Program-made: the position numbers and the translations under genes
Shown here: piece after piece, positions 1 to 64,000 of the stretch
Position numbering within the stretch: position 1 is the first letter of the stretch
Layout of the letters: each line of letters opens with the position of its first letter
Source of the DNA: Plesiomonas shigelloides
GTDB taxonomy: Bacteria; Pseudomonadota; Gammaproteobacteria; Enterobacterales; CAMTGL01
Direction of reading: 5' to 3'
Assembly (NCBI RefSeq): GCF_900087055.1
Contig: NZ_LT575468.1
Coordinates: 992,001 to 1,056,000, forward strand
Length of the DNA: 64,000 nucleotides
Notes under the pieces: model-generated
Databases searched by the model: none
The model's input: only the letters and a program-made list of their open reading frames with translations
What the model was told of the DNA's origin: nothing

Positions 1-689
1 GCTGGTACTCCGGTGAACTGCTGACGCGCAGTGTGGAGGAGGAAATTGCCGCAGTGCAAGATCACCTGACTTTACTGCGCGAGCTCGGTGCCAACGTGAT
101 GGTGTTCTGTGAAGTGACGGATTGTATTCACGGTAAGCAGCAAGTGCCGGTCAATCAGCGTCCGCATTTCCCTGCCGAGCGCTGGGCGGAATATGGTGCC
201 AAACTGACCGAGTTTGCCCGCTATACCCAAAGTCAGGGGGTGCAGATTGCCTATCACCATCACATGGGCACCATGATTGAAACTGAGCAGGATATCGATC
301 TGCTGATGCAGCATACCGGTGAGGAAGTGGGATTGCTGCTGGATACCGGTCACCTGACTTTTGCTGGGGTTGATCCGGTAGCCGTGGCGGCGCGCTGGGC
401 AAAACGCATCAACCACGTGCACTGTAAAGATGTGCGCCCAGCGGTCTTGGCCGAAGTGAAGAACAAAAAAATGAGCTTCCTCAATGCGGTACTGGCCGGT
501 GTTTATACCGTACCGGGTGATGGTTGTGTGGACTATCCGGCGGTATTCCGTGAGCTTAAGCGGGTAAATTACCAAGGCTGGTTGGTGGTGGAAGCGGAGC
601 AAGATCCAGCGATTGCCCATCCGCTGACTTACGCGCGCCTTGGCTATAACAATTTACATCGCTTTGCCGAGGATGCCGGCTTGCTGTAA
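1..689 (+). CDS. iolE: Inosose dehydratase IolE, C-terminal part (5' end outside the window)
   Basis: This is the 3' part of a gene that is open from the first bases (frame starting at base 3), so the true start lies upstream. IolE dehydrates scyllo-inosose in the cytoplasmic myo-inositol catabolic pathway. About 228 of the roughly 300 residues are visible. The TIM-barrel metal-site segments of the xylose-isomerase-like fold are present: AYHHHMGTMIE, DTGHLTFAG, INHVHCKDV and a terminal VVEAEQDP. The next gene on the same strand is iolB, so an iol operon ending here is likely. Family assignment is confident; only truncation by the window edge limits it. Confidence 0.9.
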   Translation, partial: WYSGELLTRSVEEEIAAVQDHLTLLRELGANVMVFCEVTDCIHGKQQVPVNQRPHFPAERWAEYGAKLTEFARYTQSQGVQIAYHHHMGTMIETEQDIDLLMQHTGEEVGLLLDTGHLTFAGVDPVAVAARWAKRINHVHCKDVRPAVLAEVKNKKMSFLNAVLAGVYTVPGDGCVDYPAVFRELKRVNYQGWLVVEAEQDPAIAHPLTYARLGYNNLHRFAEDAGLL

Positions 690-693
690 GGGT

Positions 694-814
694 CACCTAA
701 GCGCTCATCGGGTTTAGGTGAGCGCGCATTGTTCTAACCGCGATTGTTCTAACCACGATTGCTGTCACCCTTATTGTGGTCACCACTCAGCCGGTATGCT
801 CGCCATACTGGCTG
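694..814 (+). repeat. Overlapping hairpins and a 15-bp degenerate tandem array between iolE and iolB
   Basis: The 202-bp iolE-iolB gap is unusually structured. CACCTAA (694-700) can pair with TTAGGTG (714-720), or GCGCTCA (701-707) with TGAGCGC (719-725); the right arms overlap, so the two stems exclude each other. Four 15-bp units follow at 728, 743, 758 and 773, each beginning ATTG and carrying (A/C)ACC near position 9-12; the first two differ by one base. A hairpin (CAGCC-G-GTATG with CATAC-T-GGCTG) covers 788-814. The function is unknown; processing or differential expression within the operon is one possibility. Confidence 0.6.
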
Positions 815-891
815 TGATTGCATCTAAACCGCACTTTTTAAGTCTCAAATTTAACCGCGATATTTACATGCTAAGGTTTAAGGAGCTGAAC

Positions 892-1731
892 ATGCCAAGC
901 CTGTTATCCCGTTACCAGCAGCCTGATGCCACCGGGCAAACTCAAAATATCACGCCGGCGCGGGCGGGCTGGCAGCATGTCGGATTTACTGTGTATGAAT
1001 TGCAAGCGGGCCAGCAGCTGTCGTTTGCTGCCGATAGCGATGAGCGCTGTCTGGTATTACTCGGAGGGATGGCGAGGGTCACCACGCCACATGTTGAATA
1101 TTCTGCAATCGGTGAGCGAGATAACCCATTTGCCTGTGAATCGGCGCAGTCTGGCGGGCAGCATAAAAAGCCCTATGCCGTATATGTAACGCAAGGCGAT
1201 AGCTGCCAGATCACCGCCTTATCGCCGTTGGAGTTGGCGGTATGCCGTGCACCGGGCAAAGGCACCTATCCCTCGCGTCTGATTACACCGGTGGATATCG
1301 GCGCGGAAGCGCGAGGCCGTGGTCACAATCGGCGCTATGTGCACAATATTTTGCCTGACACCGCGCAGGCCGATAGTTTGCTGGTGGTGGAAGTGTTCAC
1401 CGAAGAGGGCTGTACCAGCTCTTATCCTAGTCATAAGCATGACACCGCCAATCCACCACACGAAACTTATCTGGAAGAAACCTATTACCACCGTATCAAC
1501 CCGCCACAGGGTTTTTGTTTCCAGCGCGTGTACACCGATGATCGTTCGTTGGATGAGTCGATGGCGGTGTATGACAAAGATGTGGTGATGGCGCCGCGCG
1601 GTTATCATCCGGTCGCGACGTTGGCCGGTTACGATAACTATTATCTGAATGTGATGGCTGGTCCTGTGCGCCAATGGCGTTTTACGTGGGAGCCCGAGCA
1701 TGCGTGGATCAACACCGAGGCGTATGCATAA
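892..1731 (+). CDS. iolB: 5-deoxy-glucuronate isomerase IolB
   Basis: IolB isomerises 5-deoxy-D-glucuronate to 2-deoxy-5-keto-gluconate in myo-inositol breakdown. The start at 892 is chosen because AAGGAG lies at 880-885, about 7 bases upstream, and gives 279 residues, the usual family length; the frame is open further upstream, but that stretch is repetitive and not protein-like. The product is a double cupin: the C-terminal half has the metal-binding histidine set around PSHKHD and HETYLEETYYHR, then APRGYHPV and NYYLNVMAGP. It follows iolE on the same strand and is followed by a clear terminator, so it appears to be the last gene of the inositol operon. Confidence 0.93.
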   Translation: MPSLLSRYQQPDATGQTQNITPARAGWQHVGFTVYELQAGQQLSFAADSDERCLVLLGGMARVTTPHVEYSAIGERDNPFACESAQSGGQHKKPYAVYVTQGDSCQITALSPLELAVCRAPGKGTYPSRLITPVDIGAEARGRGHNRRYVHNILPDTAQADSLLVVEVFTEEGCTSSYPSHKHDTANPPHETYLEETYYHRINPPQGFCFQRVYTDDRSLDESMAVYDKDVVMAPRGYHPVATLAGYDNYYLNVMAGPVRQWRFTWEPEHAWINTEAYA

Positions 1732-1758
1732 CGCGCTACTGACTCTCATCCATACAGC

Positions 1759-1784
1759 AAGGAGGCATACCGCCTCCTTTTTTG
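1759..1784 (+). terminator. Rho-independent terminator after iolB
   Basis: An 8-bp perfect stem AAGGAGGC / GCCTCCTT with a 5-base loop is followed by a run of T. It ends the inositol transcript before the tna region. Confidence 0.85.
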
Positions 1785-1978
1785 TGTCTATGATTTTGTG
1801 TCTGCGATTTTAATCCTTGTCATTAACCTTAACTGGCCGAGGTCGGTGCGGTAGCCGATTGACCGAAAGAAAGCAGAGTATAAATGTGACATCTCGCCGT
1901 GCCTGAGTAACAAAAAACACCGTATTCCTGTTATAAATAAAAAAGCCATAAATCGGGCGGGAAAGAGTTTTTATTTTT

Positions 1979-2040
1979 TGTACTCGACATCTCACTTTCA
2001 TGCATTAGCAGATGACGATTTATTATTCCCTCTCCATAAT
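1979..2040 (+). promoter_or_regulatory. Predicted tna promoter with a CRP-like site
   Basis: CATAAT at 2035-2040 is a plausible -10 box, implying initiation near 2047. TGTAC-N6-TCTCA at 1979-1994 resembles the CRP consensus TGTGA-N6-TCACA (7 of 10 positions) and is centred about 61 bases before that start, the class I geometry of the E. coli tna promoter. The -35 region is weak (GATGAC), as expected for a CRP-dependent promoter. The placement is inferred. Confidence 0.5.
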
Positions 2041-2083
2041 GAGTTTGTTCACTGAAATAGATATATTTTAGGGTGAAAATAAA

Positions 2084-2158
2084 ATGGCTAACTCAAATCA
2101 GTCTAAAAGTTGGGTTACACTAGACCACAAAATCGCTTTCTTTATTCCTGCTGCATAA
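2084..2158 (+). CDS. tnaC: Tryptophanase operon leader peptide TnaC
   Basis: This 24-residue peptide, MANSNQSKSWVTL followed by DHKIAFFIPAA, lies 247 bases upstream of tnaA and has a GGG ribosome-binding site at 2071. TnaC senses tryptophan inside the ribosome exit tunnel: the nascent chain stalls at the peptidyl transferase centre and masks a Rho loading site, allowing tnaA expression. The critical residues keep their spacing: Trp10, Asp14 and Pro22 correspond to E. coli Trp12, Asp16 and Pro24 (W to D four, W to P twelve), and DHKI matches E. coli DNKI. Unlike E. coli, where the key proline is last, two alanines follow it before a TAA stop, as in the Proteus-type leader, which also has residues after the proline. 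The gene is too short for routine ORF calling. Confidence 0.9.
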   Translation: MANSNQSKSWVTLDHKIAFFIPAA

Positions 2159-2405
2159 TCTCTTTGCCAGATATGCGTCATGCATCTCTGCGCCTGCATA
2201 CAGTCAATTATAACTATAGTGCTCCGAAAATAATTATTTCGGCGGTTAGTGATTTATTGATTGTTAATTAACACCAGATTCGTTGTGAGTCCAATTTATC
2301 TCGAGCTAGTGGCTCGGCGGGATATTATTCGCCTATAACATTAACTTTTCGTTGCGATTAAATATTCCGTTTAATTTATCAAATTAAATAAAATAAGGTC
2401 ATACC
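2159..2405 (+). promoter_or_regulatory. tnaC-tnaA spacer, presumed Rho-dependent attenuation region
   Basis: This 247-base spacer directly follows the tnaC stop and has no other gene. Its first 60 bases carry several pyrimidine-rich, G-poor stretches, as expected for a rut-type Rho site beside a stalled ribosome; the remainder is AT-rich. AATAAGGTC just before 2406 provides the tnaA ribosome-binding site. Its role is inferred from the tna paradigm. Confidence 0.6.
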
Positions 2406-3866
2406 ATGGAAAACTTCAAACACTTACCAGAGCCTTTCCGTATTCGTGTTATTGAGCCAGTAAAACGTACTACCCGTGCCTATCGTGAAAAAGCGATTGT
2501 TGATGCAGGGATGAACCCGTTCCTGCTCGACAGTGAAGATGTGTTTATTGACCTGCTGACAGATAGCGGCACCGGTGCGATTACCCAAGACATGCAGGCG
2601 GCGATGTTACGCGGTGATGAAGCTTACAGCGGTAGCCGCAGTTACTATGCGCTGGCCAATGCAGTGAAAGATATTTTCGGGTATAAGCTGACTATTCCAA
2701 CCCACCAAGGGCGCGGTGCTGAGCAGATTTATATCCCGGTATTGATTAAAAAGCGTGAAAAAGAAAAAGGGCTGGATCGCAGCAAGATGGTGGCGCTGTC
2801 TAACTACTTCTTTGATACCACGCAAGGCCACACGCAAGTGAATTGCTGTGTAGCGAAAAACGTCTACACCAAAGAAGCGTTCGACACCTCGGTGACGGCA
2901 GATTTTAAAGGTAACTTCGATCTGGAGAAACTGGAAGCGGCGATTCTGGAAGCCGGTCCAGCTAACGTCCCTTATATTGTCAGCACCATTACCTGTAACT
3001 CCGCCGGTGGTCAGCCAGTATCTATTGCTAACCTCAAAGCAGTGTATGAAATCGCGCGTAAATACGATATCCCCGTGATCATGGACTCCGCGCGCTTTGC
3101 CGAAAACGCCTACTTTATTCAGCAGCGCGAGCCGGGCTATCAAGACTGGACCATCGAAGAGATCACCCGCGAAACTTATAAGTACGCTGATGGTCTGGCG
3201 ATGTCTGCCAAGAAAGATGCCATGGTACAGATGGGCGGTTTGCTGTGCTTTAAAGATGAATCCATGATGGATGTGTACACCGACTGCCGCACCCTGTGCG
3301 TGGTGCAAGAAGGCTTCCCGACCTACGGTGGTCTGGAAGGCGGCGCGATGGAGCGTCTGGCTGTGGGTCTGTACGACGGTATGCGTCAGGAGTGGTTGGC
3401 CTATCGGATCCAGCAGGTACAGTATCTGGTGGATGGTCTGGAAGCGATCGGCGTGGTCTGTCAGCAAGCCGGTGGTCACGCGGCATTCGTGGATGCAGGC
3501 AAACTGCTGCCGCACATCCCAGCCGATCAGTTCCCAGCACATGCACTGGCTTGTGAGCTGTACAAAGTGGCGGGGATCCGCGCGGTGGAAATCGGCTCTC
3601 TGCTGCTGGGTCGTGACCCTGCAACGGGCAAACAGCATCCATGCCCGGCTGAGTTGTTGCGCCTGACCATTCCACGCGCAACCTATACCCAGTCGCACAT
3701 GGACTTCATCATCGAAGCGTTCCAAGAGGTGAAGAAAAATGCCCATCATGTGAAAGGGTTGGAATTTACTTATGAGCCAGCCGTATTACGCCACTTTACG
3801 GCACGCTTGAAAGAAATTGCCCCTGCTAACGTGAAAGCGGGCGCTGAATTAGAAGCAGCACTGTAA
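2406..3866 (+). CDS. tnaA: Tryptophanase TnaA
   Basis: TnaA is a PLP enzyme that cleaves L-tryptophan to indole, pyruvate and ammonia. The product has 486 residues (E. coli about 471). The PLP lysine is in [12 protein letters not shown]; counting from this start the second lysine is residue 270, the same number as in E. coli. [13 protein letters not shown] and [14 protein letters not shown] carry the cofactor-binding segments. It sits downstream of the TnaC leader and upstream of the permease gene. The C-terminus is a little longer than in E. coli. It predicts an indole-positive organism able to grow on tryptophan. Confidence 0.97.
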
Positions 3867-3874
3867 ATCTCTCT

Positions 3875-3905
3875 GAGCGCAACAGCAATGTTGCGCTCTT
3901 TTTTT
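3875..3905 (+). terminator. Hairpin terminator between tnaA and the permease gene
   Basis: A perfect 10-bp stem GAGCGCAACA / TGTTGCGCTC with a GCAA loop is followed by seven T. It lies inside the presumed tnaA-tnaB transcript, so partial read-through would set a higher tnaA:tnaB ratio. Confidence 0.85.
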
Positions 3906-3956
3906 GCGTAAAAATAATAAATCCCCCCGATAATCTGAATAATGAGAGAGCACAAT

Positions 3957-5171
3957 ATGGAACGGAGTCCCTCTTTAATAGGTGGTTCTTGTATTATTGC
4001 CAGTGTGTGTGTCGGTGCAGGTATGCTGGGATTACCCAGTTCCGGGGCCGGAGCATGGACGCTGTGGTCAATTTTGGCAATCGCTATTACCATGGTGGTG
4101 ATGACGATATCTGGCTGGATGCTGCTAGAAGCCTTTAAACATTACGATCTGAAAGTCTCTTTTAACTCCGTTACCAAAGAACTCCTCGGCGAGAAAGTTA
4201 ATTTCTTCAATAATCTGACCGTCTATTTTGTCGGCGGAATATTACTGTATGCCTATATCACTTCCTCTGGGTTAATTATTCAAGATTTGATGGGGATAAA
4301 CAGTAAAATTGCCTCCGTTTTATTTGTGCTCTGTTTCTCATTATTCGTTTGGCATTCCACCCGCGCCGTAGACCGTATTTCGGTTATTTTGATTGCCTTC
4401 ATGGTATTAAGTTTCGTGTTCGGCGTTTCGGGTTTAGCCAGCAAAGTGAATTTGTCTATCTTGTTCGACTCGGTGAGCCAAGAACATCAGTATGCGCCGT
4501 ATGCGATGGCGATGTTGCCGGTAGCCCTGACCTCGTTCGGTTATCACCATTCGGTGTCCTCTATGCGCGCCTATTACGGCTGCGAGCATAAAGCCAAGCG
4601 CGCCATTTTGGGCGGTACGGTGATTGCGCTGGCGCTGTATTGCCTGTGGTTGGTGAGTATTTTTGGCAACTTACCACGCGATCAGTTTGGTCCGGTGATC
4701 CAACAAGGTGGGAACGTTGATGTGCTGTTAAAGCAGCTGGGCAGTGTGATTGAATCGGCTAGCATTGCTAAAGCTATTCATGCGTTCTCTATGGCTGCGA
4801 TTCTCTCATCGTTCATTGGTGTGGGTCTTGGGGTGTTCGATTTTCTGGCGGATTTCTTCAAGTTTGATGACACCAAAGTGGGCCGAACCAAGTCTTGGGC
4901 CGTCACTTTCTTCCCACCGCTGTTGATGTCATTGCTGTTTCCTTTTGGTTTCGTGGTGGCAATCGGTTACGCAGGTGCGGCCGCCACCGTATGGGCTTGT
5001 ATTATCCCCGCGTTGCTGGCGTATAAATCACGTGCTATGAAAGGTGGAAAAGAGGGCTTCATCGCACCAGGTGGCCAGCCGATGATCATTATGGTGATTC
5101 TGTTTGGTCTGCTGACGGCCGTGTTCCATTTTCTGTCTATGCTGGGGCATCTGCCGGTCTTTAATGGCTGA
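3957..5171 (+). CDS. tnaB: Tryptophan permease of the TnaB/Mtr family
   Basis: This is an inner-membrane aromatic amino acid importer of the hydroxy/aromatic amino acid permease family with about 11 hydrophobic segments. The N-terminus SCIIASVCVGAGMLGLPSSG is the family's glycine-rich first helix, and SSMRAYYG is a typical family segment. The start at 3957 is favoured by GAGAGAG about 6 bases upstream; an in-frame ATG at 3942 lacks a site. With 404 residues it has the usual length. It lies behind tnaA, separated by a terminator-like hairpin, and should supply tryptophan to TnaA. I assign TnaB by context; substrate identity is not proven by sequence. Confidence 0.88.
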   Translation: MERSPSLIGGSCIIASVCVGAGMLGLPSSGAGAWTLWSILAIAITMVVMTISGWMLLEAFKHYDLKVSFNSVTKELLGEKVNFFNNLTVYFVGGILLYAYITSSGLIIQDLMGINSKIASVLFVLCFSLFVWHSTRAVDRISVILIAFMVLSFVFGVSGLASKVNLSILFDSVSQEHQYAPYAMAMLPVALTSFGYHHSVSSMRAYYGCEHKAKRAILGGTVIALALYCLWLVSIFGNLPRDQFGPVIQQGGNVDVLLKQLGSVIESASIAKAIHAFSMAAILSSFIGVGLGVFDFLADFFKFDDTKVGRTKSWAVTFFPPLLMSLLFPFGFVVAIGYAGAAATVWACIIPALLAYKSRAMKGGKEGFIAPGGQPMIIMVILFGLLTAVFHFLSMLGHLPVFNG

Positions 5172-5180
5172 TGGTCTACG

Positions 5181-5224
5181 GTGTTAGGTCATGTCACCGA
5201 TGAGGTCTGGCCTAACACTGCGTT
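5181..5224 (+). terminator. Probable terminator after tnaB
   Basis: GTGTTAGG (5181-5188) pairs with CCTAACAC (5211-5218) around a 22-base loop, followed by TGCGTTTTG. The stem is good but the T tract is short. Confidence 0.5.
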
Positions 5225-5758
5225 TTGTTCCGCTGTATTTGCCGTATGCGTCCCGGTATGCGGCTTTTTTGTCTCTCTCTCTTTCCCTCTCTGTTTTCCT
5301 CATAAGTTTTCCCTGTCTGACTTTTACTCCGAGTGTTGATGAGCTGTTTAATCGTCCGCCGTTAGGGTGCTCGGTTTTCTGGGGGGGATGGCGTGTTCTG
5401 AAAACTAAGCGCTGAGTCATTGCAGAAGGGCTAGCTTCATTCCTGTCAGTATGTCGCACTACACATCAGAAGCAGTAAAGTTATGCTAAAATTGTTACCA
5501 TTAAGCAATACCCTCGTTTCTTGCGAATTCAAGAGCGTCGTAATGGAAAGAGGGGGACGGACACGCAGGCAAGGCGAAAACAGCCTTCGCTGACCAATAT
5601 CAGGACGATGACGCAGAGACAGTTATTCTGCACTGGCGTGAGCAGTACGTGATCAGAGTGCGCATGATCAACGCGGTGTACTCGCTTTACGCTTTTATAA
5701 TCAAAACCTTAATACAGCCGGACTTGCACTGTTGTCCGGTTTTCGCAGATGGAACAAC
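5225..5758. other. Long non-coding gap before mlaA
   Basis: There is no convincing gene in about 530 bases. A pyrimidine-rich stretch of CT repeats lies at about 5262-5302. TATAAT at 5696-5701 is a perfect -10 box for mlaA, although no good -35 box is seen at the right distance. Confidence 0.5.
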
Positions 5759-6523
5759 ATGGATAAAAAAACTGCAGTCAGTTTACTGGTGGCCGCATCG
5801 TTATTAGCCGGTTGCGCGGCAAAACCTGATCAAGCGCAAGCGAGCAGTGCGGTCGATAGCCAGATTAATGACCCGTTTGAAGGGTTTAACCGTACGATGT
5901 GGAAATTCAACTACGACGTACTGGACCCGTATATTCTGCGTCCATTAGCGGTCGGTTGGAGTAACACCCCTAAGCCGATTACTTCCGGCATTCGTAATGT
6001 GCTGAGTAATCTGGATGAGCCTGCTTCAGCAGTGAACTACTTGCTGCAAGGGCAGCCCAAAGAAGCCATTGTCCATTTCAACCGCTTCTGGATTAACAGC
6101 ACCTTTGGTCTGTTAGGTCTGGTCGATGTGGCTGGCGCTGCCGGTATGCAAAAAGAAAACCAGCGTGAGTTTGGCCATGTGCTGGGCCATTATGGCGTCG
6201 GTTTTGGTCCATACGTGATGGTGCCGGGTTATGGCTCATTTACACCACGACAGGACATCGGCGGCTTGGTGGACTCCACCTATGTACCGTTGGCGCTGAT
6301 CACACCATGGGGTAGCGTGGCTAAGTGGGCGTTGGAAGGCATTGATAGCCGTGCGGATGCGCTGGATAAAGATGCTCTGCTGCGTAATTCGCCAGACTCG
6401 TATATCTTGTTCCGTGACGCTTATTTCCAAAATCAGAACTTCATTGTCAGCGGTGGCCGCGCGCCGACCACTGAAAATCCGAATGCCAAAGAGCTCAACG
6501 ACGTCATTGATGAAATTGATTGA
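5759..6523 (+). CDS. mlaA: Outer-membrane lipid asymmetry lipoprotein MlaA (VacJ)
   Basis: MlaA extracts mislocalised phospholipids from the outer leaflet of the outer membrane and passes them to MlaC. The start at 5759 gives a lipoprotein signal peptide ending in LLAGC with the lipidated cysteine at residue 19; an upstream in-frame start at 5732 would add nine residues before it. The mature part shows the family signature NDPFEGFNRTMWKFNYDVLD, RPLAVGW, FGHVLGHYGVGFGPYVMVP and YGSFTPRQDIG. At 254 residues it has the usual length. As in E. coli it neighbours fadL, here convergently, with a shared terminator between the two. Confidence 0.95.
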   Translation: MDKKTAVSLLVAASLLAGCAAKPDQAQASSAVDSQINDPFEGFNRTMWKFNYDVLDPYILRPLAVGWSNTPKPITSGIRNVLSNLDEPASAVNYLLQGQPKEAIVHFNRFWINSTFGLLGLVDVAGAAGMQKENQREFGHVLGHYGVGFGPYVMVPGYGSFTPRQDIGGLVDSTYVPLALITPWGSVAKWALEGIDSRADALDKDALLRNSPDSYILFRDAYFQNQNFIVSGGRAPTTENPNAKELNDVIDEID

Positions 6524-6612
6524 TGCGATGACATTGTGCTGAGAGGTTTGATGTTATGACAACATGGTCGACAGGCCAGAAACGGTCAGCCATCATTGAC
6601 GCTAAAGCAAAA

Positions 6613-6646
6613 AATAAAGGCACCGTTAGGTGCCTTTATTTTTTTT
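6613..6646. terminator. Bidirectional terminator between mlaA and fadL
   Basis: A perfect 12-bp stem AATAAAGGCACC / GGTGCCTTTATT with a 4-base loop has T runs on both strands, serving the convergent mlaA and first fadL genes. Confidence 0.9.
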
Positions 6647-6673
6647 ATCCTGCAATGGCGACTGATGCGTGGA

Positions 6674-7981
6674 TCAGAAGCGGTAAGTCACTTGCACACC
6701 GGTCAACCAGATATCACCGCTGGCTTGTCCGGTGAATGTCCCCATCATGCCCGCTTGTGCATCGTTCGCGATGTGTGGACGTGGCTCAGAGACATCCGCT
6801 TTTTTACCGGCAATGTAAGTCAATGCGGCATCAACAGTCAGGTTCGGGGTGAAATCATGGCCAATACCGGCGCTGAACCAGTAGCGATCCATTTCTGGAA
6901 TACTTAAGGTACGGTTTGCACTATCAACCGCTGAGCGATCGTAAGCAACACCACCGCGCAGGCGAGTGCTATCGTCCAGTGTATAAGTGGTACCTAACGC
7001 TAAGCGGTAGCTATTACGCCAGTTTTCAACTTTCACCGTGTCATTACCCAGACCTTGGATATCAGCAACCAGTTCTTTGAATTTGCTCCACTCGGTCCAG
7101 TTCAGGCTACCGTGCACCGCCCATTGTGGGGTGATCTGATGGAATGCCGCCAATTCAGCGCTGGCAGGCAAGGTCAGTGGCAATACACCAGGATATTGAC
7201 CATTGCGTTGCTGCATCGCCATATCATAAACCAGTCCTTCAGCGTGTCCGCTCAGGTCCAGTTTAATTTGTGAATGGTAAGCGGCACCGATGCGGGTATC
7301 TTTTGTTGGTTGCCAAACAGCACCGGCTTGCCAACCCCAGGCATGGTCATCGCCTTCCATGTATTTGAGGGTTTTACCGGCAAATGGTCTAGTTTGTGGC
7401 AAGGCGTTCAGATAGTAAGGCGCGCTAGCACCAATTGAGCCTTCACCTTGTACGTAGCGAACACCGGCGCCCAGTTGCCATTCGTCACTCAGTTTGTAAG
7501 CAATGTTCGGATTAAATTCAACCGTGCGAACTTTGGTGTGGTTACCAAACTGGGTGCCAGCAAAGGAGCTTTCCAGATCGGTCGACATACCAAAGTTAGA
7601 ATTGATGGCTAAACCTGCAAACCAACGCTCGTTGATTGGCATTGCTGCATAGGCATTCGGGATCCACGCATCACCGGCTACATCACGAGCCTGGGTTGCG
7701 ATTTTGGTATGCAGTGGCGTGGTAGTGGTGCCTTTCAGGTCGATATTCGGGTTAACGTAAATCGCGCCAGCAGACACATTCAGCGAATCGAATTGCGCCA
7801 ACAGCGCTGGGTTACGGGCTTGAGCGGAAGCATTGTCAGCGATGGCGGCTTCACCTGCAAAGGCGCGGCCAAGGCCAGTAGCTGAGTATTCAGCTAATTG
7901 AAACCCTGCGGCATGGGCTTGCATTAACAGTCCACCGGAAAGCGCACCGGTAATCAAACGCGCAATATTCTTCTTGTTCAT
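6674..7981 (-). CDS. fadL: Long-chain fatty acid outer-membrane transporter FadL, paralogue A
   Basis: FadL is a 14-strand outer-membrane barrel that imports long-chain fatty acids. The start at 7981 (MNKKNIARLITG) places a signal peptide ending MQAHA immediately before AGFQLAEYSATGLGRAFAGE, the conserved mature N-terminus, and RNPALLAQFD carries the NPA hatch motif. The protein ends in VTYRF, a barrel C-terminus with terminal Phe. It is 435 residues. It lies in tandem with a second fadL (8458-9774) on the same strand; the two differ considerably in their middle parts, so this is not a recent duplication. Its upstream region has FabR-like half sites rather than an evident FadR site. Confidence 0.93.
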   Translation of the reverse strand: MNKKNIARLITGALSGGLLMQAHAAGFQLAEYSATGLGRAFAGEAAIADNASAQARNPALLAQFDSLNVSAGAIYVNPNIDLKGTTTTPLHTKIATQARDVAGDAWIPNAYAAMPINERWFAGLAINSNFGMSTDLESSFAGTQFGNHTKVRTVEFNPNIAYKLSDEWQLGAGVRYVQGEGSIGASAPYYLNALPQTRPFAGKTLKYMEGDDHAWGWQAGAVWQPTKDTRIGAAYHSQIKLDLSGHAEGLVYDMAMQQRNGQYPGVLPLTLPASAELAAFHQITPQWAVHGSLNWTEWSKFKELVADIQGLGNDTVKVENWRNSYRLALGTTYTLDDSTRLRGGVAYDRSAVDSANRTLSIPEMDRYWFSAGIGHDFTPNLTVDAALTYIAGKKADVSEPRPHIANDAQAGMMGTFTGQASGDIWLTGVQVTYRF

Positions 7982-8377
7982 TATAAGTAGATGTCGTTGG
8001 AATGGAGAAAATGTGTATCGGCATGGTAGTGCGCTCAATCCCTAATACAAATCTTCTTCAGTAATGGGTATAAAAACAGAGTTTAAAACTATAATTTTTT
8101 AATTAAATGAAGTTTTATATCGAATGTCAGCGAATGCTTGTACGCTCAAATTGAATTTCAGCGTACAGCTGTTTTTCACGGTGTACGCTGAAATTGGTTG
8201 ATTTTAAAGCGATTTTTAAGCGCGATGATGCTTATTACATGCCGATTTATAGAATCGCTGAAGTATTTTAGTTCGCTCAATAAGCTATCGATATATCAAA
8301 ATGAATGGGAATATTTTGTTGCCACTGTGCGCCATTACGATGAGTTGATAGTAATGTTAGGCAGGAGTAACAGGTAC
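7982..8377. other. Promoter region of fadL paralogue A
   Basis: This AT-rich non-coding stretch lies between the two fadL genes. Its only strong structure is the inverted-repeat cluster at 8129-8195. No convincing gene is present. Confidence 0.5.
8129..8195. promoter_or_regulatory. Cluster of FabR-like operator half sites upstream of fadL-A
   Basis: Three copies of one 14-base element alternate in orientation: TGTACGCTCAAATT (8139-8152), AATTTCAGCGTACA (8154-8167) and TGTACGCTGAAATT (8182-8195). Copies 2 and 3 are perfect inverted repeats. The core AGCGTACA/TGTACGCT equals the half site I recall for FabR/DesT-type TetR regulators of unsaturated fatty acid synthesis. Copy 1 also forms a degenerate 18-bp palindrome starting AGCG at 8129. 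The array begins about 150 bases upstream of the fadL-A start. Binding by FabR is inferred. Confidence 0.6.
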
Positions 8378-8407
8378 AAAAAAGCCGGTCATGATGACCG
8401 GCTTTTT
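8378..8407. terminator. Bidirectional terminator downstream of fadL paralogue B
   Basis: GCCGGTCA / TGACCGGC with a 3-base loop is flanked by six A and five T. It ends the minus-strand fadL-B transcript before fadL-A. Confidence 0.88.
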
Positions 8408-8457
8408 GCATTCAGAAAACATCCCCGAGAATGCATGGATGTATCCGATACGCGATA

Positions 8458-9774
8458 TTAGAAGGTGTAGTTCAGACCCACGCTGTACAGGTACGCATCA
8501 CCCTTGGAGTCAAACTCGGAAGGAATGGTGACTGGACCAACAGCTTGGTTCTCTTTGAAGTTAGCACCGCGGCCGTTCAGGTACGCAAAGCCAGCATCTA
8601 CACTCAGGTTCTTATCGAAGGCATAGGTCGCACCCAAGGTGTACCATACACGATCCTGATCTGGGATAGAGATGGATGGATGCTCTTTAGACGCTTTCTG
8701 GTCGTAGGCGAAACCTGCACGGAAAGTCCACTCTGGGCTGTAGTAGTAAGTACCACCCAGCGCATAACGGTAAGCGGTTTCAAACTTCTCGTCTTTTTGC
8801 AGACATTCTTCCGGACGGCACTGGCTGCTGGTGGCTTTCAACTCTTTGAAAGAGTCCCAACCGGTGCGCATGATACCGTAGCTCAGAGCAAACTGTTGAT
8901 TCAGACGGCTGTAGCCAGAGATTTCCCAGATATCAGGCAGATCTACTTTCAGGTTTGCTGGAACAGTGTTAAAGCCGCTTGGTGTTACTGAAGAAGTACC
9001 ACGGTAGTCACCGTCGAAATCCAGCTTCACTTTAGAGCGGTAGGTCAACGCCAAGCGGTTGGCTTCGTTGATTTCCCACATCGCACCAATGTTCCAGCCA
9101 AATGCCCAAGTATCACCCTTCAGATAGGAGATCTCAGTCGATGGGGAAGGCAGTTTGGAGATGGAGCCCAGTACTGGATCGGAGCTCAGGATCCCTGCGT
9201 GACGAACCAGTTCCGCATCAGCGTATACTGCGTTCAGACCTAAACCTAAGCTGAACTGTTGGTTAACGCGGTAGGCCGCACTTAAGTTAGCGTTAACGGT
9301 AGTCAGGTCAGTTTTACCACCCAAGAAACCGGCGTTGAAATTGCTTGGGAAGTCAGTGGCCAGACCGTAGTTTGAGAACAGCGCGCCACCTAAGGCCCAT
9401 TGTTCATTGATTGGATAAATAACCGCACCAAACGGCACTACGGCAGAAGGAGCGATATCGCTAGCGTTAGCGCTGTATGTTTTTCCTGGGATTTTGCCCA
9501 GAGGTGGACGAGATGTCGTGCCGTTAACATCCACTTCTGGATCGATATAGGTTAAACCACCAGAGATAGACGGCGCATCGAACATCATCATGGCGGCTGG
9601 GTTGCGGATCACGACTGCGGCGTTGTCGGCCACGGCACCTTCACCGGCGAAAGCACGACCCAGACCGGAAGCGGAGTGCTCACCAATCTGATAGCCGGCG
9701 GCGCTGGCATTGGCGGATAATAAGGCCACTGCGGTAGCCAGAGCTGATTTGGTTAACAGGTTCTTCTTGTTCAT
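8458..9774 (-). CDS. fadL: Long-chain fatty acid outer-membrane transporter FadL, paralogue B
   Basis: This is a second FadL-family barrel of 438 residues. Its signal peptide ends ANASA, followed by the mature N-terminus AGYQIGEHSASGLGRAFAGE and the NPA hatch motif in IRNPAAMMMFD. It ends SVGLNYTF with the terminal aromatic residue of an outer-membrane protein. It contains a cysteine pair in SSQCRPEECLQ, as in other FadL proteins. It neighbours yfcZ, as E. coli fadL does, so it is the better candidate for the positional orthologue. A FadR-like half site lies about 90 bases upstream, suggesting repression without fatty acids. Two outer-membrane importers with different upstream signals suggest divided substrates or conditions. 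Confidence 0.94.
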   Translation of the reverse strand: MNKKNLLTKSALATAVALLSANASAAGYQIGEHSASGLGRAFAGEGAVADNAAVVIRNPAAMMMFDAPSISGGLTYIDPEVDVNGTTSRPPLGKIPGKTYSANASDIAPSAVVPFGAVIYPINEQWALGGALFSNYGLATDFPSNFNAGFLGGKTDLTTVNANLSAAYRVNQQFSLGLGLNAVYADAELVRHAGILSSDPVLGSISKLPSPSTEISYLKGDTWAFGWNIGAMWEINEANRLALTYRSKVKLDFDGDYRGTSSVTPSGFNTVPANLKVDLPDIWEISGYSRLNQQFALSYGIMRTGWDSFKELKATSSQCRPEECLQKDEKFETAYRYALGGTYYYSPEWTFRAGFAYDQKASKEHPSISIPDQDRVWYTLGATYAFDKNLSVDAGFAYLNGRGANFKENQAVGPVTIPSEFDSKGDAYLYSVGLNYTF

Positions 9775-9851
9775 ATACAGATTCTCTGTCTGTGATTATT
9801 ATTTGCGGTCCCCCCTTCATGGAGGGTTGCGCGGATTGTAGGGGCTTAGCC

Positions 9852-9873
9852 GGTCTGCTGAAATCAGACCAGT
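9852..9873 (-). promoter_or_regulatory. FadR-like site upstream of fadL paralogue B
   Basis: Read on the minus strand, ACTGGTCTGA matches the left part of the FadR consensus AACTGGTC-N-GACCTGTT; the right half is degenerate. An inverted repeat GGTCTG / CAGACC also spans 9852-9870. It lies 78-99 bases upstream of the fadL-B start. Confidence 0.5.
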
Positions 9874-10264
9874 GGTCAATATAAGCGCAAAATAACCTTT
9901 TGTTAACACTTTTTCAGGCTGTTTTGTTCGAAAAACAAACTCATATTGACCATGAGTAACGTTATCATTTTTAATTGGATAAAGATGATAATTAAAAGTT
10001 TATTGCAAACAGGTATTTATAAATATTTCAACTGAAACGTAGATATTACGCGGAATGTGAGCTGAAACGTGGATTTTTTCACGCTGATTCATTCAGATAA
10101 TACATAATTCAATCTTTTGTTAACACTTGAGCAATCAAATCCAGTGCTAAAAATGAAGCACATAATTCCTGTTGGGTCAGACTGATGAGCCGTGTATGAT
10201 AATCCCATACCTTATTTGAGGTTTTGGCTGTTTGATTTTATTCGGCTCACGAGAGGACCTATTT
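9874..10264. repeat. Divergent fadL-B/yfcZ regulatory gap with direct repeats
   Basis: No gene is present. CTTTTGTTAACACTT occurs twice (9897-9911 and 10114-10128), and CTGAAACGT(A/G)GAT occurs twice 30 bases apart (10032 and 10062). A loose palindrome around TTTTGTTCGAAAAACAAA lies near 9920-9937. These could be operators for the divergent genes; the protein that binds is unknown. Confidence 0.5.
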
Positions 10265-10555
10265 ATGTCTAATGATATCTGCCGCGCACAAGAAACCGCT
10301 GCTTGCTGCTGTATGGATGTTGGCACCATTCTGGATAACACCGATTGCACTGCTAGCCTTGAGAAAGTTTTTGCGACCAAAGACGAGGCGGAAGCATTTT
10401 TGGCCAAATGGACTCAAAAAGCTCGTGATATCGAATCTGAACCGTGTGATATCACCAGCGATATCACTGAGATTGCTGATGGTTTCAAGCTGAGTGCAGA
10501 TTTCTCTTTCTCCTGCCAAGCTGAAACGATGATTTTCCAGCTGGCGCTGCGTTAA
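10265..10555 (+). CDS. yfcZ: YfcZ/YiiS family protein of unknown function
   Basis: This small 96-residue protein matches the YfcZ family, with the conserved CCCMDVGTI, DCTAS, VFATKDEAEAFL and a C-terminal FQLALR. The start at 10265 has GAGAGGA about 8 bases upstream. No biochemical role is established for the family; the conserved cysteine triplet near residue 16 is its most striking feature. It lies next to fadL as in E. coli, but the two are divergent here. Identification is confident; function is open. Confidence 0.88.
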   Translation: MSNDICRAQETAACCCMDVGTILDNTDCTASLEKVFATKDEAEAFLAKWTQKARDIESEPCDITSDITEIADGFKLSADFSFSCQAETMIFQLALR

Positions 10556-10654
10556 TCACGCGATAAACCTGCATGCGTTGCGGGTGTTGGTCGCACTGTG
10601 TAGGGCGAGGTTTTATTGCTTGTCTGCCGACACGGTAAAATAGTGAACAAAATA

Positions 10655-10687
10655 AAAGGCCGTATCCTTGGATACGGCCTTTTTTCA
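10655..10687 (+). terminator. Terminator after yfcZ
   Basis: AAAAGGCCGTATCC and GGATACGGCCTTTT form a long stem with a short loop, followed by T residues. It also faces the convergent batD gene. Confidence 0.85.
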
Positions 10688-10748
10688 TGCATCTTTTCTT
10701 AGACGCCTTTTGTTATGTAGCGCATTATTAATGCGCTAGTGAATCGGA

Positions 10749-12476
10749 TTAATCCTTGTCATCCAGCTTGAGGCTGATTTTTGGAAAATCATCATCACGG
10801 CGTAAATCGGTGACCGGCGTACTGACTGTCGGTGCACTATTGCTGTTATAGCTGCGGATCCCACGGATTCGATGCAGTAACTGGCGCAGTGTCTGTGGAT
10901 TCCAGCTGCTCTTATTATCTTTGCTACGGCGCAAACGGGTTAGTTCACGATCGATAGCATCGCCACTTGGCAATTCGGCAAAGTGAGTGAACTTGCGCCC
11001 CGGCCAACGTTGACGCGCCCATTGGCTGAGCGCACGGGTGATCTGTGCCGGCTCATGGCTGTTGAGAGCTTGCTCTAATTCCAACCAGGCTTTTTCTTCC
11101 GGCTCCGGCTCGCTTGGCATCATCAATGACAGGCGGCTCAGCTCGTTACGCAAGCTGCGTTTTTGACTGAAATGCCAGTACAGGCCACCGGCCAGTAAGA
11201 AACCACCGAAGATCGCAATGTAGCCAAAGAGGTTGGCGTAGTTCTCTTTCGGTTTCACCATCGGCACAACCGGCTGACTGAGCGCTGGATTACTGCTGAT
11301 AACCAGCGGCTGAGCTGCCAGTACGGCAGTTTCGGCTTTTTCGGTCTGGGTATTCCACCAAGTTAGGCTGATTTCCGGCAGCATCACATTATTGGCGGTG
11401 CGCTTCGGCATCAGAATATGGCGAATTTCCAGCTCGGTTTCCCCATTGACGGTGCGGCGTTGCTCCACCGGTTGGGCATGTAAACTGAGTTCGGCAGGGT
11501 AGACAATCTCTGGCATCACCAGTGGCTTATCACCCAACCCACGAGCGCGCAGACGGATGGTACGGGTCAGTGGCTCCCCGACTTTCGCGGCAGTAGGCTG
11601 TGGGAACCAAGTCTCTTCTAACGAAACTTTCTCCGCTGGCAGCCAGTTGGCGGCTAAATCTTTTGGCAGTGGGCGGACGTTCAGCGTAACCGGCATGGCT
11701 TCCGCGTAGGCATTCAGCGGTGGCTGCAATTGGCTGCTACCACGCACAGTACCGCGAAAACGAATATTGCTGATGGTGATGTTACCCGGCTCATGCGCCA
11801 TGATTTGATAGCGGCGGCTGACAATCTGGTAGCGGTTACCATCGCGCATTAAGCTCCAAGAGCGGTCTTGGCCAACTTGGCGCAAGGTGCCGTTGCTGAG
11901 CTCAGGCGTAGAGAGCACGCCATCGAGCAATTCGCTGGCCAGTTCCAAATCGATATCCAGATATACCGCTTCATCTGGATAGGCGACCGGCTTAGACAGG
12001 CGCGTATTCAGTACCGCTTGATCCAAGGTGATCACCGGTTTTGCTGGCTCGGCAGGTACTTCTTCTTTTTTCTCTTCCACTTTTGCCGGCACCACATTAA
12101 AGGCCAGTGGCTGGCTGGCGATGTTATCGATAGTCAGTGCCGGAATTTGGTAATTACCGGTTTGATCCTGCATCAGCGTGGTTTTCCAGCGGGTTGCCGC
12201 CGGTTGCTTTTTATCGGCAGGGATCTGGTTATATTCGGTGTTACCGACCACAAATGACTGCCCAAACAGCGGGGAGAGATCCAGCGCCTCATTGGGCAGC
12301 AGATCATCGGCGGTGATGGTCAGGGTAAAAGGTTGCCCTTGTTCCACCGGCTCTTTATCAATACTGATATCCAGTTTGGTCAGGGCCTGTGCCAGCGGGC
12401 TGAGGCTCAGGCAGAGCAAGGCTATCCCTGTTTTCCAGAGTGTTATTGAGCGCAAGGTATCGCGTACCATCAGCAT
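10749..12476 (-). CDS. batD: BatD-family membrane protein, isolated from batA/batB
   Basis: The protein has an N-terminal signal segment (LWKTGIALLCLSLSPLAQA), a long periplasmic part with BatD-type beta-sandwich repeats (EPVEQGQPFTLTITADD; KPVAYPDEAVYLDIDLE; KVGEPLTRTIRLRARG), one transmembrane helix near YIAIFGGFLLAGGLYWHF, and a charged cytoplasmic tail. BatD proteins normally belong to MoxR/BatA/BatB complexes linked to oxygen tolerance or envelope stress. Here none of those partners is adjacent: the upstream neighbour is divergent fadI and the downstream one is yfcZ. No strong ribosome-binding site decides the start; 12476 is chosen just before the signal peptide, with 12470, 12515 and 12551 as alternatives. 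Confidence 0.8.
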   Translation of the reverse strand: MLMVRDTLRSITLWKTGIALLCLSLSPLAQALTKLDISIDKEPVEQGQPFTLTITADDLLPNEALDLSPLFGQSFVVGNTEYNQIPADKKQPAATRWKTTLMQDQTGNYQIPALTIDNIASQPLAFNVVPAKVEEKKEEVPAEPAKPVITLDQAVLNTRLSKPVAYPDEAVYLDIDLELASELLDGVLSTPELSNGTLRQVGQDRSWSLMRDGNRYQIVSRRYQIMAHEPGNITISNIRFRGTVRGSSQLQPPLNAYAEAMPVTLNVRPLPKDLAANWLPAEKVSLEETWFPQPTAAKVGEPLTRTIRLRARGLGDKPLVMPEIVYPAELSLHAQPVEQRRTVNGETELEIRHILMPKRTANNVMLPEISLTWWNTQTEKAETAVLAAQPLVISSNPALSQPVVPMVKPKENYANLFGYIAIFGGFLLAGGLYWHFSQKRSLRNELSRLSLMMPSEPEPEEKAWLELEQALNSHEPAQITRALSQWARQRWPGRKFTHFAELPSGDAIDRELTRLRRSKDNKSSWNPQTLRQLLHRIRGIRSYNSNSAPTVSTPVTDLRRDDDFPKISLKLDDKD

Positions 12477-12902
12477 AATGGTGACTATGTCCGAATCGAG
12501 TGAAATAACACGCATCCTGTAACCGGTCGATAACCGGCCACGTATCAGCACAAACAGAGCGGCGTATTGGCGACGCTGTAATGGAAACTTTTCCTAGAAA
12601 AAAGTAAGCAAAAAATATGCCTTATCTTAGAAAGGTCAGGCAAGGTAAGGGAAGTAAGGAACAAGGTGGAGGAGGTGAGTCCGCCTTATCAACTCGCGAA
12701 TGCAGGCCACGGTGAGAGTTAGTCACGGCCATCGGTGGCCGTAGTCATTGTGGCTCGTGGTGCGGGTAACAATTGACACCGCGCAGTCAAAAAAATGACA
12801 GCGTCATTGTGTCTTCATTGTCGGTGTGGTTGGCCTTCTGGCTAAACACGAGGGAAAGATCTTCTACTCACCGGCTAAGCCATTTCTGCCTCAAACAGTT
12901 GT
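12477..12902. other. batD/fadI divergent intergenic region
   Basis: I see no gene. The frame upstream of fadI is open, but it is not protein-like and lacks a ribosome-binding site. A short palindrome AATGAC-AGC-GTCATT lies near 12793. The fadI promoter begins immediately after this stretch. Confidence 0.5.
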
Positions 12903-12954
12903 TTGAATATTGTGAACAAGAGGTTACACTCAAGGTGTTCAGGTCTGACCAGCA
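12903..12954 (+). promoter_or_regulatory. fadIJ promoter with a near-consensus FadR operator
   Basis: TTGAAT (12903-12908), a 16-base spacer and TACACT (12925-12930) form a plausible promoter with initiation near 12937. The sequence at 12938-12954 is the reverse complement of TGCTGGTCAGACCTGAA, which matches the FadR consensus AACTGGTC-N-GACCTGTT across its whole 13-base core. FadR bound at the start site should repress fadIJ until long-chain acyl-CoA releases it. Confidence 0.8.
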
Positions 12955-12991
12955 CGGCAGACTGGCGCGCCTATTTCTGAAAGGAGTTCAC

Positions 12992-14302
12992 ATGAAAGCG
13001 GTACAAAACCTTACCACGCGTAGCGGTGAGCGTATTGCGGTGGTGGCAGGATTACGCACCCCGTTTGCCCGTCAGGCGACGGCATTTCACGGCGTACCGG
13101 CGTTGGATCTGGGAAAAATGGTGGTCAATGAGCTGCTGCTGCGTAGTGGCCTTGATCCACAACTGATTGATCAAGTGGTGTTCGGCCAAGTGGTGCAGAT
13201 GCCGGAAGCGCCCAATATCGCCCGGGAAATTGTGTTAGGCACCGGAATGAGCGTTCATACCGATGCGTACAGCGTTTCACGCGCCTGCGCGACCAGCTTT
13301 CAAGCTGTCGCCAATATTTGTGACAGCATTGTCAGCGGCACGGTCGAAACTGGCATTGCCGGTGGCGCCGATTCCTCTTCCGTACTGCCGATTGGCGTGT
13401 CGAAAAAATTAGCGCGTGCATTGGTGGATTTAAATAAAGCGCGCAGTCTCAGCCAGCGATTGAAGATTTTCTCCAGCCTGCGTTTGCGCGATTTACTGCC
13501 GGTTCCTCCGGCGGTGGCAGAGTATTCCACCGGCTTATCAATGGGGCAAACCGCCGAGCAGATGGCCAAAACCTATCACATTAGCCGCGCCGAGCAAGAT
13601 GAGCTGGCGTTGCGATCGCACCATCTGGCTGCGCGTGCTTGGGCCGATGGCTTGCTGGCCGATGAAGTGATGACGGCGTATTCGGCTCCGTACAAAGCGC
13701 CGCTAGAAAAAGATAACAATATCCGCAGCGACTCCACACTCGCCGATTATGCTCGTCTCAAACCAGCCTTTGATCGCCGCCACGGTACGGTGACGGCAGC
13801 AAACAGTACGCCGTTGACCGATGGCGCCGCTGCCGTCATGTTGATGAGCGAAGGGTGCGCCAAGGCGCTTGGCCTGACCCCGCTCGGCTTTATTCGTAGC
13901 TATGCTTTTGCGGCTATCGATGTGTGGCAAGACATGCTGATGGGGCCGTCTTATGCCACGCCACTGGCGCTTGAGCGCGCGGGTGTCACCTTATCCGATT
14001 TGACCTTGATTGACATGCACGAAGCCTTTGCCGCGCAAACCTTGGCTAATTTGCGGATGTTTGCCAGTGCGGATTTTGCACGCGACAAATTAGGCCGTAG
14101 CCAAGCCATTGGCGAGGTGGATATGGACAAATTCAACGTGCTGGGCGGCTCTTTAGCCTATGGCCACCCGTTTGCGGCCACCGGCGCGCGGATGATCACC
14201 CAGACATTGCGTGAGCTGAAGCGCCGTGGCGGTGGATTAGCATTGAACACCGCGTGTGCCGCCGGCGGATTGGGCGCCGCCATGGTATTGGAGAGCGAAT
14301 AA
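12992..14302 (+). CDS. fadI: 3-ketoacyl-CoA thiolase FadI
   Basis: FadI carries out the thiolytic last step of beta-oxidation and is the beta subunit of the FadIJ (anaerobic/alternative) complex. AAGGAG at 12980-12985 fixes the start at 12992 and gives 436 residues, the E. coli length. The nucleophilic cysteine is Cys99 in SRACATS; the second catalytic set is in [15 protein letters not shown] (His) and [13 protein letters not shown] (Cys). The TAA stop overlaps the fadJ start codon by one base (TAATG), so translation is coupled. A FadR operator lies immediately upstream. It is divergent from batD. Confidence 0.97.
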
Positions 14303-16431
14303 TGACTACACAAAGCGCATTTTCCTTAACGGTCAGGGATGACGGGGTCGGCGTACTGACCATGGATGTTCCTGGCGATAGTGTTAACACCTTGAAAGCC
14401 GAGTTTGGCGAACAGATCCGCGCGATCTTATCCGAACTGAAAAATCGTAATGATGTTCGCGGTCTGGTGCTAATTTCCGGCAAAACCGACTCTTTTGTCG
14501 CCGGAGCGGATATCAGCATGTTGGCCGCCTGCCGTAGCGCCGATGAAGCGGCAACTTTATCGCGCCAAGGGCATGCGGTGATGGCTGAGCTAGAAGCACT
14601 GCCGTTTACCGTGGTGGCGGCGATTCATGGCGCTTGCTTAGGCGGGGGGCTAGAGTTGGCGCTGGCTTGCCACGCTCGCGTGTGTACCGAGCATGATAAA
14701 ACCCAACTAGGGTTACCGGAAGTGCAGCTCGGTCTGTTGCCTGGCTCTGGTGGAACGCAGCGTCTGCCGCGTCTGATTGGCGTTGCCAAGGCCTTAGATT
14801 TGATGCTGACTGGGCGCAGTGTACGGGCAAAATCAGCGCGTAAAATGGGGCTGGTGGATGATGTGGTTCCGCCGAGTATTTTACTGCAGGCCGCCGCAGA
14901 GTTGGCGTTGCAACCGAAACCGAAACGCAGTAAACCGGGCGGTGCGATGGGCTGGTTGCTGGAAGGCAACAGCGCGGGGCGTAATCTGGTGTTCAATCAG
15001 GCGACCAAGCAAACTTTAAGTAAAACCCGTGGCAATTATCCCGCGCCTGAGAAGATTTTGGATGTGGTGCGTTGTGGTTTAGAAAAGGGCGTGGCCGCCG
15101 GTTTAGAGGCCGAAGCGCGTGAGTTCGGTGAGCTGGTAATGACCCAAGAGTCTGCCGCACTGCGCTCGATTTTCTTTGCCACCACCGAGATGAAAAAAGA
15201 GCGTGAAGCGGGCGCTACGCCGCTGCCACTCAAGAGTATTGGTGTATTAGGCGGCGGCTTGATGGGCGGCGGGATTGCCTTTGTGACCGCCAGCAAAGCC
15301 GGGTTACCGGTGCGCATTAAAGATGTGGCCAGTGCGGGGATTAACCACGCGCTGCGCTACAGCTACGATATCTTGAACAAACGGGTGAAGAAGAAAATCC
15401 TGCTGCCTGCGCAGATGCAAAAACAGATGCTGATGCTCTCCGGCGGGCTGGATTACACTGCGTTTGCCGAACGCGATCTGGTGGTCGAAGCTGTGTTTGA
15501 GGATTTGAAACTCAAACAAAAGATGGTGGCGGATGTTGAACAATATTGCCGAGTCGATACCGTGTTTGCCTCCAATACCTCCTCATTGCCGATTGGTCAG
15601 ATTGCGGCGCAGGCGCAGCGACCTGAAAATGTGATCGGGCTGCATTATTTTAGTCCAGTCGATAAAATGCCGTTGGTGGAAGTGATCCCGCATGCCGGCA
15701 CGTCGGCGCAGACCATCGCAACCACGGTCGAATTTGCGCGTAAGCAGGGCAAAACCCCCGTCGTGGTGGCGGATCAGGCCGGTTTTTATGTTAACCGGAT
15801 TCTGGCTCCGTACATGAATGAGGCGGCGCGCTGCCTGTTGGCCGGTGATAGTATCGAGCATATTGATGCCGCGCTGATGGATTTTGGCTTCCCTGTAGGC
15901 CCGATTACGTTGCTGGATGAAGTGGGCATTGATGTCGGCGCTAAGATTTCGCCTATTTTGCAAGAAGCGCTCGGTGAGCGTTTTGCTGCGCCTGACGCCT
16001 TTAGCGCCCTGCTCAAAGATGATCGTAAAGGGCGTAAAAATGGGCGCGGTTTTTACCTGTACGGCAAAAAAATGCGTAAAGGGAAGAAGCTGCCGGATAC
16101 CTCCGTGTACAAGGTCCTGGGTGTACAGCCGAGTTCCAACCAAGAGCCACAAGAATTGGCCGAACGCTGTGTGCTAATGATGCTTAATGAAGCAGCGCGC
16201 TGTTTAGATGAAGGGATTATCCGCAGCCCACGCGATGGGGATATTGGGGCGATTTTCGGGATTGGTTTCCCTCCGTTCTTAGGCGGCCCGTTCCGTTACA
16301 TGGATCGCATCGGCGCTGCACAGCTGACAACCCGTCTGCAGGAACATGCGAAACGGTTTGGCCAACGCTTTGAACCTTGTGAGCGCTTGTTGCAGATGGC
16401 GCAGGGGAATGAGAAATTCTATTCAGAATAA
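14302..16431 (+). CDS. fadJ: Fatty acid oxidation complex alpha subunit FadJ
   Basis: FadJ is a multifunctional enoyl-CoA hydratase / 3-hydroxyacyl-CoA dehydrogenase of 709 residues (E. coli 714). The N-terminal crotonase domain has [10 protein letters not shown] and [15 protein letters not shown] followed by [19 protein letters not shown], which carry the two catalytic glutamates. The dehydrogenase domain begins near residue 312 with the NAD fold [14 protein letters not shown] and continues with ASNTSSLPI and [15 protein letters not shown], then FVNRIL-type sequence in [15 protein letters not shown]. It starts inside the fadI stop codon and shares the FadR-controlled promoter. It works with FadI downstream of the FadL importers. 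Confidence 0.97.
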
Positions 16432-16465
16432 TAAGATAACCTCCTTTAAAATCACTCCTTTTGTT

Positions 16466-16490
16466 AACCAGCCGTAAGGCTGGTTTTTTT
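16466..16490 (+). terminator. Terminator after fadIJ
   Basis: AACCAGCC / GGCTGGTT with a GTAA loop is followed by a run of seven T. Confidence 0.9.
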
Positions 16491-16543
16491 ATGCCGCCGC
16501 CACTGTTATGCTGCCGTTTTTCCCTGACGGGTTGAGTCAAGCT

Positions 16544-17002
16544 ATGCAAATTTGGGTGGATGCCGATGCGTGTCCAAAAGTGATCAAAGAGATTTTGTTT
16601 CGTGCCGCTGAGCGCGTAGGTGTTGCGGTGACCTTAGTGGCCAACCAGCCGTTGGCGGTGCCGCCGTCACGTTATATTCAAAGTATTCAGGTGGCGGCCG
16701 GATTTGATGTGGCGGATAACGAAATCGTGCGCCGTGCACAGGCGGGAGATTTGGTGATCACCGCCGATATTCCGTTAGCCTCGGAAGTGCTGGAAAAAAA
16801 AGCGATTGCCTTGAATCCGCGCGGCGAACTGTATACCAGTGAAAATATCCGTCAGCGTTTGAACATGCGTGATTTTATGGATACCCTGCGCGCCAGTGGG
16901 ATCCAAACCGGCGGGCCGGCGGCCTTTAGTCAACGTGATCGCCAAGCGTTTGCCGGTGAGCTCGATCGTTGGTTAGTCAGCTATCAGCGCAGTTGTCGTT
17001 AA
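16544..17002 (+). CDS. yaiI: YaiI/YqxD family protein (UPF0178, DUF188)
   Basis: The product has 152 residues, the same length as E. coli YaiI. Family motifs are the N-terminal [41 protein letters not shown] and LNPRGELYT. The family resembles PIN/NYN nuclease-like folds with acidic residues (DADAC; ADNEI; ITAD) and is often predicted to act on nucleic acid, but no activity is established. The start at 16544 (MQIWVDAD) is chosen by alignment; an in-frame ATG at 16508 would prepend twelve unconserved residues. It lies alone between the fadIJ terminator and a convergent protease gene, whereas in E. coli yaiI is elsewhere. Confidence 0.9.
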
Positions 17003-17050
17003 TACTTTAAGCCGTTAAATCTTTAAGCGTCGCGATACCCATAGAGATGC

Positions 17051-17081
17051 CAAAAGAATGACCGCGCGGTTAACGCGGTCA
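17051..17081 (-). terminator. Terminator of the insulinase-type protease gene
   Basis: TGACCGCG / CGCGGTCA with a 7-base loop is followed, on the minus strand, by ATTCTTTTGG. It can stop the minus-strand transcript. Confidence 0.6.
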
Positions 17082-17118
17082 GCGTCTGTGTTGGCGAGCT
17101 TGGCGATATTGATATCCG

Positions 17119-19896
17119 CTACGGCGTTTCCAGCTTGCGGCTTTGGCGCTGGAAGGCGCCCGCATCGGTAATCACATGCTCAACACGCAGTCGCTCTTGG
17201 TTTAAGTGCGCCTCACCGTGGCTGCTCAAGATTAAACGGTCGGCCGTGCGCGGTTTGAGCTGGGTGACGATAAAGCGGATCACCTCGGCACGGGTGAGAG
17301 ACGCCACCGCATGGGCAATGCGGCGGCGTTGATCGAACGTCCAGTCTTTGTTGCCGATACTGACCCAATAACGCTGAGCGCGGGTGCGCAAGTTAGTATC
17401 TGGCTCGTTAATTTGTGCCAGCAGCCCTTGTTTACTGGCTTGCCATTGCTGCTCGGTCAGCTCCAGCAATACCAGTGGGAAGGCATTGATAAAATCATCA
17501 ATCGATTCCAGCAAGTGCGTCGGGCCAGCGACCGGTGATTGTACATAAAAAATTAGCCCCGGAAAGCGGTTGAGCGGCAGATTACCTGAGCCGAGCATGT
17601 ACCCCAATTGCTGGCGAGTGCGCAGTTCATGGAAGAATGTGGCAGACATCAGGTGATTGGTGAAGATAGACAGCGCAATATCTCGCGGCGCGTAGTGCGC
17701 AGACTGGTAATACACCAGCAGCGCCGAGTCATGGTGCGCGCAATCGTATTGACGCAGCAGGCTACCGCGACCTTGAATACTGACCAATTGACGCCGAGTT
17801 TCATGGCCCGGATTGCTGTCGGTCAGCAAATGGGTGGTCAGCATCTCGCCCAGTAACCGCGCTTGCGATTCCGGCCAGTCGCCAAACATCAGCATTTCGA
17901 TGTGCACATGCGAGAACATCTGCTCAACAAAAGGCGGTAACTCCGCCAGCGTCACTTTTTCCAGTTCGGGTAACAGCTTGTTGTACGGAGGATTGTTCGG
18001 TTGCAGTAAGCCTGTAAGCTGATTGAACAGCTGGGAAATCGGCTTTTCTTCCGTCACATTCCGCCAGTTACGCAGCAGTTGCTGGCGGATGGTATCGAAA
18101 CGCTCTTGCCGGAACTCGCGGTGGCGAAAGCGATGCAAAATGGTTTGCAGCAGCAGTGGCTGTTTGGCGCTAAAGCCGGATAACTGCAATGTCACGCCGC
18201 CTTGGTGGGCGTAAATGTTATAGCCAATTCCCGCCAATTCTGCCGGATAGGTCGCTTCAGTCAGCGAATCAATCAGCATCTCAACACACAAACGGGTCAG
18301 CGCTACATGTCGCGGTGAGCTGACGGCGTTTAGGCTGTCGATCGCAATATAGATATGCCCTTTCGGCAGTCGAAATTCTGGCTCTTGATAGTGCCACAAG
18401 CGAAAACCGGGCTGGTCTTGCAGCAAAGTTGGGTAGGGCTTGTCATCGTGCAACGGGTGCGGTTGCAGATTATCCACCAAATACGGGTTTTCTGGCGGTA
18501 AATACAGCGCCGGATTGCTCTGCGGTTGTAGCCACTGAGCCAGCCATTCGGCAGGCAGTGGGCGCACACTGTACGGCGTGAAATACCACTGCGCTTGGCG
18601 ATCGGTAGGCAGATCGGGGGCGATCAATGTCAGGCGGCAACGATCGGGTTGCATCTGACTGAGGAAGTGTTGGATCTGCGCTTCATCGAAAGTCTGCATC
18701 AGGTAATCGCCACACAGCAGATCTTCTGGCGGATACAAAAACAGATTCATCACCAGATGGCTGACCAAATCCAGCGGTTTACTCGGCTCTTGGAAGTGGA
18801 ATGCCGTATCCAGCACGCTGCGCTTTTCCGCGTAGCGCCAAGCCTGCAGACCTTGTTGGCGGATCAGATCCAGATAGGCAAAAATCTGGCTGACGATCTC
18901 TGGCACATGCGCCATTCCTTCTGGAGTGAGGAGCAGGCTAACGCTGAAATCTTTAAAATTGCTGCCGCTGATCCCGCCTCCGGCGGATAAGGTGTTCGCC
19001 CAACCTTGGCGTTTGAGCCATGACAGCAGGCTGCCTTGGCCTTCATAACCGAGCAGGTGAGCGATAAAAGAGAGCGGTTTTTGCCGATAAAACTGATCGC
19101 AATTGGGTAAACCAAAGGTCAGGGTTAATTTGCGGGTCTCTTTTTTCGGCTTGGCGTGGATCAAAATGCCTAAATCTTGCTCGCGATACAGCGGTGGCAA
19201 GGTCTCTGGTGCCGATGCGGGTTGACACGGAATGGCGCTAAAGCAGTGCTCGGCCAGTTGCTCTAGGCTGTCCAGATCGTGGGCGCTTAAAATGGTTAAG
19301 CACATGCGATCGGCGGAGTAATAGCGCTGATAAAAGCGCAATAGATCATCGCGCACCGACGCGTGCTCGCGGTCGGCCAGCGTATCGAGAGAGCCGACTG
19401 AAAATTTGGCAAATGGGTGCGCGGGATTGACGGTTTCCTTATGCACTTGATACAAGCGCCGCGTGTCATCATTGAGTTTGAGTTTGTACTCGGCATCAAT
19501 GGCTTGACGCTCTTTATCCACCAATTCTGGATTGAATAAAGGTTCGGTAAAGAAACCGCCAAAACGTTGCAGCCCTTCCGGCAGATAATCGGGCACTATC
19601 TCGAAAAAGTAGTTGGTATGCTCGGTGCCGGTCCACGCATTATTGCTGCCGCCGTGGCGGTTGATAAATTGCTGGAATTCCCCCGGATGCGGGTAGCTTT
19701 GAGTGCCGAGAAACAGCATATGTTCAAGAAAATGCGCCATTCCCTGACGGTCGACCGGATCATCAAAGTGACCGGCGCGCACCGACAGCGCCGCTGCCGC
19801 CCGCGCAGTGGACGGGTCATGGATCAGCAACACACGCAGTTGATTGGCTAATACCAGATGACGGTACTGTTTATGATCGTTCGGGCTTTGATACAC
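17119..19896 (-). CDS. Insulinase-family (M16A) zinc metalloprotease without a signal peptide
   Basis: This 925-residue protein belongs to the pitrilysin/insulysin group of clamshell zinc peptidases. The inverted zinc motif HxxEH is seen as HFLEHMLFLGT near residue 57; the downstream third ligand is likely within ERQAIDAEYKLKLNDD (residues about 132-148). RAGHFDDP, HGGSNNAWTGTEHTNYFFE and the C-terminal-half segment RTRQQLGYMLGSG match the family. The N-terminus MYQSPNDHKQYRHL is hydrophilic, so unlike E. coli periplasmic protease III the enzyme should be cytosolic. It probably degrades small peptides. I give no symbol because orthology to ptrA is doubtful. A single-gene transcript is likely. 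Confidence 0.88.
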   Translation of the reverse strand: MYQSPNDHKQYRHLVLANQLRVLLIHDPSTARAAAALSVRAGHFDDPVDRQGMAHFLEHMLFLGTQSYPHPGEFQQFINRHGGSNNAWTGTEHTNYFFEIVPDYLPEGLQRFGGFFTEPLFNPELVDKERQAIDAEYKLKLNDDTRRLYQVHKETVNPAHPFAKFSVGSLDTLADREHASVRDDLLRFYQRYYSADRMCLTILSAHDLDSLEQLAEHCFSAIPCQPASAPETLPPLYREQDLGILIHAKPKKETRKLTLTFGLPNCDQFYRQKPLSFIAHLLGYEGQGSLLSWLKRQGWANTLSAGGGISGSNFKDFSVSLLLTPEGMAHVPEIVSQIFAYLDLIRQQGLQAWRYAEKRSVLDTAFHFQEPSKPLDLVSHLVMNLFLYPPEDLLCGDYLMQTFDEAQIQHFLSQMQPDRCRLTLIAPDLPTDRQAQWYFTPYSVRPLPAEWLAQWLQPQSNPALYLPPENPYLVDNLQPHPLHDDKPYPTLLQDQPGFRLWHYQEPEFRLPKGHIYIAIDSLNAVSSPRHVALTRLCVEMLIDSLTEATYPAELAGIGYNIYAHQGGVTLQLSGFSAKQPLLLQTILHRFRHREFRQERFDTIRQQLLRNWRNVTEEKPISQLFNQLTGLLQPNNPPYNKLLPELEKVTLAELPPFVEQMFSHVHIEMLMFGDWPESQARLLGEMLTTHLLTDSNPGHETRRQLVSIQGRGSLLRQYDCAHHDSALLVYYQSAHYAPRDIALSIFTNHLMSATFFHELRTRQQLGYMLGSGNLPLNRFPGLIFYVQSPVAGPTHLLESIDDFINAFPLVLLELTEQQWQASKQGLLAQINEPDTNLRTRAQRYWVSIGNKDWTFDQRRRIAHAVASLTRAEVIRFIVTQLKPRTADRLILSSHGEAHLNQERLRVEHVITDAGAFQRQSRKLETP

Positions 19897-20164
19897 GGCG
19901 GTGCCTCGTTGTTATCAGATGTATGGACGGCGCTCGTGACAGAGAATGGTCTTTCTGACTCCCATTATGGAGCGGGAATCAGTGCGGTGCAATTTTCTTT
20001 AGTCATACCTATATCCGCTCGCCGCAGGCCGCACTTTCACCGGTGAAACGTTTAGTTATTGAACGGATTAAGGCACAATGAGCGGGCAATGACAGGATCC
20101 GGTTGTGTTAAATAAGTAAAACAGACCGGATAATGCGATAAAAAACATAACATTACGGTTATTT

Positions 20165-20641
20165 ATGTACATATTTATTATGCGCCACGGTGAGGCGGAA
20201 TCCCATGCGGCCAGTGATGCTCAGCGTGCGCTGACCCCGCGTGGTCGTCAGGAATCCCGTCTGATGGCGGAATGGCTGAGCGGACAAACCGAAGGTGGCG
20301 TGGCAAAGGCATTGGTGAGTCCGTATCTGCGGGCGCAGCAAACCTGGGATACCGTGCGTGCGGTGTTGCCGGTGGCTCAGCCAGAAGAGGTGTGGGATTC
20401 ATTGATCCCGGAAGGCAATCCACAGCCGGCGGCGGATTATCTGACCGCGCTGGCCGCTGATGGGGTGCCGAGCGTGCTGATTGTGTCCCACCTGCCGCTG
20501 GTGGGGTATTTGGTGGCTGATTTGTGCCCAGGCACCGTGCCGCCAATGTTTGCAACCTCCGGTGTGGCCTGCATTGAGCTGGATGCCGACATCGGTCATG
20601 GCAAGTTGCTGCAAATTATCCAACCGGCAAACTTGCTGTAA
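20165..20641 (+). CDS. sixA: Phosphohistidine phosphatase SixA
   Basis: SixA is a histidine phosphatase that removes phosphate from phosphohistidine proteins; in E. coli it acts on ArcB and on the nitrogen PTS protein NPr. The product has 158 residues (E. coli 161). The catalytic motif is MRHGEAE with His8, followed by LTPRGRQES, LVSPYLRAQQTW and the second histidine in VSHLPLVGYLV. The gene follows the fadIJ/yaiI block and precedes smrB convergently, as in E. coli order. The ribosome-binding site is weak. Confidence 0.95.
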   Translation: MYIFIMRHGEAESHAASDAQRALTPRGRQESRLMAEWLSGQTEGGVAKALVSPYLRAQQTWDTVRAVLPVAQPEEVWDSLIPEGNPQPAADYLTALAADGVPSVLIVSHLPLVGYLVADLCPGTVPPMFATSGVACIELDADIGHGKLLQIIQPANLL

Positions 20642-20658
20642 CGCGCACACCATAGCGT

Positions 20659-20686
20659 CGGGCTTACTTCATGTAAGCCCGTTATT
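20659..20686 (+). terminator. Terminator after sixA
   Basis: CGGGCTTAC / GTAAGCCCG with a TTCAT loop is followed by TTATTCC. The stem is perfect; the T tract is short. Confidence 0.65.
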
Positions 20687-20725
20687 CCTGCGTCTTCTTT
20701 GGTTTTTCTCGCATGCCAGCGCCAG

Positions 20726-21250
20726 TTATTCCACCACATCTAACAGAACCAGCAGCGCGGCATCTCCACCCCATTCTTTCGGCGCTTGATAAAAAGCGCG
20801 CACTTGTGGATGTTGCGCCAGCCACAGCGGCGTTTGCCGTTTCAGCACATGACGACCATAGCCGTGCATCACGCAGGCGCAGGCTACGTGCTCGCGGCGA
20901 CAGGCGGCCAGCAGCGCGCCGAGCTCTTGCTTGGCTTGCTCTTGCGTTAATCCGTGCAAATCCAAAAACAGCTCCGGCGTAAAATCGCCACGGCGTAACT
21001 GTTTGAGCTCATAATGGCTGACATCCTCGCGCACATAGCGCATTGGGCCTTCTTCGCTCAGACGGGGCTGAAACTCGTCAGAAAAATAGAAGCTGGCATC
21101 ACGCTGTTCCTGCTGTTCGCGCACCTCTACCCGCTCAGGGCGCTGGATGCGTGGCCGGATTATGGTATCCTGCTTTATCTTTTTCGCCCCCTGAATCGCG
21201 TCGCGAAACAGGGTGGTATCGTCTTCGGACAGTGTGTGTTTTTTCTTCAT
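20726..21250 (-). CDS. smrB: SmrB, ribosome-collision endonuclease
   Basis: SmrB is recruited to collided ribosomes and cuts the mRNA, starting rescue by tmRNA. The product has 174 residues starting at [11 protein letters not shown], which matches the E. coli N-terminus; an upstream ATG at 21274 would add eight residues and cannot be excluded because neither start has a clear ribosome-binding site. The N-terminal recruitment segment is followed by KIKQDTI and [10 protein letters not shown], and the SMR nuclease domain shows [26 protein letters not shown] and the [10 protein letters not shown] end. It is divergent from prmB, an arrangement conserved in E. coli. Confidence 0.94.
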
Positions 21251-21326
21251 GTGATTGTCTGTGTCTGAACTCATTACGCTAATTATATGGAAATCAGCGG
21301 CAGATTATCGCGTTTCGGAGGGTAAA

Positions 21327-22259
21327 TTGGATAAGATTTTTGTCGACGAGGCGGTCAACGAGCTGCATACCATTCAGGATATGCTGCGTTGGACAGTCAG
21401 CCGTTTTAATGCTGCCGGATTGTATTACGGTCATGGCACCGATAATCCGTGGGATGAAGCGGTAGCACTGGTGCTGCCGACCCTCTTTTTGCCACTGGAT
21501 TTCCCCGCAGATATGCGTAACTGCCGTTTGACGCCGAGCGAGCGTCATCGCATCGTCGAGCGCGTGCTGCGCCGCATTAACGATCGCGTGCCGGTGGCAT
21601 ACCTGACCAACAGTGCCTGGTTCTGCGGCATGGAATTTTATGTGGATGAGCGCGTACTGGTCCCACGCTCTCCGATTGGCGAGCTGATCCAAAACCATTT
21701 TGATGGCCTGCTGCCACGCGAACCGCTGCGTATTTTGGACATGTGCACCGGTAGCGGCTGTATCGCCATTGCGTGTGCCGCCGAGTTCCCTGATGCAGAA
21801 GTGGATGCGGTCGACATCTCTACCGATGCCCTGACAGTGGCCGAGCAAAACATCTATGCGCATGCGCTGGAGCAGCGCGTGATCCCGATCCGCTCTGATG
21901 TGTTCCGCGATCTGCCGCAGGACAAGTATGACCTGATCGTGACTAACCCGCCGTATGTTGACGCAGAAGATATCGCCGACATGCCGGATGAATATCACCA
22001 CGAGCCAGCCATCGGCTTGGCTTCGGGTATGGATGGTCTGAAGCTGACCAAGCGCATTTTGGCTGGTGCGCCAGATTATCTGGCTGAAGATGGCGTGCTG
22101 ATTTGCGAAGTGGGCAACAGCATGGTGCATCTGGAAGCGCAATATCCAGAGATCCCATTCACATGGCTGGAGTTCGAGCACGGTGGTCTGGGCGTATTCA
22201 TGCTGACACGTCAGCAGATTGTGGATCATTACCACCACTTTGCGCCGTTTCGTGACTGA
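21327..22259 (+). CDS. prmB: Ribosomal protein uL3 N5-glutamine methyltransferase PrmB
   Basis: PrmB methylates a glutamine of ribosomal protein uL3 using S-adenosylmethionine. The start is a TTG at 21327, supported by CGGAGGG five bases upstream and by a product of exactly 310 residues beginning [19 protein letters not shown] after the initiator, as in E. coli. The SAM site is [16 protein letters not shown] and the glutamine-binding catalytic motif is [26 protein letters not shown] marks the N-terminal domain boundary. It is divergent from smrB and upstream of aroC. Confidence 0.96.
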
Positions 22260-22310
22260 TTGTTCACGCGATAGCCGCAGCTGATGCGGCAGAAAATGTG
22301 CAATTTCCCC

Positions 22311-22340
22311 TCGGGCAGCCTTGAGCTGCCCGAATTATTT
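22311..22340 (+). terminator. Terminator between prmB and aroC
   Basis: TCGGGCAGC / GCTGCCCGA with a CTTGA loop is followed by ATTATTT. A second small hairpin, GCCGCA / TGCGGC, lies just upstream at about 22274-22290. Confidence 0.6.
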
Positions 22341-22423
22341 GCGCATTATCAAGGATACTTTTCTTTCCGTCAGCCGAGCAGGCTGCCGGAGCACCGATGA
22401 ACCAGATAAACACGGATTAACAG

Positions 22424-23524
22424 ATGGCAGGGAACAGTATCGGACAACTTTTCCGCGTGACCACCTTTGGTGAATCGCATGGGCCGGCACTCGGTTGTAT
22501 TGTGGACGGCGTACCGCCGGGCATGCAGCTCGACGAGGCGGATTTACAGCATGATCTGGACCGTCGTCGTCCCGGTACGTCGCGCTATACCACCCAGCGT
22601 CGCGAGCCGGATCAGGTGCGGATTTTATCCGGCGTGTTTGAAGGGCAAACCACTGGCACCAGCATTGGGCTGCTGATTGAAAACACCGATCAGCGTTCGC
22701 AAGATTATTCGGCGATTAAAGAGCAGTTCCGCCCTGGGCATGCCGATTACACCTACCATCACAAATATGGCCTGCGCGATTACCGTGGCGGTGGTCGCTC
22801 TTCGGCTCGCGAAACCGCTATGCGCGTAGCGGCGGGCGCGATTGCTAAAAAATACCTGTATGAGCAATTTGGCATTACCGTGCGTGGTTATCTGGCGCAA
22901 ATGGGCGATGTCAAAGCCGAGAAAATTGATTGGCAAGCCATCGAAGAAAATCCGTTTTTCTGCCCTGATCCAGACAAAATTGAGGCGCTGGATGCACTGA
23001 TCCGCGATCTGAAAAAAGACGGCGATTCGATTGGTGCCAAAGTCACGGTCGTGGCTGAACATGTACCGGTGGGATTAGGTGAGCCGGTGTTTGATCGCTT
23101 AGATGCCGATCTGGCGCATGCGCTGATGAGCATCAATGCGGTGAAAGGGGTGGAGATTGGTGATGGCTTTGCGGTGGTGAATCAGCGCGGTAGCGAGCAC
23201 CGTGATGAAATCACGCCGGAAGGTTTTCTGAGCAATCACGCTGGCGGCATTCTGGGCGGGATCAGCTCCGGTCAGCCGCTGGTGGCGCATCTGGCTTTGA
23301 AACCGACCTCCAGTATCACCATTCCGGGGCGTTCGGTGAATACCCGTGGCGAGCCTGTTGAAGTGGTGACTAAAGGTCGCCATGACCCGTGCGTCGGCAT
23401 TCGGGCTGTGCCAATTGCCGAGGCGATGATGGCGATTGTGCTGCTCGATCACCTGTTGCGCCATCGCGCACAGTGTGGTGGTGCGCGTACGCCCGCCCCA
23501 AGCTGGGATGGCTTACTGGCATGA
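22424..23524 (+). CDS. aroC: Chorismate synthase AroC
   Basis: AroC makes chorismate from EPSP, the last step of the shikimate pathway, and needs reduced FMN. The product has 366 residues (E. coli 361). Signatures are [57 protein letters not shown] and [17 protein letters not shown]. Its TGA stop overlaps the mepA ATG (ATGA), so the two are translationally coupled, as is common in this lineage. Confidence 0.97.
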
Positions 23525-24495
23525 GTGCGTTATCCCGCTTGGCTGATTATTTAACCCACAGTTATTCAACGGGCAGCGCAGTGCTGGTGGCGCTTTGCAT
23601 GGCCAGCAGCGTACAGGCATCGCCGTGGAGTGAATTCAGCGCGCCGGTGGCCGGTACCCCACAAGCGGTGGGCGGCTACAGTAATGGCTGCGTGATTGGC
23701 GCGCAGCCATTGCCGTTGCAGGGGAAAGGCTATGAGCTGATCCGCAGCCAGCGGATGCGCTATTTTGGCCATCCGGAGCTGATTGCCTTTGTACAGCGTC
23801 TGGCTAAGCACAGCCGTCAGGCTGGACTACCGAATTTCTGGGTGGGCGACATGGCGATGCCTGCGGGCGGGCGTTTTAGCTCTGGGCATGCCAGCCATCA
23901 AAACGGGCTGGATGTGGATATCTGGCTGCGTTTTAGCCGTAGCAAACTTAGCGAGCAAGAAAAGCAGTCGCCGCAAGCGGTCAGTCTGGTCGACTTTCCG
24001 CGGATGCAGGTAAAAAGTGATTTGTGGCAGCCGGAATATACCGAACTGATTAAGCTGGCGGCCAGCGATCCGAAAGTGGCGCGGATTTTTGTCAATCCCG
24101 CCATCAAGCAGCAGCTGTGCGTAAGTACTGCCGGGCATGAGCGCAGCTGGCTGCGCAAAGTCCGGCCATGGGGTGGGCATGATTATCACATGCATGTGCG
24201 TTTAGCGTGTCCGCCTGGCTCGCAAGATTGCCAAGCACAAACTCCGCCGCCGGTCGGTGATGGCTGTGGCGATGAGTTAGCGTCTTGGTTGCGGCCGCCG
24301 GTAGTCACGGCGCAAACCGGTAAACCGAAGCTTAGCAAGCCAAAACTGCCGAGCTTACCGCCACCGTTACCCGCAGTTTGTCAGAGTGTCTTACTCAGTC
24401 ACCAGCCGCTGAAAAATAACGCCAACGATGCGGGTATTGCGGGTAAGAGCGTAATGGGTACAGGAAATAGCGTAACGGTACGTAATACGCAGTAA
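23521..24495 (+). CDS. mepA: Penicillin-insensitive murein endopeptidase MepA
   Basis: MepA is a periplasmic LAS-type zinc peptidase that cuts D-alanyl-meso-diaminopimelyl cross-links in peptidoglycan. The start at 23521 overlaps the aroC stop and gives 324 residues with a signal peptide ending near ASSVQAS. Zinc and catalytic motifs are [17 protein letters not shown] and the C-terminal [15 protein letters not shown]. The cysteines (NGCVIG, QLCVS, RLACP, QDCQ, DGCGDE, AVCQS) fit the disulfide-rich family. The C-terminal tail after [12 protein letters not shown] is longer and less conserved than in E. coli. Confidence 0.95.
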
Positions 24496-24606
24496 TCGCG
24501 CTGTTGATACTCAAGCCGTCGGCCTGCTGTGTGCGAAGAAAACCCAAGCATGAAGCCCTCCGCATGACGTGAAGAGGCGAAGGGGAAAAAGGGAAAATAG
24601 GAACAG

Positions 24607-24644
24607 AAAAAGCCCCGCACTCTTATCGAGAACGGGGCTTTTTT
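24607..24644. terminator. Bidirectional terminator between mepA and the dcuC-type gene
   Basis: AAAAAGCCCCG pairs with CGGGGCTTTTT around a 15-base loop; A and T tracts flank it, serving two convergent genes. Confidence 0.88.
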
Positions 24645-24677
24645 ATGGCAGAGACGTGTTGCTTAGGTGCTCAGAGC

Positions 24678-26039
24678 TTATACGTAGAACACCAGTGAGT
24701 ACACGGTAGAAACCAGCAGCGCGCCCAGCATTGGGATAGCGGTACGCTTAACCAGATCAAACGGTGACACACCCGCGGCACCGGCAACCGCTACGATCAC
24801 CCCAGTGATTGGGGAGATGGTACGGCCCAGACCTGCAGCCAGCTGCATTGGCAGCAGCATAGAGGCGGAAGAGATCCCCACTTTGGCCGCGATATCCGGT
24901 ACCATTGCCGCGAAGGAGAAGAATGGCGCGTTACCGGAGCCCATCAGGAAGGCCGCCACAGTAATGATGATCACCATCAACACCACCAGATACACTGGAG
25001 AGATGTTGGACGCGATAGCGCCGTGGATCACCATATCCAGAATGCCGATAGCTTTCAGACCGTGCGCCAGTGTTTGACCTGCGATGATCAGGCTGACTAC
25101 GCGAGCAAAGGCTTTACCCATCGCATCGAAGAACACCAGAATATCTTTAAAGACTTTCTTTCCACCAAAGCGGATGCTTTCGACCGCCATCGCAACAGCG
25201 AAGCTGATCAGCATCGCGGTAACCACGTCGATTTTAACGGTGGTGATCACCATCTTGCTGAAGGTAAAGATCAGTACCAGAGGGATCATTGGGAACAGGG
25301 CATACCACAGCGGTGGAGTCACCAGCTCTTTGGTATCTTCCTCAGTAGCTTCATACGCGACTGGATTTTTGGCTTCACGCAGGTCGAACCAACGCTGTAC
25401 TACCATGTGCAGCACGGCAATGGTGATCATCGAAGCGATAGCCACTGGACCTTGGTAAGACAGGAAGTATTCGGTGACTGGCATGTCGGCAATCTTGGCC
25501 GCCAGGTTTACGTTACCAGACGCTGGACCCAGATCCAGACACGCGGTGGTGGCGATAATCGCCGCCGCTGACATTCGGCTCACACCCAGGCTGGTCATGA
25601 TTGGGTACATGGTCACCATCAGCAACAGACCCAGACCCGCAGCGCTTGGAATGAAGATATTCAGCAGCTGACCGAGGATATAGCCCATCGCCATAACCAG
25701 ATACGGGTTACGGATCACAGACAGTGGGCGAGTTGAAATGGCCACCAAGGCGCGCGATGCACCGATGTGATCCATATACTTAGCGAAACCGCCAACCGCC
25801 ATGATGATCAGGCCCAGATCGGCAACGGTGCTGCCCATCATGCCTTTGATGTAGGTGAAAATATCCAGCCACACAGAACCACTGGATTTAGCTTCTGGCA
25901 ATGGGGTACCAACACCCAACAAAATTGCCGAAGCGAGTAAAACGATACCTGCGATAAATAAAACCATTTGCGGGTTGTATTTTTTTACGATCAGGTAACC
26001 GGTCACTAAAATAACGACTAAACTAATTAGTGCTACCAT
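24678..26039 (-). CDS. dcuC: DcuC-family C4-dicarboxylate transporter
   Basis: This 453-residue inner-membrane protein has about 12 hydrophobic segments. It resembles DcuC (anaerobic fumarate/succinate and aspartate exchange), with VKKYNPQMVLFIAGI at the N-terminus, GFAKYMDHIGAS, LNIFIPSAAGLGLLLMVTMY, ACLDLGPASGNV and MGSGNAPFFSF. The paralogue DcuD cannot be excluded. It lies in an island with a HypT-like regulator, an aspartate racemase and an isoaspartyl dipeptidase between mepA and yfcA. Given these neighbours, uptake or exchange of aspartate or a related C4 acid is a reasonable inference. A long AT-rich gap lies upstream. Confidence 0.85.
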   Translation of the reverse strand: MVALISLVVILVTGYLIVKKYNPQMVLFIAGIVLLASAILLGVGTPLPEAKSSGSVWLDIFTYIKGMMGSTVADLGLIIMAVGGFAKYMDHIGASRALVAISTRPLSVIRNPYLVMAMGYILGQLLNIFIPSAAGLGLLLMVTMYPIMTSLGVSRMSAAAIIATTACLDLGPASGNVNLAAKIADMPVTEYFLSYQGPVAIASMITIAVLHMVVQRWFDLREAKNPVAYEATEEDTKELVTPPLWYALFPMIPLVLIFTFSKMVITTVKIDVVTAMLISFAVAMAVESIRFGGKKVFKDILVFFDAMGKAFARVVSLIIAGQTLAHGLKAIGILDMVIHGAIASNISPVYLVVLMVIIITVAAFLMGSGNAPFFSFAAMVPDIAAKVGISSASMLLPMQLAAGLGRTISPITGVIVAVAGAAGVSPFDLVKRTAIPMLGALLVSTVYSLVFYV

Positions 26040-26612
26040 TGAGACGATGTCCTTGTAACGATAATGATATATTATCGACTATTGATGACCATTTTGTTTT
26101 GATAAACAGAGCGATCATTAATAGTCATATATATAACAAGTTATAGAGGGCACTTAATATAAGATGAACAGCACGGCAACGAGACATGGCTTAGCGATGA
26201 ATCTAAGCGATGAATCACTTCAATAATTAATATTTCTTGTGCTTGTTTGTATTCAAATGCTTGTTTGCTGCGCTTTTGCGCTGCGCGACTTTCTCATAAA
26301 GCACTAAATAGCGTCAATCCGCAAACCTAGAGTAACGTGACATTGATCCAATCAACATGGATTAAAAAAGGCACTGCTCACAAAATAGTATTTTTACGCT
26401 ATGCAAAGAAGTGCATTTATGTCGCCGTATTTAATTTGTGTGATATTAGTTTTGATTGATTCATTTATTAAGCTTAAAAATAATATCTATTCACTGCGTG
26501 AGTTAAATAGTGTGTGAAGCCTCCATTTATATATTAAGACATAATGTCTTTATGTGAATGTGTCATTATTTTTATGCGAATAATAATAACAAAATAATTA
26601 TAATTTTATATC
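26040..26612. other. AT-rich regulatory gap upstream of the dcuC-type gene
   Basis: No gene is seen in 573 bases, clearly more AT-rich than the flanks. It should hold the minus-strand dcuC promoter. TTGATCCAATCAA at 26343-26355 is palindromic but has a 3-base spacer instead of the 4 expected for FNR. CGTGACATTGATCCAA overlaps it and only weakly resembles a CRP site. The AT-rich character could make it a nucleoid-protein target. Confidence 0.45.
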
Positions 26613-27575
26613 TTACAGTAATGCACTAAATTCCGGGTCTTGTGCCAGACGCGCTAATCCTTGCCAGACTTTTTCCCCTGCCGGATGTAAACGGCTTTCA
26701 AAACGGTACGCATACAGCCACAGCGGTACCGAACAGTGAGTTGGGTGTAATACCTGCAACTGCCCCTGACGCTGCTCTTGGTGCAGCGCATATTGCGGCA
26801 ACCACGCCACGCCAGCACCTTGCAAGACCAACTGTTTAATCAAATCTGACATCGAGGAAGAAAAGACTGGTTGCAGCTCAACATGCCGCTGTACCGGCGC
26901 AATCGCGCGCGCCATATAGCTGCTCGGTGAATAAGCCAACCAAGGCATTGGTTTCGACATGGGCGATGCGGGCAGCTCGGTCTTGCCATCATTCTCAGGC
27001 GCGGTGTTGATGGCCGAGCTCCACGGCGCAGGCTGGCGACAAACCAAATGAAGGTGGCTGCGACCTAAACACAGAGATTGATATGGCGCACTGGACAGAT
27101 GATCGGCGGCAAAGGCCAGCAGGATATCGCACGCCCCTTCGCGCAAGGTTTCCACTGCATCATCCGCATCCACCGCTTCCACATTGAGCGTTACATTCGG
27201 GTGTTCGGCTGCCAGTTTGGGCTGAATATACGGCAGCAGGTGTGTCGCCAGCGAATGCGCCGCCGCGATGCGCACCGTTTGGCCACCCAGCAATGACAAA
27301 CCGGCTAAACGCCCGATCTCTTCTTCCATCTGATTGAGCAGTGAGCGGGCGGTGGCGTGAAATTGCTTGCCACTGGCGGTCAGCGTCAGCGGGTGGGTAT
27401 CGCGGTTCACCAGTTCGGTATTCAGTGCGTGCTCCAAGGCACGAATGCGGCGACTGAACGCCGGTTGCGTCACGTTACGCAGTGCTGCTGCGGCGGAAAA
27501 ATTACGCTTTTCGGCTAACACCAGAAAATCATGTAACCACTTGGTTTCAATGTTGGGCAGATGTTCGGCAGACAT
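26613..27575 (-). CDS. hypT: LysR-type regulator of the HypT (YjiE) group
   Basis: The protein has 320 residues with an N-terminal winged helix. IETKWLHDFLVLAEKRNFS and TQPAFSRRIRALEHAL match E. coli HypT almost residue for residue. The effector domain follows, with IAAAHSLATHLLPYI, AVDADDAVETLREG and SSSMSDLIKQLVLQGAGVAW. HypT is described as a hypochlorite-responsive regulator activated by oxidation of Met123, Met206 and Met230. Here the equivalents of Met206 (Met221) and Met230 (Met242) are present, but the Met123 position is not methionine. The gene is divergent from the racemase-iadA pair; in E. coli too yjiE adjoins iadA. A role in controlling these neighbours is inferred. Confidence 0.85.
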   Translation of the reverse strand: MSAEHLPNIETKWLHDFLVLAEKRNFSAAAALRNVTQPAFSRRIRALEHALNTELVNRDTHPLTLTASGKQFHATARSLLNQMEEEIGRLAGLSLLGGQTVRIAAAHSLATHLLPYIQPKLAAEHPNVTLNVEAVDADDAVETLREGACDILLAFAADHLSSAPYQSLCLGRSHLHLVCRQPAPWSSAINTAPENDGKTELPASPMSKPMPWLAYSPSSYMARAIAPVQRHVELQPVFSSSMSDLIKQLVLQGAGVAWLPQYALHQEQRQGQLQVLHPTHCSVPLWLYAYRFESRLHPAGEKVWQGLARLAQDPEFSALL

Positions 27576-27858
27576 AGCGCGGGCTCCTGGGTCGGTATTG
27601 TCGGGTTCTGTTGCGTGCAGGCCTAATGAGTGCAGCGCATCCTGTGCAGCATTGCGTTCAGGATGTATCGCGCATCTCGCGACATGTCATTATCGCGCAT
27701 CGCGTTATGCTTTTCTTGCATAGCGGCAACAGAATCAGCATTTCATCCTCACTGACGAAACGACTAAGGTGAAAGCCAAGAGCCAGTACGGTTATGTCAC
27801 ACAAGATAGATATAACACACTGATTAAAATGGAATTCGATAAGTTACAGGGGGTTGTT

Positions 27859-28602
27859 ATGCAACAGCAGCGTGCACGCCGGTTAGGAATTTTAGGTGGC
27901 ATGGGGCCATTAGCGACCGTCGACTTTATGCGCAAAATTATTCAAAGCACGCCGGCGGGACAGGATCAAGCGCATATCCCAATGGTGGTGGCGAATGTGC
28001 CGCAGATCCCCGATCGCACCCAAGCGATCCTCGATGCCGCGGAAGATCCGTTTCCAGCGCTGTTGCAACTGCTGCGACAGTTGGAGCAGGCCGGCGCCAC
28101 ATTATTCGTGATCCCGTGTAACACCGCGCATTTTTGGTTTAAGCGATTAACGTACTACTCACGCATCGAGGCGATCAGCATTATTGATTGCGTGGTGGGC
28201 GCTATTCGCCGCCGCGGTTTACGTCGTGTCGGGTTGCTGGCCACCACCGCTACGGTGCGCGGCGGATTGTACCAACAGGAATTGCGTCCACTCGGCATTG
28301 AGTGCGTGCTACCCGATGCGTTAATGCAGCAAAAAGTGATGCGCGGGATTGCTGCCGTGAAAGCCGGTGATGTGGCGCTCGGTCAGCGTTGCTTGTTTGA
28401 GGCTTATCAAGCGCTGCGCGAGCAGGGGGCGGAGTCCGTTATCTTGGGCTGCACCGAGATCCCCTTGGCGTTGGAAGCGCATGCCAACGCTCACCCTGAA
28501 ACAGTGATTGATTCGTTAGCGGAATTAGCGCAAGCCTGCGTGCAGTGGTATCAAGCGCCGCAATTGAGCGAACTAGCGCCGGCACAAGCGTGCGTGGCCT
28601 GA
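27859..28602 (+). CDS. Aspartate/glutamate racemase family protein
   Basis: This is a cofactor-independent two-base racemase of about 247 residues. LGILGGMGPLATVDFM is the family N-terminus; the two catalytic cysteines are Cys87 in IPCNTAHF and Cys198 in LGCTEIPL, both present, so the enzyme should be active. AGGGGG-type ribosome-binding sequence about 8 bases upstream supports the ATG at 27859; in-frame starts further upstream lack one. It is divergent from the HypT-like gene and 94 bases upstream of iadA on the same strand. Interconversion of L- and D-aspartate is the likely reaction, but glutamate or other acidic substrates are possible. Confidence 0.88.
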   Translation: MQQQRARRLGILGGMGPLATVDFMRKIIQSTPAGQDQAHIPMVVANVPQIPDRTQAILDAAEDPFPALLQLLRQLEQAGATLFVIPCNTAHFWFKRLTYYSRIEAISIIDCVVGAIRRRGLRRVGLLATTATVRGGLYQQELRPLGIECVLPDALMQQKVMRGIAAVKAGDVALGQRCLFEAYQALREQGAESVILGCTEIPLALEAHANAHPETVIDSLAELAQACVQWYQAPQLSELAPAQACVA

Positions 28603-28696
28603 TGACGTCAGGCTTGCACGTGTTGATGGCTGCAAATACCAATCAATAGCTAACTCAATAATAGCTAAAACAAGAAATGTAAGGATACGACTTTTG

Positions 28697-29839
28697 ATGA
28701 ACGCTCTGACCCTGATTAAAAATGCCACCTTGTATGCACCTGAATTCCTTGGCCAGCAGGACATTTTACTGGCTGGCGGCAAAGTGGTGCAGATTGCTGC
28801 GCACATTGAAACTGGCAGTGTGCCTTGCACCGTGATTGATGCGCAGGGAAAAATCGCTACGCCAGGATTGATTGACCAGCACATTCACCTAATTGGCGGC
28901 GGTGGGGAAGGCGGCTTCGCCACTCGCACTCCGGCGGTCACCTTTGGCAAATTGGTACAAGCGGGTCTGACTACCGTGGTCGGGGTGATGGGCACCGATG
29001 GCTCAACGCGATCACCGCGCGATCTGTACGCCAAAGCAATGGGGCTGCGCGCAGAAGGTTTGTCGGTTTACATGCACACCGGCTCCTATCAACTGCCGAC
29101 CGTCACGGTAACCGGCTCGGTGCGCGACGATCTGGTTTTGTTAGCGCCGGTGTTGGGCGTTAAATTAGCGGTTGCTGATCACCGCGGCTCTTTCCCTACC
29201 GCGCAAGAGATGCTGCGGTTGGTTTCCGATGTGCGTATGGGTGGCATGTTGGCCGGTAAGCGCGGAGTTTTGCATATGCACATGGGCGGATTGGATGCAC
29301 CATTTGCCGAAATTAACGCGGCACTGGCCGCCGGCATCCCCGCGCATCACTTCTCGCCAACGCACGTTGCACGTACCCGCGAGTTGATGGATGACGCCAT
29401 TGCGTTTTGCGCGCAAGGTGGCTACATCGATATCACCAGTGCCGGTTCGTGTGCGTTTGCTTCTCTTGCCGATGCGGTGCTCTATGCGCTGGAAGCGGGC
29501 GCTGCGCCAGAGCGCCTCACCGTCAGCTCTGATGGTAATGGCAGTTTGCCGGTCTTTAATGCGCAAGGCGAGATGGAGCGTATAACCGCCGCCGATGTGT
29601 CCGGTAACCTCGATTTGCTGGTCGAGCTGGTGCGTCGCGATGTGCCGATCACTACTGCACTGCGCCTGATGACCAGTAATGTGGCCGATTCACTGGGGCT
29701 GCGCAAAGGTCGCCTTGCTACAGGGGAAGATGCTGATGTTTGCCTGTTTAACCCTGATTTTTCTCTGGATACCCTGATTGCCGGTGGACAGGTTTTACTG
29801 CAGCACGGTGAGATGCAAGTTACCGCTAATTTTGAATAA
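28697..29839 (+). CDS. iadA: Isoaspartyl dipeptidase IadA
   Basis: IadA hydrolyses beta-aspartyl dipeptides left by degradation of isoaspartate-damaged proteins. The product is a 380-residue amidohydrolase with a binuclear zinc site: His62 and His64 (LIDQHIHL), a carboxylated-lysine candidate Lys156 (GVKLAVADHRG), a histidine in VLHMHMGG, His223 (PTHVAR) and Asp279 (SSDGNGS). Catalytic and ligand residues all appear present. The ATG at 28697 follows AAGGA by 11 bases. With the upstream racemase and the DcuC-type transporter it forms an apparent aspartate/isoaspartate salvage unit. Confidence 0.94.
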   Translation: MNALTLIKNATLYAPEFLGQQDILLAGGKVVQIAAHIETGSVPCTVIDAQGKIATPGLIDQHIHLIGGGGEGGFATRTPAVTFGKLVQAGLTTVVGVMGTDGSTRSPRDLYAKAMGLRAEGLSVYMHTGSYQLPTVTVTGSVRDDLVLLAPVLGVKLAVADHRGSFPTAQEMLRLVSDVRMGGMLAGKRGVLHMHMGGLDAPFAEINAALAAGIPAHHFSPTHVARTRELMDDAIAFCAQGGYIDITSAGSCAFASLADAVLYALEAGAAPERLTVSSDGNGSLPVFNAQGEMERITAADVSGNLDLLVELVRRDVPITTALRLMTSNVADSLGLRKGRLATGEDADVCLFNPDFSLDTLIAGGQVLLQHGEMQVTANFE

Positions 29840-29864
29840 ATCCTTCGTAACTGCCTGTTTATGC

Positions 29865-29895
29865 GGCGTCATCGTTTGCGGTGACGCCGTTGTTG
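29865..29895 (+). terminator. Possible terminator after iadA
   Basis: GGCGTCA / TGACGCC around a 10-base loop is followed by GTTGTTG. The stem is good but the T tract is poor. Confidence 0.4.
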
Positions 29896-29966
29896 CATTG
29901 CTGCTCAGCACATAACCCGTTACCATACAGCACTCTCATCCTCTGTCGCAGATTAAGGAAAATACC

Positions 29967-30767
29967 GTGGAATTGGCTCTGTCGTGGGAAATGCTGCTGC
30001 TGTTGCTAGCGGCGGCATCGTTGGCCGGATTTATTGATGCCATTGCCGGCGGCGGAGGATTGCTAACCGTACCGGCATTGTTGGCGGCCGGATTACCGCC
30101 CGCGATGGCCTTGGGGACTAACAAGCTGCAAGGCACCGCCGGTTCGTTTTCTGCGACTTGGTATTTTGTCCGGCGTGGCGCGGTGAATCTGTCGGATATC
30201 ACCTTTATGATCATTTGTACCTTTATTGGCTCGGTCGTGGGCACGATTTTGGTGCAGATGATAGATGCCTCGGTATTGCGCCAAGTGCTGCCATTTTTGA
30301 TTTTGGCCGTTGGCGGCTATTTCCTGTTTTCACCGCGCGTCGGCGAAACTGACCGCCACAGCCGCATCTCTGCGCGCCTGTTTGCGCTCACCGCCGGTGC
30401 GGGGATTGGTTTTTATGATGGCTTTTTTGGGCCGGGCACCGGGTCATTTTTTGCCATCGCGTTTGTCACGTTGCTGGGTTTTAATCTGGCTAAAGCCACC
30501 GCGCACACTAAGGTGCTGAACTTCACCTCAAACGTAGCCTCACTGCTGTTCTTTGCTCTGGGGGGCAAAGTGGTGTGGAGTGTCGGTTTGCTGATGATGG
30601 TTGGCCAATTTATCGGAGCGCGTCTCGGAGCGCGCATGGTGTTGACCAAAGGCCAGTCCTTTATCCGGCCGATGATTGTGACGGTTTCCCTGCTGATGAC
30701 CTGTAAAATGGTGTACGACAGTCACGGCACGGAGATTTATCAGTGGTTGTCGGCGCTGGTCGCATGA
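29967..30767 (+). CDS. yfcA: YfcA, TSUP (TauE/SafE) family membrane transporter
   Basis: The product has 266 residues and about eight membrane segments. It matches E. coli YfcA closely: GFIDAIAGGGGLLTVPALLAAG, TNKLQG, GFYDGFFGPGTGSFFA, FNLAKATAHTKVLN and KGQSFIRPMIV. TSUP proteins move small anions such as sulfite or sulfonates; the YfcA substrate is unknown. The start is a GTG at 29967 with AAGGAAA upstream. In E. coli yfcA directly follows mepA, so here the 5.4-kb aspartate module has been inserted, or retained, between them. Confidence 0.92.
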   Translation: MELALSWEMLLLLLAAASLAGFIDAIAGGGGLLTVPALLAAGLPPAMALGTNKLQGTAGSFSATWYFVRRGAVNLSDITFMIICTFIGSVVGTILVQMIDASVLRQVLPFLILAVGGYFLFSPRVGETDRHSRISARLFALTAGAGIGFYDGFFGPGTGSFFAIAFVTLLGFNLAKATAHTKVLNFTSNVASLLFFALGGKVVWSVGLLMMVGQFIGARLGARMVLTKGQSFIRPMIVTVSLLMTCKMVYDSHGTEIYQWLSALVA

Positions 30768-30867
30768 TGCGGCTTGCATGAGTTTGACGGGCGAAAAGAG
30801 ATAGCGCTGCAAGCGAAGCCGTACAAACGAAGCGTTATAAACAAAGAGTGCCCTCATCAAGCTGCCT

Positions 30868-30907
30868 AAAAAAATGGCCGGAAGCAGTGTTGCTCCGGCC
30901 ATTTTTT
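30868..30907. terminator. Bidirectional terminator between yfcA and yicG
   Basis: ATGGCCGGA / TCCGGCCAT (30874-30882, 30894-30902) is flanked by A and T runs, serving convergent genes. Confidence 0.9.
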
Positions 30908-30965
30908 GTGTGTGTTGTTTATAGCTGTGTTGCGGTGTGTTGTTGAAGGCGCGATGGGCGGACGA

Positions 30966-31586
30966 TTACGACTCTTCGCTTTGGGTGTAGTTAAACACCG
31001 GTAAGCCTAATTCAAAGTGCATCGCCAGCAAACGGGCCACAAAGCCGCTGCAAAGGGTAATCATGGTCACCGCATTGTGATCTAATCCGGTATGTTGCAA
31101 GCCGACATACAGCAAACCGGCGGCAAATGAGATCCCCGCATACAACTCTTTTTGGAATACCAGCGGGATCTGATTGCACAGCAGATCACGCAATACCCCG
31201 CCAAATGCGCCGGTGATCACTGCGGCAATCACCGCAACTACTGGGCCGTGGTGCATATCCAGCGCCACTTGCGCACCGATGATGGAAAAAACGATCAAAC
31301 CCAGCGCATCGAGCACCAAGAACACTTTGCGCAGGTGCTTCATGACCGGTGAGATCCACGTCGTGATCACCGCAGCACAGGCCACAATCACAATGTAGTG
31401 CGGGTGTTTGACCCAGCCGAGCGGGTAATGGCCGAGCAACATATCACGGATCGAGCCGCCCCCGATGGCAGTCACACTGGCGATGATAATCACACCGAAC
31501 AGATCCATTTTACGACGACCAGCGGCCAGCGCACCGGTCATGGCTTCAGCGGTGATCCCGATAAGATATAAGATAGTCAGTAACAT
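30966..31586 (-). CDS. yicG: YicG, TRIC-like cation channel family (UPF0126)
   Basis: This 206-residue inner-membrane protein has two repeated three-helix units. The paired family motif occurs twice: [14 protein letters not shown] near residue 39 and [20 protein letters not shown] near residue 125. Bacterial homologues have been shown to form trimeric cation channels of the TRIC fold; the physiological ion is not known for YicG. The N-terminus [22 protein letters not shown] is typical. It is a single gene between two terminators or gaps. In E. coli yicG lies elsewhere, so this position is lineage-specific. Confidence 0.9.
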
Positions 31587-32254
31587 GGGGAAAGTGGCTC
31601 AGTCCATCAGTGAAAACGCGAGTGAGACAACACAGGCCAGCACACAGTATGACGCTTCTTTATTACGCGGCTAACGTTGGCTGCTGGTTGGCGAATGCGC
31701 GCTATTTTACTGCTGATTTTTCTTTTGTCGCATTACAAATACTAATCATTTATTGATTGTGTTTTAAATGTGACATTGTGATATCACATAGTAAATGAAG
31801 TTGCATACAGCAAAAAATAAGTGCTAATAGCCGATTTATAGAGTTCGTTGCGCGTGATTAGGATAGGTGCTGGGTGTAAATTTTAAAAAATGGTCATTTA
31901 TAAAAATAATCTATTCTCCTTATCGCGCCCATCTGTTGCTCTGGCTGTGGTAGATGTTATCTATGCATTAGTTTATTTCATTTATTTATGCGCGGCGCGT
32001 TCAGAAAAATGAGAGTTTGATCACGCTGCGCAAAGGGCTGCAGCAGGTGGAGTGTGTACGGCGCCAAGATGATGCGCGGCGGTTTCTCTTGAGAAAGAGA
32101 TAAAAATGCCCTGTGCTGAGTCGTATAGTCGAGCCGTAGATTGCCCTAGCGGCGCATCAGTAATAGCTCGGCGCTCTCTGGAGAGCATACGCAGTTGCTG
32201 TTATAGTCTGCGGCAGAATTTTTCGGTAACACTCTGGCAACGAGAATAAATCTG
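31587..32254. other. 668-base gap between yicG and yfcL with a palindrome
   Basis: No supported gene. TGTGATATCACA at 31777-31788 is a perfect 12-base palindrome preceded by a third half site TGTGA at 31769-31773. The spacing between half sites is 2, not the 6 of CRP. A frame from about 31972 to 32104 encodes a basic peptide but has no start codon, so I do not call it. The gap should contain the yicG promoter (minus) and the yfcL promoter (plus). Confidence 0.5.
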
Positions 32255-32530
32255 ATGATGACGCAATTTGAACAGCGGGTACTGGCCCTGATTGATGAGA
32301 TGGTTGAGCACGGTACCGATGATGAACTGTTTGCCGGTGGCTATCTGCGTGGACACCTGACGCTAGCGGTTGCCGATGCAGAAGCCGATGGCGTGAGCTC
32401 CCTGAGCGAATTGGCGCAGCGCGTGAATGCCAGTTTGGATACGGCGATTGCCAAGGGCGAGTTATCGCCACCGGATCAGGTGTTGGTACGTAATCTGTGG
32501 CAGCAGCTGTATCAGCAAGCGGCGGCTTAA
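32255..32530 (+). CDS. yfcL: YfcL family protein of unknown function
   Basis: The 91-residue protein matches E. coli YfcL: FEQRVLALIDEMVEHGTDDE, LFAGGYLRGHLTLAVA and KGELSPPDQ. It is soluble and acidic. No function is known. Two consecutive ATG codons (32255, 32258) are possible starts. It is convergent with mnmC, as in E. coli. Confidence 0.88.
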   Translation: MMTQFEQRVLALIDEMVEHGTDDELFAGGYLRGHLTLAVADAEADGVSSLSELAQRVNASLDTAIAKGELSPPDQVLVRNLWQQLYQQAAA

Positions 32531-32565
32531 TCGCACTTCTATCGTCGATATAAACGACGATACCA

Positions 32566-32644
32566 AATTCTAGACATACAAACGCTAGACATACAAAAGG
32601 CGCTACACCCACTTCGAAATGAAGTGCGTGAGAGCGCCTTTTTT
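32566..32644. terminator. Long bidirectional hairpin between yfcL and mnmC, with a short direct repeat
   Basis: AGGCGCT (32598-32604) pairs with AGCGCCT (32633-32639); an inner stem CACTTC / GAAGTG sits between them, and A and T runs flank the whole. Just upstream CTAGACATACAAA is repeated twice with a 16-base period. Confidence 0.85.
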
Positions 32645-32720
32645 GTTGAGGCTAGCGGTATTGGTGAATTAAGTCGCTATTGCTTGCTTCGTCGCCTAGC
32701 ACACGCGTTTTTATTAGCAG

Positions 32721-34805
32721 CTAACCACGTGGCTCATTTTGTACCGGCTTGCCTTTGAGCTGTTTACGCACCCAATAACGGTTCGGGTTGAGTACATTTA
32801 AGATGTCTCGCTCCAAAGGCAGTGGCTCACCGTTCATTTGCGCCGCTAGCACTTCGGCCAGTAAGGGCGCAGAGGTTAAGCCACGTGAGCCGAGCGCGCC
32901 GAGCACAAACAGATCGGGGTAATAAGGTGCATCCTCGACTGGCACCGCGCTGCTTAATTGTGTGGCTAGCTCGGCGTATTGCGCCAGCGTAGCGGCATAA
33001 TCTGGCAGTGCACCCATCAGTGGCAAGTGATCGCGCGTGGCACAGCGCACGGCGGCGCGCGCATCAGGGATTTCTGGTTGCGGCTCTTGGCTTACGCGTA
33101 CCTGCTGCGCCCATGCCACAGCAGGCAGACTGCGCTGTAATTTAGCCAGATTTTCTTGCTGGTCACTGTCGCGCAGATCTGTGCTGGTATCCCCGCGGCC
33201 ATAGGTCGCACCTAAGCAGTGCTGATCGCCGCGGATATTTACCGGCGTCAGATACCCTTCGGCGCACAATACGGTGTTGAGCTGGCTTAAATTAGTGTCG
33301 GTGGGGATATGGGAAACCTGCCCACGTACTGGATACACAGGTAAGTGTTCACTTTCGCCAAACTCACTGATGCGATAGCCATTGGCTAGCACAACTACCG
33401 CATGGTTGGCCGTGATATTAGTGCGTTGTTCATGAGCATCTACTATTTCCAGCTGTAAATCCCATCCAGTGGCGGTATGTGCCAGATGACGTAGGGTGTG
33501 TTGATAGTGAATGCTTAGTCCTTGTTGCTGCAGATGTTGCAACAAGTTGGCGGTTAACTGCGCTGGACACAGCCAGCCACCCAGTGGGTATTCCACCGCC
33601 GCAAAACCCAACGGCACTCCGGCGCGCGTTTCAGCACTTTCAGGTGAGTGAATGCTGACCATCGACTCAGGCCACTCGGCGTGTTGCAAGTTAGCTTGTT
33701 TGTTGGCGGCAGCCTCATTGTGCGCCAGTTGCAACACGCCGCACCAGCGGTGATCAAAGGCAATACCTTGCGCGTCCAGTGCATCGTAGCGTTGACGCGC
33801 AAATTGGAAGGCGTGGGCAAAAAAGCGCGCGAGCGGATCTTTAGCGCCGTTTAACAGCGGATACAACGCACCTTGCCGATTACCGGACGCGCCTTGCGCC
33901 GCCTGCGCATCAGCGCAGTACAAGGTGACTTTCGCGCCGCGCTGTAACAAGGCTTGTGCCAGCAGCGCCGAGGCGATGCCACCACCAATGATTGCGACGT
34001 CTTGCAGCGAAGAAGCCGCAGGGCGTGCATACCACGGAGCAGGTTCGTTCGGTGTCAGGCTCTGTGCTGGGCGACGGCCACACAGCATTTCGCGCTTGTG
34101 GCGAAAACCTTTTAAGCGAGTGATCTCAAATCCAGCCGCTTGCAGGCCGCGGCGCACAAAACCGGCGGCGGTGAAGGTGGCAAATGTACCGCTCCCCGGT
34201 TTCGCCATGCGCACCATATGAGCAAACAGCTGCTCATTCCACATGTCTGGGTTTTTAGATGGCGCAAAACCATCGAGGAACCAAGCATCAATTTGTCCCT
34301 CATAGTCACGGCCCCAATCGCCAAAGGTCTCATTGACATCACCAAACCACACATCAAGAATGACTCGGCCTTGATCGAGAAGTAAGCGCTGACATCCACT
34401 AATCGGCAGTGGCCAGTTTTGTCGCAATTCGGCAGCCATTTCGGCAAGCTCTGGCCAGCTTTGATGCGCGAGCGCCAAGTCAGCCGCCGACAGCGGGAAT
34501 TTCTCGGTGCTGATAAAATGCAGACGTTTTAGCTGGGAATCTGGGTGATTTCGCTGAAATTCACGAAAAGATTGCCACAAGGTAAGAAAATTCAGCCCCG
34601 TACCGAAGCCGGTTTCTGCTACGATAAAGCGATCTGCAGGATGGTGCAGCCAGCGCTCGGGTAACTGATTGCCGCTTAGAAAGACATAGCGGGTCTCTTC
34701 CAGTCCGTTTTGATTGGAGAAATAAACGTCATCAAACTCGGCGGACACGGGCGTTCCTTGTTCGTTAAAGCGCAGCGTGGCCTGTTGAATAGAAGATGTA
34801 TTCAC
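32721..34805 (-). CDS. mnmC: Bifunctional tRNA mnm5s2U biosynthesis protein MnmC
   Basis: MnmC finishes the wobble-uridine modification mnm5s2U34: the C-terminal FAD oxidase removes the carboxymethyl group of cmnm5s2U and the N-terminal SAM domain methylates the product. The protein has 694 residues (E. coli 668). The methyltransferase shows VAETGFGTGLNFLTLW and DAWFLDGFAPSKNPDMW; the FAD domain begins near residue 270 with VAIIGGGIASALLAQALLQRG and ends in LGALGSRGLTSAPLLAE. It is divergent from fabB, an arrangement shared with E. coli. Confidence 0.96.
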   Translation of the reverse strand: MNTSSIQQATLRFNEQGTPVSAEFDDVYFSNQNGLEETRYVFLSGNQLPERWLHHPADRFIVAETGFGTGLNFLTLWQSFREFQRNHPDSQLKRLHFISTEKFPLSAADLALAHQSWPELAEMAAELRQNWPLPISGCQRLLLDQGRVILDVWFGDVNETFGDWGRDYEGQIDAWFLDGFAPSKNPDMWNEQLFAHMVRMAKPGSGTFATFTAAGFVRRGLQAAGFEITRLKGFRHKREMLCGRRPAQSLTPNEPAPWYARPAASSLQDVAIIGGGIASALLAQALLQRGAKVTLYCADAQAAQGASGNRQGALYPLLNGAKDPLARFFAHAFQFARQRYDALDAQGIAFDHRWCGVLQLAHNEAAANKQANLQHAEWPESMVSIHSPESAETRAGVPLGFAAVEYPLGGWLCPAQLTANLLQHLQQQGLSIHYQHTLRHLAHTATGWDLQLEIVDAHEQRTNITANHAVVVLANGYRISEFGESEHLPVYPVRGQVSHIPTDTNLSQLNTVLCAEGYLTPVNIRGDQHCLGATYGRGDTSTDLRDSDQQENLAKLQRSLPAVAWAQQVRVSQEPQPEIPDARAAVRCATRDHLPLMGALPDYAATLAQYAELATQLSSAVPVEDAPYYPDLFVLGALGSRGLTSAPLLAEVLAAQMNGEPLPLERDILNVLNPNRYWVRKQLKGKPVQNEPRG

Positions 34806-34843
34806 GGCAGGAAATACTCAAAAATGGAACTTGACGGTATTGT

Positions 34844-34860
34844 AACAGCACCGACCACTT
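34844..34860 (-). promoter_or_regulatory. FadR-like site upstream of fabB
   Basis: The reverse complement, AAGTGGTCGGTGCTGTT, matches 13 of 16 defined positions of AACTGGTC-N-GACCTGTT. It lies 85-101 bases before the fabB start. A second weaker GACCACTTG copy follows near 34879-34887. FadR activates fabB in E. coli, so activation here is plausible. Confidence 0.5.
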
Positions 34861-34944
34861 GGCAAAACGCGGAAAGCTGACCACTTGCAGACAACAAAAC
34901 CGTTAAACTTTGGCCAAATGCAAAGCGTTAAGGATGTTTTAGGC

Positions 34945-36159
34945 ATGAAAAGAGCCGTAATTACAGGATTCGGAATCGTTTCCAGCATTGGTAACAACAA
35001 AACAGAAGTTCTGGAATCACTCAAAGCCGGACGCTCCGGGATCACCTTCTCTGAAACGCTGCGCGATATGAATATGCGCAGTCAGGTCTGGGGGGACATC
35101 AAACTCGATCTGACCGGGCTGATTGACCGTAAAGTTTTTCGTTTTATGAGCGATGCGTCGGCGTTTGCCTACCTGTCGATGCAAGAAGCGATTGCGGATG
35201 CGGGTCTGACTGACGAGATGGTCTCCAATGACCGTACTGGTCTGGTTGTGGGTACCGGTGGTGGTTCACCACGTAACCAAATCGCCGCTGCCGATGCAAT
35301 GCGCTCGCGTGGCCTGCGCGGTGTGGGTCCGTACATGGTGCCAAAAACCATGACCTCTGGTGTGTCTGCCTGTCTGGCGACCCCGTTTAAGATCCGTGGT
35401 ATCAACTACTCTATCAGCTCTGCCTGTGCGACTTCCGCGCACTGTATTGGCCACGCGTTGGAACAAATCCAGCTGGGCAAGCAAGACATCGTGTTTGCCG
35501 GTGGTGGCGAAGAGCTGGACTGGTCAATGGCGATGGAATTCGACGCCATGGGCGCACTATCTACCAAGTACAACGAAACGCCAGAAAAAGCGTCCCGTAC
35601 TTATGATGCGGCCCGTGATGGTTTCGTGATCTCTGGCGGCGGCGGTATGGTCGTAGTGGAAGAGCTGGAGCACGCACTGGCGCGTGGTGCGAAGATTTAT
35701 GCTGAAATCGTTGGCTATGGCGCAACCTCTGATGGTTACGACATGGTAGCGCCGTCAGGTGAAGGCGCGGTGCGCTGCATGAAGATGGCGATGCAAGGCA
35801 TTGATACCCCAATCGATTATATCAACACCCACGGCACCTCTACGCCGGTCGGTGATGTGAAAGAGCTGGGTGCTATCCAAGAAATGTTTGCTGAAAACTG
35901 CCCTGCAATTTCGGCGACCAAGTCGATGACCGGTCACGCACTGGGTGCGGCAGGGGTACACGAGGCTATCTACAGCCTGCTGATGATGGAGCATGGTTTT
36001 ATTGCGCCAAGCATCAACATCGAGCAGCTGGATGAACAAGCCGCGGGCCTGAATATCATTACCGAAACCACCGAGCGTGAACTGACTACCGTCATGTCCA
36101 ACAGCTTTGGCTTCGGTGGCACTAACGCCACTTTGGTAATGCGTAAATTCAAGCAATAA
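34945..36159 (+). CDS. fabB: Beta-ketoacyl-ACP synthase I FabB
   Basis: FabB elongates acyl chains in type II fatty acid synthesis and is required for unsaturated fatty acids. Starting at [18 protein letters not shown] gives 404 residues (E. coli 406). The catalytic triad is complete: Cys161 in [12 protein letters not shown] and histidines in [11 protein letters not shown] and [10 protein letters not shown]. The C-terminus [17 protein letters not shown] is canonical. An in-frame ATG at 34885 would add 20 unconserved residues. It sits beside mnmC as in E. coli and follows a FadR-like site. It supplies lipids on the synthesis side, while fadIJ and fadL in this window serve degradation. Confidence 0.97.
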
Positions 36160-36175
36160 GCAAAGTTGGTTAACA

Positions 36176-36242
36176 GGAGCTGAAGTGTTAGCTCCTCTTT
36201 AATTTTCCTTGACGGGTGGCCCGATAATTTCGGGCCTTTTTT
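36176..36242 (+). terminator. Tandem terminators after fabB
   Basis: GGAGCT / AGCTCC (36176-36195) is followed by a T-rich stretch. A stronger hairpin GGCCCGA / TCGGGCC (36218-36236) is followed by six T. Confidence 0.88.
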
Positions 36243-36353
36243 ATGCCGTTTTTCTGCCCATTTTTTCGCCTGCTGGCCGCTAGCACTGGATGAGGGATCA
36301 TTTTTTCTTTAGACTGCCTGCCGGTTTTCCCCTTCGCTTGTCAGGATATTCGC

Positions 36354-37250
36354 ATGTTCAGCGCCTTTAGTTACCAGTGTCCTTTATGTCATCAGCCTTT
36401 GCAGCTGTGCCGTGGTGAGCCACGTCGCTGGCAGTGTGCCGCACGTCACCAGTTTGACTGCGCAAAAGAAGGCTATGTCAACTTGATGCCGGTACAGCAC
36501 AAACATTCGAAAAATCCGGGCGATAACAAAGAGATGATGCAGGCGCGACGCGCGTTTTTGGAAGCCGGCCACTATCAACCGCTGCGCGATAAAGTCGCGG
36601 CGTTGTTGCAAGAATCTCTGACTGCGGTGTCAGCATCAGACGCGCATCGAGTACAAGTGTTGGATATCGGCTGTGGTGAAGGTTACTACACGGCGGCGTT
36701 GGCCCGTGTGTTGGCTGAGCACGCAATGATTTCCAATGGCGAAGCGCAGGTGGCCGGTCAGGTATTCGGGTTAGATATTTCCAAAGTGGCGGTACGCTAT
36801 GCGGCCAAACGCTATCCGAATGTGGAGTTTTGTGTGGCGTCTAGCCACCGTTTGCCGTTTGCTGATGCGTCATTGGATGCGGTGGTGCGCATTTATGCCC
36901 CATGCAAGGCACAAGAGCTGGCGCGCTGTGTGCGACCGGGTGGGGTGGTGATCACGGTATCACCTGCGCCGCGGCATCTGTATCAGCTAAAAGAGCAGGT
37001 GTATGGGGATGTGGTGTTGCACTCATGTCCGGTTGAGACTTTAGACGGTTTTACGCTCGAACAGGATTTGCGTTTGGCCTATCCGATGCGTCTTAGTGCA
37101 CAGGCGGCGGTGCAACTGCTGCAGATGACGCCGTTCGCTTGGCGCGCGTCGGCGCAGGTGTGGGAGCACTTAGCGGCGCAAAGTGAGTTTGCCTGTGAAA
37201 CGGACTTTGCGATTCGCATTCATCGCCGCGATCCTGTCATTTGTGATTAA
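36354..37250 (+). CDS. rlmA: 23S rRNA (guanine745-N1)-methyltransferase RlmA
   Basis: RlmA methylates G745 in 23S rRNA helix 35. The 298-residue protein begins with a zinc-binding domain ([10 protein letters not shown] ... [19 protein letters not shown]) that recognises rRNA. The Rossmann SAM motif is [15 protein letters not shown], followed by [17 protein letters not shown] and [21 protein letters not shown]. Motifs [20 protein letters not shown] are typical of the family. It lies between fabB and the rhlE gene. Confidence 0.95.
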
Positions 37251-37323
37251 TCTCACACCAATCCCATTCCTCTGTTACAATCGCCGTTCACGGTACGCTT
37301 CGGTCTGTACCTGATGTCGGTGT

Positions 37324-37345
37324 CGGCCGCTTGTTGCGGCCGCCC
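37324..37345 (+). promoter_or_regulatory. Hairpin in the rhlE 5' leader
   Basis: CGGCCGC / GCGGCCG with a TTGTT loop lies about 70 bases upstream of the helicase start. It lacks a T tract, so it may act as a leader structure rather than a terminator. Confidence 0.45.
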
Positions 37346-37413
37346 TCTGATTAATGAGTTCAGCCTGACCGACCCTTTTACTGACGGGCGCTGGGCTCAG
37401 GAGCATATGTTGT

Positions 37414-38889
37414 ATGTCTGTTGAAAATCTAGAATCGTTTGATTCTCTTGGCCTGTGTGATGAACTGCTGCGCGCGGTAGCCGAGCAGGGTTACACACAA
37501 CCGACGCCGATTCAGCGTCAGGCCATTCCGGTGGTGCTGCAGGGCCGCGATTTGATGGCCAGTGCCCAAACGGGAACAGGCAAAACCGCAGGTTTTACCC
37601 TGCCTCTTTTACAGCGCTTGAGCCAACAGGCTCAGCCTAATGGCCGTCGTCCAGTTAAGGCGTTGATCTTGACGCCTACCCGTGAGCTGGCCGCTCAAGT
37701 ATGGGAAAACGTACGCGAATATAGCAAATACCTGCCTCTGCGCTCGCTGGTGGTATTCGGTGGTGTGAGCATTAACCCGCAGATGATCAAGCTGCGTGGT
37801 GGGGTTGATATTCTGGTTGCCACGCCTGGCCGTCTGTTGGATCTGGTTCAGCAAAACGCCGTTTCTCTGGCAAAAGTGGAAACACTGGTGCTGGATGAAG
37901 CTGACCGCATGCTGGATATGGGCTTTATCCACGATATCCGTAAAGTGTTGGCGCTGCTGCCGGCCAAGCGTCAGAACCTGCTGTTCTCCGCGACCTTCTC
38001 GGATGAGATCAAAGGTCTGGCAGACAAACTGCTGAAAAACCCACAACTGATTGAAGTGGCTCGCCGTAACACCGCTTCCGAGCAGGTTGAGCAGCGTGTG
38101 CACTTTGTCGATCGTAAGCGTAAGCGCGAACTGCTGTCGTTTTTGATTGGCCGCGATCAGTGGCGTCAGGTGCTGGTGTTTACCCGTACCAAGCACGGAG
38201 CTAACCATCTGGCCGAGCAGCTGGGTAAAGATGGCATCACCGCCGCAGCGATTCACGGTAACAAGAGTCAAGGTGCGCGTACCCGTGCGCTGGATGACTT
38301 TAAAAATGGCCGTGTGCGCGTGCTGGTGGCCACCGATATCGCGGCGCGTGGTCTGGACATTGACCAACTGCCGTACGTGGTGAACTACGAGCTGCCAAAT
38401 GTGGCGGAAGACTATGTGCACCGTATTGGCCGTACTGGCCGTGCAGGGTGTGAAGGTCTGGCGTTGTCACTGGTGTGTGTGGATGAACACAAACTGCTGC
38501 GTGATATCGAACGTCTGCTGAAAAAAGAGATCCCACGTGAAGCGCTGGACGGTTTTGCGCCGGATCCATCCATCAAAGCCGAGCCGATTGCCAATGGCCG
38601 TCAGCGCAATGATCGCCGTAATGGCAATCAGGGCGGTAATGGTCGTCGTCAAGGCGGCAATGGCGGTAACGGTGGCAATCGCGGACAAGGTGCACGTGCC
38701 GCGGCTGACGGTGCGTCAGAGCGCAGTGGCGAAGGCCGTCCACGTCGTCAGGGTAACCCGAATGCCCGCCGTAACGACAGCGCCCGTACTGGCGAAGGTC
38801 GCAGCGAAGGACGCAGCGAGAACCGTGGTGGCGAAAACCGTACCCCACGCGCGCCACGTCAGCGTGCACCGCGTCGTATCGCGGAATAG
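37414..38889 (+). CDS. rhlE: DEAD-box ATP-dependent RNA helicase RhlE
   Basis: RhlE-type helicases remodel RNA in ribosome assembly and RNA turnover. The 491-residue product has the full helicase core: Q motif TQPTPIQ, Walker [20 protein letters not shown] box [16 protein letters not shown] in LLFSATFS, and C-terminal ARGLDI and HRIGRTGR. After about residue 385 the protein becomes a low-complexity tail rich in Arg, Gly and Asn, with repeated GNGG and RSEGRSE segments, ending in a basic [11 protein letters not shown]. Such tails bind RNA non-specifically and can drive condensation. The gene appears to be a single transcript with a strong terminator. Confidence 0.92.
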
Positions 38890-38964
38890 TCGTCTCGCAG
38901 AATAAGTGTTGAATAAGTCGTCTTGTTCAGGCGCGTGCTCAACAATTAGCGCCGAACAGACAAC

Positions 38965-39000
38965 AAAAAAGCCCGTCTTTGAAAAGAGGCGGGCTTTTTT
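38965..39000. terminator. Bidirectional terminator between rhlE and norW
   Basis: GCCCGTCTTT pairs with AGAGGCGGGC around GAAA, flanked by six A and six T. Confidence 0.88.
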
Positions 39001-39037
39001 ATGCGCGTCAATGTGAGGTCGATAAGTCAATCAGCCA

Positions 39038-40270
39038 TTAGCGTGGCGCTATCTCGAACGGTTGTCCCAGCATTTTTAGCATCGCCATCGCCTGTTTTTG
39101 GTGCTCACCGGCAGCGACAAAGCCGCATCGCTTCTGCTCGGCATCCAATTGCCACAAGGTCATCCCTTTGGGATCATTGAGCACGATTTGCTGTGTTCCC
39201 ACCTCTTCGCTGGCGAGATGACCGGCAAGTGTACCGGCAATTTGTAGCGGTAATAGCGGCGTCTTGACCCGTACCGACTGGGTTGGAATGCGTACGGCGG
39301 TTGGCTGACCGAGTAAGGTTTTCGCCAGCGCCGCGGCACACAGCAAAATCGGCTGTAAGTAAGCGTAGACTTCTCCTGCAACCTGCGCGCAGTCGCCGAG
39401 TGCGAATATGTCTTCCTCCGAGGTCGCCAAATACGCATCAGTGACTATACCGCGGTCGGTCTGCAAACCAGCGCGTTGCGCGAGGGTGATCTCTGGGCGC
39501 AGCCCTGCGGTGCACAGAATTTCGGCTGCCTGATAACGGCTACCATCACTGAAGGTGATTGCCCACTCACCGCTGTCGCAACGTTGTAGTGCGGTCAGCG
39601 TGCAGCCGAGTTTGAAACGCACCCCGTGCTCTTGCATTTGCTGCTGCAAGGCTTGGCTTATTAGCGCCGGCAGTTGGCGCGCCAGCAAGCGCGGCGCAAG
39701 ATCCGTCATAATCACCTGTTTACCGGCTAAGGCCGCATCCATACCCAGCTCGGTGCCAATTAAACCGCCGCCCACAATCAAGACTGACGGCATCTGTTGC
39801 AGACGTGCCGCATGCTGGCGGTAATCCTGCAAGCTGTTGAGGGTCATACAATGTTGAGCGGCATCATCCGGTAGCGGCGGAATAACACTGTGCGCGCCAA
39901 CGGCCAATACCAGTTTACTGTAGCGCAAGGTGGCGCTCGCCGTGTGCAGCCGATGCTGTTTTGGCTCCAGCGCCGTAACCCGCGTCTGGGTCAGGATCTC
40001 GATATTCAGCTCGGCAGCCAGTGTGGCCGCATCCGCGCGTACCATGCTGTCCGCTTCAGTCTGACGCGTGAAAATATGGCTCAGATCCGGCTTATTGTAG
40101 TCACTGCCATCATCGGCAGTGATCAGCAGTATCGGTTGCTGGGCGTTTTGGCGGCGCATCGCTTTCACCAATTGCCACGCTGCGAAACCACTCCCGATGA
40201 TGATGATAGGGGCATCAACCAAGGTAGTGTTGATTTGTGCCGGTGGCGTTGTCATGTGTAAAGTCGGCAT
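39038..40270 (-). CDS. norW: NADH:flavorubredoxin reductase NorW
   Basis: NorW transfers electrons from NADH to flavorubredoxin NorV for nitric oxide reduction. The product has 410 residues (E. coli 377), with an FAD fold at IIIIGSGFAAWQLVKAM (about residue 22) and an NAD fold at VLIVGGGLIGTELGMDAALAG, then ILCTAGLRPEI and FALGDCAQV. GAGGAG lies 8 bases before the start. It follows norV by 12 bases on the same strand, so the two are one operon. Confidence 0.94.
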   Translation of the reverse strand: MPTLHMTTPPAQINTTLVDAPIIIIGSGFAAWQLVKAMRRQNAQQPILLITADDGSDYNKPDLSHIFTRQTEADSMVRADAATLAAELNIEILTQTRVTALEPKQHRLHTASATLRYSKLVLAVGAHSVIPPLPDDAAQHCMTLNSLQDYRQHAARLQQMPSVLIVGGGLIGTELGMDAALAGKQVIMTDLAPRLLARQLPALISQALQQQMQEHGVRFKLGCTLTALQRCDSGEWAITFSDGSRYQAAEILCTAGLRPEITLAQRAGLQTDRGIVTDAYLATSEEDIFALGDCAQVAGEVYAYLQPILLCAAALAKTLLGQPTAVRIPTQSVRVKTPLLPLQIAGTLAGHLASEEVGTQQIVLNDPKGMTLWQLDAEQKRCGFVAAGEHQKQAMAMLKMLGQPFEIAPR

Positions 40271-40282
40271 GTAGGCGTCTCC

Positions 40283-41797
40283 TCAGTCTTGCAGCGGATC
40301 GAAGACGTCTTTACCCAACCCACAATCAGGGCAGAGGAAATCATCCGGTACCGCCTCCCATTCGGTGCCGGGGGCGATGCCTTGGTTTGGCTCACCAACG
40401 GCGGGATCGTACACCCACTGACACACAGTACAGATCATCTTGCTGCCACTGAGAACGCCGTTTGCGCTGCTCTGACAGGCAGGGCGCAGGGCACTGATCT
40501 GCGGTGAGGGCGCGTCTGCGGTGGCGGATACTGCTTCGCTCTCGACTTGGGCCTTAGTCGTGGTTGTCTGCACATTAATCGCAGCAGGTTCAGGAAGGGG
40601 GGTTAAGGCCCATTCTTCTGCCAGTTTACGGCCATAGTCGCGGCACAGTTGTAAGATGTTGCTGTCCGGTTTCCATTTGGCTTTCATGCTTTCGCAAGTC
40701 ATGAAACCGGCATCGGTCAAACGCGCATGAATGCGATCGACCGCGCCGCCGTTCCAGCCATACGAGCCAAAGGCGGCTGCTTTTTTGCTGCGAAAACGCA
40801 GGCCTGTGATCTCTTCCAGCATGCCGGCAATTTTCGGCATCATCACATTATTCATGGTCGAGGAGCCGACCAAAATGCCCTTGGAGCAAAAGACTTGCGC
40901 CAGAATTTCGTTTTTGTCATGGCGTGAGACATTGAAGATCTTCACGGCGACTCGCGGATCGCGCTCGGAGATCCCTTGTGCGATCGCATCGGCCATCATG
41001 CGGGTATTGTTAGACATCGAGTCATAGAACAACGTGATCTTATCTTCTTGGTATTGATCCGCCCAGCGCAGGTATTGTTCGATGATCTGCACCGGATTGT
41101 CGCGCCATACGATCCCGTGCGAGGTGGCGATCATGGTGACCGGCAGATTAAAGCTCAGCACTTCTTGGATTTTGGCCGTGACCAGTTGGCTAAACGGGGT
41201 CAGAATATTGGCGTAGTAGCGCAGGCACTGCTCCATCAGCTCGGCTTGGTCGACTTCATCATTAAATAGTCGCTCATCACAGTAGTGTTGACCGAAAGCA
41301 TCGTTACTGAACAGCACCGCATCACCGGTCAGGTAGGTCATCATGCTGTCAGGCCAGTGCAGCATCGGGGCTTCCACAAATACCAGCGCTTTCCCATTCC
41401 CAATATCCAGCGTATCGCCGGTTTTTACGGTGCGAAAATTCCATTCGGGATGGTGGTGATGGCCAGTAATCGAATCGATCGCCGCGCGTGTACAGTAGAT
41501 CGGGGTATTGGGGATCTCGGCCATCAGCGCGGACAGCGCGCCAGCATGATCTTCTTCCGCGTGGTTGATAACGATGTAATCAATGCTGCGCAGATCGATC
41601 TCTTGCTTCAGATTGGCGACAAAAGCATGGCTGAATTTATGATCAACCGTGTCGATCAGGACCGTTTTTTCTTCACGAATGAGGTAGCTGTTGTAGCTCG
41701 TCCCTTTGGTGGTTTTGTATTCGGTGCCGTGAAAATCACGCACTTCCCAGTCACGCTGACCAACCCAATGAATATTGTTCTTTAACTGAATGTGCAT
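40283..41797 (-). CDS. norV: Anaerobic nitric oxide reductase flavorubredoxin NorV
   Basis: NorV reduces NO to N2O under anaerobic conditions. The 504-residue protein has three parts. The beta-lactamase-like di-iron domain carries His79, Glu81, Asp83 and His84 ([11 protein letters not shown]). The flavodoxin domain has [17 protein letters not shown] and [13 protein letters not shown]. The C-terminal rubredoxin has [12 protein letters not shown] and FLCPDCGLG. The linker before the rubredoxin is a long Thr/Ala/Ser-rich stretch that makes the protein about 25 residues longer than E. coli NorV. No norR gene is next to it; two NsrR-like sites lie upstream instead. Confidence 0.96.
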
Positions 41798-41815
41798 TGT
41801 AGACGGCCTTACTAT

Positions 41816-41879
41816 AAAGTGTATTTAAAATGCATCTTATGTGGCGTATGATATTAAAGGTGTATTTATAATGCAACTT
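41816..41879. promoter_or_regulatory. Two NsrR-like operators overlapping the norVW promoter
   Basis: The NsrR consensus is, as I recall it, AAGATGYATTT-N-AAATRCATCTT. Site 1 (41816-41838) has arms AAAGTGTATTT and AAATGCATCTT; site 2 (41857-41879) has arms AAGGTGTATTT and TAATGCAACTT. These match 9 and 11, and 10 and 9, of 11 positions per arm. On the minus strand TTGCAT (41871-41876), a 17-base spacer and TATCAT (41848-41853) form a sigma70 promoter overlapped by site 2 and followed by site 1. No sigma54 promoter is evident. NO-sensitive repression by NsrR is inferred. Confidence 0.78.
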
Positions 41880-42055
41880 ATAATCTTGGCCGGACTTTTG
41901 ATTTGGCAGAGGATTAGGCGGTTCTTGCGCGAGTAATCAATCTGTTAATCATTGATTTTAAAGAAATATAACGAGGGTGACGTGCTTTGTCACAGGATGA
42001 AGCAATTATGCATGAACATCTGCGTTATGCTACACGCAGCAAAGGAGATAAGACG

Positions 42056-42373
42056 ATGGTAACGATTCCTGACTATTTTACCTGTCACAAGCAGACCCCA
42101 TTTTTTAATCGCGATAGCGTACCGGCGGCATTGCTCAGTTGGCATAACACACGTGCTGGGGTGTATGCGCGATTATCGGTGATGCGTGGTGGGATCTGTT
42201 TTACCGGTTTTCGCGGTGAAACGCAGGAGATTGAGCGGGAAGTGATTGTGGCAGCAGGGCAGTTTTTGGTCGCGCCGCCGCAGTACTGGCACAAAATTGC
42301 CTTACTGACCGACGATACCTGTTTTAATCTGGATTTCTTTTCTGATCCACAACTGCATGACACTACCGAGTAA
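42056..42373 (+). CDS. yeaR: YeaR-like protein, DUF1971 cupin
   Basis: This 105-residue protein has a cupin-like fold resembling E. coli YeaR: TPFFNRDSVPAALL, GVYARLSVMRGGI, VAAGQFLVAPPQYWHKI and DTCFNLDFF. AAAGGAG lies about 8 bases upstream of the ATG at 42056; an in-frame start at 41987 is unlikely. E. coli yeaR-yoaG is controlled by nitrate (NarL) and NsrR, so its divergent position over the same NsrR-like sites as norVW supports a nitrosative-stress role. The biochemical function is unknown. No yoaG-like gene follows. Confidence 0.82.
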   Translation: MVTIPDYFTCHKQTPFFNRDSVPAALLSWHNTRAGVYARLSVMRGGICFTGFRGETQEIEREVIVAAGQFLVAPPQYWHKIALLTDDTCFNLDFFSDPQLHDTTE

Positions 42374-42472
42374 ATCTTAGTGCTACTCTCAGTGTTAAGC
42401 CCATATTGGTAAGCGCATCACGTTGGCCTGTCTACGTATCTTGCGGGCAGGCCAACGCCATCATTCCGACGC

Positions 42473-43636
42473 TTAATCCAAAATGATATGCGGGATGTAG
42501 CGCGACAAGTCTTGCGTTACTAAGCTGGCATCTTCACGGATCGCGATCCCCGCTGGCTCATCATCAATCAACCAACTGCCAATTAAGGTGTAGTTATCAC
42601 CAAATTTGGGCAGTGGATGATAAGCTTGCCAAATCATCCCTTCCTCACCATACGGCCCATCCACCTCGTACACGGTTTTTTGATCCTGCACGATGCTGAT
42701 GTTGGCGCCTTCACGGGAGAACAGCGGTTTCACCACATAATCTTTCAGCGCACTGCGCGCCGGATCATCGGCAAAATAAGCCGGTAGCAGATTCGGGTGA
42801 TTCGGGAAACGTTGCCACAGCAGCGGCAATAGCGCCTTGTTGGAGATGATCGATTTCCACATCGGCTCCAGCCATTGTACCTGCGCGCTGGCCAAATGTT
42901 CGGCATAGGCTTCGCGGAACATGAACTCCCACGGATAGAGCTTGAACATCCACTCGATAATTTGATCATCGGTATCAGTAAAGCGGCCATCGGCGCTTAA
43001 GCCAATCTCTTCGATGAAGACAAATTTGGTATTCAGGCCCGCTTCTTTGGCGCAATCTTCCAGATATTGCACCGTCCCGCGATCTTCCTCAGTATCCTGA
43101 CAGCAGGCAAAGTGTAGTGTGTGTGGGCTGTGCTGGTTTAACTGATGCAAACGGCGGATCAGCGCTTCTTGCACCAGATTGAACTGATCGGTATCGCGGC
43201 GTAGCTGACCGTTGTCGACGTTATCTTCCAGCCATAGCCACTGCCAAAACGCCGTTTCAAACAAGGAAGTCGGCGTATCGGCGTTGTTTTCATACAGCTT
43301 GGCCGGTGATTTACCGTCATAAGCCAGATCTAAACGCGAATACAGACTCGGATCGCGCCGTTTCCACGAGTCGGCCACTTGTTGCCATAACGGCTCGGGG
43401 ATCTGGCAGCGACGCAGCAGCACTTCATCGCGCACCACCTGATCGACAATTTCCAGACACATCTGGTGCAACTCTTGGGTCGGCTGCTCCAGATCTTGCT
43501 CGATCTGTTTGAGACTGAACTGGTAATAGGCGGTTTCATCCCAATACGGCTCGCCGTACATGGTATGAAAACCAAACCCGAACTCGGCGGCTAACGCGCG
43601 CCAGTTCGGGCGTTCTTTACAAGGAACGCGGAACAT
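42473..43636 (-). CDS. yjfC: YjfC/YgiC glutathionylspermidine synthase-like ATP-grasp protein
   Basis: The 387-residue protein is an ATP-grasp amide ligase resembling the synthetase half of Gsp, without the amidase domain. Conserved parts are [82 protein letters not shown] and [11 protein letters not shown]. The substrate is not known; the family has been suggested to ligate peptides or polyamines. Its start overlaps the stop of the yjfM gene by one base (TGATG). It is the last gene of the PspA-like yjf operon, as in E. coli. Confidence 0.9.
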
Positions 43637-44337
43637 CAGCCACCCCAGCTGCGACTGCTACTGCCGCTGTAAGAGCTTTTACGGGAAGACGACGATGACC
43701 AGCCGCTGCCACCGGAGCTGCTGCTGGAGCGATCATCACGCTTATCCCAGCTGGATTTGGCTTCTACGGTGGAGCCAAAACCGCCGCGCGACAAGGTGCG
43801 CGTTGCGGCCGGTTTTTCCTTCAGCGCATTGTTATCCAGCGTGACATTACGGTTGCTGGTGCCGGCGTTGCCGTAGCTATAACCGGTGGAGGTGGTCCAT
43901 TTACCGTAGTTGGGATTACGTTGATCTTTGGGGATAAACACCGGCACGTTGCTGTAACTTGGGCGGCCACTGTTCATCAATTTACCGAACATATAACCGG
44001 CCATCATCGGCATAAACCAGCCGGTGCCCGGTGATTGCACGCACTGTCCGGCACCAAACTCGGCCACACAGTCCGATTCACTGTTATAGCGCGGCGCAGT
44101 TTTCGCTGCTTCGGCCAGTGCGTTCTGGTAAGCGGTTTGACACTCGGCGGCCAAGGTCGGGTTCTGATTAATACATTCCGACAAGTTCTTGAACACTTCG
44201 GCGGATACCTGTGGTTGGGCTTCATCGCCACAACCGGCCAGCACCATGCTGCTGACCGCCACGGTCAACGGTGCCAGTTTAAAAGGACGCCAAGTTTTAC
44301 GTAACTTTTCGCGCAGAATGTTCTGACTGCGTTTCAT
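43636..44337 (-). CDS. yjfM: YjfM/YgiB lipoprotein (DUF1190)
   Basis: The 233-residue protein has a lipoprotein signal: a basic N-terminus, then [11 protein letters not shown] with Cys36 as the lipidation site. The conserved part includes [47 protein letters not shown] and RGGFGS. The C-terminal 40 residues are nearly all Ser, Gly, Arg and Lys, ending SSSRSWGG. The function is unknown. It is always paired with an ATP-grasp YjfC/YgiC gene, here with a one-base overlap, suggesting that its tail might be the ligase's substrate (a hypothesis). Confidence 0.88.
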
Positions 44338-44348
44338 TCTGCTCTCCT

Positions 44349-44759
44349 TTAGTAGGTCATACAGGCGGCGTTCAGCAAACCGACGGACACGGACATACCG
44401 GCCATCACGATGCCTGCGCCAATTTCATTGTTGTTGATCCGCTCGACAAAGCTTGGCATCAAGCCAAAGCGGACAATCAGGAAGGCGATGATCTGGGCAA
44501 ACAGCGCCACAATGCCCCAGACAATAAAATCAAATAGGCTGACGGAATTACTGGCGGCACTGGCAATGGCCAAGCTGTAACCGATAAAGGCACCGGCCAG
44601 CGTCACCGCCGCTGCAACATTCTTCTGTTCTTTAACCAACGCCCACTCATCGTAAGGGGTGACGCGCACATAAGCCCACTTAAACACCATCAACATGATG
44701 AGTGCGGTAAAAAAGTACAGAGCAAAAGATCCGAGTCCGGCCAGTAACGCCACAGTCAT
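44349..44759 (-). CDS. yjfL: YjfL, DUF350 membrane protein
   Basis: The protein has 136 residues and four hydrophobic helices, with YVRVTPYDEWALVKEQKNVAAA, GYSLAIASAASNSVS and NNNEIGAGIVMAG as DUF350 landmarks. The start is uncertain: ATG 44759 lies only one or two bases after AAGGAG, while a GTG at 44753 is better spaced and gives the E. coli N-terminal length. It should sit in the inner membrane and is a good candidate anchor for the PspA-like YjfJ. The C-terminus NAACMTY closely matches E. coli NAACMTW. Confidence 0.88.
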   Translation of the reverse strand: MTVALLAGLGSFALYFFTALIMLMVFKWAYVRVTPYDEWALVKEQKNVAAAVTLAGAFIGYSLAIASAASNSVSLFDFIVWGIVALFAQIIAFLIVRFGLMPSFVERINNNEIGAGIVMAGMSVSVGLLNAACMTY

Positions 44760-44887
44760 TCTCCTTGGCAGCAGCTGCCTATATGGTAAATCGCACGTCA
44801 TTTTACGCGGTGAAATGCCGTGCGTGATGTAAACACGTCTTTTCCATCACGCAGGTTTAGGCTGCGTTAATGTACGTCGCGGTAGTG

Positions 44888-45526
44888 TTAGATTACTTTA
44901 AAGTCGGTCGGGGTCAGGTTAATCCCGGTGCTGATCACCAATGCGCGCTCCTGATCGTTGAAGATCAGTTTTTCTTCGGCAGAGATCATCACGAACTCAT
45001 CCAGCGAATCATTCACATGCCGTTGATACAGCATAATGAATTGATCGGTTTCCGACGGGTACAGGGTACCGGCATTCCAGGTTTTCTCGGTCATGGCGAC
45101 CGGCCGCTCGTTATGCCACACCTTCTCGAAGGTTTCCCCTTCCAGTGACCATTCGCTGCGCACAATGCCGTTTTGCAGCAAATCATCCCAACTGGCCTGA
45201 GTATCGACCGCTTGCGTCTGATAAAAATACCACAATTTGACATCAATGACGTGGCTGTCTTCGGTTCCACCTTGCTGTAAAACCTGAATAAAGCCTTCAT
45301 CATCGGTGTAAAAACGCAGCAGGCGGCTGTTATCGTCCAGCTTCACTTCACCTACCGCTTGAATAATCTGGCTGCGCGCCGCACCTTCAAAAATCACATG
45401 CGGCTCAATTAAGCGCAGTGCCAGATCATCGAATTCCACCACGCCGCCTAAGCGCAGACCGAGCACTTCTGGTGTGCTGGGCGTAGTCGGTGCTGGCGCG
45501 GTTTTCTTTTTGAACCAGTCAAACAT
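44888..45526 (-). CDS. yjfK: YjfK, DUF2491 family protein
   Basis: The 212-residue protein begins MFDWFKKK, then VLGLRLGGVVEFDDLALRL, RLLRFYTDDEGFIQV and LWYFYQT, typical of DUF2491. No signal peptide or membrane segment is seen, although the basic aromatic N-terminus could touch the membrane. The function is unknown. It lies in the yjf operon between the DUF350 gene and the PspA-like gene. Confidence 0.87.
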   Translation of the reverse strand: MFDWFKKKTAPAPTTPSTPEVLGLRLGGVVEFDDLALRLIEPHVIFEGAARSQIIQAVGEVKLDDNSRLLRFYTDDEGFIQVLQQGGTEDSHVIDVKLWYFYQTQAVDTQASWDDLLQNGIVRSEWSLEGETFEKVWHNERPVAMTEKTWNAGTLYPSETDQFIMLYQRHVNDSLDEFVMISAEEKLIFNDQERALVISTGINLTPTDFKVI

Positions 45527-45699
45527 AGTCAGTCCTACCTTGATGCTGACAGCTATGGAGTGTTGTTATGCCACAGATGGTGAGCTTGTTGTGTTAGCGT
45601 CTATTTTTTGCGCTAACGGTTCATGCTAACTACCGCGCTATTCTAGTCTAGGTGCGGCATCACACGTTGCGCTGTGTTAAGACGTTATTAACGCTATTT

Positions 45700-45760
45700 A
45701 ACCGTCAATAAGACAAAACCCCGGCGCACCTGATAGGGATGCCCGGAGTCATAGGAACGT
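45700..45760 (-). terminator. Possible attenuating hairpin between yjfJ and yjfK
   Basis: On the minus strand CTCCGGGCA can pair imperfectly with TGCGCCGGGG and is followed by TTTTG, within a 257-base gap. It may reduce read-through from yjfIJ into yjfKLMC. The stem is imperfect. Confidence 0.35.
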
Positions 45761-45783
45761 CTCGGCGCAGCCGGTGGCTGCGA

Positions 45784-46476
45784 TTACTGTTTGCGGGCCA
45801 GAATGCGGGCCAGTTCATCTTTGGCCGAATTATTGGCACTGCCGGTGATCCCTGCTTGCTTCAGTTTCGCTTGCAGAGCATCGCCACTTTCTTCGGCGTA
45901 TTGCTCAGCTGCCGCTTCCAGCTTGGCTTGTTGTTCGGCTTGTTTTTGCTTGATGCGATCTAATGATTCTACGGCCGTGCGCATTTTGGAGTTCGCGCCC
46001 ACGTTACGCGCAGAGACCGCCGCTTGTGCTTTTTGCACGGTTTCGGTGGCTTTGACCACATCCACTTGCTGCTCTAACTGGCGCAGTTTCTCTTTCGCCT
46101 GCGTGATGTTATTACGCAGGGTATCTGCCGAGTGGCTGAACTGATCCAGATAACGCTGCTCGCCTTCTTGCTCATCGCGCAGCTTGCTGACACGCTCGGC
46201 GCACTCTAACGCCAGCGCTTCTTCGCCTTTTTCCATTGCGCTGATGGCATGTTGCTCATACTCGCTGATGCTTTGTGCCAGCGCTTGCACTTTCTGCTCA
46301 GACAGTTTGCGCTTGGCGATGATGCTGGCCAGTGCTCTGTCAGATTGACGCAGCTCTTCTTTGGCTTCACGAATTTCTTGATCCAAAATGCGCAGCGCCT
46401 GACTGTCGGCAATGGTTTCAGCCGCTTCGTTCACGCCACCTTTTACGGCGGTAAATAACTTTTTCCAAATACTCAT
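45784..46476 (-). CDS. yjfJ: YjfJ, PspA/IM30 family protein
   Basis: PspA/IM30 proteins are bacterial ESCRT-III relatives that polymerise on and stabilise the inner membrane. The 230-residue product starts MSIWKKLFTAVKGGVNEAAE (an amphipathic helix) and is then an almost continuous charged coiled coil: EIREAKEELRQSDRALASI, HAISAMEKGEEALAL, LDQFSHSADTLRNNITQAKEKL. The C-terminal third is Ala/Glu/Lys-rich. The start at 46476 is chosen by alignment; the open frame upstream overlaps yjfI and is not protein-like. It is the core of the yjf operon, lying directly after yjfI. Confidence 0.92.
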   Translation of the reverse strand: MSIWKKLFTAVKGGVNEAAETIADSQALRILDQEIREAKEELRQSDRALASIIAKRKLSEQKVQALAQSISEYEQHAISAMEKGEEALALECAERVSKLRDEQEGEQRYLDQFSHSADTLRNNITQAKEKLRQLEQQVDVVKATETVQKAQAAVSARNVGANSKMRTAVESLDRIKQKQAEQQAKLEAAAEQYAEESGDALQAKLKQAGITGSANNSAKDELARILARKQ

Positions 46477-46486
46477 AATGGATAAC

Positions 46487-46879
46487 TCACTGTAAATAAT
46501 CGTCGTAAAGGTCAATAAATGCGGCGATATTACGGAATAATGTCGCGATTTCCGCATCAATAGCCTCGAATGAGGAGTGGGAGGAGAGCGCCCCGAATGC
46601 CGTGTAGTATTCGGTATCGTCAATCCGGTTAATCCCGATACTGGTTAGCGGAAACAGTTTATGTGTACGCAGGATGTAAGCATCCAGCGCGGCGCAATCT
46701 TTGACTTGCGCTGCACTGAACAGCAGGCTTTCCACCAGAATTTGTTCACCGGCAATGGCCAGATAGGCTTCCAGACCTTCATCGTTACGGATCACTAACG
46801 TATCGCCCTGCGGCTCGGTATGCCAACCGGCATGCGCTTGCAGGTGCTGAAGTAAATCAGAGAGTTGCCATTGCATCAT
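46487..46879 (-). CDS. yjfI: YjfI, DUF2170 family protein
   Basis: The 130-residue acidic protein shows LSDLLQHLQ, DTLVIRNDEGLEAYLAI, EQILVESLLF, RTHKLFPLTSIGI and YYTAFGALSSHSSFEAIDAEI, the DUF2170 pattern. Its start is one of two adjacent ATG codons with GGGAG upstream. It is the first gene of the six-gene operon and is found beside PspA-like genes in other genomes. Function unknown. Confidence 0.87.
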   Translation of the reverse strand: MMQWQLSDLLQHLQAHAGWHTEPQGDTLVIRNDEGLEAYLAIAGEQILVESLLFSAAQVKDCAALDAYILRTHKLFPLTSIGINRIDDTEYYTAFGALSSHSSFEAIDAEIATLFRNIAAFIDLYDDYLQ

Positions 46880-47234
46880 TAAATCTCCCGTTATTGATGC
46901 GGCGAAGGCAGATATCAGGCTGCCTTCCGGTAACCATCACATGATCGTAGCGTCTATCCCACGCAGCTTTTGGTGTTGCCGTTTGACGGCGCAAAACGAT
47001 CACAGTCTGGTAGGTATGACACCGATATGGGGGCCAGGTTTCAAATTATCAATGACTTGTAATGCACAATTTCGCATAAGTTGGTCGCAATGATAGGCAA
47101 CAAGATGCAAGCCTTTGGCCTCTGTCACATTTATTGACATTTAGCACACTGCCAAGTGTGGGCTGGCGCCGGCGCAATCGCTGTCGTGCATGGTATCATT
47201 TATCACAGAAAATCGATGCCGATGGAGTCAGGTC
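46880..47234. other. Divergent yjf/pdxB intergenic region
   Basis: 355 bases hold the promoters of the yjf operon (minus) and pdxB (plus). TTGACA at 47134-47139 and TATCAT at 47194-47199 are hexamer-like but too far apart to be one promoter. I see no clear operator. Confidence 0.4.
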
Positions 47235-48362
47235 GTGAAAATTGTTGTAGATGAAAACATGCCGTACGCCCGTGAGTTATTCAGTCAGGTTGGACAGGTA
47301 TTTCCTGTTTCCGGCCGGCCTATGCCGCAGGCTGAATTAGCCGATGCGGATGCGCTGATGGTGCGTTCGGTGACCAAGGTCAATGCTGACTTGCTGCGTG
47401 ATACCTCGGTTCAGTTTGTGGGCACGGCTACAGCCGGTACTGATCATGTCGATCTGGAGTGGCTGGCTCAGGCCGGAATTGGGTTTTCCTCGGCACCGGG
47501 CTGTAACGCCATTGGCGTGGTGGAGTACGTGATTTCGGCATTGCTGATTAAAGCTGAGCAAGATGGCTTTCAGCTGCGCGATAAAACGGTCGGGATTGTT
47601 GGGGTAGGGAATGTGGGCTCGCGCCTGAACCAGCGCCTGCGCGCGCTGGGTATCCGTACCTTACTGTGTGACCCGCCACGTGCCGAGCGAGAAGGGCTGG
47701 ATGGATTTGTGACTTTGCCGGAATTGTTGGCACAGTCCGACATCATCACGCTGCACACCCCGCTGATTAAGCGCGGCGCACACCCAACCTTCCACATGAT
47801 TGACGCTGATGTCTTGGCAGCGCTGCCAGATGATCGCATTTTAGTTAACGCCGGTCGTGGCGGGATCATCGACAATCAAGCATTGTTGAACGCACTGCAA
47901 AATGGGCGTCGTTGGCATCTGATTATGGATACTTGGGAAAACGAGCCGCAGATTATGCTGCCTTTGCTGCCCTATGTGGCGGTCGCTACCCCGCACATTG
48001 CCGGTTATAGCTTAGAAGGTAAAGCGCGCGGTACTGCGCAGGTGTTTGATGCGCTGTGCGAATCGTTAGGTCGCAGTCCACGCGCCGATATTCGTACCTT
48101 GTTACCGGTGCCGGATGTGGCGGAAATCCGTCTGCACGGCGCGCTGGATCAAGCCATGCTGACGCGCTTGGTACATCTGGTGTATGACGTGCGCCGCGAC
48201 GATGCGCCACTGCGCCGTGGCGCGGCCATTGACGGCGAATTTGACCGTCTGCGTAAGTTTTACCCCGAGCGACGCGAGTGGGCATCCCTCACTGTCGTTT
48301 GCGATGATGCACAAACCGCAAATTTGCTGCAGAATATCGGGTTTTCCAGCCGGGTGGCCTGA
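47235..48362 (+). CDS. pdxB: Erythronate-4-phosphate dehydrogenase PdxB
   Basis: PdxB oxidises 4-phosphoerythronate in the DXP-dependent pyridoxal phosphate pathway. The GTG start at 47235 ([15 protein letters not shown]) has GGAG upstream and gives 375 residues (E. coli 378). The NAD fold is [33 protein letters not shown] and [15 protein letters not shown] carry substrate and catalytic residues. The C-terminal dimerisation part ends [15 protein letters not shown] and SLTVVCDDA. usg follows on the same strand, as in E. coli. Confidence 0.95.
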
Positions 48363-48433
48363 TTTGTCACTGACAGAGCAGTACCATGCCGGCATATCGC
48401 AATAGAGAATAAAACAGGGCGGAGAGAGTCAGT

Positions 48434-49447
48434 ATGACTGAAGGTTGGAATATCGCAGTATTGGGTGCAACAGGTGCCGTTGGTGAGGCCCTGCTGACGC
48501 TGCTGAGTGAGCGCGAGTTTCCGGTGGGTCAGCTGTTTCCTCTGGCCAGCCAGCCGGATGAAGCGGACACCGTTTTGTTCAACGGTAAAAACGTCGCGGT
48601 ACAGGCAGCCGAGGAGTTTGATTGGGCGCAAGTACAACTGGCATTTTTCGTCGCGTCGCAAGAAGCCAGTGCCCGTTATGCTGATCTGGCGGCAGAGTCT
48701 GGCTGTCTGGTAATTGATAGCAGCGGCCTGTTTGCGATGGATCCGTCTGTGCCATTGGTGGTACCGACCGTTAACCCGCACATGCTGAGCGAATACCGCA
48801 ACCGCAATATTATTGCTGTGGCCGGTGCCGCGGTATGCCAAGCGCTGACCGCCGTGAAACCACTGCTGGAGCAAGCGGTGTTGCAGCGTCTGAATCTGAC
48901 TAACTTGCAACCGGCTTCCGCACTCGGTAAGCGCGGTGTTACCGAACTGGCCGGTCAGGCGACTCGTCTGCTGAATGGCTATCCGGTCGAGCCGGTCTTA
49001 TTCCCAGCGCAACTGGCGTTTAACCTGTTGCCATGTGCTGCGCGTATGGACAGCGAAGGCGTGGTCAGCGAAGAGCGCCGGGTTGTTGATGAAGTGCGTA
49101 AAGTTCTGCAGGATGAAACTCTGCCAGTAGCGGTGCAGTGCGTGCAAGCGCCGGTCTTCTACGGCAACGCGCAAGCGGTGATGCTGGAAACCGATCAAAT
49201 GCTGAGCCAGCTCGAATGCATCGAGATGCTGCGTGACGTAGAAGGTATCGAGCTGCAAGAAGGCGACGCCTTCCCGACGCCAGTGGGCGATGCCACGCAA
49301 AATCCACATTTGACCATCGGCTGCGTGCGCAATGACTATGGTCTGCCGCAAGCGGTGCAGTTCTGGTCAGTGGCAGACAACGTTCAGTTTGGCGGCGCAT
49401 TAATGGCCGTGCACAGCGCTGAGTTGCTGATCCGCGACTATCTCTGA
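48434..49447 (+). CDS. usg: Usg, aspartate-semialdehyde dehydrogenase-like protein
   Basis: The 337-residue protein has the fold of aspartate-semialdehyde dehydrogenase: NAD(P) site AVLGATGAVGEALL, VIDSSGLFAMD, and VPTVNP. The catalytic cysteine found as NPNCST in true enzymes is replaced: the aligned segment reads AVAGAAVCQALTAVKPL, with Ala at the cysteine position. Catalysis is therefore unlikely, as for E. coli Usg. Position between pdxB and truA is conserved. Function unknown. Confidence 0.92.
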   Translation: MTEGWNIAVLGATGAVGEALLTLLSEREFPVGQLFPLASQPDEADTVLFNGKNVAVQAAEEFDWAQVQLAFFVASQEASARYADLAAESGCLVIDSSGLFAMDPSVPLVVPTVNPHMLSEYRNRNIIAVAGAAVCQALTAVKPLLEQAVLQRLNLTNLQPASALGKRGVTELAGQATRLLNGYPVEPVLFPAQLAFNLLPCAARMDSEGVVSEERRVVDEVRKVLQDETLPVAVQCVQAPVFYGNAQAVMLETDQMLSQLECIEMLRDVEGIELQEGDAFPTPVGDATQNPHLTIGCVRNDYGLPQAVQFWSVADNVQFGGALMAVHSAELLIRDYL

Positions 49448-49532
49448 TTTGTCGCTGTAACGCTAAATGTAATCTGCGCTGCATAAATACCACGCGCGGC
49501 TGTATTGGCCGGGGTGATTTATGCTAATTATC

Positions 49533-49566
49533 ATGCCGGAGCTGGTGATCTCCGGCATATTTTTTG
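49533..49566 (+). terminator. Terminator after usg
   Basis: ATGCCGGAG / CTCCGGCAT with an 8-base loop is followed by TATTTTTT. Confidence 0.88.
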
Positions 49567-49816
49567 CTTTAAACTGGGGTCAGTCTGTTACTGACGACGC
49601 CAAAGCGTCAAAAAAATACACGGCAATGGCCGCGATATGTGCAAAGCATGTCGAAAACCCAATTTCAGTGCCGGATGGCGTCAAGCTGCCGTCCGGTGAT
49701 AAGAGCTCCTGAATCTGTTGTTATTGAAGATTGCAGTCAGATATTGCCTGAATAATCTGGCCGGTAACCTCGGTGATTTCAATAAGGACTGGCTTTCGTC
49801 TCAGAGGGTATGAGTT
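49567..49816. repeat. usg-fimV gap with a REP-like hairpin
   Basis: CCGGATGGC (49671-49679) pairs with GCCGTCCGG (49688-49696) with one bulge per side, which recalls enterobacterial REP elements. Only one copy was noticed. A short hairpin GACGC / GCGTC followed by six A lies near 49598. The small frame at 49521-49712 overlaps the terminator and is not called. Confidence 0.4.
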
Positions 49817-52800
49817 GTGACCATGACGAAAATTGCGCGTCTGATAGCGCTGTGGGCAGTGGCCGGTTGCGCCCTGCCGGTGTCAGCGTATCAGATGGAG
49901 GTAGTAGGGCCGGACGGAACACCTTCCGCGGCTCAGGGACGCACGGCCATCACCCAGCCGGCACCAGTACGTTCAGCGACCAGCGGCCACACTGCGTCGC
50001 GGGGTCGTGTGTACGGCCCGACCAAAGCATCGGAAACATTATGGTCGATCGCCAGTCGTGTCCGCCCGTCGAATCGAGTGTCGGTGCAGCAAACCATCGG
50101 GGCGCTGTATCGCCTCAATCCATCGGCTTTTGAATTAGATAATCTGCACGGTCTTAAGCCGGGTAGCCGTTTGCGTTTACCTACGTTGAGCCAAGTTCGG
50201 GCGGAAAATACCGCAGCCGTGAATGTGCGCTTAGAGCGAGAAAAGCCAGCGTGGGAGCGTTATAGCCGAGAAAAACAGGCGCGTGAACGTGCGCAAGCAC
50301 AAGCACAAAAAACGCAAGATAAAAAGACTGCGGCACGTAGTAACCTAGTAGCGCCATCGGTCAGCAAACCGCTCGCGACTACCCATGTGGCGGGGAGCAA
50401 CTCGCCTGAAAATCGTGCATCAACAATTAGTGCGGCCAATACACCGTCAGCGGCAAGCAGCGCCAAGAAAATCGCTGCTGTAGCGGCAACGGCCGGTGTG
50501 GCCACTGCTGCCGTGCAAGCTGCAACGGCTGAGCCTGATCTGATCACGCCGTTGCCGGCTAATAGCCCCGTTGCGCCAGCCGCACCTGCGGTGACGCCAA
50601 GTGTTGCGGCGTCAACCAGCCCAGCCTCAACTAACACTGCACCGGTCAGTAATGTGGCGGAGCGATACGCGGCATTAGAAAATGTGCCGGTGCCTGCTGA
50701 TACTCCAGCGTCGGTACCTGCCGCTGTCACTAGCGGCACTTCGCTGGCTAGCAGCGCGCCACTGGCGCAGCAAGCGCAGCCGATTGTGCCACTGGCAGTC
50801 TCCGCCGGTATGCTGGCCAATACTGAGCAAAAAGAAGCGCAAGCGTTGCCTCTGACTGCCGAGGAGGCCAAGCAGTTACGGCAACAGCTGGTGGATTCGG
50901 CCACTGAAATCAGCCGCCTGACCGAAAACAATGTCAGCCTGACTAATCAAGTGAGCGAGCTGCAAATTCGCGTTAAACAGCTGCAAGTTGAGCTGGATAA
51001 TGAAGCCGCGTTTCGTAAAGAAGCCAGTCAGGCGATGGCCCATGCCGAAGAGCAAGCCAAGGCACTAGAACTGGAGCGGATGAAGAACAAAATGCTGGAA
51101 GAGTCATCCGGCTCGCTGATCCAGCAGATGTCACGCAGCTGGCCGCTAGCCATTGGCGTGGGCGTGATCCCGCCGGTGTTGCTGGGTGCATTGCTGTGGT
51201 TGCTGTATCGCGTGCGTCAGCGTCGACAAAATGCGCTGCTGTCTCAGGCATTTGAAGAGCATCAGCCTAAAGACTTTGGTGGCGCAGCCGCCTTTGCGCT
51301 GGGCAATGATACTCCTGATCTAAGCCGTCCAGATGACATGGAGATGCCATGGGAAGACACGGATACCTCCGAGCATCCGGCGGAAAATAGCGCGCCTGCG
51401 GCCATTGAGTTGCCGGAGCCGCCATCGCTGTTTGCATCGCTACCGGGTCTGGATGATGACGATACGCCGGAAGATGATGATGAGGCCCTGCTCAATAGCC
51501 GTCGTCGCGACGCCAAGAGCGAGCAAATCAATGAGGATGATTTTGACTTAGCGCATCCAACGGGCAGCACGTCAAGCGCGCCAGAAAGCGCCGAGTTGGC
51601 CTCGCTGGTGGACTTGGATCTGGCTCATGACGAAATGCTGGGCGGTGATGAGATTGTTGATGTGATCCTGTCAACGCCATCACTGGTTAACGGTTCACCA
51701 CTGGATCAGGATGACGATATTCGTCTGCTGGCCGATATGGATGATGAAGACCCAATATTGTCGCTGAGCGATGAGGATTTGTTTGAATCGTTAAGTCCTG
51801 CGGCGAAAGCGGCGCCTGTGGCTACGGTAGAAAAATCGCAGAGCGCTGTTGCGCCTGAGCCGGAACAGACAAAAAAGCCTGAGCCGGAGACTGAGCCTGC
51901 GGTAGCGGCTCCGGCGCCAACTGCACCGGACAACACCGCACCTGCTCAGCCTAACGGAGCGGATAAACCACCGGTGTCTGCGCAAGCGATCGCCGCCAGT
52001 GCATTGGCCGCATCTGTCGCAGCCTCTGCTGCTGCAAAACCGGTCAAGGCACAATCGGTCGAGGCTAAATCGGTCGAGACGATACCGTCAGCGCCAGTAC
52101 CATCCGCGGTAGATGATGAGATTGCCAACGCGGATAAGGCTGATGTTGCCGCGCAGTCGAAGCCACAAGCCGCTGCGCAGACGCCAGAGCAAGCTGCAGC
52201 GCCTGCCGGTGCACCGCGTGAGCCTGAGCCGGTCGCGCCAGTCGCTGCCGCAATGCAGCCGGAGGTAGCCGCAGAGCTGAACCTGCCGGAAACCGATACG
52301 GCGGCAGACCACGCGCTAGAGATACCGGCCGCGCCGACAGCCACGGCCGATGACCTTGCTGTTACCGAGATTGCGTCAGATGAGCACAGTACGGAACATA
52401 GTGCTGAGTATTGTACCGAATATAATACCGAGCAAAGCGCCGAGCCTGAGCTGTTGCCTGTCGCCGCTAAGTCCTCCGCCGCCGAGATTGCAGACATGTT
52501 TGATCTGGCCGATGACAATGACCTGCAATTAGCATCGCCCGTGGCGGCGCCGGATGAGCCTGCGCCAACATTAGCGCAGACCCGCTTGCCTGAGCCGCAG
52601 CTGCTGGCGACAGAGATGCTAGAGACTGATCTGTTGGGCACGGAACTGCTGGCCGATGAAAGCGCGGCAGGAGGGATGGATACTCAACCAGACGCTCAGT
52701 CGGCAACGTCAACATTGAGCGAGCCCGTCGCCGATGACACCGAGCTGCCGACAGAGATGTCTTCTGCCAAGGCAGCCGCTGAACCGGTTGAAGTGGCGGA

Positions 52801-53518
52801 TATGCAAGATATGCCCGATATGGCATCAGAGCCTGATTCTGAATCAGAACCGTTTCGTTCGGAAACGGAACGCGCCTTGGCCGCAGCGTTAGCCGGAGCG
52901 CGTCAGCGTGCACCGCAGACGTCAGAGCCACAGACTCCAGAAGTATCAGAAACAGTGCCAGCCGATGCGAGCGCGGTTTCTGTGCCGATGGGGGACACGA
53001 CGGCTTCTGCGCACTCAGCGAGCCTGAACCCGTTGCATGATGAGCTTGACGCTGCCGCGCAGACAGCGCGTTTAAGCGATTACCGCGCGCACGACAGTTT
53101 GCTGACACCGGAAGAGCAAAAACAGCTGTTTGCTGAGCAGTTGCTGGATTTGCCGGAGATGACCGAGGCCGATTTTGATTTGTCCGCACCGATGTCCGCG
53201 CCAGCCGATGAGTGGCGGATGCCCTTACCGCCAGAGCCTGCCTCTGCTGATGAGGATTGGGCGGCGCAGGATAACCTGATGGATGCTGCGGTACAGGTGA
53301 CGCCAGAAGAGCGCGATGCCTTTACCCAAAGCTTTGTCGAAGCCGAAGCGCAAGAGACTGAAGCGGACGATGATTTGGTCGGCAAACTGATCTTGGCGCG
53401 TGCGTATCTGGATATCGATGATCCTGAAGGCGCACAACCGCTGCTAGAATCGGTGCTTAAGCAAGGCAGTGCTGAGCAACAAGCGCAAGCGCGTAAAATG
53501 CTGCAGGAAATGGCCTGA
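49817..53518 (+). CDS. fimV: FimV/HubP family polar organiser protein
   Basis: This 1233-residue protein has a short signal peptide (LIALWAVAGCALPVSA), a periplasmic part with a LysM-like peptidoglycan-binding segment (ETLWSIASRVRPSNRVSVQQTI ... GLKPGSRLRLP, residues about 73-122), an Ala/Pro-rich linker, a coiled coil (about 350-432), one membrane helix (PLAIGVGVIPPVLLGALLWLL, about 445-466), and a very long acidic cytoplasmic region of Glu, Asp, Ala and Pro. The last 50 residues (LVGKLILARAYLDIDDPEGA) form the conserved FimV TPR. HubP/FimV proteins place chromosome, chemotaxis and pilus machinery at cell poles. The GTG at 49817 is better spaced from AGAGGG than the ATG at 49823. Confidence 0.92.
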   Translation: MTMTKIARLIALWAVAGCALPVSAYQMEVVGPDGTPSAAQGRTAITQPAPVRSATSGHTASRGRVYGPTKASETLWSIASRVRPSNRVSVQQTIGALYRLNPSAFELDNLHGLKPGSRLRLPTLSQVRAENTAAVNVRLEREKPAWERYSREKQARERAQAQAQKTQDKKTAARSNLVAPSVSKPLATTHVAGSNSPENRASTISAANTPSAASSAKKIAAVAATAGVATAAVQAATAEPDLITPLPANSPVAPAAPAVTPSVAASTSPASTNTAPVSNVAERYAALENVPVPADTPASVPAAVTSGTSLASSAPLAQQAQPIVPLAVSAGMLANTEQKEAQALPLTAEEAKQLRQQLVDSATEISRLTENNVSLTNQVSELQIRVKQLQVELDNEAAFRKEASQAMAHAEEQAKALELERMKNKMLEESSGSLIQQMSRSWPLAIGVGVIPPVLLGALLWLLYRVRQRRQNALLSQAFEEHQPKDFGGAAAFALGNDTPDLSRPDDMEMPWEDTDTSEHPAENSAPAAIELPEPPSLFASLPGLDDDDTPEDDDEALLNSRRRDAKSEQINEDDFDLAHPTGSTSSAPESAELASLVDLDLAHDEMLGGDEIVDVILSTPSLVNGSPLDQDDDIRLLADMDDEDPILSLSDEDLFESLSPAAKAAPVATVEKSQSAVAPEPEQTKKPEPETEPAVAAPAPTAPDNTAPAQPNGADKPPVSAQAIAASALAASVAASAAAKPVKAQSVEAKSVETIPSAPVPSAVDDEIANADKADVAAQSKPQAAAQTPEQAAAPAGAPREPEPVAPVAAAMQPEVAAELNLPETDTAADHALEIPAAPTATADDLAVTEIASDEHSTEHSAEYCTEYNTEQSAEPELLPVAAKSSAAEIADMFDLADDNDLQLASPVAAPDEPAPTLAQTRLPEPQLLATEMLETDLLGTELLADESAAGGMDTQPDAQSATSTLSEPVADDTELPTEMSSAKAAAEPVEVADMQDMPDMASEPDSESEPFRSETERALAAALAGARQRAPQTSEPQTPEVSETVPADASAVSVPMGDTTASAHSASLNPLHDELDAAAQTARLSDYRAHDSLLTPEEQKQLFAEQLLDLPEMTEADFDLSAPMSAPADEWRMPLPPEPASADEDWAAQDNLMDAAVQVTPEERDAFTQSFVEAEAQETEADDDLVGKLILARAYLDIDDPEGAQPLLESVLKQGSAEQQAQARKMLQEMA

Positions 53519-53556
53519 AAATCGCCGGATAACGGTGATATCAAGGTAAGAGCCTA

Positions 53557-53590
53557 AAATACGGTGCTGAGAGGCACCGTATTTTTGTTT
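53557..53590 (+). terminator. Terminator after fimV
   Basis: AAATACGGTGC / GCACCGTATTT with a 6-base loop is followed by TTGTTT. Confidence 0.88.
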
Positions 53591-53668
53591 ATAATATCGC
53601 GTTTCTTTTACTGTAAATTTTCGCAGTAAATGCTTGCAGTAGACTCAGTTAATGAAGGTAAGTGGACT

Positions 53669-54454
53669 ATGCGTATAGCGCTGGGCATTGAATATGATGG
53701 CAGCCGGTATTTCGGTTGGCAGCGTCAGCAGGAAGTGGACAGCGTACAAGGCCGTCTGGAAAAGGCATTGTCGAAAGTCGCCAATCATCCGGTGGATGTG
53801 TTTTGTGCTGGGCGTACCGATGCGGGTGTGCATGGCACCGGTCAGGTGGTTCACTTTGATACCGATGCCGTGCGTAAAGATGTCGCGTGGACGATGGGCG
53901 TCAATGCCAACTTACCGGATGACATTGCCGTGCGTTGGGTGCAGCCGGTCTCTGATGAGTTCCACGCTCGCTTTAGTGCAACGGCGCGCCGTTACCGCTA
54001 TATCATCTATAACCATCGCTACCGTCCGGCGATTTTGCGTCGCGGTCTGACTCATTACCATTTGCCGCTCGACGAGCAAAAAATGCAGCGTGCTGGGCAA
54101 TATCTGCTGGGAGAGAATGACTTTACCTCTTTCCGTGCGGTACAGTGCCAGTCGCGTACCCCGTGGCGCAATGTGCACCACCTGAAAGTCACGCGCCAAG
54201 GCAACTATGTGATTGTCGATATCAAAGCGAACGCCTTTGTGCATCACATGGTGCGTAATATCGTCGGCAGTTTGCTGGAAGTGGGCGCCGGTAATCAGCC
54301 GGAAGAGTGGATTGCATGGCTGCTGGCGGTAAAAGATCGTAATTTGGCGGCAGCAACAGCCAAAGCTGAAGGCCTGTATCTGGTGGAAGTGGATTACCCT
54401 GAACACTTTAATCTGCCAAAACCGGCGCCGGGCCCTCTGTTTGTTCTGGATTAG
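53669..54454 (+). CDS. truA: tRNA pseudouridine(38-40) synthase TruA
   Basis: TruA makes pseudouridine at positions 38-40 of the tRNA anticodon stem-loop. The start at 53669 gives 261 residues beginning [21 protein letters not shown]. coli carries about nine extra N-terminal residues. The catalytic aspartate is Asp51 in [50 protein letters not shown] and [16 protein letters not shown] are characteristic. An ATG-like start at 53630 exists but is unsupported. It lies between fimV and dedA. Confidence 0.96.
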
Positions 54455-54539
54455 TCTCGTCTTCGGCGCTGCTTCGGTAGCACTGAAACCTATGCTAATC
54501 AGCACGACATAGAAGCAGTAACAATAGATAATTCATAAG

Positions 54540-54608
54540 CATAGCTAAGTAACAATATAGCTAAGTAATAAAAAAGAGACGCGCAGCGTCATTAGCGCTG
54601 CGCTTATT
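54540..54608 (+). terminator. Hairpin and short direct repeats between truA and dedA
   Basis: ATAGCTAAGTAA occurs twice with a 16-base period near 54541 and 54557. A GC-rich stem GCGCAGCG / CGCTGCGC (54581-54603) is followed by TTATT and may terminate weakly. Confidence 0.5.
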
Positions 54609-54637
54609 AGCACGGAAGACCAGCAAGGATGTGAGCT

Positions 54638-55288
54638 ATGGGTCTGCTGCAGACCATGTTTGATTTTATACTGCACATTGATGTGCATTTGGCCGCCATG
54701 GTAGCCACTTATGGGATTTGGATTTACGCCATTTTATTTCTGATCGTCTTTTGCGAGACCGGATTAGTGGTGACCCCATTTTTGCCGGGCGACTCCTTGC
54801 TGTTTGTCGCCGGTACGCTGGCCGCGACCGGACAGATGAATCCCCATACCTTGGTGGCGTTGCTGATTGTGGCGGCCATTTTGGGTGATGCGGTAAATTA
54901 CAGCATTGGCCGTTTATTCGGGCAGCGTTTATTTAGCAATCCACAGTCACGGATTTTCCGGCAGGCGTACTTAGAGCGCACCCATGCCTTTTATGAACGT
55001 CATGGCGGTAAAACGATTATTCTGGCGCGATTTGTACCGATAGTGCGGACATTTGCGCCGTTTGTCGCCGGAATGGGCAAAATGAGTTATCGCCATTTTG
55101 CGCTGTTTAATGTGACCGGCGGCATCGTCTGGGTCACCGCATTTGTCTATGCCGGTTACTGGTTTGGCAACATGCCGGTGGTGAAACAAAATTTAGAATT
55201 ACTGATCCTCGGTATTATTTTTGTATCGGTGCTACCGGGGCTGATTGAGTATTGGCGTCAGCGCCGCCGCAAAAATACGGCAAGCTGA
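54638..55288 (+). CDS. dedA: DedA family inner-membrane protein
   Basis: The 216-residue membrane protein belongs to the DedA/VTT superfamily, whose members include flippases for undecaprenyl phosphate and phospholipids. Motifs: [19 protein letters not shown] (re-entrant helix), [15 protein letters not shown], and [23 protein letters not shown] with the conserved arginine. The order truA-dedA-accD matches E. coli. The exact substrate of E. coli DedA itself is not known. Confidence 0.94.
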
Positions 55289-55295
55289 AATCGGG

Positions 55296-55319
55296 TTGGT
55301 CGGGTATGACCAGTTTTTT
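55296..55319 (+). terminator. Probable terminator after dedA
   Basis: TGGTC / GACCA with a 6-base loop is followed by GTTTTTTG. The stem is short. Confidence 0.6.
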
Positions 55320-55417
55320 GTCCACAGTGTTAATCTGTTGTGGTTTAATGTGCGGCATTTCCTGAGCTTACAGTGCGCCAGGCGGTGCCGTTAACACACA
55401 AGGTTGAAAGGTCGTCC

Positions 55418-56356
55418 ATGAGCTGGATTGAGCGTATTATCAACAAAACCAATATTGTCTCCTCACGCAAGGCCAGTATTCCTGAAGGCGTGTGGACCAA
55501 ATGCGACGGTTGTGAACAAGTTCTGTATCGTGCGGAGTTAGAACGCAATCTGGAAGTCTGCCCGAAATGCGGACACCACATGCGTATTACCGCGCGTCGT
55601 CGTTTACTGACTCTGCTGGATGAAGGCTCTACCGTTGAATTCGGTGAAGAGCTAGAGCCAAAGGACATCCTGAAGTTCAAGGATTCCAAGCGCTATAAAG
55701 ATCGTCTGAGCAGCGCACAGAAAGAGACTGGGGAAAAAGATGCACTGGTGGTCATGCAGGGTACCCTGATGGGCATGCCAGTGGTTTGTGCCGCGTTCGA
55801 ATTCTCCTTTATGGGCGGCTCCATGGCCTCCGTGGTGGGTGCGCGTTTTGTACGTGCGGTGGAAAAAGCCATTGAGCTGCAAACCCCGCTGATCTGCTTC
55901 TCTGCCAGTGGCGGTGCGCGGATGCAAGAAGCGCTGTTCTCGCTGATGCAAATGGCGAAAACCAGTGCTGCCCTGGCGCGCCTGAGCGAGCTGGGCTTGC
56001 CGTACATTTCGGTACTGACTGACCCAACCATGGGTGGGGTTTCCGCCAGTCTGGCTATGCTGGGCGACATCAACATCGGTGAGCCAAAAGCGCTGATCGG
56101 TTTTGCCGGCCCGCGCGTTATCGAACAGACCGTGCGTGAAACGCTGCCAGCGGGCTTCCAGCGTAGTGAATTCCTGCTGGAAAAAGGGGCGATCGACATG
56201 ATCATCCCTCGCTTGGAAATGCGTCAGCGTTTGGCCGGTTTGCTGGCGAAGATGACCGGGCAGACATCGCCTCTGGTTGTCCCAGCCGAGCGTCCGCAAC
56301 CAGTGGAGGCTGAGCCGACCGAAACTGCGGCCGAACCAGCAGCCGACGACGAATAA
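55418..56356 (+). CDS. accD: Acetyl-CoA carboxylase carboxyltransferase beta subunit AccD
   Basis: AccD with AccA transfers carboxyl from carboxybiotin to acetyl-CoA, the first step of fatty acid synthesis. Starting at [10 protein letters not shown] gives 312 residues (E. coli 304). The zinc finger is Cys29, Cys32, Cys48 and Cys51. [19 protein letters not shown] and [17 protein letters not shown] form the active site region, with [13 protein letters not shown] near the end. The last 25 residues are a Glu/Ala/Pro tail. Confidence 0.97.
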
Positions 56357-56379
56357 AACGGACTTCATCATTTTCTAAC

Positions 56380-56399
56380 GCGCGGCCTGTGGGCCGCGC
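56380..56399 (+). repeat. GC-rich hairpin between accD and folC
   Basis: GCGCGGCC / GGCCGCGC with a TGTG loop is a strong stem without a T tract, 14 bases before folC. It may affect mRNA stability or folC translation. Confidence 0.5.
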
Positions 56400-56413
56400 C
56401 GGATAACAGGCTA

Positions 56414-57739
56414 ATGAACAGCATGAACCGTCCTCAAGCCACGTCGCCTCTGGCCACGTGGCTTTCTTATCTGGAAAGTTTGCACTCCACCACTATCGAT
56501 CTGGGTTTGGATCGGATCCGTCAGGTCGCCCAGCAACTGGCTCTGCAAAAACCGGCGCCGCTGGTGATCACGGTCGCCGGTACCAACGGTAAAGGCACCA
56601 CCTGCCGCACCTTGGAAATCATCTTGTTGCAAGCCGGTTATCGCGTGGGCGTTTACTCTTCGCCTCACTTGCTGCGCTATACCGAGCGGGTACGCGTTCA
56701 AGGCCAAGAGTTGGATGAAGCTTTGCACAGCGCAGCCTTTGACTGGATTGAGTCTGGCCGCGGTGACGTTTCCCTGACCTATTTTGAGTACAGCACACTG
56801 TCGGCGTTGAAACTGTTCCGTGATGCCGCGCTGGATGTGGTGATCTTGGAAGTCGGCTTAGGCGGACGTTTAGATGCCACTAACTTGGTGGACTGCGATG
56901 TGGCGGTGATCACCAGTATCGATCTGGATCATACCGATTGGCTGGGCCATGACCGTGAAACCATTGGCCGTGAAAAGGCTGGGATCTTACGAGGCGCAAA
57001 GCCTGCGATCGTCGGTGAACCCGATATGCCAGCCTCGATTGCCACTGTGGCTGCCGAGGTTGGTGCGCAGCTGCTGCGTGTCGGTCATGAATGGAATTAC
57101 GCTCGCCAGCCAAGTGCCGATGACGCGAGCAGTGCGCTAAATCACAGCACGCAAAGCGAGTGGCAGTGGCAGTGGCAGTGTGGCACACATCAGTTGACGC
57201 ATTTACCTATGCCACAAGTGCCACTGGCTAATGCGGCCACCGCGCTGACGGCGCTGCACATGAGTGGCTTAGCGGTAAGCGAAGAGGCTATTCGCGCCGG
57301 TTTGCAACAAGCCGCCTTGCCGGGGCGTTTCCAGCAAATTCAGGATAAACCGCGCGTGATCTTGGATGTGGCGCATAACCCACATGCAGCGCGCTATTTG
57401 GCCGCTCGTCTGCAAGAGCAGCCGAAAACCGGCCGCGTTTATGGCGTGGTCGGCATGTTGGCTGATAAAGACGTGGCTGGCGCGCTCAGCGTGTTGGTGC
57501 CGCATATCGACCAGTGGCTGTGCGCAACATTAGAAGGCCCACGTGGTCAAGTGGGTGAGGCGCTGTTAGCCCATTTACCGGCGGATCACGCGCACGCTTA
57601 CGACTCGGTGGTTGAGGCGTGGGACAGCGCAATGGCGCAAGCGGATGAACAGGATTTGGTGATTGTGTTTGGCTCGTTTTACACTGTAGCCCATGTCATG
57701 GAGGCGCTGGACGCCCGCAATAACCAACCGAGGGACTAA
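56414..57739 (+). CDS. folC: Dihydrofolate synthase / folylpolyglutamate synthase FolC
   Basis: FolC adds glutamate to dihydropteroate and extends folate polyglutamate tails. The product has 441 residues. The P-loop is VAGTNGKGTTCRTLE; further motifs are YSSPHLLRYTERVRV, EVGLGGRLDATNLVD, SIDLDHTDWLG with TIGREKAGI, LPGRFQQI and LDVAHNPHAARYL. It is followed after one base by dedD. In its middle a triple TGGCAG hexanucleotide (57161-57180) encodes WQWQWQ, an unusual lineage-specific insertion-prone loop. Order accD-folC-dedD is as in E. coli. Confidence 0.95.
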   Translation: MNSMNRPQATSPLATWLSYLESLHSTTIDLGLDRIRQVAQQLALQKPAPLVITVAGTNGKGTTCRTLEIILLQAGYRVGVYSSPHLLRYTERVRVQGQELDEALHSAAFDWIESGRGDVSLTYFEYSTLSALKLFRDAALDVVILEVGLGGRLDATNLVDCDVAVITSIDLDHTDWLGHDRETIGREKAGILRGAKPAIVGEPDMPASIATVAAEVGAQLLRVGHEWNYARQPSADDASSALNHSTQSEWQWQWQCGTHQLTHLPMPQVPLANAATALTALHMSGLAVSEEAIRAGLQQAALPGRFQQIQDKPRVILDVAHNPHAARYLAARLQEQPKTGRVYGVVGMLADKDVAGALSVLVPHIDQWLCATLEGPRGQVGEALLAHLPADHAHAYDSVVEAWDSAMAQADEQDLVIVFGSFYTVAHVMEALDARNNQPRD

Positions 57740-57740
57740 C

Positions 57741-58463
57741 GTGGCCAGTCAGTTTCAAAATCGTTTAGTCGGAGCCATTGTTCTGGTGGCAATCGGAGTC
57801 ATCGTTCTGCCGGATATTCTGGATACCCAGAAAAAGCATCAGCAGGATTTTGCCGCGATCCCGTTAAAGCCATCTTTGCAGGAGCCGGAGAACTCGCCGG
57901 ACTTACCGCCAGCGATGAACCAACCTCTGCATCCGCTGCCATCAGGGCAGCCGGACTTGCCGGCCACCGTGGATCCGATGCAGGGGAATAATTCGGCGCA
58001 TACCGCCAATAACGGGGCGACAGATGTTGCGCCGCCACCGGTCGCGCCAACCACCACTGCGTCAACAAACCCTGCGCCAGCTAAACCGGTGAATCCGCCG
58101 GTGGTCAGTAAGCCGCAACCTGTGAAGCCGGCTAAGCCGGTGGAAGTGGCTAAAGTGCCGGAGAAGGTGGTGGAAAAGGCGCCGGAGAAACCAAAACCGG
58201 AGCCGGCACCATCGGGTAAAGCTTACGTGGTACAGCTAGGCGCGCTGAAAAACGCGGACAAGGTGAATGAAATCATCGCCAAGTTACGTTCGTCGGGTTA
58301 CAAGGCGTACAGCCAACCGTCGCCAGCGGCTGCCGGTCAGTTGAACCGCATCTATGTCGGACCGGACACCTCGAAAGAGAAATTGGTCTTCGCTTTGGAT
58401 GATATGCAGCGAATTACCGGCTTGCGCGGCCAGGTTCGTAGCTTCGATCCGGTGCGGCCATAA
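57741..58463 (+). CDS. dedD: Cell-division SPOR-domain protein DedD
   Basis: DedD is an inner-membrane septal protein that binds denuded peptidoglycan through a SPOR domain. The GTG start at 57741 is one base after the folC stop, with GAGGGA upstream, and gives 240 residues. Structure: N-terminal membrane helix (LVGAIVLVAIGVIVLPDIL), a long Pro/Ala/Thr linker with KP- and PEK-rich repeats, and a C-terminal SPOR domain from AYVVQLGALKNADKVNEII to LNRIYVGP. The linker is somewhat longer than in E. coli. Confidence 0.93.
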   Translation: MASQFQNRLVGAIVLVAIGVIVLPDILDTQKKHQQDFAAIPLKPSLQEPENSPDLPPAMNQPLHPLPSGQPDLPATVDPMQGNNSAHTANNGATDVAPPPVAPTTTASTNPAPAKPVNPPVVSKPQPVKPAKPVEVAKVPEKVVEKAPEKPKPEPAPSGKAYVVQLGALKNADKVNEIIAKLRSSGYKAYSQPSPAAAGQLNRIYVGPDTSKEKLVFALDDMQRITGLRGQVRSFDPVRP

Positions 58464-58490
58464 AAGCCGGTTTTACCGTCAAATTCACAT

Positions 58491-58519
58491 ACGCAAACGT
58501 TTTCTTTTTCTGTTAGAAT
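58491..58519 (+). promoter_or_regulatory. PurR operator at the cvpA-purF promoter
   Basis: ACGCAAACGTTTTCTT at 58491-58506 matches the PurR consensus ACGCAAACGTTTTCNT at all defined positions. TAGAAT at 58514-58519 is a probable -10 box. PurR repression of cvpA-purF, with hypoxanthine or guanine as co-repressor, is expected. Confidence 0.92.
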
Positions 58520-58546
58520 GCGCGCGACAGACGCGCCGGGATAAAT

Positions 58547-59041
58547 ATGGACTGGGTTGATTACGCAATTTTGGGTGTTATTGGTTTTTCTGCGCTGGTA
58601 AGTCTGATCCGCGGGTTTGTGCGGGAAGCACTCTCGTTGGTGACTTGGGTGGTCGCATTTTTTGTCGCCAGTAATTTTTATACCGAACTTGCTCTGTATT
58701 TCACCCAGTTCCAAGACCCGATGCTGCGCAACGGGCTGGCTATTGCGGCGCTGTTTGTTGCTACCTTGATTGTGGGTTCAGTGGTGAATTATGTGATCGG
58801 TCAGCTAGTGGAAAAGACCGGATTATCCGGTACTGATCGGGTGCTAGGAATTTGTTTCGGGGCGCTGCGCGGGGTGTTGATTATTGCCGCCTTGCTGTTC
58901 TTCCTCGACTCCTTTACCGACTTTTCCAAGGCTGAGTGGTGGCAGAAGTCCAGACTGATCCCGCAGTTCGGGATTGTCATTCAGTGGTTTTTTGAATACC
59001 TGAAAAACTCATCCAGTTTCCTGCCTAAACTTCCTATGTAG
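58547..59041 (+). CDS. cvpA: CvpA family membrane protein
   Basis: The 164-residue protein has four membrane helices: [57 protein letters not shown] and [14 protein letters not shown]. In E. coli CvpA affects colicin V production and envelope or bile resistance; the molecular role is unclear. It is first in the PurR-controlled cvpA-purF operon. A 14-bp tandem duplication covers its stop codon (59031-59058). Confidence 0.94.
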
Positions 59042-59094
59042 TAATTCCTATGTAGTGATACGGCAGGGGACACCTGTAGAGGAAATGAGGAAAC

Positions 59095-60606
59095 ATGTGC
59101 GGTATTGTCGGTATGGTCGGTTTCACCCCGGTCAATCAGTCCATCTATGATGCGTTAACACTGCTTCAGCACCGGGGTCAGGATGCCGCAGGCATCGTGA
59201 CCATCGATAGCCAGAATGCCTTTCGCTTGCGAAAGGCCAATGGACTGGTCAAGGATGTATTTGAGGCGCGGCATATGCAGCGGCTGCAAGGCAATGTAGG
59301 GATTGGCCATGTGCGCTATCCTACCGCCGGCAGCTCCAGCGCCTCCGAAGCACAACCCTTCTACGTAAACTCCCCTTTTGGTATCACTTTGGCGCACAAT
59401 GGCAACCTCACCAACGCCATTGAACTTAAGCAAAAATTGTTTGAAGTGGCGCGTCGCCACGTCAACACCACTTCAGACTCCGAAGTGCTGCTCAACGTAC
59501 TGGCTAACGAGCTGGATCGCTTTGAGCATTACCCGCTGACTAACCAAGATGTGTTCGCGGCGGTACGCGCGCTGCACCGTCATGTGCGCGGCGCTTATGC
59601 CTGTGTGGCGATGATCATTGGTCACGGGATGTTGGCGTTTCGTGACCCGAACGGTATTCGTCCGTTGGTACTAGGCAAACGATTGCTGGATGGTGGCCGC
59701 ACCGAATACATGGTGGCCTCAGAGAGCGTGGCACTGGATGCGGTCGGCTTTGAGTTCGTGCGCGATGTGGCGCCGGGCGAAGCGATTTACATCACCTTTG
59801 ATGGCGCGCTGTACACTGAGCAGTGCGCGGAGAATCCGCAGATTTGCCCGTGCATTTTCGAGTTTGTCTATTTTGCGCGCCCTGATTCGTTTATCGACAA
59901 AATTTCGGTCTATAGCGCCCGCGTGCGCATGGGTCAGCGTCTGGGTGAGAAGATCGCACGGGAGTGGGAAGATCTGGATATCGATGTGGTGATCCCGATC
60001 CCCGAGACATCATGCGATATCGCGCTGGAGATCGCGCGGATCTTAGACAAGCCGTACCGTCAGGGCTATGTGAAAAACCGCTATGTTGGCCGTACATTTA
60101 TCATGCCCGGACAGCAAATTCGTCGTCAGTCCGTACGGCGTAAGCTGAACGCGATTAAATCCGAGTTCCGCGGTAAAAACGTGTTGCTGGTGGATGACTC
60201 CATCGTACGCGGTACCACCTCGGAGCAAATTGTCGAGATGGCGCGTGAAGCTGGGGCTAAGCGGGTGTATTTTGCCTCTGCTGCGCCAGAAATTCGCTTC
60301 CCGAACGTGTACGGCATCGATATGCCAAGCCCACACGAGCTGATTGCCTATGGCCGTGAAGTGCCGGAAATCGCGCGGATGATTGGCGCCGATGCGCTGA
60401 TTTTCCAAGATTTGAGCGATCTGGTGGCCGCAGTGCGCGAAGAGAATCCAGAAATTCAGCGCTTTGAAACCTCGGTCTTTAACGGCGTGTATATCACGCA
60501 GGATGTTGACCAAGGCTATCTGGAATACCTTGATTCCTTGCGTAACGATGATGCCAAGGCGCAGCTGCAAAATACCTCCAGTTTGGAGCTGCATAACGAG
60601 CGCTAA
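59095..60606 (+). CDS. purF: Amidophosphoribosyltransferase PurF
   Basis: PurF catalyses the first committed step of purine synthesis, PRPP plus glutamine to phosphoribosylamine. The 503-residue product (E. coli 505) has the N-terminal nucleophile Cys2 (MCGIVGMVG), exposed after methionine removal, the glutaminase segments [10 protein letters not shown] and LAHNGNLTN, and the PRPP loop [33 protein letters not shown] and [19 protein letters not shown] are also typical. No iron-sulfur propeptide is present. It is co-transcribed with cvpA under PurR. Confidence 0.97.
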
Positions 60607-60659
60607 TATCCGCACGGATTAAGCTGAATATCGCGCTTCATGCCGCATCTCTGACGTTG

Positions 60660-60695
60660 AGCCTGTTTCCCGTACGGGGAAGCAGGCTTTTTTTT
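60660..60695 (+). terminator. Terminator after purF
   Basis: AGCCTG with TTCCCG pairs with CGGGGAA and CAGGCT, followed by eight T. Confidence 0.88.
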
Positions 60696-60809
60696 ATGGT
60701 TAGCGCCAAGCCGGGTGAGTTAGCTTGAGGCTAACCAGCGCAGAGAGATCGCTGCTGGTCGGCGCTTTGGCTGCTGTGGTATAACAGCCAAGATTGTTAA
60801 GGGGGATGC

Positions 60810-61289
60810 ATGCAATTAAGCACGGTAGCCGCTTATCTGGCGGATCATCAAGTGATGGCGCTGGCGGTACAAGATCATGAAGGTGCATGGAGTGCTCCGG
60901 TTTACTACGCTGTGTTGGATGGCGATAAATTGATTTTCCTCTCGCGCCTCGATAGCCGACATGGGCAGGCGTTGCTGCATCATCCACAGGCGGCCTTTAG
61001 TATCTATTCCGATGCCTGTCAGTGGACTGAAATCCGCGGCTTGCAGGGGGAAGGGCAAGTGCGTTTGTTGCAAGGCGACGCGCGCGATCGCCCCAAGCAG
61101 GGCTATCTAGAGCGCTTTGCATTCATCGCCCAAGATCCGCAGCTGTTGCAGTCAATGAACAAAGTCAGCTGGTTTGAGCTAGAGATCAGCACGCTGTTGT
61201 GGCTGGATAATCAAAATGGGCTGGGGCAGCGAGTGGCCATTGACGTTAAATCAGAGAGATTCAAACAGGTATGGAACGCACGCGTTTAA
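60810..61289 (+). CDS. YhbP-like protein, split-barrel FMN-binding family
   Basis: The 159-residue product resembles the YhbP (UPF0306) branch of pyridoxamine-phosphate-oxidase-like split barrels: WSAPVYYAVLDGDKLIFLS, DSRHGQALLHHPQAAFSIY, RGLQGEGQVRLLQGDARD and a C-terminal WLDNQNGLGQR. Flavin or haem binding is possible but unproved. Its end overlaps ubiX by 19 bases in a different frame, so it is co-transcribed with and probably translationally coupled to ubiX, which makes prenylated FMN. A purely positional link to flavin chemistry is attractive but inferred. Confidence 0.78.
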   Translation: MQLSTVAAYLADHQVMALAVQDHEGAWSAPVYYAVLDGDKLIFLSRLDSRHGQALLHHPQAAFSIYSDACQWTEIRGLQGEGQVRLLQGDARDRPKQGYLERFAFIAQDPQLLQSMNKVSWFELEISTLLWLDNQNGLGQRVAIDVKSERFKQVWNARV

Positions 61290-61849
61290 TTGTCGGAATT
61301 TCAGGAGCCAGTGGTGCTCAGTACGGCATCCGTTTATTGCAGGTGTTGCAGCCACTCGCGCAGATTGAAACGCACCTGATCATCAGTCAGGCCGCGCGGC
61401 GCACGATCGCGCTGGAAACCGATTTTTCGTTGCGTGAGGTGACGGCGCTGGCGGATGTGTACCATGATGTGCGCGATATTGCCGCTTCGGTCTCCTCTGG
61501 CTCATTTCGTACCGCAGGAATGGTCATTTTGCCGTGCTCGGTAAAAACCTTATCGGGCATTGTGCATAGCTACGCTGATGATTTGTTGGTGCGTGCTGCC
61601 GATGTGGTGTTAAAAGAGCGTCGTACCTTGGTGTTAGGGGTGCGCGAGACACCGCTGCATCTGGGGCATTTGCGCTTGATGACACAAGCGGCAGAGTTAG
61701 GCGCGGTGATCATGCCGCCAGTGCCAGCCTTTTATCATCGTCCACAAACCTTGGATGACATTATTGACCAGACCGTTAACCGAGTGCTGGATCAGTTTGC
61801 TATTGAGTTACCGCAAGATCTGTTTCGCCGTTGGCAAACGCCGGAATAA
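61271..61849 (+). CDS. ubiX: Flavin prenyltransferase UbiX
   Basis: UbiX attaches a dimethylallyl group to FMN, producing the prenyl-FMN cofactor that UbiD needs in ubiquinone synthesis. The 192-residue protein has LIVGISGASGAQYGIRLL, SVSSGSFRTAGMVILPCSVKTLSGI, HSYADDLLVRAADVVLKE and LGVRETPLHL. It is downstream of purF as in E. coli, but with the YhbP-like gene between them and overlapping its start. Confidence 0.95.
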   Translation: MERTRLIVGISGASGAQYGIRLLQVLQPLAQIETHLIISQAARRTIALETDFSLREVTALADVYHDVRDIAASVSSGSFRTAGMVILPCSVKTLSGIVHSYADDLLVRAADVVLKERRTLVLGVRETPLHLGHLRLMTQAAELGAVIMPPVPAFYHRPQTLDDIIDQTVNRVLDQFAIELPQDLFRRWQTPE

Positions 61850-61865
61850 CCGCACGCTTATCGGG

Positions 61866-61905
61866 CAGCAGCAAGCTTCTCTTGCTGCTGTCTTCACGTT
61901 TTTCT
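61866..61905 (+). terminator. Probable terminator after ubiX
   Basis: A perfect 10-bp stem CAGCAGCAAG / CTTGCTGCTG with a CTTCT loop is followed by TCTTCACGTTTTT. Confidence 0.7.
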
Positions 61906-62083
61906 CTACGTTTGTCTTCAGCGCTTCCTCACTGACCCTACTTGACTGGCCCTAGGTGACTCACCACTCTTGGTGATTAATGAGTCTTTTCCCACTCTTT
62001 AGACTGACTGTTCACTTTTTCTGCGCGGCAGAGGCGTGGATACATCCAGAGTGAGCGGTACTTCTCACAGTGATTTAAAGCGT

Positions 62084-62136
62084 AAGAAAACGTTTGCGGT
62101 GAATTTTTGTTCAGTTAATCTGCAATGGCTATACAT
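62084..62136 (+). promoter_or_regulatory. PurR operator and promoter of ghxQ
   Basis: The reverse complement of 62084-62099 is CCGCAAACGTTTTCTT, which matches the PurR consensus at all but one defined position. Just downstream, TTGTTC (62107-62112), a 17-base spacer and TATACA (62130-62135) make a plausible promoter. It sits about 120 bases upstream of the purine permease start. The rest of the 370-base gap holds only small hairpins. Confidence 0.85.
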
Positions 62137-62219
62137 ATTTTCTGTACATGATATTGTGATGCCGCTTTTAGTTTGTCTCTCTAAATTTTTGCGCAATCGT
62201 TTACCTAAGGAACTGGTTC

Positions 62220-63587
62220 ATGGCAACGAACCCTTCGTCATCCTCCTCGCGTGAGGACGCAACCCGTAGTGCAATGGATAACTATTTTCTGATTTCCGAG
62301 CGTGGTAGTTCGGTTCGTCAGGAGATCATTGCCGGCTTAACCACCTTTCTGGCGATGGTGTACTCCATCATCGTTGTACCAAACATGCTGGGCGCAGCTG
62401 GCTTTAATCAGGGGGCGGTATTTATTGCTACCTGTTTGGTTGCGGCTTTCGGCTCTTTGCTGATGGGTCTGTGGGCCAAATTGCCGATGGCGATTGGCTG
62501 TGCTATCTCGCTGACTGCGTTTACCGCGTTTAGCTTGGTATTGGGACAAAAAATTAGCATCCCTGTAGTGCTGGGGGCGATTTTCTGGATGGGGGTTCTG
62601 TTTACCCTGATCAGCGTCACCGGTATTCGTCAGTGGATTTTACGTAACCTGCCGACCGGTATTGCGCACGGTGCGGGCATCGGTATCGGTCTGTTCCTGC
62701 TGCTGATTGCGGCGGACAGCGTGCATCTGGTGGTGAAAAACCCTAATGCCGGTCTGCCAGTGCAGTTTGGTGAGTTTACCTCTTTCCCCGTGATCATGAG
62801 TCTGCTGGGTCTGTCTGCGATTTTTGGTTTGGAGCGCCGCCGCGTACCGGGCGGGATCCTGATGGTGATTATCGCTATCTCCATTCTGGGGCTGATTTTC
62901 GATCCGAATGTGAAGTTCAACGGTTTCTTCGCCATGCCAAACCTGTCTAGCGAAGGTGGTGCGTTGATTGGCCAGTTTGATTTGATGGGCGCATTGAGCC
63001 CGCTGGTGATCCCAAGTGTGCTGGCATTGGTGATGACGGCGGTATTTGATGCCACCGGTACGATTCGTGCGGTAGCCGGTCAAGCTAATCTGCTGAACGA
63101 GCGTGGCCATATCATCAATGGCGGTAAAGCGCTGACGGCTGACTCTGTCAGCAGTATTTTCTCCAGCTTTGTGGGCGCGGCACCGGCTGCGGTTTATATC
63201 GAATCTGCCGCCGGTACGGCTGCGGGCGGTAAAACCGGTCTGACGGCGACAGTGGTCGGCGTGCTGTTCCTGCTGATGATTTTCTTGTCACCGCTGAGCT
63301 ACTTAGTGCCATCCTACGCAACGGCGCCGGCGCTGATGTACGTGGGTCTGCTGATGCTGAGCAATGTGGCTAAGCTGGATTTCAGTGACTATGTGGATGC
63401 GCTGTCTGGTCTGCTGTGCGCGGTATTTATCGTACTGACCTGTAACATCGTAACCGGTATAATGCTGGGCTTTGCGTCACTGGTCATTGGCCGTATTTTT
63501 GCTGGTGAGTTTAAGAAGCTTAACCTTGGCACTGTCATCATCGCCATCGCGTTAGTGGTGTTCTACGCAGGTGGCTGGGCTATCTAA
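62220..63587 (+). CDS. ghxQ: Guanine/hypoxanthine permease GhxQ (NCS2/AzgA family)
   Basis: The 455-residue inner-membrane proton symporter is very similar to E. coli YgfQ (GhxQ): [77 protein letters not shown] and [18 protein letters not shown]. The last is the family's substrate-site loop. It should import guanine and hypoxanthine. The PurR box upstream ties salvage uptake to the same regulator as cvpA-purF. The extra N-terminal Ser-rich stretch (PSSSSSRED) before the conserved part is of no known importance. Confidence 0.94.
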
Positions 63588-63766
63588 GTCTGTGCTGTCA
63601 GTTTGGTGGCCGCATTAAGTTCGCGGCCACTGCGTACTGAGTGCGACGACGGCAATAAGGCGATAAGGTAACACCGTGGCAGCGAGATAGAGCGCCATGC
63701 ACTTTACCAAACACAGTCTTTCCAAGCTTTGTCTTACAAAGTGCCGCGAGTCGAACAATAGATAGC

Positions 63767-63802
63767 AAAAAGGGGCGTACACATCGTGTGCGCCCCTTTT
63801 TT
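63767..63802. terminator. Bidirectional terminator after ghxQ
   Basis: AAAAAGGGGCG with ACAC pairs with GTGT and CGCCCCTTTTTT; one mismatch lies inside. It separates ghxQ from the convergent frame at the window edge. Confidence 0.88.
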
Positions 63803-63867
63803 ACGTCATTCACGCACGGCATGAAGACTTAAGATAATATCGCGTTAGGCTGAGTGGATGATGGTCG

Positions 63868-64000
63868 TTATTCACTGACTTCGCTAGTGGCGTCTTTATA
63901 CAGCTTGGATAACAAATCTTTGCTGATAAAGAAAACCAACAGCGGCAGGAGCACCAATAATACCAGTACACTGATCCGCGCTAGCCAAAATGGCATTTGG
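63868..64000 (-). CDS. C-terminal part or whole of a small membrane protein (unidentified)
   Basis: On the minus strand a frame enters from beyond the window and ends TAA at 63868. From an ATG at 63996 it would encode 42 residues, MPFWLARISVLVLLVLLPLL followed by VFFISKDLLSKLYKDATSEVSE: one membrane helix and a charged tail. It may be a small membrane protein or the C-terminus of a larger one; the upstream sequence is outside the window. The adjacent bidirectional terminator supports a real gene. Not recognised. Confidence 0.55.
   Translation of the reverse strand, partial: QMPFWLARISVLVLLVLLPLLVFFISKDLLSKLYKDATSEVSE

Follow-up and report, generated by a model that had tools for sequence, protein, structure and literature searches.

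The closest described relatives of the locus analysed here are the third group of CesT/Tir-PspA operons of Ravi et al. 2024 (PMC11237479) and the bac operon of Pseudomonas aeruginosa (Wallart et al. 2024, PMC10948618). As set out in the part of the former paper that treats these operons, group 3 has the same six families plus a potassium channel, its components include a glutathionylspermidine-synthetase-like ATP-grasp ligase, and polyamine sensing or the aminopropylation of other substrates is proposed; that discussion makes no mention of the tail motif described below. The six bacABCDEF genes are co-transcribed, the first of them encoding a DUF2170 protein and a PspA homologue, and a sigma54 promoter has been proposed for them; Wallart et al. 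liken the operon to the six-gene neighbourhood that Ravi et al. describe (PMC10948618). The crystal structure of BacA has a T3SS-chaperone (CesT/ExsC) fold (PMC10948618). E. coli YgiC and YjfC are peptide-spermidine ligases according to the passages of PMC10948618 and PMC12568646 that cite Pederick 2023, and their RefSeq names are likewise peptide--spermidine ligases. An earlier note on the present DNA took the system to be undescribed, which is wrong, since the operon is found in PMC11237479 and PMC10948618.

Six genes of the Plesiomonas locus

The locus occupies positions 42473-46879 of the window, the whole 64,000-nt stretch of Plesiomonas shigelloides contig NZ_LT575468.1 (GCF_900087055.1) that was analysed. 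It consists of six consecutive genes on the minus strand, whose products match the six expected families, all above the Pfam cut-off (Table 1). All six families recur in E. coli K-12, and their order is unchanged. The six-gene set and its conservation in E. coli, both claimed in the earlier note, are thus borne out.

Table 1. Features of the locus, in window coordinates.
Feature	Position	Strand	Basis
yjfI-like, DUF2170, 130 aa	46487..46879	-	Pfam 4e-35; homologue of P. aeruginosa BacA
yjfJ-like, PspA/IM30 family, 230 aa	45784..46476	-	Pfam PspA_IM30 2.6e-45
Gene-free interval, 257 bp	45527..45783	-	Sequence
yjfK-like, DUF2491, 212 aa	44888..45526	-	Pfam 2.7e-71
yjfL-like, DUF350 inner-membrane protein	44349..44759	-	Pfam 8.7e-39; start is the ATG after AAGGAGA
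yjfM/ygiB-like, DUF1190 lipoprotein, 233 aa	43636..44337	-	Pfam 3.5e-50
RGGFG motif codons, residues 184-188	43774..43788	-	DUF1190 alignment
C-terminal Gly-Gly codons	43639..43644	-	Putative acceptor end
Single-domain ATP-grasp ligase, YgiC/YjfC family, 387 aa	42473..43636	-	Pfam GSP_synth 6.8e-163

The yjfI-like product scores 90.7 bits against the NCBIfam BacA model NF050185, under its cut-off of 300. The yjfJ-like product scores 21 bits against canonical PspA (TIGR02977, cut-off 243), too low for a PspA orthologue; the gene is not canonical pspA, and the second PspA-family gene of this genome (G000:C1:1324069-1324716) is. The DUF2491 protein is predicted by AlphaFold2 to be mostly β-strand (pLDDT 91.2). 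Fold searches of the PDB gave zero matches at E≤0.001 for it, leaving it without a relative of known structure in that search, and zero at the same threshold for the DUF1190 protein.

Three of the junctions are tight (yjfI-yjfJ, 10 bp; yjfL-yjfM, 11 bp; yjfM-ligase, 1-bp overlap), and for these the earlier description of genes that abut or overlap by one base stands, but two are wide (yjfJ-yjfK, 257 bp; yjfK-yjfL, 128 bp; 50 and 17 bp in E. coli K-12). Given these two gaps, the six genes may or may not be co-transcribed. In about 18 of 25 other six-gene loci, PspA and DUF2491 are separated by enough DNA for a gene; the four interval genes run against Pfam are ion channels, and 13 of the 18 loci show a channel selectivity motif of the TVGYGD kind. 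The corresponding 257-bp interval of the window, the usual place of the K+ channel gene in relatives, contains no such gene, which makes it doubtful that the operon is complete, as had been supposed. The E. coli K-12 operon also lacks a channel gene, so the channel is not obligatory. A simple scan finds no sigma54 GG-N10-GC site in the 356 bp upstream of yjfI. Scans of both strands find no sigma70 promoter-like sites, terminator-like sites are no more numerous than expected by chance, and Rfam gives zero matches.

The ligase and the RGGFG tail

The GSP_synth domain spans residues 12-385 of the ligase, and no amidase domain is found in it (Pfam). With 60% identity to YgiC and 51% to YjfC, the ligase is nearer to YgiC than to YjfC, the name it was given at first. 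It matches their PDB entries with 546 bits (7uk8) and 465 bits (7uk6), respectively, and clusters with ligases of Oceanisphaera and Vibrio, apart from E. coli YjfC. The eight Gss catalytic residues checked, mapped on E. coli Gss, are all conserved (R101, D103, E116, N118, K267, K303, Q337 and R367). The glutathione-pocket residues S335, S337 and C338 are replaced by T, T and one of S, G or A in all 15 single-domain rows of the alignment, the window ligase having T121, T123 and S124. By sequence, the single-domain ligases have lost the pocket residues for the glutathione cysteine.

The adjoining lipoprotein has the features of the DUF1190 (YgiB/YjfM) family: a lipobox, a cysteine domain and an RGGFG tail. 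The alignment shows a KRS N-terminus, the lipobox Cys36 and four more invariant cysteines (55, 66, 90 and 99), and R184, G186 and G188 of the motif are invariant. AlphaFold2 predicts a folded domain at about residues 43-175, followed by a disordered Ser/Gly tail.

An RGGFG-like motif lies near the C-terminus of a secreted neighbour of all 34 single-domain ligases in a 200-genome sample, and in 53 of 54 non-redundant ligase partners; the strict GGFG is found in 0 of 1189 other ORFs. The distance of the motif from the C-terminus ranges from 8 to 49 residues, and the motif is more constant than the final residue. The partners end in -GG in 41 of the 54 (3.5 expected with the last 20 residues shuffled); several alphaproteobacterial and phage tails end in S, A or E. 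Because the last residue is not universal, the acceptor may lie elsewhere. The tail pattern holds in 80 named loci, two of whose partners are unlinked to the ligase, and two Photobacterium ligases without an adjoining partner have a tailed lipoprotein elsewhere in the same genome. It extends to Actinomycetota (Arthrobacter, and Nocardia as RGGLG). Some tail-bearing neighbours are not recognised as DUF1190 by Pfam, so the tail outlasts the rest of the protein. No tailed neighbour is found at the Azospirillum ligase locus L208 or at any of eight loci of bifunctional GspSA. A fresh viral set has the relaxed motif in 56 of 71 loci and the strict motif in 52 (background 7/1427); a few of the 15 loci without the relaxed motif have near variants such as RGGIG. 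The occurrence of such a tail beside single-domain ligases appears to be a new result.

In the 200-genome sample, 22 of 23 strong loci have DUF1190 next to the single-domain ligase, and this pair is the likely core of the module. PspA is absent from 25 of the 34 sampled loci with the pair and from many Enterobacterales loci likewise, and phages carry the lipoprotein and ligase without PspA and with little besides the pair; PspA is therefore best regarded as an add-on. Phage Motura has genes for homospermidine synthase, the tailed lipoprotein and the ligase in a row. Strict co-occurrence of all six families, the check suggested earlier, was looked for in the same 200 genomes and is not borne out: only 9 of 34 ligase loci have all six, and PspA, DUF350 and DUF2170 are mostly found apart from the ligase. 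One obligatory machine is thus unsupported.

A possible modification of the lipoprotein tail

Glutathionylspermidine synthetase acts on the glycine of glutathione. With this enzyme as the model, we lean towards an explanation in which the single-domain ligase adds a polyamine to the tail of the lipoprotein prior to its export, with PspA, the channel and DUF350 as attached partners. The two-part core would be the ligase and the adjoining membrane-anchored lipoprotein. The cytoplasmic ligase would recognise the RGGFG motif and the Ser/Gly tail on the lipoprotein precursor and form an ATP-dependent amide bond between an amine, most likely a polyamine, and the tail, probably at the C-terminal carboxylate (of glycine in most cellular members). 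Because the ligase is cytoplasmic and the tail ends outside the cytoplasm, modification must come before export, which would leave a cationic tail projecting into the periplasm at the envelope membrane. DUF350 (YjfL) would be a membrane partner, as would the K+ channel in relatives, and YjfI-YjfJ (a T3SS-chaperone-like protein and PspA) and YjfK may tie the module to membrane-stress control. The earlier suggestion of the lipoprotein as the substrate of the ligase gains from the 22/23 adjacency and from the tail motif outside DUF1190; the tail as substrate, the residue modified, the amine used and the physiological role are what we infer.

As to the amine, neither a recognisable spermidine synthase nor an nspC match above cut-off turns up in this genome; one nspC match (22.9 bits against 409) is taken as another decarboxylase. 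Spermidine is thus not made by either route, and import or another amine would be needed.

Sister operons contain an aminopropyltransferase in place of the ligase. The lipoprotein adjoining their double DUF350 ends in -GK in 17 of 17, and the GK carrier is missing at five MFS-aminopropyltransferase loci (L212-L216). The Gly-Lys end would present an amine as acceptor.

Alternatively, the ligase may make a small peptide-polyamine metabolite, with the unmodified lipoprotein tail sensing or binding the product or the enzyme. The best-known relative, Gss, does modify a small molecule, the two genes are unlinked in the two Photobacterium genomes, and the variable distance of RGGFG from the C-terminus means that motif and chain end vary independently. 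We nevertheless think this rather unlikely: the residues of the glutathione-cysteine pocket have been replaced, phages with little besides the pair still keep the tail, and the pairing of Gly-Gly with ligases and Gly-Lys with aminopropyltransferases fits differing acceptor chemistry better than binding.

Decidedly doubtful is a six-component membrane-remodelling system in which an inner-membrane coat of PspA (YjfJ) and YjfL is the working part and the ligase and lipoprotein accompany it. Members of the PspA family remodel membranes (as cited in PMC10948618), BacA mutants of P. aeruginosa accumulate the remaining Bac proteins to excess and are weaker biofilm formers (PMC10948618), and the six families cluster in 9 of the 12 DUF2491-bearing genomes of the 200. 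Against it stand the many pairs without PspA, in bacteria and phages, and the occurrence of YjfI-YjfJ with other partners too. It is very improbable that RGGFG serves as a signal for cleavage or sorting, with a protease cutting near Gly-Gly and the ligase acting on the new end or freed peptide. In favour of this are a rhomboid protease gene in one six-gene locus (L021), a Gly-Gly that follows a basic residue within the motif and a motif more constant than the last residue. Against it, the module is not accompanied by any conserved protease gene, the Ser/Gly stretch beyond the motif is kept everywhere and, in cellular members, terminal -GG far exceeds chance.

It is quite possible, though we hold this tentatively, that polyamination of envelope-protein C-terminal tails is a widespread bacterial and phage modification reached by two convergent chemistries, an ATP-grasp amide on RGGFG tails usually ending in Gly and membrane-fused aminopropyltransferases acting on Gly-Lys tails, with YjfIJKLMC as the PspA-coupled version. 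If so, bacteria and large phages would share a modification of envelope proteins that is new in kind, and the recurrence of polyamine enzymes beside PspA, DUF350 and ion channels would be accounted for. The shared tails name candidate substrates for YgiC/YjfC and for the MFS-fused aminopropyltransferases, and the predicted difference in acceptor chemistry between the two enzyme types is testable in E. coli K-12.

Comparison with known systems

The window operon belongs to the third CesT/Tir-PspA group, as that group is outlined in the relevant part of Ravi et al. (PMC11237479), and is probably the bac operon of P. aeruginosa. All six families of group 3 and of E. coli yjfIJKLMC are present; relative to these operons as outlined there, the window differs in having no channel gene, two wide gaps and a YgiC-type instead of a YjfC-type ligase. 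The likeness to the bac operon is judged on the six genes and on DUF2170 followed by PspA, and the sigma54 promoter proposed for bac has no counterpart by simple scan in the window.

The window ligase has the same catalytic residues as E. coli YgiC and YjfC (PDB 7uk6, 7uk7, 7uk8 and 7uka) and shares the ATP-grasp synthetase fold family with Gss/GspSA and trypanothione synthetase. It differs from Gss in lacking the amidase domain and in the replaced S335, S337 and C338 (27.5% identity), and from bifunctional GspSA in having a tailed neighbour.

MFS-spermidine synthase/DUF350 operons were reportedly treated by Li et al. 2019 (Biochem J 476:2579). They have an aminopropyltransferase for the ligase, a doubled DUF350, and DUF4178 for DUF2491; a profile comparison of the last two aligned the N-terminus alone, with 21% probability. 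Like the window operon, these operons, the second group of Ravi et al., have DUF350, DUF2170, PspA and a lipoprotein rich in Ser whose tail looks disordered. Their tail ends in Gly-Lys, without GGFG, whereas that of the window has RGGFG and ends in Gly-Gly.

The operon in the window and its known relatives

Six minus-strand genes of the window match, in order, the Pfam families DUF2170, PspA_IM30, DUF2491, DUF350, DUF1190 and GSP_synth. E. coli K-12 carries the same six families, as the earlier note had said. That note also described the genes as abutting or overlapping, which holds for three of the junctions (10, 11 and -1 bp, the first, fourth and fifth in gene order) but not for the second and third (257 and 128 bp). 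Neither sigma70-like promoters nor Rfam matches were found at the operon, and terminators are not in excess there. The DUF2491 product (YjfK) has a confidently predicted fold without a match to known folds. A short ORF lies between the operon and the minus-strand gene upstream; as judged by eye, it looks like an AraC-type regulator of which only the sugar-binding part is present and the DNA-binding part is missing.

The operon had been put forward as an undescribed system; it is already known. Ravi et al. (2024, PMC11237479) describe these genes as their third group of CesT/Tir-PspA operons, in which a potassium channel accompanies an ATP-grasp ligase, DUF350, DUF1190 and DUF2491. In P. aeruginosa, the six-gene operon bacABCDEF has at its start a DUF2170 protein followed by a PspA homolog; it is co-transcribed and influences biofilm, swarming and rhamnolipid. 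The other Bac proteins accumulate in a bacA mutant, and the fold of BacA is that of a type-III-secretion chaperone (Wallart et al. 2024, PMC10948618). YgiC and YjfC are peptide-spermidine ligases according to Pederick (2023), as cited in PMC12568646 and PMC10948618, and are so named in RefSeq. The window locus is another member of this kind of operon.

The ligase closest to that of the window in the genome collection is from an uncultured Plesiomonas (87% identity). In the ligase tree the window enzyme groups with the six-gene ligases of Oceanisphaera and Vibrio, E. coli YjfC lies on a separate branch, and the ligases of ygiBC pairs cluster together.

Co-occurrence of the families and the lipoprotein tail

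Strict co-occurrence of all six families, a check named in the earlier note, was not borne out in 200 genomes of the phylum. PspA-family genes are present in 67, DUF350 in 54 and DUF2170 in 22, mostly without the ligase. DUF2491 is present in 12, and in nine of them all six families lie in a single cluster, which consists of divergent halves in two cases. Of the 23 strong DUF1190 loci, 22 adjoin a single-domain ligase. By these counts lipoprotein and ligase form the tight unit, to which DUF350 usually belongs, and the PspA pair is an optional addition. In many Enterobacterales this unit consists of ygiBC only, and DUF1190 and ligase are all that is visible in 45 of 80 named loci. Between PspA and DUF2491, about 18 of 25 other six-gene loci leave room for a further gene, and those tested proved to encode ion channels; neither the window nor E. 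coli has this gene. In one six-gene operon a rhomboid protease gene lies between PspA and the channel gene.

The proteins encoded beside the ligase have their end in common: [S/T/K]RGGFG leads into a stretch rich in Ser and Gly that usually finishes with Gly-Gly. This motif was first noticed in the 200-genome sample and counted afterwards there, in relaxed form at 34 of 34 single-domain ligase loci and as strict GGFG at 28. In a later named set, 80 of 81 partner sequences have it; the one without (L158_8253) is a second DUF1190-like protein, encoded at a locus where a normal partner is present too. Among non-redundant partners, 53 of 54 have the motif and 41 of 54 have -GG as their last residues, where shuffling of the final 20 residues predicts 3.5. 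Strict GGFG occurs in none of 1189 other ORFs of the partner loci. Several partners too diverged for the DUF1190 profile keep the tail, and for the lone ligases of two Photobacterium genomes a partner was predicted elsewhere and found, with the tail, in both. No tailed protein was found at eight of eight bifunctional synthetase/amidase loci, and the one ligase-free DUF1190 locus (L052) has KKGGVGG in place of the motif. The tail signature is specific and was checked on sets assembled later than its first sighting, and it makes the question of the ligase's substrate testable. No statement on the motif was found in the literature examined, which did not include the primary papers on the enzymes.

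The window ligase and all rows compared with it retain the eight catalytic positions of the glutathionylspermidine synthetase Gss that were checked. At the positions of S335/S337/C338, which line the glutathione-cysteine site of Gss, bifunctional enzymes have S/S/C and single-domain enzymes T/T/S, G or A; this pattern fits an altered peptide substrate. The lipoprotein is predicted to have a folded domain (about residues 43-175) and a disordered tail, as a substrate of an enzyme would.

Plasmid, distant and phage loci

Outside the phylum, the motif is present as SRGGFG at an Arthrobacter plasmid locus, where the annotation of the tailed protein looks like an error, and as RGGLG at a Nocardia plasmid locus. 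Upstream of distant ligases in Brevibacillus, Bacillus and Leptolyngbya lie genes for secreted proteins whose Gly/Ser tails are looser. Among plasmid loci, one Azospirillum ligase has no tailed protein beside it.

Ligase relatives are encoded in 138 phage records. Ligase and tailed lipoprotein occur together in phages (L223, Motura; L224, phiAS4; L225, KARL-1; L226, LAh_9; viral loci L229-L304), several with very large genomes. Motura encodes homospermidine synthase, tailed lipoprotein and ligase consecutively, and LAh_9 a K+ channel, DUF1190 and ligase. In KARL-1 and on an Acinetobacter plasmid, a gene for a small multidrug-resistance-type transporter precedes those for the tailed lipoprotein and the ligase, and it may take the place of DUF350 or the channel. 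In a fresh scan of viral contigs the motif is upstream at 56 of 71 loci (52 strict) and in 7 of 1427 background ORFs. The last residue is less well kept than the motif in phages, and the phiPMW lipoprotein ends in SGG without RGGFG. In KARL-1 and phiAS4 the pair adjoins lysis-inhibition genes (RIIA; a gene annotated lysis inhibition), which suggests a role in lysis timing or in envelope strengthening during infection.

Coordinates of features in the window and in compared loci
Feature	Location	Remarks
Short ORF	window 41987-42373	plus strand
Rhomboid protease gene	L021:8225-8788	six-gene operon
Tailed protein	L202:3376-3879	Arthrobacter; annotated tRNA-dihydrouridine synthase; no Pfam domain
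Transporter gene	L207:2799-3146	Acinetobacter plasmid; upstream of lipoprotein and ligase
Transporter gene	L225:1110-1451	Acinetobacter phage; upstream of lipoprotein and ligase
Ser-rich protein	L195:3723-4529	ends SSSGFIG
Ser-rich protein	L197:3730-4662	ends SSSGFIG

Proposed mechanism and the sister operons

Gene association, tail conservation and catalytic residues are directly supported by the sequences compared, and from them we infer the substrate, acceptor residue, amine and function of the ligase-lipoprotein module. In the explanation that we favour, a polyamine would be joined to the lipoprotein tail in an ATP-dependent step prior to export, and export would leave a cationic tail outside the cytoplasm. 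DUF350, the channel and the PspA parts would act as membrane partners and regulators. The weakest point of this proposal in Plesiomonas is the amine supply, since the complete genome has no spermidine synthase (PF01564), though it keeps a spermidine-ligase-type enzyme, and no nspC above the cut-off.

In sister operons a membrane-fused aminopropyltransferase (Spermine_synth) stands in for the ligase. The Ser-rich lipoprotein beside the doubled DUF350, chosen by position and Ser/Gly content and not by its ending, ends in Gly-Lys, without GGFG, at 17 of 17 sister loci. A second small secreted protein at other sister loci also ends in Gly-Lys, with less weight because four of its seven examples came from a search for this very ending; no such carrier was found at five further aminopropyltransferase loci. 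At two loci with a doubled DUF350 but no recognised aminopropyltransferase, a Ser-rich protein has the ending SSSGFIG, which may represent a third type of tail, paired with a different enzyme. The ligase systems pair a carboxyl-presenting Gly with an amide ligase, whereas the sister operons pair an amine-presenting Lys with an aminopropyltransferase, a contrast to be expected of tails that serve as substrates in both systems.
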